A stretch of 33,633 nt of DNA from Fibrobacter sp. Lineage in GTDB: Bacteria; Fibrobacterota; Fibrobacteria; Fibrobacterales; Fibrobacteraceae. The DNA lies in NCBI GenBank assembly GCA_012511955.1, contig JAAZFC010000112.1, positions 1 to 33,633 on the forward strand. Direction: 5' to 3'. A model generated the notes under the pieces. The model was not told the DNA's origin and did not search any database. It saw only the letters and a list, made by a program, of their open reading frames with translations. Both the position numbers and the translations under genes were made by a program. Within the stretch, counting starts at the first letter, position 1; each line of letters starts with the position of its first letter. This document shows positions 1-33,633 of this stretch, one piece after another.

Positions 1-299
1 CAGTGATTATTGGTAATATTCCTTCTTTTGCCAGTGGAGCGCAGCCATTCTTGGATAGCGAAATAGCCGACGGTATCTTAGAAGTGGTGCCTGTGCCTAG
101 TTTATGGCGCTTTTTAGGCGCATTGAGCATGGGCCAGAGCTTTGTGAAGGTGTTTTTACCGAACCTAAAAGCTCTAGAGTTGATTTTAGAACTAGACTCC
201 TTTGAGTTTGTGCAATTGGATGGGGAGGATATCAGCAATAAAGTGGCAGAAAAAATCCATATAAAACACGCAACGAATATAAATGTCTTAACACTATAA
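1..299 (+). CDS. C-terminal end of a diacylglycerol-kinase-type lipid kinase (5' truncated by window)
   Basis: The reading frame is open at the left edge and stops with TAA at 297-299, leaving about 98 C-terminal residues. It resembles the C-terminal accessory lobe of diacylglycerol kinase catalytic proteins. A GNIPSFASGAQP segment matches the Gly-rich GNxxxxGGG-like strand, DGILEVV matches the DGxLxVV strand, FVQLDGEDI matches the conserved QxDGE motif, and the end has the expected IxIxHxxxxNVL strand. Such enzymes phosphorylate diacylglycerol or related lipids and feed phospholipid recycling. The catalytic GGDGT motif would lie upstream, outside the window, so substrate and activity cannot be judged. 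The GTG at position 3 is probably an internal valine rather than a start. Confidence 0.55.
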   Translation, partial: VIIGNIPSFASGAQPFLDSEIADGILEVVPVPSLWRFLGALSMGQSFVKVFLPNLKALELILELDSFEFVQLDGEDISNKVAEKIHIKHATNINVLTL

Positions 300-349
300 T
301 CTTATTTTTCATTTTTCTATATTAATAAAAAATAATTTTAGGAATAAAT

Positions 350-1378
350 ATGAAACTTTCCATTCTTTTGACACTATTGTTGACTTTCGTAGGTACTTCT
401 AGCGCCCAATTATTAGGTGGAGCAAATCTTCCGGTAATTAAAGTTGGTAAGGTGGAATATACCCAAGGAAAAATAGACTCCCTTACTAGATTACTGGCCA
501 CACAACAAGCTCAAGGACAACAAGTGCCTCCCGAAGCCATGACTCAACTCCGTTGGGCGGTAATCGACAATTTAGTGGGTCAAGAACTTTTGCGTCTAGA
601 AGCAGAAGCTTTGAAACTAAAAGCTAATCCTAAAACTGTGGATAGCTTGATTACGCTTTTTAAATCCCAATTTCCTTCAGAAGACCAGTTCAACAAAGAA
701 TTGAGAAAAAGTGGTTCAAATCAAGCAGATTTTATGAAAAAAATTGAAAAACAAGTACAATCTGATATGCTACTTGAATCTAAAGTGCCTTATCCTAAAG
801 AGCCCACGGATAAAGAGCGCAGAGATTATTTTGCCAAGCATAAACACGAAGCTGTGGTAAACGATACTATTTCTGGGGTGCAAATTTATTTGAAAATAGC
901 TAAAGGCGAATCGGCTCAAGCTATTACTGATAAAAAACGTATTCTCGATGGGCTTTCTGCACAGTTACGCGCTAGAAAAATCACGGATTTAATGACTTTA
1001 GCCCAGCAATTTCAGCTTTTAGCAGCTCAATATAGCGATGACCCCACAGCTAGGGAGCAAGGCGGCTTATTGAAGCCTTTTGTGCCTAAAACCATGGGGA
1101 ATGATTTTGTTAAAGCGATCGCTAAATTAAAAGTGGGGCAAGTATCAGACGCTTTTGTGGGCAAAAATGGCGTTACCATCTTTTTACTTACTGAAAAGAA
1201 CGATGGTAAATACGAATCCTATGAACATAAAATTGAATATATATTGCGCCTAGAAAAAGAAAAAGAAAGACAGTTGGGGGTAAAAGCTTATTTAGATCAG
1301 TTGGCTAAAAAATATCCCGTTAATTATTTGAATAAAGATTATACTTCGCCCACAGGAATAGGAGTAAAAGCTCAGTGA
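350..1378 (+). CDS. Periplasmic SurA/PpiC-type peptidyl-prolyl isomerase chaperone
   Basis: The 342-residue protein starts at an ATG with AGGAA five bases upstream. It has a signal peptide of about 19 residues (short basic start, LLTLLLTF core, cleavage near SSAQ). The N-terminal half is helical and charged, as in SurA-type chaperone modules. A parvulin rotamase domain lies around residues 170-290: AAQYSDDPTAREQGG matches the family's YSxDPxAxxxGG signature, and LKVGQVSDAFVGKNGVTIFLL matches its LxxGxxSxPxxTxxG strand pair in two parts. The family isomerises prolyl bonds and escorts outer-membrane proteins, which fits a locus that also encodes Lol proteins and BamA. Its stop overlaps the proposed GTG start of prfB by 3 nt. 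Only one rotamase domain is visible, whereas E. coli SurA has two, so the name surA is not assigned. Confidence 0.82.
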   Translation: MKLSILLTLLLTFVGTSSAQLLGGANLPVIKVGKVEYTQGKIDSLTRLLATQQAQGQQVPPEAMTQLRWAVIDNLVGQELLRLEAEALKLKANPKTVDSLITLFKSQFPSEDQFNKELRKSGSNQADFMKKIEKQVQSDMLLESKVPYPKEPTDKERRDYFAKHKHEAVVNDTISGVQIYLKIAKGESAQAITDKKRILDGLSAQLRARKITDLMTLAQQFQLLAAQYSDDPTAREQGGLLKPFVPKTMGNDFVKAIAKLKVGQVSDAFVGKNGVTIFLLTEKNDGKYESYEHKIEYILRLEKEKERQLGVKAYLDQLAKKYPVNYLNKDYTSPTGIGVKAQ

Positions 1379-2473
1379 TAGCTACAAATCATAGTTTATT
1401 GTTGTCCTTAAGAGAACGCATAGATAAACTTTGGGGGTATCTTTGACTTAACGGTGCGTAAAGAGGAACTTAGTGTTCTCGAAAAACAAAGCACCGCTGA
1501 GGGCTTTTGGGATGATCAAGATGCCGCCCAAGGAATTTTAAAACAGATTCGCCAAATTCAAGACCGCTTGGAAACTTGGCACGAAGTTTCTGCTCAATGC
1601 AACGATTTAGCAGAAATGTATGAATTAGCTCGCTTAGAAGATGAAATTGAAATGCTAGCTGATATAGAAGCTGATATTAGTGTTTTAGACGAAAGAGTGG
1701 TGGAGTTAGAGTTTCAGAAAATGCTTTCGGGTCCAGATGATCATTGTCCTGCATTGATGACAATTAATGCGGGGGCAGGGGGCACAGAATCCCAAGATTG
1801 GGCCAGTATGCTCTTTCGCATGTACACCCGTTTTTTTGAAAGAGAAGATTTGTCTTTTAAAGTCTTGGATTTGCAAGATGGTGACGAAGCTGGAATCAAA
1901 TCCGCTACCATAGAACTTAGCGATGAAATGTCTTATGGCATGTTGCGCTCAGAAATCGGGGTTCACCGCTTGGTGCGTATTAGTCCTTTTGATGCTAATT
2001 CTCGCCGCCACACAAGTTTTTGTGCCGTGTATTTGTACCCCATGCACGAAGATGTTGATATAGATATAAATCCCTCCGACTTGCGAGTTGACACCTACAG
2101 AGCATCTGGCGCTGGGGGACAGCATGTGAACAAAACAGATTCAGCGGTGCGCATTACCCATATTCCCACGGGAATGGTGGCTAGTTGCCAAACCGAAAGA
2201 TCGCAAATTCAAAACCGCGAAACTGCCATGAAAGTATTGCGTACTTTGGTGGCCAACCATTATCGCGAAGAAGCTGAAGCCCAAAGGGCGGACAGAATGG
2301 CCAGTAAACAAAAAATTGAGTGGGGAAGTCAAATTCGCAGCTATGTTTTGCACCCCTATCAAATGGTAAAAGACCTGCGTACCGAGGCAGAAAGTTCAGA
2401 TACCACTGGCGTTTTAGATGGAAAAATCAAAAACTTTATTAATGCATATTTGCTCTCAGATCAAGGAAATTAA
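1375..2473 (+). CDS. prfB: Peptide chain release factor 2, with programmed +1 frameshift
   Basis: RF2 recognises UGA and UAA stop codons and triggers release of the nascent chain at the ribosome. The zero frame starts at GTG 1375, with GGAG 10 nt upstream. It runs 23 codons to an in-frame TGA at 1444-1446 and continues in the +1 frame to TAA at 2471-2473, giving about 365 residues, the normal RF2 length. The RF2 anticodon-like SPF tripeptide is present (RISPFDANSRRH), and so is the catalytic GGQ loop (GAGGQHVNKTDSAVRITH). The start overlaps the end of the PpiC gene, and lysS follows after 2 nt, a pairing seen in many bacteria. An annotation starting at the GTG at 1454 would miss the true N-terminus. 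Expression should be autoregulated: low RF2 pauses the ribosome at TGA and favours the shift. Confidence 0.95.
1433..1447 (+). promoter_or_regulatory. prfB programmed +1 frameshift site
   Basis: A Shine-Dalgarno-like GGGGG (1433-1437) is followed by TAT CTT TGA C, with the slippery CTT at 1441-1443 and the stop TGA at 1444-1446. This is essentially the classical E. coli RF2 shift site (GGGGGTATCTTTGAC). The ribosome slips from CTT to TTT and continues with GAC TTA ACG, restoring the RF2 frame. Confidence 0.96.
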
Positions 2474-2475
2474 CC

Positions 2476-3996
2476 ATGAAAGATAAAAACGATCAGGTCG
2501 TAGCTCGTTTAAACAAGTTAGAACGCATTAGAGAAATGGGTTTAAACCCTTATCCTCATAAATTTGAGCTGTGTCATGATTCAGCAGCTTTATTAGCAGA
2601 AAAAGACAAACTTTTAGAATCCGAAGAATCCATTAGCTTTGCTGGGCGCATTGTGCGTTACAATCGCAAAGGTAAAATGTGCTTTATGCACCTCAAAGAT
2701 CAACATGGCCGTTTGCAAGTGGTGGCAGCAGCGAGTTTGGTAAGTCCAGAAGATTATGAAGTGGTGAAAATCCTTGATATCGGAGACTGGATAGGGGTTC
2801 GTGGTTCGATGTTCACTACCAGAAAGGGCGAATATAGCGTGAAAGTTTTGGGCTTAGAAATGTTATCCAAAGCGGTGCGTCCCTTACCCATTCCCAAAGA
2901 AAAAATAGATGAACAGGGCAATAGGGTTATTTTTGACGAGTTTAAAGATGTGGAAACTCGTTACCGCCAACGCTATTTAGATTTAGTGCTCAATGACGAT
3001 GTGCGCGATGTGTTTTACAAACGTTCTCGCATTGTGCAAACCATTAGAGAATATTTGCTGGCGCAAAATTATTTGGAAGTGGAAACGCCTACTTTGCAAC
3101 CCGTTTATGGCGGAGCCAATGCACGTCCTTTTTCCACCCATCACAACGCTGCCGATATGACTTTATATTTGCGCGTAGCCAACGAACTTTACCTCAAGCG
3201 CTGCATTGTGGGTGGTTTAGATAGGGTTTTTGAGTTTACCAAAAACTTTCGCAACGAAGGCATGGATCGCACCCATAGCCCCGAGTTTAGTTCCATAGAA
3301 TTTTACGAAGCTTATGCAGATTATAACGATATGATGGTGCATTTCGAAAATATTTGGGAAAAAGCGTGTGTTGCGGCCAATGGCAGCACGAAAATTGAGT
3401 ATCAAAGCCAAGAAATAGACTTTAAAGCCCCATGGCCCCGCCTCACTGTTTACGAAGCTATCAAAAAATATGCGGATTTAGAGGTGGAATCCATGAACGA
3501 CGATGAAATTCGCGCCGAATTGGATAAGCGCAATGTGGAACTTGAAGGCGAATGGATGCGCGGGCGTGCTATTTTAGAACTTTTTGAAGTAACTTGTGAA
3601 CATCATCTAATTCAACCCACTTTTATCATAGATTTCCCCAAAGAATCTACTCCTTTGTGCAAAGAACATAGGGAAAATCCAGATTTAGTGGAACAATTTG
3701 AACCCTATGTCAACGGTTGGGAAGTCGGCAACGCTTATAGCGAACTCAACGACCCTTTGCGTCAGCGCGAGTTGCTTGAAGAACAGTTAGAAAGAGGCCG
3801 TGGTGGGGAAGATGAAACTCATCCCATGGACGAAAACTTCTTGCACGCCATCGAGTGTGGAATGCCTCCCACTGGTGGGGTGGGAATAGGCATCGATCGT
3901 ATGATTATGCTACTCACCAACCAGCAAACCATTCGAGATGTACAGCTGTTTCCTCTGATGAAACCAGAGCATAGCGAAACTAGTGCTGCCGAGTAA
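2476..3996 (+). CDS. lysS: Lysyl-tRNA synthetase, class II
   Basis: This 506-residue enzyme charges tRNA-Lys with lysine in the cytoplasm. An N-terminal OB-fold anticodon-binding domain covers about residues 50-150 (SISFAGRIVRYNRKGKMCFM). Class II catalytic motifs follow: motif 1 near the IRQ-like IVQTIREYLL helix, motif 2 FRNEGMDRTHSPEF, and motif 3 GVGIGIDRMIMLL near the C-terminus. The lysine-specific segment RVANELYLKRCIVGGLDRVFE is intact. The ATG is preceded by AAGGAA and lies 2 nt after the prfB stop, so the two are probably co-transcribed. Length and motifs are normal. The lolC/E-like gene starts 3 nt downstream. Confidence 0.97.
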   Translation: MKDKNDQVVARLNKLERIREMGLNPYPHKFELCHDSAALLAEKDKLLESEESISFAGRIVRYNRKGKMCFMHLKDQHGRLQVVAAASLVSPEDYEVVKILDIGDWIGVRGSMFTTRKGEYSVKVLGLEMLSKAVRPLPIPKEKIDEQGNRVIFDEFKDVETRYRQRYLDLVLNDDVRDVFYKRSRIVQTIREYLLAQNYLEVETPTLQPVYGGANARPFSTHHNAADMTLYLRVANELYLKRCIVGGLDRVFEFTKNFRNEGMDRTHSPEFSSIEFYEAYADYNDMMVHFENIWEKACVAANGSTKIEYQSQEIDFKAPWPRLTVYEAIKKYADLEVESMNDDEIRAELDKRNVELEGEWMRGRAILELFEVTCEHHLIQPTFIIDFPKESTPLCKEHRENPDLVEQFEPYVNGWEVGNAYSELNDPLRQRELLEEQLERGRGGEDETHPMDENFLHAIECGMPPTGGVGIGIDRMIMLLTNQQTIRDVQLFPLMKPEHSETSAAE

Positions 3997-3999
3997 TTT

Positions 4000-5259
4000 A
4001 TGAAATGGTTTAGTAAATTAGAGCTGCAAATAGCGTGGCGTTATACTCGAGCCCAACGGAAAAATCTATTTGTGTCTCTGATTTCTCTGTTTTCCATGGC
4101 TGGGGTGTGCATTGGGACTTTTGCCCTGATTGTGGCACTTTCCGCTACCAATGGTTTCGAAGCAGAAGTTACCCAACAAATGATTGGCAAAGACAGCCAT
4201 TTTGAAGTTATGACCTATGGTTCTCGTCCTTTTGCTAATCCTGACTCCATTGATGCTTTGTTGCGCAAAAATGACCCTAAATTGCAGCAATCAGCTCCTT
4301 ATGTGATATATAAAGTGGGAATATCTTCACAAAAGGTCAATGACGGCATCGTAGTTTATGGCATTGATGCTGAAAAATCTGCCCAGGTGATAAACTTGCA
4401 TGAAAATGTGAAATGGGGAACTTATAGTTTAGATACTGCTGTGGATTTAAAGGGCAAAGCTAGACCGGGAATACTGTTGGGAACAGTTTTGGCAAATAGG
4501 TTAAAAGTTCTGGTGGGGGACAGGGTGGTTTTACAAATGTTCCAATCCCCTGAAGATGCCGGTTTAGGTGCGGTGGCTCCACGCATGATACAGTTCGTGG
4601 TTACCGGAGTATTTGAAACCGGCATGTACGAGTATGATGCCAATTTGGCCTATATAGGCTTAGCCGAAGCTCAAAAACTTTTAGATTTAGGCAACGAAGT
4701 TAGTGGTATTCAATATAAAGTTCCCAACCCTTGGAATAGCGAAATTCACGCCCAAAAAGCCCAAGAATTTTTAGGTTATCCATATTATACCGCAGATTGG
4801 AAGGCTAAAAATGCCAATTTGTTGAAATGGATGAACTACGAAAAAGTCATCGTGGCAGCGGTGATTAGCTTGATAATTTTAGTGGCGGCATTTAATATTA
4901 TATCGTCCTTGATTATGGTGGTTTTGCAAAAAACTCGCGAAATAGGAATATTGCGTTCCATGGGTTTGCCTAGCACTTCGATTTTGAAAATATTTATGCT
5001 GATGGGGTCTTTTATTGGAATTGTGGGCACGGTTTTAGGCGGTGGGGCTGGGTTGATTTTATGCGCTATTCAAGAGCATTGGCACATAATAAAGCTTCCC
5101 GGTGATGTTTATATGTTGGATTACTTTCCCGTACGCATAGAATGGCTAGATGTGGCTTTGGTATTTGTGATTGGTAATGCTTTGTGTGTCTTAGCTACTT
5201 TGTTGCCCGCTTGGAAGGCTTCAAAATTAGACCCTGTGGGAGCAATTAGACATGAATAA
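4000..5259 (+). CDS. Lipoprotein-releasing ABC transporter permease, LolC/LolE type
   Basis: This 419-residue inner-membrane protein belongs to the LolC/LolE family, which with LolD extracts mature lipoproteins from the inner membrane and hands them to LolA. The N-terminus has the typical pattern: a short cytoplasmic ARWYTRAQR-like segment, then TM1 (residues about 23-50, LISLFSMAGVCIGTFALIVA). A large periplasmic MacB-like domain extends to about residue 275. Three C-terminal transmembrane helices form the FtsX domain, with the conserved KTREIGILRSMG segment between them. Only one permease gene is seen here, so the complex may be a homodimer (LolF-like) or a partner may lie elsewhere. Its end overlaps lolD by 8 nt, indicating translational coupling. 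A LolA-like gene lies at 13766. Confidence 0.88.
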   Translation: MKWFSKLELQIAWRYTRAQRKNLFVSLISLFSMAGVCIGTFALIVALSATNGFEAEVTQQMIGKDSHFEVMTYGSRPFANPDSIDALLRKNDPKLQQSAPYVIYKVGISSQKVNDGIVVYGIDAEKSAQVINLHENVKWGTYSLDTAVDLKGKARPGILLGTVLANRLKVLVGDRVVLQMFQSPEDAGLGAVAPRMIQFVVTGVFETGMYEYDANLAYIGLAEAQKLLDLGNEVSGIQYKVPNPWNSEIHAQKAQEFLGYPYYTADWKAKNANLLKWMNYEKVIVAAVISLIILVAAFNIISSLIMVVLQKTREIGILRSMGLPSTSILKIFMLMGSFIGIVGTVLGGGAGLILCAIQEHWHIIKLPGDVYMLDYFPVRIEWLDVALVFVIGNALCVLATLLPAWKASKLDPVGAIRHE

Positions 5260-5944
5260 TCGAGAATTGTTGCTAGAAACCAGAGATTTGTGGAAAATTT
5301 TTAATGAAACGGGCACCACTTTAGAAATCTTGCGTGGAGTGAATTTTAAGCTCTACGCTGGAGAAACCGTGGCGATTATGGGTGCTTCGGGGGCGGGAAA
5401 ATCAACTTTTTTAAATCTTTTGGGGGCTTTAGATAAGCCCACCAAAGGTGAAGTGCTTTTTAAGGGACAGGATATTGTCAAATTAGGGGAAAAAGAAAGA
5501 GATAACTATCGTTCCTTGCATTTGGGTTTCATTTTTCAGTTCCACCACCTGATGCCAGAATTTACCGCCTGGGAAAATGTGATGTTTCCAGCACGAATTC
5601 AAGGGCAAAGTGAAAAGCAAAGTCGTGAGTCCGCAGCGGAATTACTAGAGATAGTGGGCTTAAGTGAGCGTTTAGAACATTTGCCCCAAGAGCTTTCCGG
5701 GGGAGAAAGGCAGAGAGTGGCAGTTGCTCGTGCTTTAATGGCGAATCCCGACATAGTTTTGGCCGATGAGCCTTCGGGTAATTTAGATGAAGAAAATGCT
5801 GAGAAATTGCACACATTGTTTAAAAATTTAAATAAGCAATTGGGACAGACTTTCTTGATAGTTACCCACGATAAGAACCTTGCAAACTTGGCCCATCGAC
5901 AAGTACATATAAAAAAAGGATTAATCCTGGATAGTCTCAGTTAA
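5252..5944 (+). CDS. lolD: Lipoprotein-releasing ABC transporter ATPase LolD
   Basis: This 230-residue ABC ATPase powers lipoprotein release. It has Walker A GASGAGKST (about residues 44-52), a Q-loop region FIFQFHHLMPEFTAWENV, the ABC signature LSGGERQRVAVARAL and Walker B DIVLADEPSGNLD, followed by the H-loop LIVTHD. The HHLMPEFTAWENVMFPA segment is characteristic of LolD rather than general antibiotic exporters. The start codon lies inside the last codons of the permease gene (8-nt overlap). MacB-type ATPases are the main alternative, but the fused permease domain is absent and the partner is LolC/E-like. It ends 81 nt before clpC. Confidence 0.92.
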   Translation: MNNRELLLETRDLWKIFNETGTTLEILRGVNFKLYAGETVAIMGASGAGKSTFLNLLGALDKPTKGEVLFKGQDIVKLGEKERDNYRSLHLGFIFQFHHLMPEFTAWENVMFPARIQGQSEKQSRESAAELLEIVGLSERLEHLPQELSGGERQRVAVARALMANPDIVLADEPSGNLDEENAEKLHTLFKNLNKQLGQTFLIVTHDKNLANLAHRQVHIKKGLILDSLS

Positions 5945-5958
5945 AGGATTAGTTAAAA

Positions 5959-5989
5959 TTGGAGCTTTTTTCTACATTTTGTATCTAAA
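5959..5989 (+). promoter_or_regulatory. Candidate clpC promoter, FCB type
   Basis: TTG at 5959-5961, a 20-nt spacer, then TATCTAAA at 5982-5989. This resembles the Bacteroidetes -33 TTG / -7 TAnnTTTG arrangement, but the -7 box has AAA in place of TTT. It lies 36 nt before the clpC GTG start, in the only sizeable gap since the prfB group. The match is weaker than at the accessory genes. Confidence 0.4.
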
Positions 5990-6025
5990 GTTGTATAAAA
6001 AGCAACCTAAATAAGGAGTTTTTTT

Positions 6026-7396
6026 GTGAACGGCATGTTTACCGATAGAGTAAAAAAAGTCATGAGTTACGCTCGTGAAGAGTCTATTCGCTTAGGTAAT
6101 GAGTATTTGGGTACGGAGCACCTTTTGTTGGGGTTGGTACGAGAAGGCGAAGGCGTAGCCATAGCTGTGCTTAAAAATTTGGGCGTAGATCTAAAAGAAA
6201 TGTTTAATGAAGTGGAATCTAACATAGCCTCTTCAGATGAAATTACCATAGGAAAGTTGATTCCATTTACCCCCCGCGCCAAAAAGATTTTAGAACTTTC
6301 TGCCCAAGAAGCTCGTATGCTCAAGCATAAATATATAGGCACAGAGCATTTATTGATGGCCATTGTTAAAGATGGTGAGTCCATAGTAAGCAATTTAAAA
6401 ACTCTTAAAGATGTAACTTACGACCAAGTGCGTGAAGAAGTAGAAAAATTATTGAGTACTGTTTCTGAAAGTGGTTTTTCAGGGGGCAGAGAACCAGGGC
6501 GACGAGGCAAACCAGGAGCTGCTTCGAAATCAAAAACACCTTTTCTGGATCATTTTGGAAGAAACTTGAACAACTTGGCTATGGAAGCTAAGCTAGACCC
6601 AATTATTGGCCGTGAAGAAGAAATTGAACGCTTGGTACAAATATTGTGTCGCCGTAAAAAGAATAATCCCGTATTAATTGGCGAACCTGGGGTGGGAAAA
6701 ACCGCCATAGTAGAAGGTTTAGCACAAAAAATCGTAAATAAAGACATACCTGAAATACTAGAGGGTAAGCAGATTGTAGGCCTAGATATGGCTTCTATGG
6801 TGGCTGGAACAAAATATCGCGGGCAATTTGAGGAACGCCTCAAAGCTTTGATGACTGAGTTACAGAAAAATGAAGACATAATCATCTTTATAGATGAATT
6901 GCACACCATCGTAGGAGCTGGTGGCTCCGAAGGTTCCCTCGACGCTTCTAATATTTTTAAACCCGCTCTTTCCCGGGGAGAATTACAAAGCATTGGAGCC
7001 ACTACTTTAGACGAATATCGCAAATATATTGAAAAAGATGGCGCTTTAGAAAGGCGTTTTCAGACCATTTTAGTCAATCCACCTAGTCCCGACGAGACTT
7101 TGGAAATTTTGGTGGGATTAGTGGGGAAATACGAAGAACATCATCATGTTTCATATACTTCAGACGCATTAAAATCAGCGGTTTATTTATCAGAACGCTA
7201 TATTACTGAACGATCTTTGCCAGATAAAGCTATAGATATATTAGACGAAGCTGGTGCTTTGGTGCGCTTAGCTTCCATGGTAATGCCCGATGAATTGCGC
7301 CAAAAAGAAGAAGATTTGACAGATGTGATCGAAAAGAAAGAAGAAGCAGTGTCGGTTCAAGATTTTGAGGGTGCGGCAAAACTTCGCGATCACTAA
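6026..7396 (+). CDS. clpC: ClpC-type AAA+ unfoldase, N-terminal half (ends at in-frame TAA)
   Basis: ClpC unfolds proteins and feeds them to the ClpP protease. This 456-residue part has the double Clp N-domain (TEHLLLGLVREGEGVA and the second copy TEHLLMAIVKDGES), then the first AAA+ module with Walker A GEPGVGKTAIVEG, Walker B IIIFIDELHT and arginine-finger region LERRFQ. It ends with a UVR-like segment (DFEGAAKLRD), which normally leads without a break into the second ATPase module. The frame is cut by TAA at 7394-7396 and resumes in the same frame directly afterwards. GTG 6026 is chosen as start because AGGAG lies 7 nt upstream; the ATG at 6035 would be 16 nt away. If the stop is real, the product is a one-ring ClpC lacking the ClpP-docking module. 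Sequencing error or nonsense mutation are both possible. Confidence 0.85.
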   Translation: MNGMFTDRVKKVMSYAREESIRLGNEYLGTEHLLLGLVREGEGVAIAVLKNLGVDLKEMFNEVESNIASSDEITIGKLIPFTPRAKKILELSAQEARMLKHKYIGTEHLLMAIVKDGESIVSNLKTLKDVTYDQVREEVEKLLSTVSESGFSGGREPGRRGKPGAASKSKTPFLDHFGRNLNNLAMEAKLDPIIGREEEIERLVQILCRRKKNNPVLIGEPGVGKTAIVEGLAQKIVNKDIPEILEGKQIVGLDMASMVAGTKYRGQFEERLKALMTELQKNEDIIIFIDELHTIVGAGGSEGSLDASNIFKPALSRGELQSIGATTLDEYRKYIEKDGALERRFQTILVNPPSPDETLEILVGLVGKYEEHHHVSYTSDALKSAVYLSERYITERSLPDKAIDILDEAGALVRLASMVMPDELRQKEEDLTDVIEKKEEAVSVQDFEGAAKLRDH

Positions 7397-8488
7397 GAAG
7401 AATTGAAAAATGAAATTGAAGAAATGCGTACGGCATGGAAGGAAAGCCGCACTAATAATAAGCCTGAAGTAGGGGAAGACCATATTCGCGATGTAATTTC
7501 GCGGATTTCAGGAGTGCCTTTATCTCGTTTAGAAGCAGAAGAAACTGAAAAGCTGTTGCAATTGGAAACCAAACTTAAGAAAAGAGTGGTGGGACAAGAC
7601 CAAGCCGTGGTGGCTATTTCCAAGGCTATTCGCCGTAGTAGAGCTGGAATACATAACACGCGCCGACCTACGGGCTCCTTTATGTTTCTAGGCCCCACTG
7701 GGGTTGGTAAAACTGAGCTAGCCAAAGTGCTCAGTACGCAATTATTTGGTACCGAAGATGCCATGGTGCGCATTGATATGAGTGAATATATGGAAAAACA
7801 CTCGGTGAGCAGACTAATCGGTGCACCTCCTGGCTATGTGGGCTATGACGACGGTGCTGGACAATTAACAGAAAAAGTGCGTAAAAGACCCTATTCGGTG
7901 GTTTTATTCGATGAAATTGAAAAAGCGCATCCCGATATTTTCAATATTTTGTTGCAAATATTAGATGATGGTCAAATAACTGATAGTTATGGGCGTAAAA
8001 TCAATTTCAAAAATACCATAATTATTATGACTTCTAATGTGGGCGCCAGAGAAGTAAAAAACAGCGCGGGCATGGGATTTATCAAAGCTGGTGAGGCCGA
8101 TGAATACGAGCGTATGGAAAGTTTAGTGCGCGAAGAAATGAAAAGGGTGTTTTCCCCTGAGTTTTTAAACCGCATCGACGATCAAATTGTGTTCCGCTCT
8201 TTAAATCGTCAAAATTTAATGGCCATTGTAGATATTTTGATGGGTGACTTGCAAGAGCGCATCGATGATCGCAATATAAAATTAAAAATAGAAGACTCTG
8301 CTAAAGAGCATATTGTTGAAGAGGGTTATGATCCCGCTTTGGGGGCAAGACCATTGCGTAGATCCATACAAAGACTGGTGGAAGATCAGTTGGCAGAAAG
8401 ATTGTTAGGTGGTTCTTTGACGGATAACTCAATTATCACCATAAAATTGGAAGATTCTGAACTTAGTTTCACTTCAGAAGTGCTTTAA
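7397..8488 (+). CDS. clpC: ClpC-type AAA+ unfoldase, C-terminal half (same frame after TAA)
   Basis: This is the second AAA+ module of ClpC: Walker A GPTGVGKTELAKVLS, Walker B VVLFDEIEKAHPDIFNILLQ, sensor-2 GARPLRRSIQRLVEDQLAE, and a C-terminal D2-small domain. Counting codons from 6026 through the TAA gives 820 residues, a normal ClpC length, and no bases appear to be missing. A TTG at 7403 and ATGs further on could allow reinitiation, but no good ribosome-binding site precedes them. Conservation downstream of the stop looks complete, which suggests a recent substitution (one base from CAA, GAA or AAA), an assembly error, or readthrough. A two-subunit ClpC cannot be excluded. Confidence 0.82.
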   Translation, partial: EELKNEIEEMRTAWKESRTNNKPEVGEDHIRDVISRISGVPLSRLEAEETEKLLQLETKLKKRVVGQDQAVVAISKAIRRSRAGIHNTRRPTGSFMFLGPTGVGKTELAKVLSTQLFGTEDAMVRIDMSEYMEKHSVSRLIGAPPGYVGYDDGAGQLTEKVRKRPYSVVLFDEIEKAHPDIFNILLQILDDGQITDSYGRKINFKNTIIIMTSNVGAREVKNSAGMGFIKAGEADEYERMESLVREEMKRVFSPEFLNRIDDQIVFRSLNRQNLMAIVDILMGDLQERIDDRNIKLKIEDSAKEHIVEEGYDPALGARPLRRSIQRLVEDQLAERLLGGSLTDNSIITIKLEDSELSFTSEVL

Positions 8489-8517
8489 CTGGTGGCATTT
8501 TGTATTATTTACTCAAA

Positions 8518-11310
8518 ATGAATCGCATATCTTACTTTTTGGCTGCTTTATTGGTTTTCACTGCTCCCTTGATGGGGCAGTTTGTTGATGATGTTTCCTC
8601 TGCTGCTTTTAATACAAATACAGTGAAAAATGTTTATTTCGAAGGTTTAATTACCTTAGATGAACTTTCCATGCGCAATAGAGTGCATGTGGAAACAGGA
8701 AAATCTCTTAACCCTGCAGTATTATCAACTAAAGTAAGTGCATCGGTAAGTGCTCTTTTTGAAACGGGATTTTTCGATGATGTGGAGGCTTACTACGATT
8801 TTAACCAAGATAAGCCTACGGATTTAGATGTGATATTTGTGGTTCGTGAGTTGCCTTCTTTAGATACGGTCAAGCTCGAAGGCTATTCTGCAATGAGTAA
8901 AGATGATTTAACAGATTTGATAAGCTTGGTCCCAGGCCGAGTTTATAGCCGCGCACAGTTGGAAAGAGATAGGCAAAAATTACTTTCTCACTACCGCTCC
9001 AATGGGTATTTAACTGCAGAAATAGGTTTTAATGAAAAAGAAGGTCGTGAAGGCGAAACTTCCAGAGAAGTTACTTTCGTTATTCGCGAAGGTGAAAAGG
9101 TGGTAGTGCATTCAATCAATGTAAAAGGCAATGATAATGTATTGAGTGATGATATTATTTCATCCATGGAAACCAGTACTTATAAATGGTATGGTTCTGG
9201 AGAATTTAAAGAAGATGTTTTTGAGACCGACAAAGATTCTGTGCTTATGGCTTGCAAAGCTCAGGGCTTTTTAGATGCGAAGTTAAAGGATTATCACATT
9301 GAGTTTTTACCAGACTCTACCTTTAAATTTTATATGGGGCGCACAGTAAAAAATGAAAATGCTTTGATTCCATTGCTCAGTCAGATGAATCAGGAACTAG
9401 CCAGTGCAGAGTCGCCTTTGGCTCAACTTAGTCACTTGTCACAGATGCGTAATAAGCATTATTATCGCCATCATAGGCAAAGATTTTCTCGCAAAAGTCA
9501 AGCAGTGGCCACCCAGCAATTCAGAAATGAAGAGCAGATGGTGAAGACCTTAAACGACATTATTCAAGATGCGGAGTTGCGAGCCCTATGGCTAGATTTG
9601 CATACAGAAACCACTTGGCAAAACTCAGATATTCAAAAAATATTGGACCAAAAGAAACGCAATGCTTTTGAAGAAAGACATTTGGTGCGTTTGATGTTTG
9701 AAGAGAGCTACCCCACTTTGCAAAACTGGGAAAGTTCTGGAACAAGTTCCCAAGTAGTGATAAATGTTGAGGTAGAAGAAGGTCGCCAATATTATGCTGG
9801 GGGTATTTATTTCTTAAATAATGAAGTATTAAGTTCTCAGTTATTAAATGCTTATATGCAATTAGATTCTGGCGATGTCTTTGATTTCCGTAAATACGAA
9901 GCTTCTAAGCGCAACTTAATGGATGCTTATAGGGAAGATGGTTATCTTTTTGCCAATTTTGATGAAAAACGCACTTTTGTAGATTCTGCCATACATTTAA
10001 CTTTCGATCTCATCGAGGGTTTACCAGCCCAAGTGCGCAAAGTGCATATTGCGGGCAATACCAGAACTAAAGACAAAGTTATACGCCGAGAAATTAAGCT
10101 CTTTCCTGGAGATACCTATAGACAATCCCTTTTGGAAAGGTCTTTTCGCGATGTGTTTCAGCTAAACTATTTTGACAACTTAGTGCCAGATATTATGCCG
10201 GTGGAAGGCAGTGACCAAGATGTGGATATTGCATTTGTGGTGCAGGAACGCGAGGCGGGTACAGGGACTTTTTCAGCAGGTATGGCTTATAGTGCAGCCG
10301 ATGGCTTGGTGGGAACTTTAGGCTTATCCATTCCCAACTGTTGCATGGGTGATGGCCAAAGAGCTGACCTCAATGTGGAATACGGTGCAGAAAAGAAAAA
10401 CCTAACCATGGGATTCACTGAACCATGGCTTTGGGATAGACCCATTACCGTGGGAGGTGCTTTAAACTATACTTGGTACAAAGGTATTTTATACGATTAC
10501 GATATAGTGCGTTACGGTGGTCAAGTTTTTGCAGGTAAAAGGCTGCAATGGCCCGATGATTATTTTTACGCTCAAACTCATTATTCCATTCAGCGCAATA
10601 AACAAGGCCCCAATGTGGAAAATAGTTTGATTTTAAATAGTGGTTGGGAATCCACCGTTGGTATTACCATAATACGCGATGATAAAAATCTTCCCATATT
10701 TCCCACGGACGGTTCTCGTTTTGTAACCAGTGTGGCATACACAGGTTTGGGCGGAGATTTTAAATTTATTCGCACAGACTTCTCCTTTAAATGGTGGTTC
10801 CCCATCATGGATGTCAATGACGAAACTTTGTCCCTAAGCTTAGCCAACGAATACGGCTTTATTACAGGGGATGCCTTACAATATCATTCTCTATATCAAA
10901 TGGGAGGAGCCTTAGGTTATCAAGGTTTAATGCGCGGTTATAGTTCAGGATCCATAGGATATCGCCGTTTAGGCCGTTCCTACCAGTTTTTCTCTGCTGA
11001 ATTAGTTTATCCTTTAGCGCCTAACCGCTTTTACCTATTACCCTTCTTTTTCGATGCCGGAAATGTCTTTGGTAAGCGCTATGATCCCGAAGAATTAGTG
11101 TCAAAAAACCAACCCTCACCGCTTTCTGAGTGGGATCCCTCTTCCCTCAAAAAAGATGTAGGTTTCGGCTTCCGAGTGATAGTTCCCATGCTGGGAATCA
11201 TCGGCTTCGACTTCGCCTGGCCTTTGGACAGAGGCGAGTCTTATAGCGGTTTTGACAATCCTGGCATTGGCGGGATGGAGTTTAACTTTCTCATTGGTCA
11301 AGGCTTCTAA
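8518..11310 (+). CDS. bamA: Outer-membrane protein assembly factor BamA (Omp85), with POTRA insertion
   Basis: BamA folds beta-barrel proteins into the outer membrane. From ATG 8518 the product has about 930 residues, longer than the usual 750-850. The signal peptide is MNRISYFLAALLVFTAPLMG; an in-frame TTG at 8500 is a possible alternative start and neither has a strong ribosome-binding site. POTRA domains follow (FETGFFDDV, YRSNGYLTAEI, GNTRTKDKVIRREI are typical signatures). The 16-strand barrel carries the conserved lid-lock motif as LMRGYSSGS and ends in Phe (LIGQGF). A charged helical segment of about 130 residues (roughly 278-408) is inserted in the third POTRA, between the GFLDAKLKDYHIEF strand and the VVINVEVEEG strand that should follow directly. 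Palindromic repeats begin immediately after the stop. Confidence 0.93.
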   Translation: MNRISYFLAALLVFTAPLMGQFVDDVSSAAFNTNTVKNVYFEGLITLDELSMRNRVHVETGKSLNPAVLSTKVSASVSALFETGFFDDVEAYYDFNQDKPTDLDVIFVVRELPSLDTVKLEGYSAMSKDDLTDLISLVPGRVYSRAQLERDRQKLLSHYRSNGYLTAEIGFNEKEGREGETSREVTFVIREGEKVVVHSINVKGNDNVLSDDIISSMETSTYKWYGSGEFKEDVFETDKDSVLMACKAQGFLDAKLKDYHIEFLPDSTFKFYMGRTVKNENALIPLLSQMNQELASAESPLAQLSHLSQMRNKHYYRHHRQRFSRKSQAVATQQFRNEEQMVKTLNDIIQDAELRALWLDLHTETTWQNSDIQKILDQKKRNAFEERHLVRLMFEESYPTLQNWESSGTSSQVVINVEVEEGRQYYAGGIYFLNNEVLSSQLLNAYMQLDSGDVFDFRKYEASKRNLMDAYREDGYLFANFDEKRTFVDSAIHLTFDLIEGLPAQVRKVHIAGNTRTKDKVIRREIKLFPGDTYRQSLLERSFRDVFQLNYFDNLVPDIMPVEGSDQDVDIAFVVQEREAGTGTFSAGMAYSAADGLVGTLGLSIPNCCMGDGQRADLNVEYGAEKKNLTMGFTEPWLWDRPITVGGALNYTWYKGILYDYDIVRYGGQVFAGKRLQWPDDYFYAQTHYSIQRNKQGPNVENSLILNSGWESTVGITIIRDDKNLPIFPTDGSRFVTSVAYTGLGGDFKFIRTDFSFKWWFPIMDVNDETLSLSLANEYGFITGDALQYHSLYQMGGALGYQGLMRGYSSGSIGYRRLGRSYQFFSAELVYPLAPNRFYLLPFFFDAGNVFGKRYDPEELVSKNQPSPLSEWDPSSLKKDVGFGFRVIVPMLGIIGFDFAWPLDRGESYSGFDNPGIGGMEFNFLIGQGF

Positions 11311-11311
11311 T

Positions 11312-11438
11312 TTTTTTCGGGCTGTGCGAGCGCTATACTTCGTCAGGCTACGATAAAAAAGCTCTCAAAATACAGTTAGTATTCCTCAAGCTTTTTTTCT
11401 TGCCTTTCTCGTCTAGCATCTCGCTCGCACCGAAAAAA
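11312..11438. repeat. Palindromic repeat unit I-a (nested hairpin, about 127 bp)
   Basis: The outer arms are TTTTTTCGG (11312-11320) plus GTGCGAGCG (11324-11332), pairing with CGCTCGCAC and CGAAAAAA at 11422-11438. A central stem is formed by AAAAAAGCT (11355-11363) and AGCTTTTTT (11389-11397), capped by AATAC/GTATT (11369-11373 and 11379-11383). It has the same layout as units II-a and II-b at 29172-29434, but with different stem sequences that still pair. It starts one base after the bamA stop codon, so it may also end bamA transcription. Confidence 0.85.
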
Positions 11439-11456
11439 CTATTCTTATAACTTGCA

Positions 11457-11622
11457 GGCGCACTACTTCGTTGCACTGCGATAAATCTCCGAACTTAGTT
11501 TAAAAGCTCTTAGCCGATTCGCATTAGCTAATCGGCAGAGAGTTCGGAAGTCTATCATACACAACCAAGCTTATATGTATTCCTCATGTTATTTTTCTTG
11601 TGCGCCTCGTATTGCATCCCGC
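11457..11622. repeat. Palindromic repeat unit I-b carrying the 67-nt module
   Basis: Boundary arms GGCGCAC (11457-11463) and GTGCGCC (11600-11606) are the same as in unit II-a. The right half, TTATTTTTCTTGTGCGCCTC, and the left TTGCACTGCGATAAA are shared with II-a. In place of the simple central stem, the unit holds the 67-nt module at 11486-11552, followed by an ATACA...TGTAT stem and the recurring GTATTCCTCA. This looks like a modular swap of the centre of the hairpin. Confidence 0.75.
11486..11552. repeat. Conserved 67-nt structured module, copy 1
   Basis: This 67-nt segment recurs at 29488-29554 with two differences, both in the apical loop. It folds as a bulged hairpin: TCCGAACT pairs with AGTTCGGA; inside, CTCT pairs with AGAG and GCCGATT pairs with AATCGGC, with a 10-nt loop. 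Each copy sits inside a larger palindromic repeat cluster. Confidence 0.8.
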
Positions 11623-11696
11623 AAATTCCAAAGATCTCCAGCATAAGCTGTTCGGCTAAGTGTACCTTAGCACCGCCTGGATACGCACCGGAATTT
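11623..11696. repeat. Additional nested hairpin I-c beside the repeat cluster
   Basis: AAATTCC (11623-11629) pairs with GGAATTT (11690-11696). Inside, TCCAG (11637-11641) pairs with CTGGA (11677-11681), and GCTAAG (11655-11660) pairs with CTTAGC (11666-11671) around a 5-nt loop. I see no second copy in this window. It directly follows unit I-b and belongs to the same structured stretch of about 385 nt, which contains no convincing gene. Confidence 0.6.
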
Positions 11697-11768
11697 AAAT
11701 AATGTTTTCATGCAAAACTGTATCGACTGTATCGATGGAAAGGCTTTCTGTAAGCTAATACCTAAAAC

Positions 11769-12071
11769 TTAAAAAACCACCTTTTCTCGCTCTATCTGGG
11801 GCTTAAAACTTGCGGGTATTTGGTCCCAAACGAATAAATCAACTCTGAAAGGCAAATAGCTTTCTTCAAATGCTTCGCGTAGTTCTTGTACTGCAGCATA
11901 GCTTTGAGGGGTGGCAAAAACCACCATGTCTAAATCCGAACTGGGTTTGGAGCTTCCTTTGGCCCTAGACCCGTAAATCCACACTTCCACATTAGGCAAA
12001 TATTGGTGCAGCAAGTCTTTGATCTGCTGCTGATGCTCAGCACTAAGGGATATTTGCGGATTAAAGGTCAC
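11769..12071 (-). CDS. MNT-type nucleotidyltransferase, antitoxin MntA-like
   Basis: This 100-residue protein is a minimal nucleotidyltransferase. The signature GSRAKGSSKPSSDLD fits GSx10DxD, and a further acidic residue is seen in FRVDLFVWDQ. In characterised MNT-HEPN systems (HepT/MntA) such a protein transfers AMP to a tyrosine of the HEPN toxin and neutralises it. It lies downstream of the HEPN gene and overlaps it by 11 nt, the usual order for this module, so the two are translationally coupled. All catalytic residues expected of the family appear present. A role outside toxin-antitoxin function cannot be excluded, since the HI0074/HI0073 relatives were first described only structurally. 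Confidence 0.85.
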   Translation of the reverse strand: MTFNPQISLSAEHQQQIKDLLHQYLPNVEVWIYGSRAKGSSKPSSDLDMVVFATPQSYAAVQELREAFEESYLPFRVDLFVWDQIPASFKPQIEREKVVF

Positions 12072-12492
12072 TTTGCCACCGTTCCTGGGTCATTTTTTCG
12101 TATAAAGCCACCGCATCTTTCACAAAATCATCTAAGATAGCCAAAGCGATGTCCGCTTTTTCGCCACTATAATCATGGCTGGTGTCGATGCGAGTCAGGG
12201 CGTATTTTAGCCACTGCCCCACTGAGCTTGGTAAAATCAAAGCTCCCCCAGCCAAGCGCAAAATAGGATTGGGAGCATTGGGAACTTCGGGTAAGTTGAG
12301 TTCTTCATTCAAGTAGCGTTTCAGCACTTTCCAAAGACAATCCCAGCAAGTTTCAAAGCGTTGCACTGCCGATTCTTTCACCGCTTGCAGCACCCACAAT
12401 TCTGTGTCCGCCTGTTTTGCTAGCGCTTGTAATCGGTGATGTTGTTCTTCCACCAGTTTTAGCAAATCGCGAAATTTACCGTATTTGATCAT
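12061..12492 (-). CDS. HEPN-type RNase toxin, HepT/HI0074 family
   Basis: This 143-residue all-helical protein belongs to the HI0074 'nucleotidyltransferase substrate-binding' family. The helix FETCWDCLWKVLKRYLNE is typical. The HEPN active-site motif is intact as RIDTSHDY (Rx4HxY), where R and H form the RNase centre and Y is the residue adenylylated by MntA partners. In known systems the toxin cleaves tRNA or mRNA and acts against phages or under stress. It is the first gene of the pair and shares 11 nt with the MNT gene. A promoter-like TTG-N19-TATATTTC ends 4 nt before the ATG, and no Shine-Dalgarno sequence is visible. Confidence 0.85.
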   Translation of the reverse strand: MIKYGKFRDLLKLVEEQHHRLQALAKQADTELWVLQAVKESAVQRFETCWDCLWKVLKRYLNEELNLPEVPNAPNPILRLAGGALILPSSVGQWLKYALTRIDTSHDYSGEKADIALAILDDFVKDAVALYEKMTQERWQSDL

Positions 12493-12496
12493 AGAA

Positions 12497-12526
12497 GAAA
12501 TATATACAACTACTGTTGGTTAACAA
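12497..12526 (-). promoter_or_regulatory. Promoter of the HEPN-MNT pair, FCB type, leaderless geometry
   Basis: On the reverse strand, TTG (12526-12524), a 19-nt spacer and TATATTTC (12504-12497) precede the HEPN ATG (12492) by 4 nt. The layout is the same as at the cus and ars operons. If transcription starts about 5 nt beyond the -7 box, the mRNA has essentially no leader. Confidence 0.6.
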
Positions 12527-12553
12527 AGCCATGCAAAACTTTGCAACGATTGT

Positions 12554-13639
12554 TTAAAAATGCGCTTCGGAGCTTAGGCCCACGGCGAAGGTGTCTTTGG
12601 CTTTCATATTCCAGCGATAGCTAGTCCAGAGAGTAAAAGCAAATTCGGGGGTGGGGTACAAGTAAAAGTTGGGGGTAAGCGCAATATATTCATTGCCGCT
12701 GCTTTCTATATCCCGATCGTGAAATTCTCCAGCTAAACCAAAGGCAAACTGCTTGATAGGAGCAAAGCTTGGCTCGATGATAGCATAGCGTTGCACTGGT
12801 AAATTTGTTTGCAAAGATAGTTCTTCTTTTTTATCAGCTAAAAAGGCTTGGTACATAGAAGCGCCTAAAGAAAACTTCTTATAAGACATGGATGGCTCTA
12901 ATAGCAAAGTGTAGGTGTTGTTGTCGTCAAAGGGAATCAACCCTGCTGCGGCAAAAATCCCGTAATCCAAATCTTCTAAAGCCCGAGAGTATTCCACTTC
13001 GCCACCTACGGTGTAGCGCTGATTGCGACCGCCATTTTTAAATACGAGGTCTCCAGCTAGTTTAACCGCAAGTTTATGGTCATTGCGGTCAATAATGGGC
13101 AATCTGTAGCCGGCATAACCCCAAATAGCATCTTTTTTACTGTCGGGTACACCGATAATCACCTGTCCGTCTTCGCCCAGGCTAAAACCAAAACCTCTGA
13201 GCACGGTGTTAGCCATAATGGTGGCAAAATCGTCATGTTTAAAGCTATAGTGACTGCCTTGACCTAAATCGTACTCTAAATCACCCAACTGCAAAGAAAC
13301 TAAGCGCGTAAATTCCCAATTAAACACAATTCCATCTATAAAAAGGTGGCCTTTTTGTGCGTCTTCATCGTTTACAGGCGCTGCGTGGTCTCTATTACGC
13401 AAATAAGACTCTTCACCATCGGCAGTGAGCGAAGTGGCTTCAATACGCAGTTCTAAGCTGGCTTTTTTGTCGAATTGTAAAGTAGTATTAAGTTCTACCC
13501 TGTGGTTGGCAGAGTTTTGTGCTTTCCATTGCTCATCTAAATAAGTGGCAATGTCGGCTCCAACAAAGCCTTCAACATCCACTTCCCAAGCCAGAACAGC
13601 TGAACTAATAATCAGCAAAAACATAAAAATTTTGTGCAT
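12554..13639 (-). CDS. Outer-membrane beta-barrel protein, function unknown
   Basis: This 361-residue protein has a clear signal peptide (MHKIFMFLLIISSAVLAWEV, cleavage near VLA). The rest consists of alternating hydrophobic and polar strands rich in Gly, Tyr and Phe, with periplasm-facing turns. It ends in Phe (SSEAHF), as BamA-dependent barrels often do. No enzyme motif is visible. The N-terminal segment (EVDVEGFVGADIATYLDEQW) recalls porin-like or alginate-export-like barrels of the FCB group, but I cannot name a family. It is transcribed alone on the reverse strand. An AGGAAAAT ribosome-binding site lies just upstream of the ATG. A HEPN-MNT pair lies downstream in the same direction, with its own promoter. 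Confidence 0.7.
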   Translation of the reverse strand: MHKIFMFLLIISSAVLAWEVDVEGFVGADIATYLDEQWKAQNSANHRVELNTTLQFDKKASLELRIEATSLTADGEESYLRNRDHAAPVNDEDAQKGHLFIDGIVFNWEFTRLVSLQLGDLEYDLGQGSHYSFKHDDFATIMANTVLRGFGFSLGEDGQVIIGVPDSKKDAIWGYAGYRLPIIDRNDHKLAVKLAGDLVFKNGGRNQRYTVGGEVEYSRALEDLDYGIFAAAGLIPFDDNNTYTLLLEPSMSYKKFSLGASMYQAFLADKKEELSLQTNLPVQRYAIIEPSFAPIKQFAFGLAGEFHDRDIESSGNEYIALTPNFYLYPTPEFAFTLWTSYRWNMKAKDTFAVGLSSEAHF

Positions 13640-13765
13640 ATTTTCCTCAAATAAATTCTGTTATGCTAAAATTACAAAAAAACTTGCTCTTTGCCTTTAT
13701 AATGTCTTTTTAAACTTTTTTAGCTGAATTTTAACAAGTGCTAGTAGAATTTGTAAATTAGCAAC

Positions 13766-14395
13766 ATGATACGCAACATATTTGTGAGTTTATTAGTTTT
13801 ATCAGCCTCTAGTTTTGCCATTTCTAAGCAAGATGGTGTCAAACTTTTAGCCAAATCTGCTCAAGTTTTGCAAAAAAGTCGTCACAGCTCTTTGGAGTTT
13901 CAGGTGCAAGTGGTCGATGCTCTCAAAAATCAGCAAAATCCCCAAAAAGGTAGCTTGCTTTTGGGGCCCAACGATCAATTTGTGCTAGAAATGCCCGGCC
14001 AAAAGTACTACAGCGATGGGATAACTTTATGGCAGTACTCCGAAGTGCAACAGCAGGTTTTAATCAAAAACATTGTGGATCTCGATGGTGCTTTTCACCC
14101 TTCAGAGGTGCTTTTTAAATATTTACAATGCCCTGTGATTGCAGCCCAACGCACTCAATTACAACAGGAGCCGGTGGTTCAATTGAGTTTAGACCCGCGC
14201 CAGCAATTAAAAGGCTTCCAAAAGCTCACGGTTTGGCTCAATAATAAACATTTACCGGTGCAAATCCTTTTACATGACACTTCGGACAATATTATTACTT
14301 ATAAAATCAGCAATGTACGCACCAATGTTGCGGTAACAGCCCATACTTTCAAGTTTCCTGCCTCTGACGATGTAGATGAAATTGATATGCGCTAA
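13766..14395 (+). CDS. LolA-like periplasmic lipoprotein carrier
   Basis: This 209-residue secreted protein begins with a signal peptide (MIRNIFVSLLVLSASSFA). It then shows the LolA pattern of an unclosed beta-barrel: LEFQVQVVDALKNQQNPQKGSL resembles the early strands in two parts, and FVLEMPGQKYYSDGITLWQY matches the LolA segment in which lipoprotein-binding strands precede a DGxxLWxY turn. LolA accepts lipoproteins from the LolCDE complex and carries them across the periplasm. LolC/E- and LolD-like genes lie at 4000-5944. The downstream gene begins 9 nt after the stop, so this gene appears to head a four-gene envelope operon. LolA-like proteins dedicated to other cargo also exist. Confidence 0.75.
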   Translation: MIRNIFVSLLVLSASSFAISKQDGVKLLAKSAQVLQKSRHSSLEFQVQVVDALKNQQNPQKGSLLLGPNDQFVLEMPGQKYYSDGITLWQYSEVQQQVLIKNIVDLDGAFHPSEVLFKYLQCPVIAAQRTQLQQEPVVQLSLDPRQQLKGFQKLTVWLNNKHLPVQILLHDTSDNIITYKISNVRTNVAVTAHTFKFPASDDVDEIDMR

Positions 14396-14404
14396 GGAAA
14401 AGCG

Positions 14405-16012
14405 ATGAAATTGAGAAAAATCATAAAATTATGCCTGTGGGCTTGGGGTATAAATGCCTTTGCTAACGATGGTTTAGTGAGCAATTACACTTTTGGAGCA
14501 GCTCCGGGTTTGCGTCTAAATTCGGCGTGGATTTTATCTCGGGGCGATTTGAGCAATGGGGTTACGCGGGCGGAATTTAAGCTATCAGGCAACGATGTGC
14601 AACTGCAAAATATGCATGGAATTTTGTTTGCCGAAGACTTGGTGGGGGTACACGATCTAGTTTTTGCAGATTTGACTGGGGCGGGGCGGCGCACTCCGGA
14701 AGTTTTATGGCGCGATGAGTGGATTTTACCCGCCGTGGGCTTAGATTCTAATCAGCATTTTTTGGATCCCCAGGGTTTGTTGCGTATAAACGATATTTCC
14801 GCTGATGCTTACCGAATTTGGGATGCTGAATTACCTTTGCCTAAGCAGCGCATTAGCGGTTTGGGAGTGGATAAAGCACAAAATTTGTGGGTGGCCAGCG
14901 GGGAGGCAGGTTTGGTGAAAATTCCCTCTAAAGCGGAATGGAACGAATACGGAACTTTACTCGGTGCGAAGGATAGCGTGTGGCTGTGGTACAAAAAATC
15001 CACGACTTTAAAAGGGCAAAAGATAAGCGATCCTGTGGATACCGCCGGTTTAGATAAGATTTTGGCCTTGGCGGTGGATAGTGTGCAAGAGATTTTCTGG
15101 TTGGGAACACCCCAGGGTTTGTGGCGGGGCACCGATGTCAATGGCACTTTGGAGCTCAATGAAACCGTGGGAGCCGAGCCAGTTACAGGTATTTGGTTAG
15201 AAAAAAGTAATATCTTGGTGGAAACTTCTCGGCGCGATGTGGAAAGCTTGCAAACCATTTCGCAATTATTTGTCTCTTACGATGGGGGTAAAAACTTTGC
15301 GGCTTTAAAGTTTGCGGATGGCAAGGGTAAATTGCAGAAAAAAGCCTATGATAGTTTGGAAGTTTCAGTTAGCAGCGTGGCTTTTAGCGAAAACTATATA
15401 TGGGCGGCGGTGCAGGGCATAGAAAATAACCTTTCGGGCTTGTTGCGTATTGCCGATGGCGAGGCTACCAGGTGGAGCGAAGAACTGGATTTAAAACGCG
15501 AAAGTTCTTCCCTTTGGGTGTGGGGAATAGAAGCCGGGGTGATGGAGCGCGATGTGTTGGTAACAGCGGTGAGTACGGTGGATATCCAAGATCGTCAGGC
15601 TTTAATAGCCACCACTTATGGGGCGGGTTTTAGCATTTCCGTAGATGAAGGCGAAAGTTGGCGCACTATCATGAATTTGGCGCCCATAAAGGGAAATTTG
15701 GCTGAAGTGCGTTTAACCCCTAGTGTGATGCGCGGTCATGGAGCCACTGCGGAAATAGGTTATCGCCTAGATAAGAGCGATCGTGTTACCATTGAGATTT
15801 TAAGTTACGATATGCGGCGGGTGCGAACTATCATCAAAGATAGCCCGCGCACGGCAGATCCCATTCGTAGCACCGTGCCCCAAGAAGATTTTTGGGATGG
15901 CAAAGATGATTTTGGCAATTTTGTGGCCTTGGGAATTTATTATGTGCGGGTAAAGCCACAAAAGGCTAAGCACGCTCTGGGCAAAGTGATGTGGTTGGGG
16001 GATAGGCCATGA
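14405..16012 (+). CDS. Secreted beta-propeller-like protein with C-terminal FlgD-type Ig domain
   Basis: This 535-residue protein starts with a signal peptide (hydrophobic LCLWAWGINAFA after a KLRKIIK start) and has an AGGAA ribosome-binding site. Asp-box-like repeats (SYDGGKNF near residue 295 and SVDEGESW near 415) and WLGTPQGLW-type segments suggest a BNR-like propeller. The last 90 residues form a FlgD-like immunoglobulin fold: RVTIEILSYDMRRVRTI, then FWDGKDDFGNFVALGIYYVRV. In FCB bacteria such domains often end large exported proteins, sometimes type IX secretion cargo. No catalytic site is visible. Its stop overlaps the next start by 4 nt (ATGA), which ties it to the barrel at 16009. 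Confidence 0.65.
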   Translation: MKLRKIIKLCLWAWGINAFANDGLVSNYTFGAAPGLRLNSAWILSRGDLSNGVTRAEFKLSGNDVQLQNMHGILFAEDLVGVHDLVFADLTGAGRRTPEVLWRDEWILPAVGLDSNQHFLDPQGLLRINDISADAYRIWDAELPLPKQRISGLGVDKAQNLWVASGEAGLVKIPSKAEWNEYGTLLGAKDSVWLWYKKSTTLKGQKISDPVDTAGLDKILALAVDSVQEIFWLGTPQGLWRGTDVNGTLELNETVGAEPVTGIWLEKSNILVETSRRDVESLQTISQLFVSYDGGKNFAALKFADGKGKLQKKAYDSLEVSVSSVAFSENYIWAAVQGIENNLSGLLRIADGEATRWSEELDLKRESSSLWVWGIEAGVMERDVLVTAVSTVDIQDRQALIATTYGAGFSISVDEGESWRTIMNLAPIKGNLAEVRLTPSVMRGHGATAEIGYRLDKSDRVTIEILSYDMRRVRTIIKDSPRTADPIRSTVPQEDFWDGKDDFGNFVALGIYYVRVKPQKAKHALGKVMWLGDRP

Positions 16013-17043
16013 TTAAGGGCATTATAACACGAGGGTTTTGGGTGCTAATGGCGCTGGTCAGTCTTAGCCAAGCTGGCAAAAGGGCAAATTTAGGCGGCAT
16101 GGAAGGCGTGGTGGAACGCATGGGGGTAGGCATAGAGGAACTGGGTCGGGGCAATACTGGGGCGAGTTTTAGCACCCACGGCACTTCGGCCTATTGGAAT
16201 CCGGCTCTGTTGGCGCTTAGCGCAGGGGTAAATGCCGTGGCGGGAGCTGAACAGCGCAGTTTGGATCGCCTGGGCTATGCTTTGGGAGCCCAAGGAGCTG
16301 TGGGCCGCCGGGCGGGCGTGGGGGCGGTTATGGCGGTGCGCATGGATAGAGATTTTGCGGTTATAGATGAAGAAGACGACTTTTTGGGTACCGCCAAACC
16401 CTCTTTGGGCATGGGTTGGGTGGGAGTGGGTTGGCGTTTGACCCGGCGCGATGAAATTGGAGTCTCCATGGCTTTTTCGTGGGTGGATCTAGGCGTGGCA
16501 AAGTTTTATTCGGATATAGATATGGTAGATGCCCAGCAGGGAAATTCTGCGTTGACCATAGGGTATCATCGCTCTTGGGGGGGGAAGTGGAATCTGGGAG
16601 TGGTTTTGCGCAATGTGGGCTTTAATTCTAAGCTCAGTGCCCGTTGGGAGCAAGTAACCAGTCGCGATAATAGTTTGCCTTCTTCCCGCACTTTTAGGCC
16701 CAAAGTGTTGCAAATAGCCCTGCGTTATTCCGAAAAATTGTACAATCAGCCCTTAGCTTTGTATTTAGAAGTGTTGGATTACCAGCTGGCGGACACTTTG
16801 TGGGTGTGGGATAATGATTGGCATGAGCAACAAGCTCGAATGGGCATTGAGTGGCAAGCATTGGAGCGTGGAGTTTTGCGCGCAGGCTTTCATCATGGAC
16901 ACTGGGCTTGGGGCGCAAGTTATGAGTTTCGCATTCGCACCGATGGCCGGCAATGGCCCTTAATTGTGGATTGGGCTTTGCTGTGGGAGGCCAATGCCCA
17001 ACAATGGAATCCTTTAAGTGTGGGAGTGCGCACTAACTTTTAA
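16009..17043 (+). CDS. PorV/PorQ-like outer-membrane barrel protein (first of two)
   Basis: This 344-residue protein has an N-terminal signal peptide (GFWVLMALVSLSQA) followed by GRGNTGASFSTHGTSAYWNP. That matches the PorV/PorQ-family start, where a small-residue loop carries the conserved xxYWNPA motif. Repeated Gly- and aromatic-rich strands follow and the protein ends in Phe (VRTNF). PorV shuttles or anchors substrates of type IX secretion at the outer membrane in Bacteroidota; a similar role here is inference. It overlaps the preceding secreted-protein gene by 4 nt, and the second barrel gene starts 38 nt downstream. The base composition is somewhat G+C-richer than in the housekeeping block. 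Confidence 0.65.
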   Translation: MIKGIITRGFWVLMALVSLSQAGKRANLGGMEGVVERMGVGIEELGRGNTGASFSTHGTSAYWNPALLALSAGVNAVAGAEQRSLDRLGYALGAQGAVGRRAGVGAVMAVRMDRDFAVIDEEDDFLGTAKPSLGMGWVGVGWRLTRRDEIGVSMAFSWVDLGVAKFYSDIDMVDAQQGNSALTIGYHRSWGGKWNLGVVLRNVGFNSKLSARWEQVTSRDNSLPSSRTFRPKVLQIALRYSEKLYNQPLALYLEVLDYQLADTLWVWDNDWHEQQARMGIEWQALERGVLRAGFHHGHWAWGASYEFRIRTDGRQWPLIVDWALLWEANAQQWNPLSVGVRTNF

Positions 17044-17081
17044 CACAATCTTTGTATCTTTTAAAAGTGAGAATAAAAACA

Positions 17082-17981
17082 ATGCAAAAAGCGGTTTTAG
17101 TGTTAATTTTAGCGTGCCATGCCCTGTATGCTTGGCCTAGCTTTGGCTTAGCTCCTGGTTCTACCACGCTTAAATACCTGAAAACAGCCACCACTGCCCG
17201 TCAAGCAGCCTTGGCAGGATCAGGCATGGGTTTAGCCCAAAGCACCGATGTTTCTTGGCACCCCTTAGCCGCAACTTTTGATAGCATTGCTCAAGTATCT
17301 TTAAATCAGCGCATTTATTCACAGCATATAGGTGCCTCGCTTTCCCAGGTTTCTTGGTCGCAACCCTTAGGTGCGTGGCGGATTTTTGCCGGTGGCGATT
17401 TTTTGCAGTGGGATAAATTACAAGGTCGTGATGAATTTGGACATAGCACCGGTGAATTTGGGGCTGGGACTTGGTCTGTGCGCGGAGGATTGGCCCATCG
17501 CAGCGCCACTGGCTGGCGCCAAGGCTTAAATATTCGCTATGCCCAGCAACAAATCGCGGAATTTGTGTCCCATGCTTTTTTAGTGAATCTGGCTTGGGGC
17601 TATCAACTGGCTCAACGCTTATATTTTAGCGCCGGAGCTTTTAATTGGGGCTGGGCGGGAGAATTTGACAAAGCTAGTGAAACGCCACCTGCCGAACTAA
17701 AAGCGGGGCTGTCCTATCGCACTCATTACCGCGCTTTTAGCTCCACCGTGCATTTAGATTTGCAACGCTATGTGGATGAAGATCCCCGACTTAATAGCGG
17801 TTTGGAAATCGCTTGGCAACAGTTTATATACCTGCGCTTGGGAGCCGCTTTGGGGAATCATAAAAATTTATACGGCACAGGTTTAGGCTTGCGCACCCAA
17901 CAATTCAGCTTGGATTATGGCTACGAAACCAATAGCCATACCGCTGCTAACCACAGCTTTAGTTTAGCGGTGTTTTTTTAA
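17082..17981 (+). CDS. PorV/PorQ-like outer-membrane barrel protein (second)
   Basis: From ATG 17082 the protein has 299 residues. This start gives a compact signal peptide (MQKAVLVLILACHALYAWPS), whereas starting at 17052 adds an implausible basic extension. The mature N-terminus TTARQAALAGSGMGLAQSTD recalls the ARxxALGGSxxA motif of PorV/PorQ-like proteins, with WHPLA in place of NPA. Beta-strands with alternating aromatic residues follow and the C-terminus is AVFF. It is paralogous in style to the previous gene but only loosely similar by eye. A TATCTTTT box at 17065-17072 just upstream could be a weak internal promoter, although no TTG lies at the expected distance. Confidence 0.6.
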   Translation: MQKAVLVLILACHALYAWPSFGLAPGSTTLKYLKTATTARQAALAGSGMGLAQSTDVSWHPLAATFDSIAQVSLNQRIYSQHIGASLSQVSWSQPLGAWRIFAGGDFLQWDKLQGRDEFGHSTGEFGAGTWSVRGGLAHRSATGWRQGLNIRYAQQQIAEFVSHAFLVNLAWGYQLAQRLYFSAGAFNWGWAGEFDKASETPPAELKAGLSYRTHYRAFSSTVHLDLQRYVDEDPRLNSGLEIAWQQFIYLRLGAALGNHKNLYGTGLGLRTQQFSLDYGYETNSHTAANHSFSLAVFF

Positions 17982-18153
17982 AAGCATAACACACTTTCCC
18001 ACTTTTGGCGTGGAATATTAAAGTTTCCGGCAGGCCAACCCTCCTTTAACAAAGCTACATCAGCTGGTTTCACAGCCGAGGGGAGACTATAGAGTGGAAA
18101 CAACCAATAGGTGGCTTTTGGTCTTGCGTTGATGGGTGAGTAAAACTATCTTT
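17982..18153. other. Intergenic stretch with possible folded leader, no gene seen
   Basis: No coding region is convincing here. CCCTC near 18040 could pair with GAGGG near 18081, enclosing CTTTAACAAAG and GCTGGTTTCACAGC mini-hairpins. I cannot match this to a known riboswitch. It ends at a promoter-like element in front of a truncated small gene. Confidence 0.3.
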
Positions 18154-18154
18154 A
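18124..18154 (+). promoter_or_regulatory. Promoter-like element before the truncated small gene
   Basis: TTG at 18124-18126, a 20-nt spacer, and TATCTTTA at 18147-18154. The ATG at 18160 follows after 5 nt. It has the same geometry as the ars, cus and HEPN promoters. Confidence 0.5.
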
Positions 18155-18309
18155 TGATTATGGAAAAGATTGGGTCAGTAGAAATCAGAATTACCGATGC
18201 TAAGGGGAACCTTGAGCTTTCTCCTGAAAGTTATGATATTCGGGAGTTGATAACTTTGCTCGAAAATGTTGAGGATTTGCTTTATTATGGTGACAAAAAA
18301 GCCACCTAG
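18154..18309 (+). pseudogene. 5' fragment of a conserved hypothetical gene (51 codons)
   Basis: The frame encodes 51 residues, with IGSVEIRITDAKGNLELSP and a DIRELITLLENVEDLLYY helix, then runs into the terminator hairpin of the neighbouring mannanase gene and stops at TAG. From memory, it resembles the first 50 residues of a longer hypothetical family common in Bacteroidota, whose members continue for another 150 or more residues. The natural start is probably ATG 18160. It therefore looks like a gene cut off at its 3' side by a rearrangement, still carrying an intact promoter. It is too short to assign a function. Confidence 0.5.
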
Positions 18310-18322
18310 GTTTTAGGTGGCT
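18294..18322 (-). terminator. Rho-independent terminator of the mannanase gene
   Basis: A perfect 9-bp stem, AGCCACCTA (18300-18308) with TAGGTGGCT (18314-18322) and a 5-nt loop, is followed on the reverse strand by a run of T (complement of 18295-18300). It lies 30 nt beyond the GH26 stop codon. Confidence 0.9.
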
Positions 18323-18352
18323 CGTATTGAATTTTAGTGAATTTGTGAAAAA

Positions 18353-20116
18353 CTATTTTCCGCCGATGATGGCTAAAGTTTTCACATAAGCTTCGGCGCC
18401 AGCTTCTTCGCGGGTAGGGATATCATCTTCGTTGTCAAAGCTGGCAATTAACCCTTTGTCGCTGGTAAAATCATCGAAGTAAAGGTCGCCAGTATAGCCT
18501 TCGGTGGCTACCATGATAAAAATCTTGTCCATTTCAGCCATATTCAAGTCGCTCACATCAAAGCTGCAGGTTTCTTGGCTTTCGCCATTAATCCAGCAAC
18601 CATCGGGGGGCATTTGCCATTCCCAAGCAGGGTTTGCGTCGGCTCCAGTCAAAACAGCTATGCTCATCCACACACCGTCGAAACTGGTGTTTTTAACCAC
18701 AAAAGAAGCGGTGCTTGCTCCGCTTAAATCTGCGGGGGGTTGCAAGAATAAATTAGCGGCGGCAGGTACGGTGGTGTCGCCATTGGCATTGACTTGAGTG
18801 TGCATGTTATCTATACCCACATGCAGCCAACCATTGCCGTTAGCGGTGTCTAATACCACAGGTTTCGATTGCACAGTAGTGTCTAAATCACCCAATTTGT
18901 AGCCCACATCAGGGCATTTTGCCACGGGGCTTTGGCTAATGGAATAACTATCCCAACCTGGCATTTTGTCTAAGCTATACACACAAGGACTGTGGAGATT
19001 GGCTTCCCATACATCGTCAGCGGTTTTACTCACAAAATTACTGCCCCAAGACTCGTACCAGGGCATATTCCAGGACCAAACAAAGCCATCGGCATACATA
19101 AGCGAAGCATCGGGAATGGGACCGTTTTCAGATAAGGTTAAAATTTTGCCTTTGCCATAATTAGCTTGCATATCTATAAACTGCTGTTTATTACTTTGAT
19201 AATCAAAGGAATTATTGTAAATATCCACGCCTATTACATCGTAATAATCAGCGCCGGGGTTCCAAGCGGCATCGGTGAAAACTTCTTTTTGGGGATTCCA
19301 CACCCACACGAGGTTTTTTACGCCATTTTTGTTGACCATACGGTCATAAACCAAACGGAAAAGTTCGGCATAAGCGGCGCCACCTTGGGTGCTCCACCAA
19401 AACCATTTCCCGCCACATTCGTGCAAAGGCCTAAAAATTGCGGCGATATTTTTACCTTGTAGGGTTAAAAACAGTTCGGAAATAATATCAATATCTCTAA
19501 TTAATTGCGCATAAGTTTCAGATTCAGTGTCCCATTCCATACTTTCTGCTTTAAAAGCCTTGGTGAAGTCAAAATCCGTGTAAGGATCGCCAGCGCCTTT
19601 GGTGTAAAAAGCATCCACTGTGTGACTTGGGTCGCGCCAGTGCCAGGAAAAGGCAGGGATTCCACCAGCGTTCCACAGTTCTTCGGCTAAGACCACAGAG
19701 TGGTTGGTGTATTCTTGATGCCAGGAACCGCTAGCTTCTACGCCATTGGCGAAAAGAAAGTCTAATCCCACTAGAGCTGGAAATTTTCCGCCGGCATTTT
19801 TAACGGCCAATAAGTCTTCTTGCTCCAATAAAGTAGCAGCGGTGTTTAAATCGCCGGTTTGCACGCCAGAGATGGTGTAACTACCGTAGTTGACTGCTAA
19901 AAAGTTGTATAACTTTTCTGCTTCTGCGGTGGAATTAGGAGTTACTGGGCTAAAACTAATTTCTGAGCTAATTGGGGGCTGGTTTCCGCTGGTGTCAATG
20001 GTGCTATCAGTGGTGTTGCTGTCTATGGGGGTTTCGTCATCGCCAGCTGTGGGTTTTTTGTCGGAACAACCCAGCCAAAGCAGAGTCAATATTAATAATA
20101 AGAGGTTTTTTTTCAT
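18353..20116 (-). CDS. GH26 beta-mannanase lipoprotein with C-terminal carbohydrate-binding-like domain
   Basis: This 587-residue lipoprotein hydrolyses beta-1,4-mannan chains, judged by family. Start ATG 20116 is chosen because AGGA lies 7 nt upstream and it gives a lipoprotein signal (KKNLLLLILTLLWLGC, lipidated Cys about residue 17). A low-complexity Asp/Thr linker follows. The GH26 domain spans about residues 65-385: SGVQTGD, FSWHWRDP, the acid/base motif FRPLHECGGKWFWW (Glu233) and the nucleophile motif LTLSENGP (Glu330) are all present. The last 190 residues (WLHVGIDNMHTQ to YFDDF) form a beta-sandwich-like module typical of CBMs, with a Cys pair in PPDGCWINGESQETCSF. It is probably surface-exposed. 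A sigma-54 activator gene lies 70 nt upstream in the same direction. Confidence 0.92.
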   Translation of the reverse strand: MKKNLLLLILTLLWLGCSDKKPTAGDDETPIDSNTTDSTIDTSGNQPPISSEISFSPVTPNSTAEAEKLYNFLAVNYGSYTISGVQTGDLNTAATLLEQEDLLAVKNAGGKFPALVGLDFLFANGVEASGSWHQEYTNHSVVLAEELWNAGGIPAFSWHWRDPSHTVDAFYTKGAGDPYTDFDFTKAFKAESMEWDTESETYAQLIRDIDIISELFLTLQGKNIAAIFRPLHECGGKWFWWSTQGGAAYAELFRLVYDRMVNKNGVKNLVWVWNPQKEVFTDAAWNPGADYYDVIGVDIYNNSFDYQSNKQQFIDMQANYGKGKILTLSENGPIPDASLMYADGFVWSWNMPWYESWGSNFVSKTADDVWEANLHSPCVYSLDKMPGWDSYSISQSPVAKCPDVGYKLGDLDTTVQSKPVVLDTANGNGWLHVGIDNMHTQVNANGDTTVPAAANLFLQPPADLSGASTASFVVKNTSFDGVWMSIAVLTGADANPAWEWQMPPDGCWINGESQETCSFDVSDLNMAEMDKIFIMVATEGYTGDLYFDDFTSDKGLIASFDNEDDIPTREEAGAEAYVKTLAIIGGK

Positions 20117-20186
20117 ATTGTGTCCTTTTAGATTGAGTGTTAAAGTTGGGGTATAACAAAGATATATTCTTATTTTGAGCAAGATG

Positions 20187-21182
20187 CTATAATCCCTGTT
20201 TTTTGAGTTGATAGCACAGGCTGCCTCGGGAAATCCCCAAGTAGCGGGCGGTTTGTGAGCGATTGTTGTGGTGCAGTTGCAGGGCGCGTCTTATGGTTTG
20301 GGGACATGGCCTGGCTTGGCGGCGTCGGTATATGGCTTGGGGGCTACTAGGGTTTTCATTTAGAATTTGGGTTGCGTTTATGGTTTGGACTTTAGTTCGG
20401 ATCTGGGTTTCATTTGCTTGGTGGGCAAGATGAAATTCATTTTGCAAAGCGGCGGAAAAACTCATACCATGGGGGCGCAACAAAGCCCATCTTTCCAGCA
20501 CATTGCGCAGCTGGCGCACATTTCCAGGCCAGGGAAACTCTTGGATTAATTGCATTTCAGGGGCGCTGAGGGTCTCGTCTAAACTGCTTTGCTCTGTGCA
20601 AAATTGTCGCCAAATTTGTTGGGCTATTAAGGGGATATCTATGGCGCGTTCGCGCAGCGGGGGGATGCGAATGGGAAACACGCTGATGCGGTACAGTAAA
20701 TCTTCACGAAATAGACCTTCTTTTTGTAATTGCACCAAGTCCCGGTGGGTGGCGCATAGTAAGCGGAAATTTACAGGAATTTCATGGTGAGCCCCCACGG
20801 GAACTACGGTTTTCTCTTGCAAAGTGCGCAATAAACGACTTTGGGCTTCTAAAGGTAATTCGCCAATTTCATCTAAAAAGAGTGTGCCATTGTGGGCGGC
20901 GCGAACCATGCCTAGCTGATCTTGCTGAGCGCCAGTAAAAGCGCCTTTCACCGCTCCAAAAAGTGTGCTTTCTAGCAAAGATGGGGATATTGCTCCGCAG
21001 TTTACGGCTATAAAGGGCGCTTGGGGGTTGCGTCCCCAATGGTGCAAACTCCGTGCAGCCACTTCTTTGCCACAGCCGGTTTCGCCTTGAATTAATACGG
21101 GAATATTGCTCGGAGCAGCAATTTCTAATAACTTACGGCAGGGCTCCGCTGCTGAATCTGGAGAACAAGTAAAATATGTCAT
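20187..21182 (-). CDS. Sigma-54-dependent transcriptional activator without a sensor domain
   Basis: From ATG 21182 the protein has about 331 residues. It consists of the AAA+ domain of bacterial enhancer-binding proteins: Walker A GETGCGKE, the sigma-54 contact loop GAFTGA, Walker B GTLFLDEIGELP and the GLFREDLLYRISVFPI segment. A Fis-type helix-turn-helix is at the very end (NNRSQTARYLGISRGSLCYQ). There is no receiver, GAF or PAS domain; the AAA+ part begins about 15 residues from the start, as in PspF. Such proteins are usually controlled by a partner protein or are constitutively active. An in-frame GTG at 21218 would add 12 residues. It precedes the GH26 gene, but no -24/-12 promoter is visible in front of that gene. 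Confidence 0.88.
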   Translation of the reverse strand: MTYFTCSPDSAAEPCRKLLEIAAPSNIPVLIQGETGCGKEVAARSLHHWGRNPQAPFIAVNCGAISPSLLESTLFGAVKGAFTGAQQDQLGMVRAAHNGTLFLDEIGELPLEAQSRLLRTLQEKTVVPVGAHHEIPVNFRLLCATHRDLVQLQKEGLFREDLLYRISVFPIRIPPLRERAIDIPLIAQQIWRQFCTEQSSLDETLSAPEMQLIQEFPWPGNVRQLRNVLERWALLRPHGMSFSAALQNEFHLAHQANETQIRTKVQTINATQILNENPSSPQAIYRRRQARPCPQTIRRALQLHHNNRSQTARYLGISRGSLCYQLKKQGL

Positions 21183-21284
21183 ACCTATATTGACGAATAT
21201 TTTTGAATTTTGTTTCACTTTTTTGCATTTTTCTTCATTTTATTGTTTTTTGTATGCAAAAACTTGGGTTTTGAGAGTTAAAAA

Positions 21285-22709
21285 TCAATTTTGTAGTTGC
21301 TTTAGCTGTTGTTGTAATTTTATTCCCAGTGGACTAAGCCGATATTTTTGGGTGGGACTATTGGGAGTATTTGGCTCCGTCATCTCTAGCAATCCTGAGC
21401 TTATGGCGGGTTGTAGGTAATTTTTGCGAAAGTTTTTGCGATCAGCTAAATTCAAAGAGGTTTGTAATTCTTCGCGACTTTGCTCTTGGCTAACTGCTAA
21501 AATCAAGTTTTTTACTTGAGGGGGTGCTTGGGGGGTGCTTGGGGGGTGCTTGAGACTTTCTTGGGGGGCTTCAGCCAATAAATTGTCGCCATTTTGCTTA
21601 ACTTGGGAGTAAAAATCATCAGCGTAAGGAAAAACCACTTCAAGAAAATGCTCGCTAAAGTGGAAAATACTTTGGGGGTATTTGCCTAAAATACGATTCA
21701 TTCCAGAGCCTAGCTGCTCGACTAAGTCCAAATCTTTAAATATGCGCATAATTTCACGATTGCGCACCATGGAACGCCCTTTAAAAAACTCATCTCGGCT
21801 TAGTCCTTCCACTAAACCTCCGTAAGATGTAATACAGAGGCGGTCAGCATATATTTCTATCACTGGTGTTACTTCGCGGCTGTAGTCATTGTGTACCATT
21901 GCATTGACAAGAGCCTCTCTTAGAGCCGTGGGGTCGATTTTTCTTTTTTGTAAGCGCTGTGGGGCACCAGTAATTTTTGTGAAAGTGTTGTTTTCCACAT
22001 CGAGTTTGTCCAAAATCTGATTGGTGGCTTTAATCAAAGAACAGTAGCCATATTCTTCATTTTCTATTAAATCAATTTTATCTGTGCCTAAATATTTTGC
22101 CACCTTAAAAGACGCACTATTAGTGTCAGCAAAGAGATAGGCAACATAATTGAGTTCGCCGTCTGGAGTGTAAAAATCAAGGTTGTGCAATAGGGAATCG
22201 TTGATTTCAAAACCTTTTTCTTCGTAATATATTTTAAGTTGACTAAAACTATGGTTTCCCACTCGGGGAGAGCGGATATTACGCAGAGAATTACGAGTGC
22301 GGGTGGCAAACAATTCTTCTATCATGCTAGGTTCCATGGGTTGCACTGAAGTCCCTACTCTTATAAAAGCTCCTTGGGGTGAAAGACCATGTTTTTTAAG
22401 ATAATAGGGTTTCTCCACGCCCCTAGAAATCACCACGCGAATTACGATTTTATCGTCAATGCTTTCTGTAAATACATCGAAAGAGCCCAGTACGGTGGGC
22501 AATATGTTAGCTTTAATTCTGTGAGTTATTTTTAGTTGTAAATCGTCTGCGTTATTAACTCCAACAATGGTGCTATCATTTGCAATGCCAAGATAAATAT
22601 CACCGCCAGTGGCAGAATTTAAAAAAGCTACAACTTCTTTTTCAAAATTGTCGGTCAATTCAGCTTTAAACTCAACAGTTTTACTTTCGTGCTTGGGAAT
22701 GGATTTCAT
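21285..22709 (-). CDS. AlbA_2/Schlafen-type ATP-binding regulator
   Basis: The 474-residue protein starts with an AlbA_2 domain (ESKTVEFKAE, then VVAFLNSATGGDIYLGI). A RecG-like HATPase_c_4 domain lies in the middle (ALREALVNAMVHNDYSR, and EQLGSGMNRI). A Pro-rich linker around residue 390 leads to a winged-helix-like tail with NYLQPAISSGLLEMTEP. Members are usually annotated as putative transcriptional regulators, and some are linked to phage defence or stress. The linker is encoded by three perfect 11-bp repeats, which makes the frame sensitive to slippage. It is divergent from the copper operon with a 133-bp shared upstream region. A promoter-like TTG-N20-TATCTTTT lies 33 nt before the start. 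Confidence 0.82.
   Translation of the reverse strand: MKSIPKHESKTVEFKAELTDNFEKEVVAFLNSATGGDIYLGIANDSTIVGVNNADDLQLKITHRIKANILPTVLGSFDVFTESIDDKIVIRVVISRGVEKPYYLKKHGLSPQGAFIRVGTSVQPMEPSMIEELFATRTRNSLRNIRSPRVGNHSFSQLKIYYEEKGFEINDSLLHNLDFYTPDGELNYVAYLFADTNSASFKVAKYLGTDKIDLIENEEYGYCSLIKATNQILDKLDVENNTFTKITGAPQRLQKRKIDPTALREALVNAMVHNDYSREVTPVIEIYADRLCITSYGGLVEGLSRDEFFKGRSMVRNREIMRIFKDLDLVEQLGSGMNRILGKYPQSIFHFSEHFLEVVFPYADDFYSQVKQNGDNLLAEAPQESLKHPPSTPQAPPQVKNLILAVSQEQSREELQTSLNLADRKNFRKNYLQPAISSGLLEMTEPNTPNSPTQKYRLSPLGIKLQQQLKQLQN
21520..21552. repeat. Three tandem 11-bp repeats inside the AlbA_2 gene
   Basis: GGGGGTGCTTG occurs three times head to tail without mismatch (33 bp). On the coding strand it encodes the Pro-rich linker (KHPPSTPQAPPQ). 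Because 11 is not a multiple of 3, gaining or losing one unit would shift the frame and remove the winged-helix tail. Confidence 0.9.
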
Positions 22710-22742
22710 AGTTACTCAATGCTGTTAAAAATTTGCTCATCC

Positions 22743-22773
22743 AAAAGATAAGTTAAGCATGTTATAAAAGCAA
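22743..22773 (-). promoter_or_regulatory. Candidate promoter of the AlbA_2 gene, FCB type
   Basis: On the reverse strand, TTG (22773-22771), a 20-nt spacer and TATCTTTT (22750-22743). There is a 33-nt leader before the ATG at 22709, unlike the leaderless geometry at other accessory genes here. Confidence 0.5.
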
Positions 22774-22808
22774 GTTGAACTCATATTTCATAAATTTGCG
22801 TATCCTCA

Positions 22809-22838
22809 TTGTTTTTATGAACAATCTTTGTATATTTA
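22809..22838 (+). promoter_or_regulatory. Copper operon promoter, FCB type, leaderless geometry
   Basis: TTG at 22809-22811, a 19-nt spacer, TATATTTA at 22831-22838, then 4 nt to the ATG at 22843. No Shine-Dalgarno sequence fits in this gap. No obvious metalloregulator operator or regulator gene was recognised next to it. Confidence 0.6.
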
Positions 22839-22842
22839 AAAC

Positions 22843-23244
22843 ATGAAGTTAATACAGCATACCAAAAAGCGAGTTTTAGTCCCCCTATTGGCGGGGCTAA
22901 TGCTGGTGGCTTTGGTGGGTATGCCGCTGCAGCAGCACTATTGTCACGACCAGGTGGTGGCGACTAGCTTTTATGGAACTGCCGAAGTTTGCGCCCCGGG
23001 GGAAGCTGATTTTAGCTTGGCGTGGCAGGGGGAAATCTGCTGTTACGATCAAAATTCTTGGTTAGCGGGCTGGGAAAGGCAAGCGGTGCAGAGCGAATTA
23101 GCGCTGACATTGGGCGTTATTTCCCCGACATTACCTCAGTTTGCATTGGTGGCTCCTACGCTTATCACAACTTTTGCAACTACAGATGCGCCTAAGCATC
23201 AGGATAGAGATTTACGCATTTTATACCAATCCTTGGTGATTTGA
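22843..23244 (+). CDS. HYC_CC-type small exported protein of heavy-metal loci
   Basis: This 133-residue protein has a basic start and one hydrophobic segment (LVPLLAGLMLVALVGMPL). HYC follows at residues 32-34, then Cys50 and a Cys66-Cys67 pair. This matches the HYC_CC pattern of small proteins found beside heavy-metal efflux genes in Bacteroidota. The cysteines and histidines probably bind copper or silver in the periplasm, but the biochemical role is not established to my knowledge. It is the first gene of the cus-like operon and is transcribed from the promoter immediately upstream. The lipoprotein gene follows after 56 nt. Confidence 0.65.
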   Translation: MKLIQHTKKRVLVPLLAGLMLVALVGMPLQQHYCHDQVVATSFYGTAEVCAPGEADFSLAWQGEICCYDQNSWLAGWERQAVQSELALTLGVISPTLPQFALVAPTLITTFATTDAPKHQDRDLRILYQSLVI

Positions 23245-23300
23245 TACTCGCACTTTTGGCGATTTTAGTACTCATTTCACATTTTATTTAAGGATTTATC

Positions 23301-23618
23301 ATGAAAAAAATATTTTTTGTTTTATTTATCGGTCTTAGCGCCATTTTGGTCGCTTGCGGTTCCAAAGAATCAGCTCAACAAAAAACTCCTGCGTCTGTGG
23401 CCCAAGGAGAAGCTGTGAACAACACTATTTGCCCCGTAACCAATGCTCCCATTGGCTCCATGGGCAAGCCCATTACCGTGGCTTATCAAGGCAAGGTGAT
23501 CAACTTGTGTTGCCAAGGATGCGTGGCGGATTTTAACCGCGAGCCCGAAAAATACATGGCGATTTTACAAGGTCAAAACTCCGCGGAACCCGCTGCGGAT
23601 GAACATTCTCATCACTAG
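23301..23618 (+). CDS. YHS/TRASH-like metal-binding lipoprotein
   Basis: This 105-residue lipoprotein has a signal ending in ILVAC (lipidated Cys19). The mature part carries a metal-binding module: CPVTNAPIG (Cys44), a short strand VAYQGKVINL, then CCQGCVADFNREPEKYM (Cys70, Cys71, Cys74). This is the layout of YHS/TRASH-type domains that bind copper or related soft metals. The C-terminus is His-rich (DEHSHH). Placed before cusC, it may pass Cu(I) or Ag(I) to the efflux system, comparable in role but not in sequence to CusF; that is inference. An AGGA ribosome-binding site lies upstream of the ATG. Stop is TAG, which shows that TAG is a normal stop in this genome. Confidence 0.75.
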   Translation: MKKIFFVLFIGLSAILVACGSKESAQQKTPASVAQGEAVNNTICPVTNAPIGSMGKPITVAYQGKVINLCCQGCVADFNREPEKYMAILQGQNSAEPAADEHSHH

Positions 23619-23635
23619 CATTTAGCGAAGATACA

Positions 23636-24871
23636 ATGCGGTACAAAATGTTTTTGTACTGGGTTTGTGGCGCTATGAGCGCATTAAATGTAGCTGCGGC
23701 AGAGCTGAATCTGTCGCAGTTGGTGGATATTTACACCCAAAATGCGCCGGCGTTGCAGGCTCAGCAGGCTAAAGTGCAAGCGCTAGAGGCGGAGTTAGGC
23801 GGAACAACCACTTGGGCGGCTCCCGATTTAGCTTTTACCCTGGGGCAAAACTCCCAAATTTACGGTGGCATGAGCTTAGGGCAAGAATTTGCCTTGCCGG
23901 GCAAAAGGCAGAGCAAAACTAAGGTGAAAAACGCTGAGATCAAAGGTGCGCAACTAGAGCGCCAAGGGGTGGAACGCCAAGGTCGCAATCAAATTATTGC
24001 GCTGGCGGTGCAGCAATATGCGCTGCAAAATGCGGTGGCGGGGGGAGATTCTACTCTGCGCAACTTGCAGCAGTTGCAAAACTTGTGGCATAATCGCAGC
24101 ACGGCCCAGCCCCAGGTGGCATCGGTGTTGCTTTTACAAAACCAAGTGGCGCAAGTGCGGCGCGAACAGACGGAGTTGCGGGCGCAGTGGTGGGCTTTGT
24201 GGAACCAGATGCAAGCTTTGGTGGGCGCAGATTTAAAACCGGTTTTGTGGCACGCTCCCGATGGAGTCAAGTTGCCCAGTTTAGATGAAATTTTAGCCCA
24301 GGTGAGCGGCAAAAGTGAGTTGCAAGCAGCGCGACAAAATTTGTCAGTCAGTGCGGCGCAGCAAGAGCAGATCACTTGGTCGCAACGGCCGGATTTGCTG
24401 GTGCAGGGCAATTATATGTGGCAAGCTGACGTGCGGGATTGGTCGGTGATGGTGGGCATCAGTTTGCCGTTTGCCCCTTGGGCCAATGGCGAAAATCGCA
24501 GTGCGCGCCAAAGTCTGCAAGCCGAGCGCTTGGCGGCGGAACTCAATCTCAAAAGCCAGGAGCAGTATCTGGTAGCGCAAATTCGCTCCCTGTATGCCCA
24601 AGCGCAAAGTTTAGCGCAACAAATCGCGCTGATTGCTGCAGAGCAGTTGCCCACTTTGCAACAAGCGCGCGCCGCTATAGAGCGGACTTTGCTCGCCGAA
24701 GCTAATCTGACCCAGTGGTTAGAAGTGGAAAGTCAAAGACGCGCTTTGCTGGTGGAGCATATTCAACTCCAAGCCCAATATTGGCAAACCGTGGTGGCCC
24801 TGGCGGAAACGGCGGGTCTCAGTCCTTTAACTTGGTGGCCCGCCTGGACGGGCAGCGAAGGTGAATTATGA
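23636..24871 (+). CDS. cusC: TolC-family outer-membrane factor of a Cus/Czc efflux system
   Basis: The 411-residue protein has a signal peptide (LYWVCGAMSALNVAAA) and two halves with long Gln/Ala-rich amphipathic helices, as in TolC-like channel-tunnels. Examples are LVDIYTQNAPALQAQQAKVQ at the start of the first half and the ANLTQWLEVESQRRALLVEH helix of the second half. The segment GGMSLGQEFALPGKRQSK is typical of CusC/CzcC-family members. It forms the outer-membrane exit duct for the RND pump encoded downstream. Its last codons overlap cusB by 4 nt (ATGA). Codon use is visibly G+C-rich compared with the 5' third of the window, as throughout this operon, suggesting acquisition as a block. 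Confidence 0.85.
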   Translation: MRYKMFLYWVCGAMSALNVAAAELNLSQLVDIYTQNAPALQAQQAKVQALEAELGGTTTWAAPDLAFTLGQNSQIYGGMSLGQEFALPGKRQSKTKVKNAEIKGAQLERQGVERQGRNQIIALAVQQYALQNAVAGGDSTLRNLQQLQNLWHNRSTAQPQVASVLLLQNQVAQVRREQTELRAQWWALWNQMQALVGADLKPVLWHAPDGVKLPSLDEILAQVSGKSELQAARQNLSVSAAQQEQITWSQRPDLLVQGNYMWQADVRDWSVMVGISLPFAPWANGENRSARQSLQAERLAAELNLKSQEQYLVAQIRSLYAQAQSLAQQIALIAAEQLPTLQQARAAIERTLLAEANLTQWLEVESQRRALLVEHIQLQAQYWQTVVALAETAGLSPLTWWPAWTGSEGEL

Positions 24872-26088
24872 AAAAACAAGTTTTTACCATTATTTTAGCC
24901 TTGGGCGTGGGTTTTTTGCTCGCCCTGGCTTATCAACAATGGCAGGGGCATAGCGAAATAGCTGCGGGAAGCAGCACCTATATTTGCCCCATGCACCCGC
25001 AAATTATTAGCAACAAGCCTAGCACTTGTCCGATTTGCGCCATGGATTTGGTCCCGGCCAAAGATCACGACAAGCCCAGCGAGCACGGGGATATTCCCGC
25101 CCATGCGGTGCGAGTGGAATCCGCCATTACCCAGAATATGGGGGTCAAATACCAAGTGGTGGATTCGGCGGAGCTGTCTGGGGAGCTAAAGTTTGCGGGA
25201 GAGCTGCAAATTATCCCTGAAAATCGGGTGGAAATCAATGTGCGCGTAGCGGGTTGGCTCGAAAAAGTCTCAGTGGCGGCGGTGGGTAAGCGGGTTTATC
25301 AAGGGCAAGTTTTGGCTTGGCTCTATAGCCCCGAATTGGAGCAAGCCCAGGGGGATTATCTGCAAGCCAAGGCTTGGGGCGATGCTGCTTTAGCGGGAAA
25401 TTTACAACAGCGCTTGCGCAATTTGGGCATGTCCGAGGCTAGTTTGCAGCAGTTGGATAGCAGTGGGCAAGTGCTGCGCTTGGTGCCTTTGGCGGCGCCA
25501 GTGAGCGGGGTGGTTTTAAGTGCGGCGGCGGTGCCAGGGCAAGCAGTGGCTGCGGGGCACGCGCTCTATACTTTGGCAAATTTGGCGCAACTATGGGTGG
25601 TGGGGCAAGTTTATCCCCAAGATTTGCGCAAAGTCAGTAAAAATGCGAGTTTGCTGGTGTATTTGCCCCATCATGGCAACGAAGCTATAGCTGCGTCTGT
25701 GCAATATGTGGCGCCTTGGGCCGACGAAGTTACCAAAACCACCGAAGTGCGAGCGGTGTTGGCCAATAGAGATTACGCTTTGCAACCGGGGATGTGGGCG
25801 GATTTGCGCCTAAATTACGGGGTGGGTCGGGGCGTGGCAGTGGATAAGCAAGCGGTGTTGCGCACGGGGACGCGGGCGGTGGTGATCAAAGCTTTGGGCG
25901 CTGGTTATTTTGCTCCTACCGATGTGCAATTAGGGGTGGATTTGGGGGATAGTTTGCAGATTACCCAAGGCTTAGCGGTGGGAGATTCCATTGTAACTTC
26001 GGCTCAGTTCGTGTTGGATTCCGAAAGTCATTTAAAAACCGCTATCAGCGCGTTCCAAGGGGGCCAGCATGCTCAAGAGCATCATTGA
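24868..26088 (+). CDS. cusB: Periplasmic adaptor of Cu/Ag efflux, CusB type with N-terminal heavy-metal-binding domain
   Basis: This 406-residue membrane-fusion protein links the inner-membrane RND pump to the outer-membrane channel. An N-terminal signal anchor (TIILALGVGFLLALAYQQW) is followed by a heavy-metal-binding domain, YICPMHPQI...CPICAMDLVP (Cys40, Met42, His43, Cys54, Cys57, Met59), common in CusB homologues of this type. The lipoyl/barrel-sandwich halves are visible as INVRVAGWLEKVSV and PVSGVVLSAAAVPGQAV, separated by a short helical hairpin (LEQAQGDYLQAKAW). Beta-barrel and membrane-proximal domains follow. It overlaps cusC by 4 nt and cusA by 20 nt, so the three subunits are translationally coupled. 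Confidence 0.9.
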   Translation: MKKQVFTIILALGVGFLLALAYQQWQGHSEIAAGSSTYICPMHPQIISNKPSTCPICAMDLVPAKDHDKPSEHGDIPAHAVRVESAITQNMGVKYQVVDSAELSGELKFAGELQIIPENRVEINVRVAGWLEKVSVAAVGKRVYQGQVLAWLYSPELEQAQGDYLQAKAWGDAALAGNLQQRLRNLGMSEASLQQLDSSGQVLRLVPLAAPVSGVVLSAAAVPGQAVAAGHALYTLANLAQLWVVGQVYPQDLRKVSKNASLLVYLPHHGNEAIAASVQYVAPWADEVTKTTEVRAVLANRDYALQPGMWADLRLNYGVGRGVAVDKQAVLRTGTRAVVIKALGAGYFAPTDVQLGVDLGDSLQITQGLAVGDSIVTSAQFVLDSESHLKTAISAFQGGQHAQEHH

Positions 26089-29000
26089 TTGGTCCATTCG
26101 CAACCGCATTATGGTGCTGATTGCAGCGGTGTTTTTGGGAGCGGTGGGTTATTGGGCGGTGGTAAATACTGCGGTGGATGCCATTCCCGATTTAAGCGAT
26201 GTGCAGGTGATTGTTTTTGCAGAAGATCCGGGAAAATCCCCCCGCTTGGTGGAAGATCAGGTAACCTACCCTTTGACCACCACTTTGCTCTCGGTGCCGG
26301 GCTCCAAAACCGTGCGGGGTTACTCCTTTTTTGGCTATTCCCTGGTCTATGTGATCTTCGAAGACGGCACGGATTTGTACTGGGCGCGCAGCCGCGTGCT
26401 CGAAACTCTAAACTCCGCGCAAAAGCGTCTGCCCGCTGGGGTGGTTCCCACCCTCGGCCCCGATGCTACCGGCGTGGGATGGGTGTATCAATATGTGCTA
26501 AAATCCCCCAATCATAGCTTGCAAGAGCTGCGTTCCCTCCAAGATTGGTTTTTGAAATACGAGCTTTCCAGCGTGCCGGGAGTGAGTGAAGTGGCCAGCG
26601 TGGGCGGCTATGTCAAGCAATACCAAGTGGTGGTAAATCCCGATTTGTTGCGCCACTATCAGCTGAGCTTGGCCGAAGTAGAAGAGGCGATTATGCGCGC
26701 CAATGGCGATGAGGGGGGCGAAGCCATTGAGCTGGGCGAAAGCGAATATATGATTCGCGCTTTAGGTTATTTACAAGGTACCGCCGAGATTGGCCAGATT
26801 CCCGTACGGCGCTCCCGAGGCGGTGCGGGGTATAGCACCGTGTATTTGCGCGATGTGGCGCAGATCAATGTGGGGCCCGAAATGCGGCGCGGTCTGGCGG
26901 ATTTAGATGGCGAAGGCGAGGTGGTGGGAGGCATTGTGGTGATGCGCACCGGGGCTAACGCTATGGAGGTGATTAAAGGGGTGAAAAAAAAGCTGGCCAG
27001 TTTGCAGGCTAGTTTGCCCCCTGGGGTAGAAGTGGTGCCGGTTTATGACCGGGCGGATTTGATTAGCCGCGCCATCAAGACCCTTAAAGATAAACTGCTA
27101 GAAGAAATTGTGGCGGTGGGTTTGGTGTGCTTGGTGTTTTTGCTGCATTTGCGTAGCGCTTTGGTGGCGGTGGTGGTGCTACCGCTTTCGGTGATGACCG
27201 CATTTGTGGTGATGCGCTGGCAGGGTTTGAGCGCTAATATTATGTCTTTGGGGGGCATTGCCATCGCCATTGGGGCCATGGTGGATGCGGCGGTGATTAT
27301 GATCGAAAATGCCCATAAGCATTTGGAAGCCGACCAGCAAAAACCGCCCGAACAAAGACGAGAACATTGGGATTTAATCGCTCAATCGGCTCGAGAAGTG
27401 GGGCCTTCGCTGTTTTTCTCCCTGTTGGTGATTACCGTATCCTTTATTCCGGTTTTTACCCTGGGCGACCAAGAGGGGCGTTTGTTTAGCCCTCTGGCTT
27501 TTACCAAAACCTATGCCATGGGCGCGGCCAGCATTTTAGCGGTAACTTTGGTGCCGGTGCTGATGGGTTATTTTGTGCGGGGGCGCATCATCCCCGAACA
27601 TCGCAATCCCATCAATCGCATTTTAGAGAAAATGTATCACCCGGTGATGGATTGGACTTTGCATCATCCCAAAACCGTGTTGGCTGGCGCGGCGGCGATT
27701 TTGCTTTTGACCATTTACCCCTATAGCAAATTGGGTAGCGAATTTATGCCACCCTTGCACGAGGGGGATATTCTCTACATGCCCACCACTTTACCTGGAG
27801 TGGGAGTGAGCCAAGCCAAAGAGCTGTTGCAACAAACCGATAGGCTGATCAAAAGTGTGCCCGAAGTTAAGCAAGTGTTTGGCAAAGCTGGGCGGGCGGA
27901 AAGTCCCACGGATCCGGCGGGTTTGGATATGCTCGAAACCGTGATTCAATTGCATCCCGAATCCCAGTGGCGACCGGGCATGACCTACGAAAAAATCGTG
28001 GCCGAGCTAGATGCCTTGGTACAGATTCCGGGGCTCACAAATTCTTGGACCATGCCCATCAAAACTCGCATTGATATGCTTTCCACCGGCATTAAAACGC
28101 CCTTGGGGCTCAAAATTTCGGGGCCGGATTTAGATACTTTGCAACGCTTGGGTTTAGAATTAGAAAATGTGCTACGCCATATTCCCGGCACAGTGCAAGC
28201 TTTTGCAGAAAGGGCTACCGGGGGCTTTTATTTGGAAATTCACCCCCAGCGAGAAGCCCTGGCGCGCTACGGTTTGGACATTGCGCAAATTCGCAGCACG
28301 GTGCGTTTGGCTCTGGCGGGTATGCCCCTGATTACCCTGGTGGAAGGCTTGGAACGCTACGGTGTGAGCCTGCGTTACCCCCGAGAAATGCGTGACACCC
28401 CCGAAAAAATTGGGAAAATATGGGTGGATTTGCCCGACGGGGGGCATATTCCCTTGGCGCAAGTGGCAGAAATTAAACTCGTGGCGGGGCCCATGACCAT
28501 TCGCAGCGAAGATTCCCGCCCCAACGCTTATGTCTTTGTAGATATAGATCACAGTGATTTGGGCGGCTATGTGCAACAAGCCCAGCCGATTTTAGCGCAA
28601 AAAGTGCAACTGCCCACCGGCTATTCCCTGCATTGGAGCGGGCAATATGAATCCATGGAACGCATGCATCAACGCCTAATGGTGGTGATTCCCCTGACCT
28701 TGTTGATTATCCTTTTGATCATCTATATCAACACCGGGTCATTTGTGAAAACCGGGATCGTATTGCTGGCGGTGCCATTTTCCCTAGTCGGTGCTTTTTG
28801 GTTGCTCTACCTGTTGGATTACCAACTCAGCATGGCTGTATGGGTGGGGATAATCGCCCTGGCAGGGCTAGATGCGGAAACCGGCGTGATCATGTTGCTC
28901 TATTTGGACAAAGCTTATTACGGCGCTCAAAAGAAGGGAAAATTGCGCACCCACGAAGATTTGTACAAAGTCATAGAAGAAGGTGCCGTGCGTCGCGTGC

Positions 29001-29221
29001 GCCCCAAAGTCATGACCGCCACCGTGATCTTAGCCGGCCTCTTGCCCATCTTGTGGAGCAATGGCGCCGGCGCCGATGTCATGAAGCGCATCGCCGCCCC
29101 CATGGTGGGTGGCGTGGTGAGTTCCGTGGCGATGGAGTTGTTGGTTTATCCTCTCATCTACTCCCTATGGCGTTCTTCGGGCTACGCGGGCGCACTGCCG
29201 CGTTGCACTGCGATAAAATAA
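26069..29221 (+). CDS. cusA: CusA-type heavy-metal RND efflux pump (Cu(I)/Ag(I))
   Basis: This 1050-residue inner-membrane proton-driven pump exports Cu(I) and Ag(I) from cytoplasm or periplasm. The start (SIIDWSIRNRIMVLIAAVFL) and the TM4 motif MVDAAVIMIENAHKHLE are typical of the heavy-metal RND class. The Met-bearing segments FMPPLHEGDILYMPT and RIDMLSTGIKTPLG match CusA rather than the divalent-cation pumps CzcA/CncA. Twelve membrane helices are expected, with two large periplasmic loops. The final 16 codons, from Arg at 29171 to the TAA, lie inside palindromic repeat II-a. The terminal SSGYAGALPRCTAIK is therefore repeat-derived and replaces the usual tail. Only this last stretch is odd; all core motifs are intact. 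Confidence 0.92.
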   Translation: MLKSIIDWSIRNRIMVLIAAVFLGAVGYWAVVNTAVDAIPDLSDVQVIVFAEDPGKSPRLVEDQVTYPLTTTLLSVPGSKTVRGYSFFGYSLVYVIFEDGTDLYWARSRVLETLNSAQKRLPAGVVPTLGPDATGVGWVYQYVLKSPNHSLQELRSLQDWFLKYELSSVPGVSEVASVGGYVKQYQVVVNPDLLRHYQLSLAEVEEAIMRANGDEGGEAIELGESEYMIRALGYLQGTAEIGQIPVRRSRGGAGYSTVYLRDVAQINVGPEMRRGLADLDGEGEVVGGIVVMRTGANAMEVIKGVKKKLASLQASLPPGVEVVPVYDRADLISRAIKTLKDKLLEEIVAVGLVCLVFLLHLRSALVAVVVLPLSVMTAFVVMRWQGLSANIMSLGGIAIAIGAMVDAAVIMIENAHKHLEADQQKPPEQRREHWDLIAQSAREVGPSLFFSLLVITVSFIPVFTLGDQEGRLFSPLAFTKTYAMGAASILAVTLVPVLMGYFVRGRIIPEHRNPINRILEKMYHPVMDWTLHHPKTVLAGAAAILLLTIYPYSKLGSEFMPPLHEGDILYMPTTLPGVGVSQAKELLQQTDRLIKSVPEVKQVFGKAGRAESPTDPAGLDMLETVIQLHPESQWRPGMTYEKIVAELDALVQIPGLTNSWTMPIKTRIDMLSTGIKTPLGLKISGPDLDTLQRLGLELENVLRHIPGTVQAFAERATGGFYLEIHPQREALARYGLDIAQIRSTVRLALAGMPLITLVEGLERYGVSLRYPREMRDTPEKIGKIWVDLPDGGHIPLAQVAEIKLVAGPMTIRSEDSRPNAYVFVDIDHSDLGGYVQQAQPILAQKVQLPTGYSLHWSGQYESMERMHQRLMVVIPLTLLIILLIIYINTGSFVKTGIVLLAVPFSLVGAFWLLYLLDYQLSMAVWVGIIALAGLDAETGVIMLLYLDKAYYGAQKKGKLRTHEDLYKVIEEGAVRRVRPKVMTATVILAGLLPILWSNGAGADVMKRIAAPMVGGVVSSVAMELLVYPLIYSLWRSSGYAGALPRCTAIK

Positions 29222-29298
29222 CACTCGAAATACTATGTGTATTACTCGTGTTATTTTTCTTGTGCGCCTTGCATTGCATCCCGCGTAGCCCGAAGAAC
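29172..29298. repeat. Palindromic repeat unit II-a (127 bp) overlapping the cusA 3' end
   Basis: The outer arms are perfect over 19 nt (29172-29190 with 29280-29298). Inside, GGCGCAC (29189-29195) pairs with GTGCGCC (29262-29268), AAAATAACAC (29215-29224) pairs with GTGTTATTTT (29248-29257), and AATAC pairs with GTATT at the tip. It supplies the last 16 codons and the stop of cusA. Confidence 0.9.
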
Positions 29299-29434
29299 TA
29301 TTCTCGGAGGTGGCGAGCTCCGCAGGCGCTATGCTTCGTCTGAATTCGGTAAAATAACGCTCGAAATACTATGTGTATTACTCGCGTTATTTTTCTTGTG
29401 CGCCTCGCCTAGCATCCCGCTCGCTCCGAAGAAC
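29299..29434. repeat. Palindromic repeat unit II-b (136-bp period)
   Basis: It starts ATTCTCGGAGGTGGCG and repeats at 29436, 136 bp later. The central stem AAAATAACGC (29351-29360) pairs with GCGTTATTTT (29384-29393). Compared with II-a, the A-T pair at stem position 9 is replaced by G-C on both sides, a compensatory change. The right side shares TTATTTTTCTTGTGCGCCTC and a TAGCATC motif with units I-a, I-b and II-a in varying combination. Confidence 0.85.
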
Positions 29435-29604
29435 TATTCTCGGAGGTGGCGGGCTCCGCGGGCGCTATGCTTCGTCAGGCTGCAGTATCTCCGAACTTAG
29501 TTTAAAAGCTCTTAGCCGATTCGCGTCAGCTAATCGGCAGAGAGTTCGGAAGTCATTAATACACAGGTTAAGCCATGGTTGAGACTTGTGTATTCCTCAC
29601 CGTT
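29435..29604. repeat. Palindromic repeat unit II-c carrying the 67-nt module
   Basis: It begins with the same about 40-nt left end as II-b, ending GGCGCTATGCTTCGTC. It continues into the 67-nt module (29488-29554), then AATACACA (29558-29565) pairing with TGTGTATT (29585-29592), followed by CCTCA. It lacks the TTATTTTTCTTGTGCGCC right half found in the other units, so its right side is either lost or replaced by the hairpins at 29609-29694. Confidence 0.7.
29488..29554. repeat. Conserved 67-nt structured module, copy 2
   Basis: Identical to 11486-11552 except for two loop bases (GCGTCAGC here, GCATTAGC there). The stems TCCGAACT/AGTTCGGA, CTCT/AGAG and GCCGATT/AATCGGC are unchanged. The copies are 18 kb apart and each sits in a repeat cluster. 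Confidence 0.8.
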
Positions 29605-29608
29605 TTTT

Positions 29609-29694
29609 GACACTGAACATCGTGTTCAGTGCCCTTCGGGCTCCCTTTGTGAGTCCTTCTCCGAGAAAAATCTGTTCAAGCCGATTTTTCTCGG
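29609..29694. repeat. Series of perfect hairpins before the restriction-gene remnant
   Basis: Three stems follow one another: CACTGAAC/GTTCAGTG (29609-29616 with 29622-29629), GCCC/GGGC (29629-29632 with 29636-29639), and a 12-bp perfect stem CCGAGAAAAATC/GATTTTTCTCGG (29661-29672 with 29683-29694). There is no convincing gene between 29222 and 29719; open frames here are formed by the repeats. The last stem ends 25 nt before ATG 29720. Confidence 0.75.
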
Positions 29695-29719
29695 AAGTGC
29701 AACGATTTTAGGAGTAACC

Positions 29720-30109
29720 ATGCTTTCGCGTTTACGAGGTTTTGCACGCACCATACCTTCTTTTTTAATGGCCTATGGCAACAGTGAAACCCAGCTGGAA
29801 AACTTTGATAAACACATTACCGACCATGTTTTTAAAGATGTAACCGGCATCAATTTAGAACAGTTTAGGGCTTTGCGTGATAAGCACAAGTTTTTTGATA
29901 GCGCGGTGTTTGATCATTCGGTGCAGGAGTTTTTAAACAAAAAAGAACAGCTAGCTAACTATTTTGACCCTGAGCAAAGCGAAGATATCTTTGATTATAT
30001 ACCGCCGCAAAAAACTAACCAAATATTTACCCCTAGATGGGTTGTATTTAACAGAAATAACCAAACGCTTGTATGTGGGTTTAAAAAACCAAATACCCCA
30101 AGACAGTGA
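29720..30109 (+). pseudogene. Remnant of helicase-methylase restriction enzyme, first fragment
   Basis: The ATG has GGAG 5 nt upstream, yet the protein begins in what looks like the middle of a much larger family. LRGFARTIPSFLMAYG and DIFDYIPPQKTNQIFTPRWV are the junction between the helicase part and the Eco57I-type N6-adenine methylase part of fused restriction-modification enzymes (recalled, not searched). The entire helicase/nuclease part is missing upstream, where repeats now lie. After IFTPRWVV the frame leaves the family sequence, and the homologous sequence resumes in another frame at about 30036. The remaining codons to 30109 are out-of-frame tail. This is most simply a decaying gene. 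Confidence 0.7.
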
Positions 30110-31280
30110 ACGCCTAAAGCATATATTAGAAAAGCAATTATATGGATTTGCACCCAGCGAGATTATTTATGCCATTGCCAAAAGTTTTATTTATGGTCAG
30201 TTTGCTGAAATTAACCCCGCAAATTTGCAATGCCGCGATTTAACCGAACTTGCCAAGGAAAATGGAGATTTAGAGATGAAATTTGATGTAGTAGTGGGCA
30301 ATCCGCCGTACCAGGAGGAATCTGTAGGTGATAATAATAGCGACAATTCAATTTACTATCATTTTTATGAATTAGCAGAAAGAGCGGCTGATAAATATTG
30401 CTTAATTTCTCCTGCAAGATTTTTATTTAATGCAGGGAAAACTCCAAAAAATTGGAATGAAAAGATGCTAAACGACAAGCATATTAAAGTTGTACATTAT
30501 GAGCAAAACTCATCTAAAATTTTTCCTACGACTGATATTAAAGGAGGAGTTGCCGTACTTTATCGTGATGATATTGTTGAGTTCGAAAAAATAGGAGTAT
30601 TTACTACTTTAGAAGAATTAAATTTAATTGCAAATAAAGTTGCGAGGCAAACTATTGATACGCTTGACTCTATCGTTTCAAATCGTGGCCAATATAGATA
30701 TTCAAAACTGATGTACAATGAACATCCAAAAGAAATGATAAAGACATCTGATCCAAGAATAGCACCGAGCGCTTTTTCAAGGTTTCCTACATTTTTCACA
30801 GATGAAAAGCCAGATGATAATAGTGAATATGTGCAAATATATGGCAGAATAGAAAATGATAGGGGTTATAAATGGTTTAAAAGGGATTATTTGTCAGCTC
30901 CGTCCGGCTTTGATAAATTTAAGGTTATTATTCCTAACGCTAATGGTTCAGGAGCCATTGGAGAAGTTTTAAGCACACCCCTCGTCGGGTTTGCTGAAAC
31001 CTTTATCAGCATTGGCGCTTTTGATACACAAATAGAAGCTGAAAATTGCCTTAAGTATGTTAAATCAAAATTTGCACGCACCATGCTTGGGATTCTTAAA
31101 GTAACCCAACATAATCCAAGAGAAAAATGGGTGTATGTCCCCCTTCAGGACTTTAGTCCCCAAAGCGATATAGACTGGTCCCAAACTAGTGCAGAAATTG
31201 ATGCTCAACTTTATGCTAAATATGGTCTAAGTCCAGCGGAAATTGACTTTATCGAAGAAAAAGTCAGAGCTATGGATTAA
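30036..31280 (+). pseudogene. Remnant of Eco57I-type N6-adenine methylase, second fragment
   Basis: The frame, open from 29964, becomes family-like at DGLYLTEITKRLY (from 30036). It continues through HILEKQLYGFAPSEIIYAIA and the catalytic methylase motif IV NPPY (VVVGNPPYQEE) to a C-terminal DNA-recognition-like region ending WSQTSAEIDAQLYAKYGLSP in the family manner. Relative to intact relatives as I remember them, about 30-40 residues between PRWVV and GLYLTEI are missing, including the SAM-binding motif I region, and the frame changes there. The deletion and shift should abolish activity. A TTG or ATG inside could still start a 400-residue protein, but it would lack motif I. The body is more A+T-rich than the copper operon. 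Confidence 0.75.
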
Positions 31281-31296
31281 ATCGCCCTGAATTTGG

Positions 31297-31324
31297 GGTT
31301 TTATAGCTGTTAAGCTATAAAACC
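31297..31324 (+). terminator. Hairpin terminator after the methylase remnant
   Basis: A perfect 11-bp stem, GGTTTTATAGC (31297-31307) with GCTATAAAACC (31314-31324) and a 6-nt loop, lies 16 nt after the stop codon. There is no long U-run after it, so it may be weak or serve to protect the mRNA end. Confidence 0.6.
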
Positions 31325-31398
31325 TCATACGAAATTACAATAATTTAGCTCACTTCTACTGATAATCAAATATGAATGACAAAAACCTCTATCGCATT

Positions 31399-31430
31399 AT
31401 TGCAATATAGCAATGCAGTTGTTATCTTTG
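31399..31430 (+). promoter_or_regulatory. ars promoter with overlapping ArsR-type operator
   Basis: TTG (31400-31402), a 20-nt spacer and TATCTTTG (31423-31430) form an exact Bacteroidetes-type promoter; the ATG at 31435 follows after 4 nt. An inverted repeat ATTGC-AATATA-GCAAT (31399-31414) overlaps the -33 box and has the look of an ArsR/SmtB operator. This suggests the encoded ArsR domain represses its own gene until arsenite binds. Confidence 0.7.
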
Positions 31431-31434
31431 CGAT

Positions 31435-32580
31435 ATGAAAAAAGTTGCTTATACCGAAACCCAAATGCGCTTGGCGCAAGTGCTAAAAGCCCTGGGACAC
31501 CCTGCCCGGGTAGCTATTATGGATCATTTGCTCAAAGTCAACGCTTGTATTTGCGGAGATATTGTCAATGAGTTGCCCTTGGCGCAGCCCACCGTTTCCC
31601 AGCATTTAAAAGAACTCAAAAATGCGGGCCTAATTCAGGGGAGCATCGAGGGAAACACCATCTGCTATTGCATAGATCCCCAAGACGTGGCGGAGTTACG
31701 CGATTATTTGCAAAACATGGTGGAAACTTTGAACCCAGAGCCAGAAAAAAGCTGTGGAAATAAGGGAAATATAGCTGCCAATTTTGCCATTAAAGAAATG
31801 GTCAAGGCTAAATACAGCTTAATCGCCGCCCAGAGCCCAGCCTCGCAAAATAGTTGCTGTGCTCAGGATAGCTCTCCGCAAAAAATCTATCATATTATGA
31901 CCGATGAATACAATAATTTGGCCGGTTATAACCCTGCGGCAGATTTGCAATTAGGTTGCGGGTTGCCCACTAAGTTTGCGCGCATCAACCCAGGCGATGT
32001 GGTGGTGGATCTGGGTAGCGGCGCGGGCAATGATTGCTTTGTGGCCCGCCATGAAACCGGGGTCAAGGGCAAGGTTATTGGCATAGATTTCAGCGCGGCC
32101 ATGGTGCAAAAAGCTCGACAAAATGCGCAGCAAAAGAATTTTGACAATGTGGAGTTTATCGTGGGCGATATAGAAGACATTCCTTTGCCCAAGGCCACCG
32201 CCCAAGTGGTGGTTAGTAATTGTGTGATGAACTTGGTGCCAGACAAAGTCCAAGCTTTTCGCGAAGTGTTTCGCATTTTAAAACCCGGAGGGCATTTTAG
32301 CATTTCGGACATTGTGCTCACGGGGGATTTGCCTGCCAAAATCAAAAATGCTGCGGAAATGTACGCCGGTTGCGTGGCCAGCGCCATTTTGCAAAGCGAC
32401 TACTTAGAAATAATTAAGCAAGCGGGATTCAGCAACTTAACCATTCAAAAAAACAAACCGATTATTGTCCCCGAACATATTTTAAAAGATTACTTGAACC
32501 CTGATGAAATTGCTGCGTATAGCTCCCGGGAAACGGTAATTCGCAGTTTGAGCATCTATGCGGAAAAACCGCGGGATTGA
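31435..32580 (+). CDS. ArsR repressor fused to ArsM arsenite S-adenosylmethionine methyltransferase
   Basis: This 381-residue fusion has residues 1-95 as an ArsR/SmtB winged helix: ACICGDIVNELPLAQPTVSQ contains a CxC pair (Cys38, Cys40) on the recognition-adjacent helix, like the CVC of classical ArsR, though the third Cys is not conserved. Residues about 120-381 are an ArsM-type methyltransferase: MVKAKYSLIA with Cys141-Cys142, GYNPAADLQLGCGLPT (Cys175), SAM motif I VVDLGSGAGND, SNCVMNLVPDK (Cys263) and MYAGCVAS (Cys313). The family converts As(III) to methylated, often volatile, forms. One protein would thus sense arsenite and detoxify it. It is probably autoregulated through the overlapping operator. 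An arsC gene follows 49 nt downstream. Confidence 0.92.
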   Translation: MKKVAYTETQMRLAQVLKALGHPARVAIMDHLLKVNACICGDIVNELPLAQPTVSQHLKELKNAGLIQGSIEGNTICYCIDPQDVAELRDYLQNMVETLNPEPEKSCGNKGNIAANFAIKEMVKAKYSLIAAQSPASQNSCCAQDSSPQKIYHIMTDEYNNLAGYNPAADLQLGCGLPTKFARINPGDVVVDLGSGAGNDCFVARHETGVKGKVIGIDFSAAMVQKARQNAQQKNFDNVEFIVGDIEDIPLPKATAQVVVSNCVMNLVPDKVQAFREVFRILKPGGHFSISDIVLTGDLPAKIKNAAEMYAGCVASAILQSDYLEIIKQAGFSNLTIQKNKPIIVPEHILKDYLNPDEIAAYSSRETVIRSLSIYAEKPRD

Positions 32581-32629
32581 TATTGTTAGTGCGTGTCAGT
32601 TTGTTTCTTAAATCGAGGTTATACGCTCC

Positions 32630-33037
32630 ATGAAAAGTAAAATTTTAGTCTTATGTACTGGTAACTCTTGCCGCAGTCAAATCGCTGAAGCTTATTTACG
32701 CCATTTTGCCGGCACGCACGCCGATGTTTATAGTGCTGGGGTGGAAACTCATGGTTTAAACCCCAACGCGGTGGCCACCATGGCGGCTGATGGCATCGAT
32801 ATTTCCCATCACACCTCTAATCACATTGATGAATATGACCATATCAAATTTGATTTAGTGCTCACCGTTTGCGATCACGCCTAGGAGCGCTGCCCGGTGT
32901 TTAGCAATGCCACCCGCAAATTGCATCACAATTTCCCCGACCCGGCCAAAGCCCAGGGTAGTCCCGCACAAATTGCCCAAGAATTTGCCCAAGTGCGCGA
33001 GCAAATCAAAGACTATTGTCGCAACTTGGTGGTTTAG
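32630..33037 (+). pseudogene. arsC: Arsenate reductase (thioredoxin-coupled ArsC) interrupted by in-frame TAG
   Basis: ArsC reduces arsenate to arsenite, using three cysteines. The N-terminal phosphatase-like loop CTGNSCRS (Cys9) is intact, as is SAGVETHGLNPNAV. The second redox Cys is at 81 (TVCDHA). Codon 85 is TAG (32882-32884). The frame then continues unbroken with ERCPVFSNATRK, bringing the third Cys at 88, and FPDPAKAQGSPAQ, ending at TAG 33035-33037 for a normal length of about 135 codons. The truncated product lacks the third catalytic Cys and the C-terminal helix, so it should be inactive. One base change from CAG, AAG or GAG explains the stop. Sequencing error is the alternative. 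Confidence 0.9.
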
Positions 33038-33306
33038 AATTCCTATTGTTTTGGGTTCCAAGCGCTAATTCCTTTAAAAGTCATCAGAATTTTATAAAAA
33101 TTCAATGGATTTGTAATTCACTAGCGACTCAAACAGCATAACCTGCAGGTTTGCACTTGCCCACTGTAGAAGAACTGGAAGCTTTAGAAGGTTGAATACA
33201 AAATTTAGATGAAAATTAAATACCCTTACGAAAAACCTTACTTAATAGTATATTATATATAATAAGAGATTAAACTTGGGGAAGTTTTAAGGAAGAGGAG
33301 AAAAAA
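33038..33306. other. Intergenic stretch with a possible coding remnant
   Basis: A short plus-strand frame near 33153-33220 reads LPTVEELEALEG, then TGA, then IQNLDEN and TAA. It looks like the tail of a decayed gene but is too short to name. An A+T-rich palindrome TATTATATATAATA lies at 33251-33264, probably in the promoter region of the last gene. Confidence 0.3.
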
Positions 33307-33633
33307 ATGCTAAGAAAAATTATTTGTTTCAGTCTTATAGCTGTTTTTGGGGTGTTTGCTAAGCCCTCAGTTTGGTTGGGAGAAGATGGTTCTTCTCAAA
33401 TAGCTTATGGTACATCAGGGGGCTATTGGTATAGCTTTGCCGATGAAGGTGCTGAAGTTAGCCCTTCACCTGCTATGATGAATACCACAATTAAAACCAA
33501 TGGATATTTACCTGTATCGTATATTGTTGGTGAAAAAGTGAATATTTCAGCCACTGTAGGTTTTGATTGGTATGACAATGGAGAGGCTGAAGAAAAAACT
33601 CCAGTGGATATAAGCTCATATACAGGTTTATGC
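33307..33633 (+). CDS. Secreted carbohydrate-associated protein, N-terminal part (3' truncated by window)
   Basis: The first 109 residues are visible. The ATG is preceded by GGAAGAGGAG. A signal peptide of 18 residues (LRKIICFSLIAVFGVFA) precedes a domain with GGYWYSFADEGAE and later PVDISSYTGLC. This pairing, a YWxxFxDE start and a DISxxxGLC strand about 80 residues later, recalls a beta-sandwich domain of secreted Fibrobacter proteins near carbohydrate-active enzymes; I rely on memory for this. It may be a binding module at the head of a longer enzyme or adhesin. The catalytic part, if any, lies outside the window. Confidence 0.55.
   Translation, partial: MLRKIICFSLIAVFGVFAKPSVWLGEDGSSQIAYGTSGGYWYSFADEGAEVSPSPAMMNTTIKTNGYLPVSYIVGEKVNISATVGFDWYDNGEAEEKTPVDISSYTGLC

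Follow-up and report, generated by a model that had tools for sequence, protein, structure and literature searches.

A probable ArsR-ArsM fusion in an arsenic-resistance locus of a Fibrobacter genome

Results

An ArsR arsenic repressor and an ArsM arsenite methyltransferase are joined in one open reading frame at 31435-32580 (forward strand), and this fusion is probably genuine; its translation as a single chain, DNA binding, inducibility, and catalysis are inferred from sequence. The window analyzed here (33,633 nucleotides) is the whole of one contig of a 2.68-Mb, 150-contig genome (MAG). The frame extends from ATG at 31435 to TGA at 32580 (381 codons), and no in-frame ATG, GTG, or TTG was found upstream of this ATG. 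Residues 13-88 match the ArsR/SmtB winged helix (HTH_metalloreg) above the curated NCBI cut-off; the ArsR half passes NF033788 (72.9 bits, cut-off 55) and PF01022 (42, cut-off 22). Residues 118-380 are a complete arsenite methyltransferase (NF008823, 327 bits, cut-off 263), and Pfam concurs in placing HTH_5 and methyltransferase domains in the protein. The preliminary description of this DNA had reported one uninterrupted 381-codon ArsR-ArsM frame, and the frame coordinates and both profile matches bear this out.

On the forward strand, the ArsR half (residues 1-106) occupies 31435-31752, the linker (residues 107-118) 31753-31788, and the ArsM half (residues 119-381) 31789-32577. Cysteines are found at positions 38, 40, 77, 79, 107, 141, 142, 175, 201, 263, and 313. 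In the ArsM alignment, C175, C263, and C313 are equivalent to C72, C174, and C224 of CmArsM, and all three are invariant. The SAM motif DLGSGAGND is at residues 192-200, so that the earlier claim of a complete ArsM with its Cys residues and SAM motif stands with the NF008823 match. The AlphaFold2 model is confident for the methyltransferase core and moderately confident for the winged helix, with low pLDDT in the linker region (residues 95-114). The closest solved structures to the model are CrArsM, human AS3MT, and other ArsM proteins.

Response of Arsenicibacter rosenii ArsR to As(III) requires Cys41, Cys80, and Cys82, while response to MAs(III) requires Cys41 and Cys82; Cys43 and a C-terminal Cys-Cys pair are dispensable (PMC11868830). 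The equivalents of Cys41, Cys80, and Cys82 in the fusion are C38, C77, and C79, which are invariant in 37 aligned ArsR rows, whereas C40 varies. These counts come from the ArsR columns of a mixed ArsR/ArsM alignment, and only those columns were used from it. By analogy with the A. rosenii mutants and from this conservation, the predicted sensing site is most likely C38, C77, and C79, and probably not the CxC pair proposed earlier.

The junction carries traces of two separate genes. In relatives, arsR ends in Cys-Cys-stop (TGY TGY TAA, with TGA in one), and the arsM ATG sits exactly six codons before an I/L-K-E motif. In the fusion, the junction reads TGT GGA AAT AAG GGA AAT ATA GCT GCC AAT TTT GCC ATT AAA GAA ATG. 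The Cys-Cys-stop is absent, with Cys-Gly (TGT GGA) in its place, and ATA (31771-31773, forward strand) is found at the ancestral ATG position, six codons before IKEM. The lost Cys-Cys is the pair that is dispensable in A. rosenii ArsR. Were the two halves translated together as a single chain, loss of both stop and start would be expected.

A fused frame could also result from a sequencing or assembly error, or from a lesion in a decaying operon, with genes that are separate or dead in the cell. In-frame stops are present in two other genes of the same contig, arsC (TAG) and the housekeeping gene clpC (TAA), so base-level errors or true lesions do exist on it, and an upstream restriction-methylase fragment appears frameshifted. 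In addition, a single substitution would turn the GGA that follows the first TGT into TGA, and the exact junction is known from one MAG, with no second genome carrying it found. A single error, however, would not account for both the lost stop and the change of ATG to ATA at the exact start position. The 381 codons also contain no stop even though the nearest ArsM differs from the ArsM half in approximately 32% of residues; had the ArsM half drifted neutrally to its present divergence, approximately four stops would be expected in it, and none is observed (P(0) 0.02), which makes neutral drift unlikely. With comparable fusions present in other genomes (see below), we consider error or decay an unlikely explanation of the fused frame.

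Elsewhere on the contig, clpC is split by a TAA at 7394-7396 where the nearest relative has CAA, and the gene is intact as one frame of 827-851 codons in 14 of 14 sampled family members; this TAA is either an assembly base error or a real lesion. The methylase remnant (Eco57I type, 29579-31280) has its apparent frameshift near 30000-30100. Between it and an upstream heavy-metal efflux operon, 29200-29500 holds two near-identical copies in direct repeat, the forward frame of which reads ...LEILCVLL.LFFLCA...PKNYSRRWRAP.ALCFV.

A frame fused in DNA might still give rise to free ArsM by internal initiation, leaving the cell with both forms. The sole nearby candidate start is the ATG of Met122 (31798-31800, forward strand), just before the conserved ArsM core, where initiation would drop only about nine residues; fusions in other genomes also keep the ancestral arsM ATG in frame. 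Met122, however, is an internal Met conserved in most relatives, including unfused ones, so finding it here does not point to a start, and we think a mixture of fused and free ArsM quite improbable.

Origin of the locus was examined by comparison with relatives. The contig backbone fits the host family, as full-length lysS is 69-75% identical across that family. The best matches to both halves, in contrast, are separate, adjacent arsR and arsM genes of Bacteroidota (60-68% identical), while same-family ArsM proteins are only 53-59% identical to the ArsM half, making the gene atypical of its host group. In the ArsM tree, the fusion has a long branch (0.72 compared to 0.06 for its sister) and falls within a Bacteroidota set of 15 rows, and in the ArsR tree it groups with loci L035 and L036. 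Separate Bacteroidota pairs (e.g., L035, L036, and L045) resemble the fusion locus in gene order and operator at this 60-68% identity, but they retain a stop codon between the genes, which in L035 and L036 is in frame with arsM. That these closest relatives keep two adjacent genes agrees with the earlier statement that ArsR and ArsM are normally separate. On sequence grounds, the locus is an arsRMC-type operon with its first two genes fused.

The preliminary description had proposed a search for the same architecture, and four other stop-free ArsR-ArsM frames were found, all in Bacteroidia, among approximately 60 genomes of that class with both halves in tandem. No other full single-frame ArsR-ArsM was found among 168 genomes of the host phylum (G046 was checked individually). 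The four frames are from G349 and a trio (G809, G779, and G880) in Chitinophagales, the order of L035, and all pass both the ArsR and ArsM models. Their junctions differ from that in the window, and the trio differs from G349; both the trio and G349 retain the ancestral arsM ATG inside the fused frame. The trio forms one clade with dN/dS of approximately 0.09 across both halves (dS 0.2-0.6, dN 0.02-0.05), a ratio indicating purifying selection on both halves. Three changes are required to explain the fusions on the joined ArsR and ArsM tree, where a single fusion clade is marginally rejected (AU p 0.047); it is not rejected in the ArsM-only tree (AU p 0.20), and the ArsR-only tree does not settle the number of origins. 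As read from these genomes, the fusion architecture is real and recurrent, and several independent origins are likely.

Some other candidates were rejected. Plasmid tblastn hits in Nonomuraea (L069), Cupriavidus (L070), and haloarchaea (L072 and L073) turned out to be two genes, separate or overlapping, or an ArsM without ArsR, and the 368-aa open frame of L006 contains only ArsM (276 aa). A scan of viral contigs found nothing. Five loci from other families of the host phylum (L022, L023, L024, L026, and L028) have an ArsM-like methyltransferase domain within open frames of approximately 1000 residues.

Upstream of the fusion is a putative operator, ATCGCATTATTGCAAT (31391-31406, forward strand), in the register conserved among relatives. 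Nearly all of 25 relatives carry its consensus, ATCGTAATATTGCAAT, or a near copy ahead of arsR, and the site agrees with the A. rosenii ArsR footprint TTTTATCGTAATATTGCGATCACAATC (PMC11868830). Sites matching the consensus at 15 or more of 16 positions are expected by chance approximately 0.03 times per window. The palindrome ATTGCAATATAGCAAT (ATTGC-N6-GCAAT; 31399-31414, forward strand), named as the operator earlier, is present, and the autoregulatory anatomy read from it holds, but the conserved register lies one 8-bp half-site upstream. The two sites overlap by that half-site, and the palindrome is possibly a second dimer site.

A Bacteroidota-type -7 box (TAnnTTTG), TATCTTTG, was identified by sequence match at 31423-31430 (forward strand); the same octamer is found upstream of Spirosoma oryzicola arsR. 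A candidate -33 TTG element (31400-31402, forward strand) lies within the operator, 20 nt from the -7 box. We take this TTG and TATCTTTG to be the -33/-7 promoter, on the assumption that it is of the Bacteroidota type. The fusion locus thus has a TATCGTAATATTGCGAT-like operator overlapping its upstream promoter element, and because the operator covers the TTG, binding would block the promoter. Only two other one-mismatch operator sites occur in the 2.68-Mb genome, which is about chance level, so the fusion protein most likely would control only its own operon.

Downstream is arsC, a thioredoxin-type arsenate reductase gene identified by profile match (32630-33037, forward strand). An in-frame TAG (32882-32884) interrupts the gene after the second catalytic Cys and before the third, which is thereby cut off; in approximately 30 related loci, this position is Lys, Arg, or Asn. 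TAG recoding was ruled out because TAG, TAA, and TGA all terminate normal genes in the window. ArsB was not found in the host genome, and the single SBF-family transporter scores 86 against the ACR3 cut-off of 282.8. On gene content as read, with ArsB and ACR3 searched, the main response to arsenite may be methylation. Upstream of the ars genes is a cusCBA-like heavy-metal efflux operon (22843-29221) that encodes an HYC_CC_PP protein, an outer-membrane channel, a CusB-like adaptor, and a CusA/CzcA pump. Its GC content (53%) is above the rest of the window, and it is a possible metal-resistance island.

Discussion

The fusion is real, but it departs only modestly from an arsenic-resistance operon that is already known. 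It would have arisen when the arsR stop codon was lost from a Bacteroidota-type arsR-arsM-arsC operon that is now in the host genome. In the absence of arsenic, a dimer of the ArsR half would occupy the operator over the -33 region and repress its own gene and arsC. Binding of As(III) at C38, C77, and C79 would release it, and the same polypeptide would then accumulate and methylate As(III) using SAM. Because repressor and enzyme would be made 1:1, the circuit would close again as trivalent arsenicals drop. It had been suggested that methylation itself resets DNA binding. This is doubtful: ArsR proteins like that of A. rosenii respond to the first product, MAs(III), as well as to As(III), so the first methylation step alone should not restore repression.

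Through fusion, a regulator and an enzyme encoded by two genes of an operon become one protein, which is a candidate one-gene arsenic sensor-methylator. Both unfused close relatives and other fusions are available for comparison. These provide a natural test of whether coupling a metalloregulator to a detoxifying enzyme alters sensitivity or response. One speculative idea, which we hold with little confidence, is that fusions arose repeatedly and were kept for tethering, with As(III) passed from sensor to enzyme or catalysis at the promoter, as a single-protein sensor-effector with feedback.

The fusion locus shares with the arsRMC operon of A. rosenii SM-1 its gene order, ArsR Cys type, operator over the upstream promoter element, and downstream arsC (PMC11868830). 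In SM-1, however, arsR and arsM are two genes, and arsC is described as functional within the operon (PMC11868830), whereas the three-gene arsRMC plan is altered here, with arsR and arsM in one frame and arsC interrupted by TAG.

In the literature searched, we found no description of a canonical ArsM joined to ArsR. One fusion of ArsR to a methyltransferase is already known from published work, with another methyltransferase and context: ArsRM of Brevundimonas sp. M20 (320 aa) binds its own promoter and is reported to methylate As(III) (PMC10190100). It resembles the present fusion in joining an ArsR domain to a SAM methyltransferase, in that order, and the host genome itself has a second ArsR-methyltransferase fusion of this general type (L002:1045-1974; 310 aa), which is UbiE-like and not ArsM (NF008823 score of only 64 compared to the cut-off of 263). 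The present fusion might therefore be a regulator of methionine genes of the Brevundimonas type, but its methyltransferase half is a true ArsM with the expected Cys residues (327 bits), and its neighbor is arsC rather than met genes. The arsenic site of the Brevundimonas protein, by contrast, is described as Gln/Tyr instead of Cys, and the gene is in a metF/metH operon (PMC10190100). A methionine-regulating role is thus highly improbable, and we infer, comparing by description, that the methyltransferase half of Brevundimonas ArsRM comes from another lineage.

In Thermus thermophilus, TtSmtB and TtArsM are separate proteins that form a physical complex with one another and with the promoter (PMC8649762). 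An ArsR/SmtB repressor touching an arsenite methyltransferase at a promoter resembles the fused pair, although the Thermus system consists of two proteins, its ArsM has an unusual active site, and stability of the complex drops with arsenic concentration (PMC8649762). The Thermus complex shows that partners of this kind can work in contact, and it is a functional precedent for joining a repressor and ArsM.
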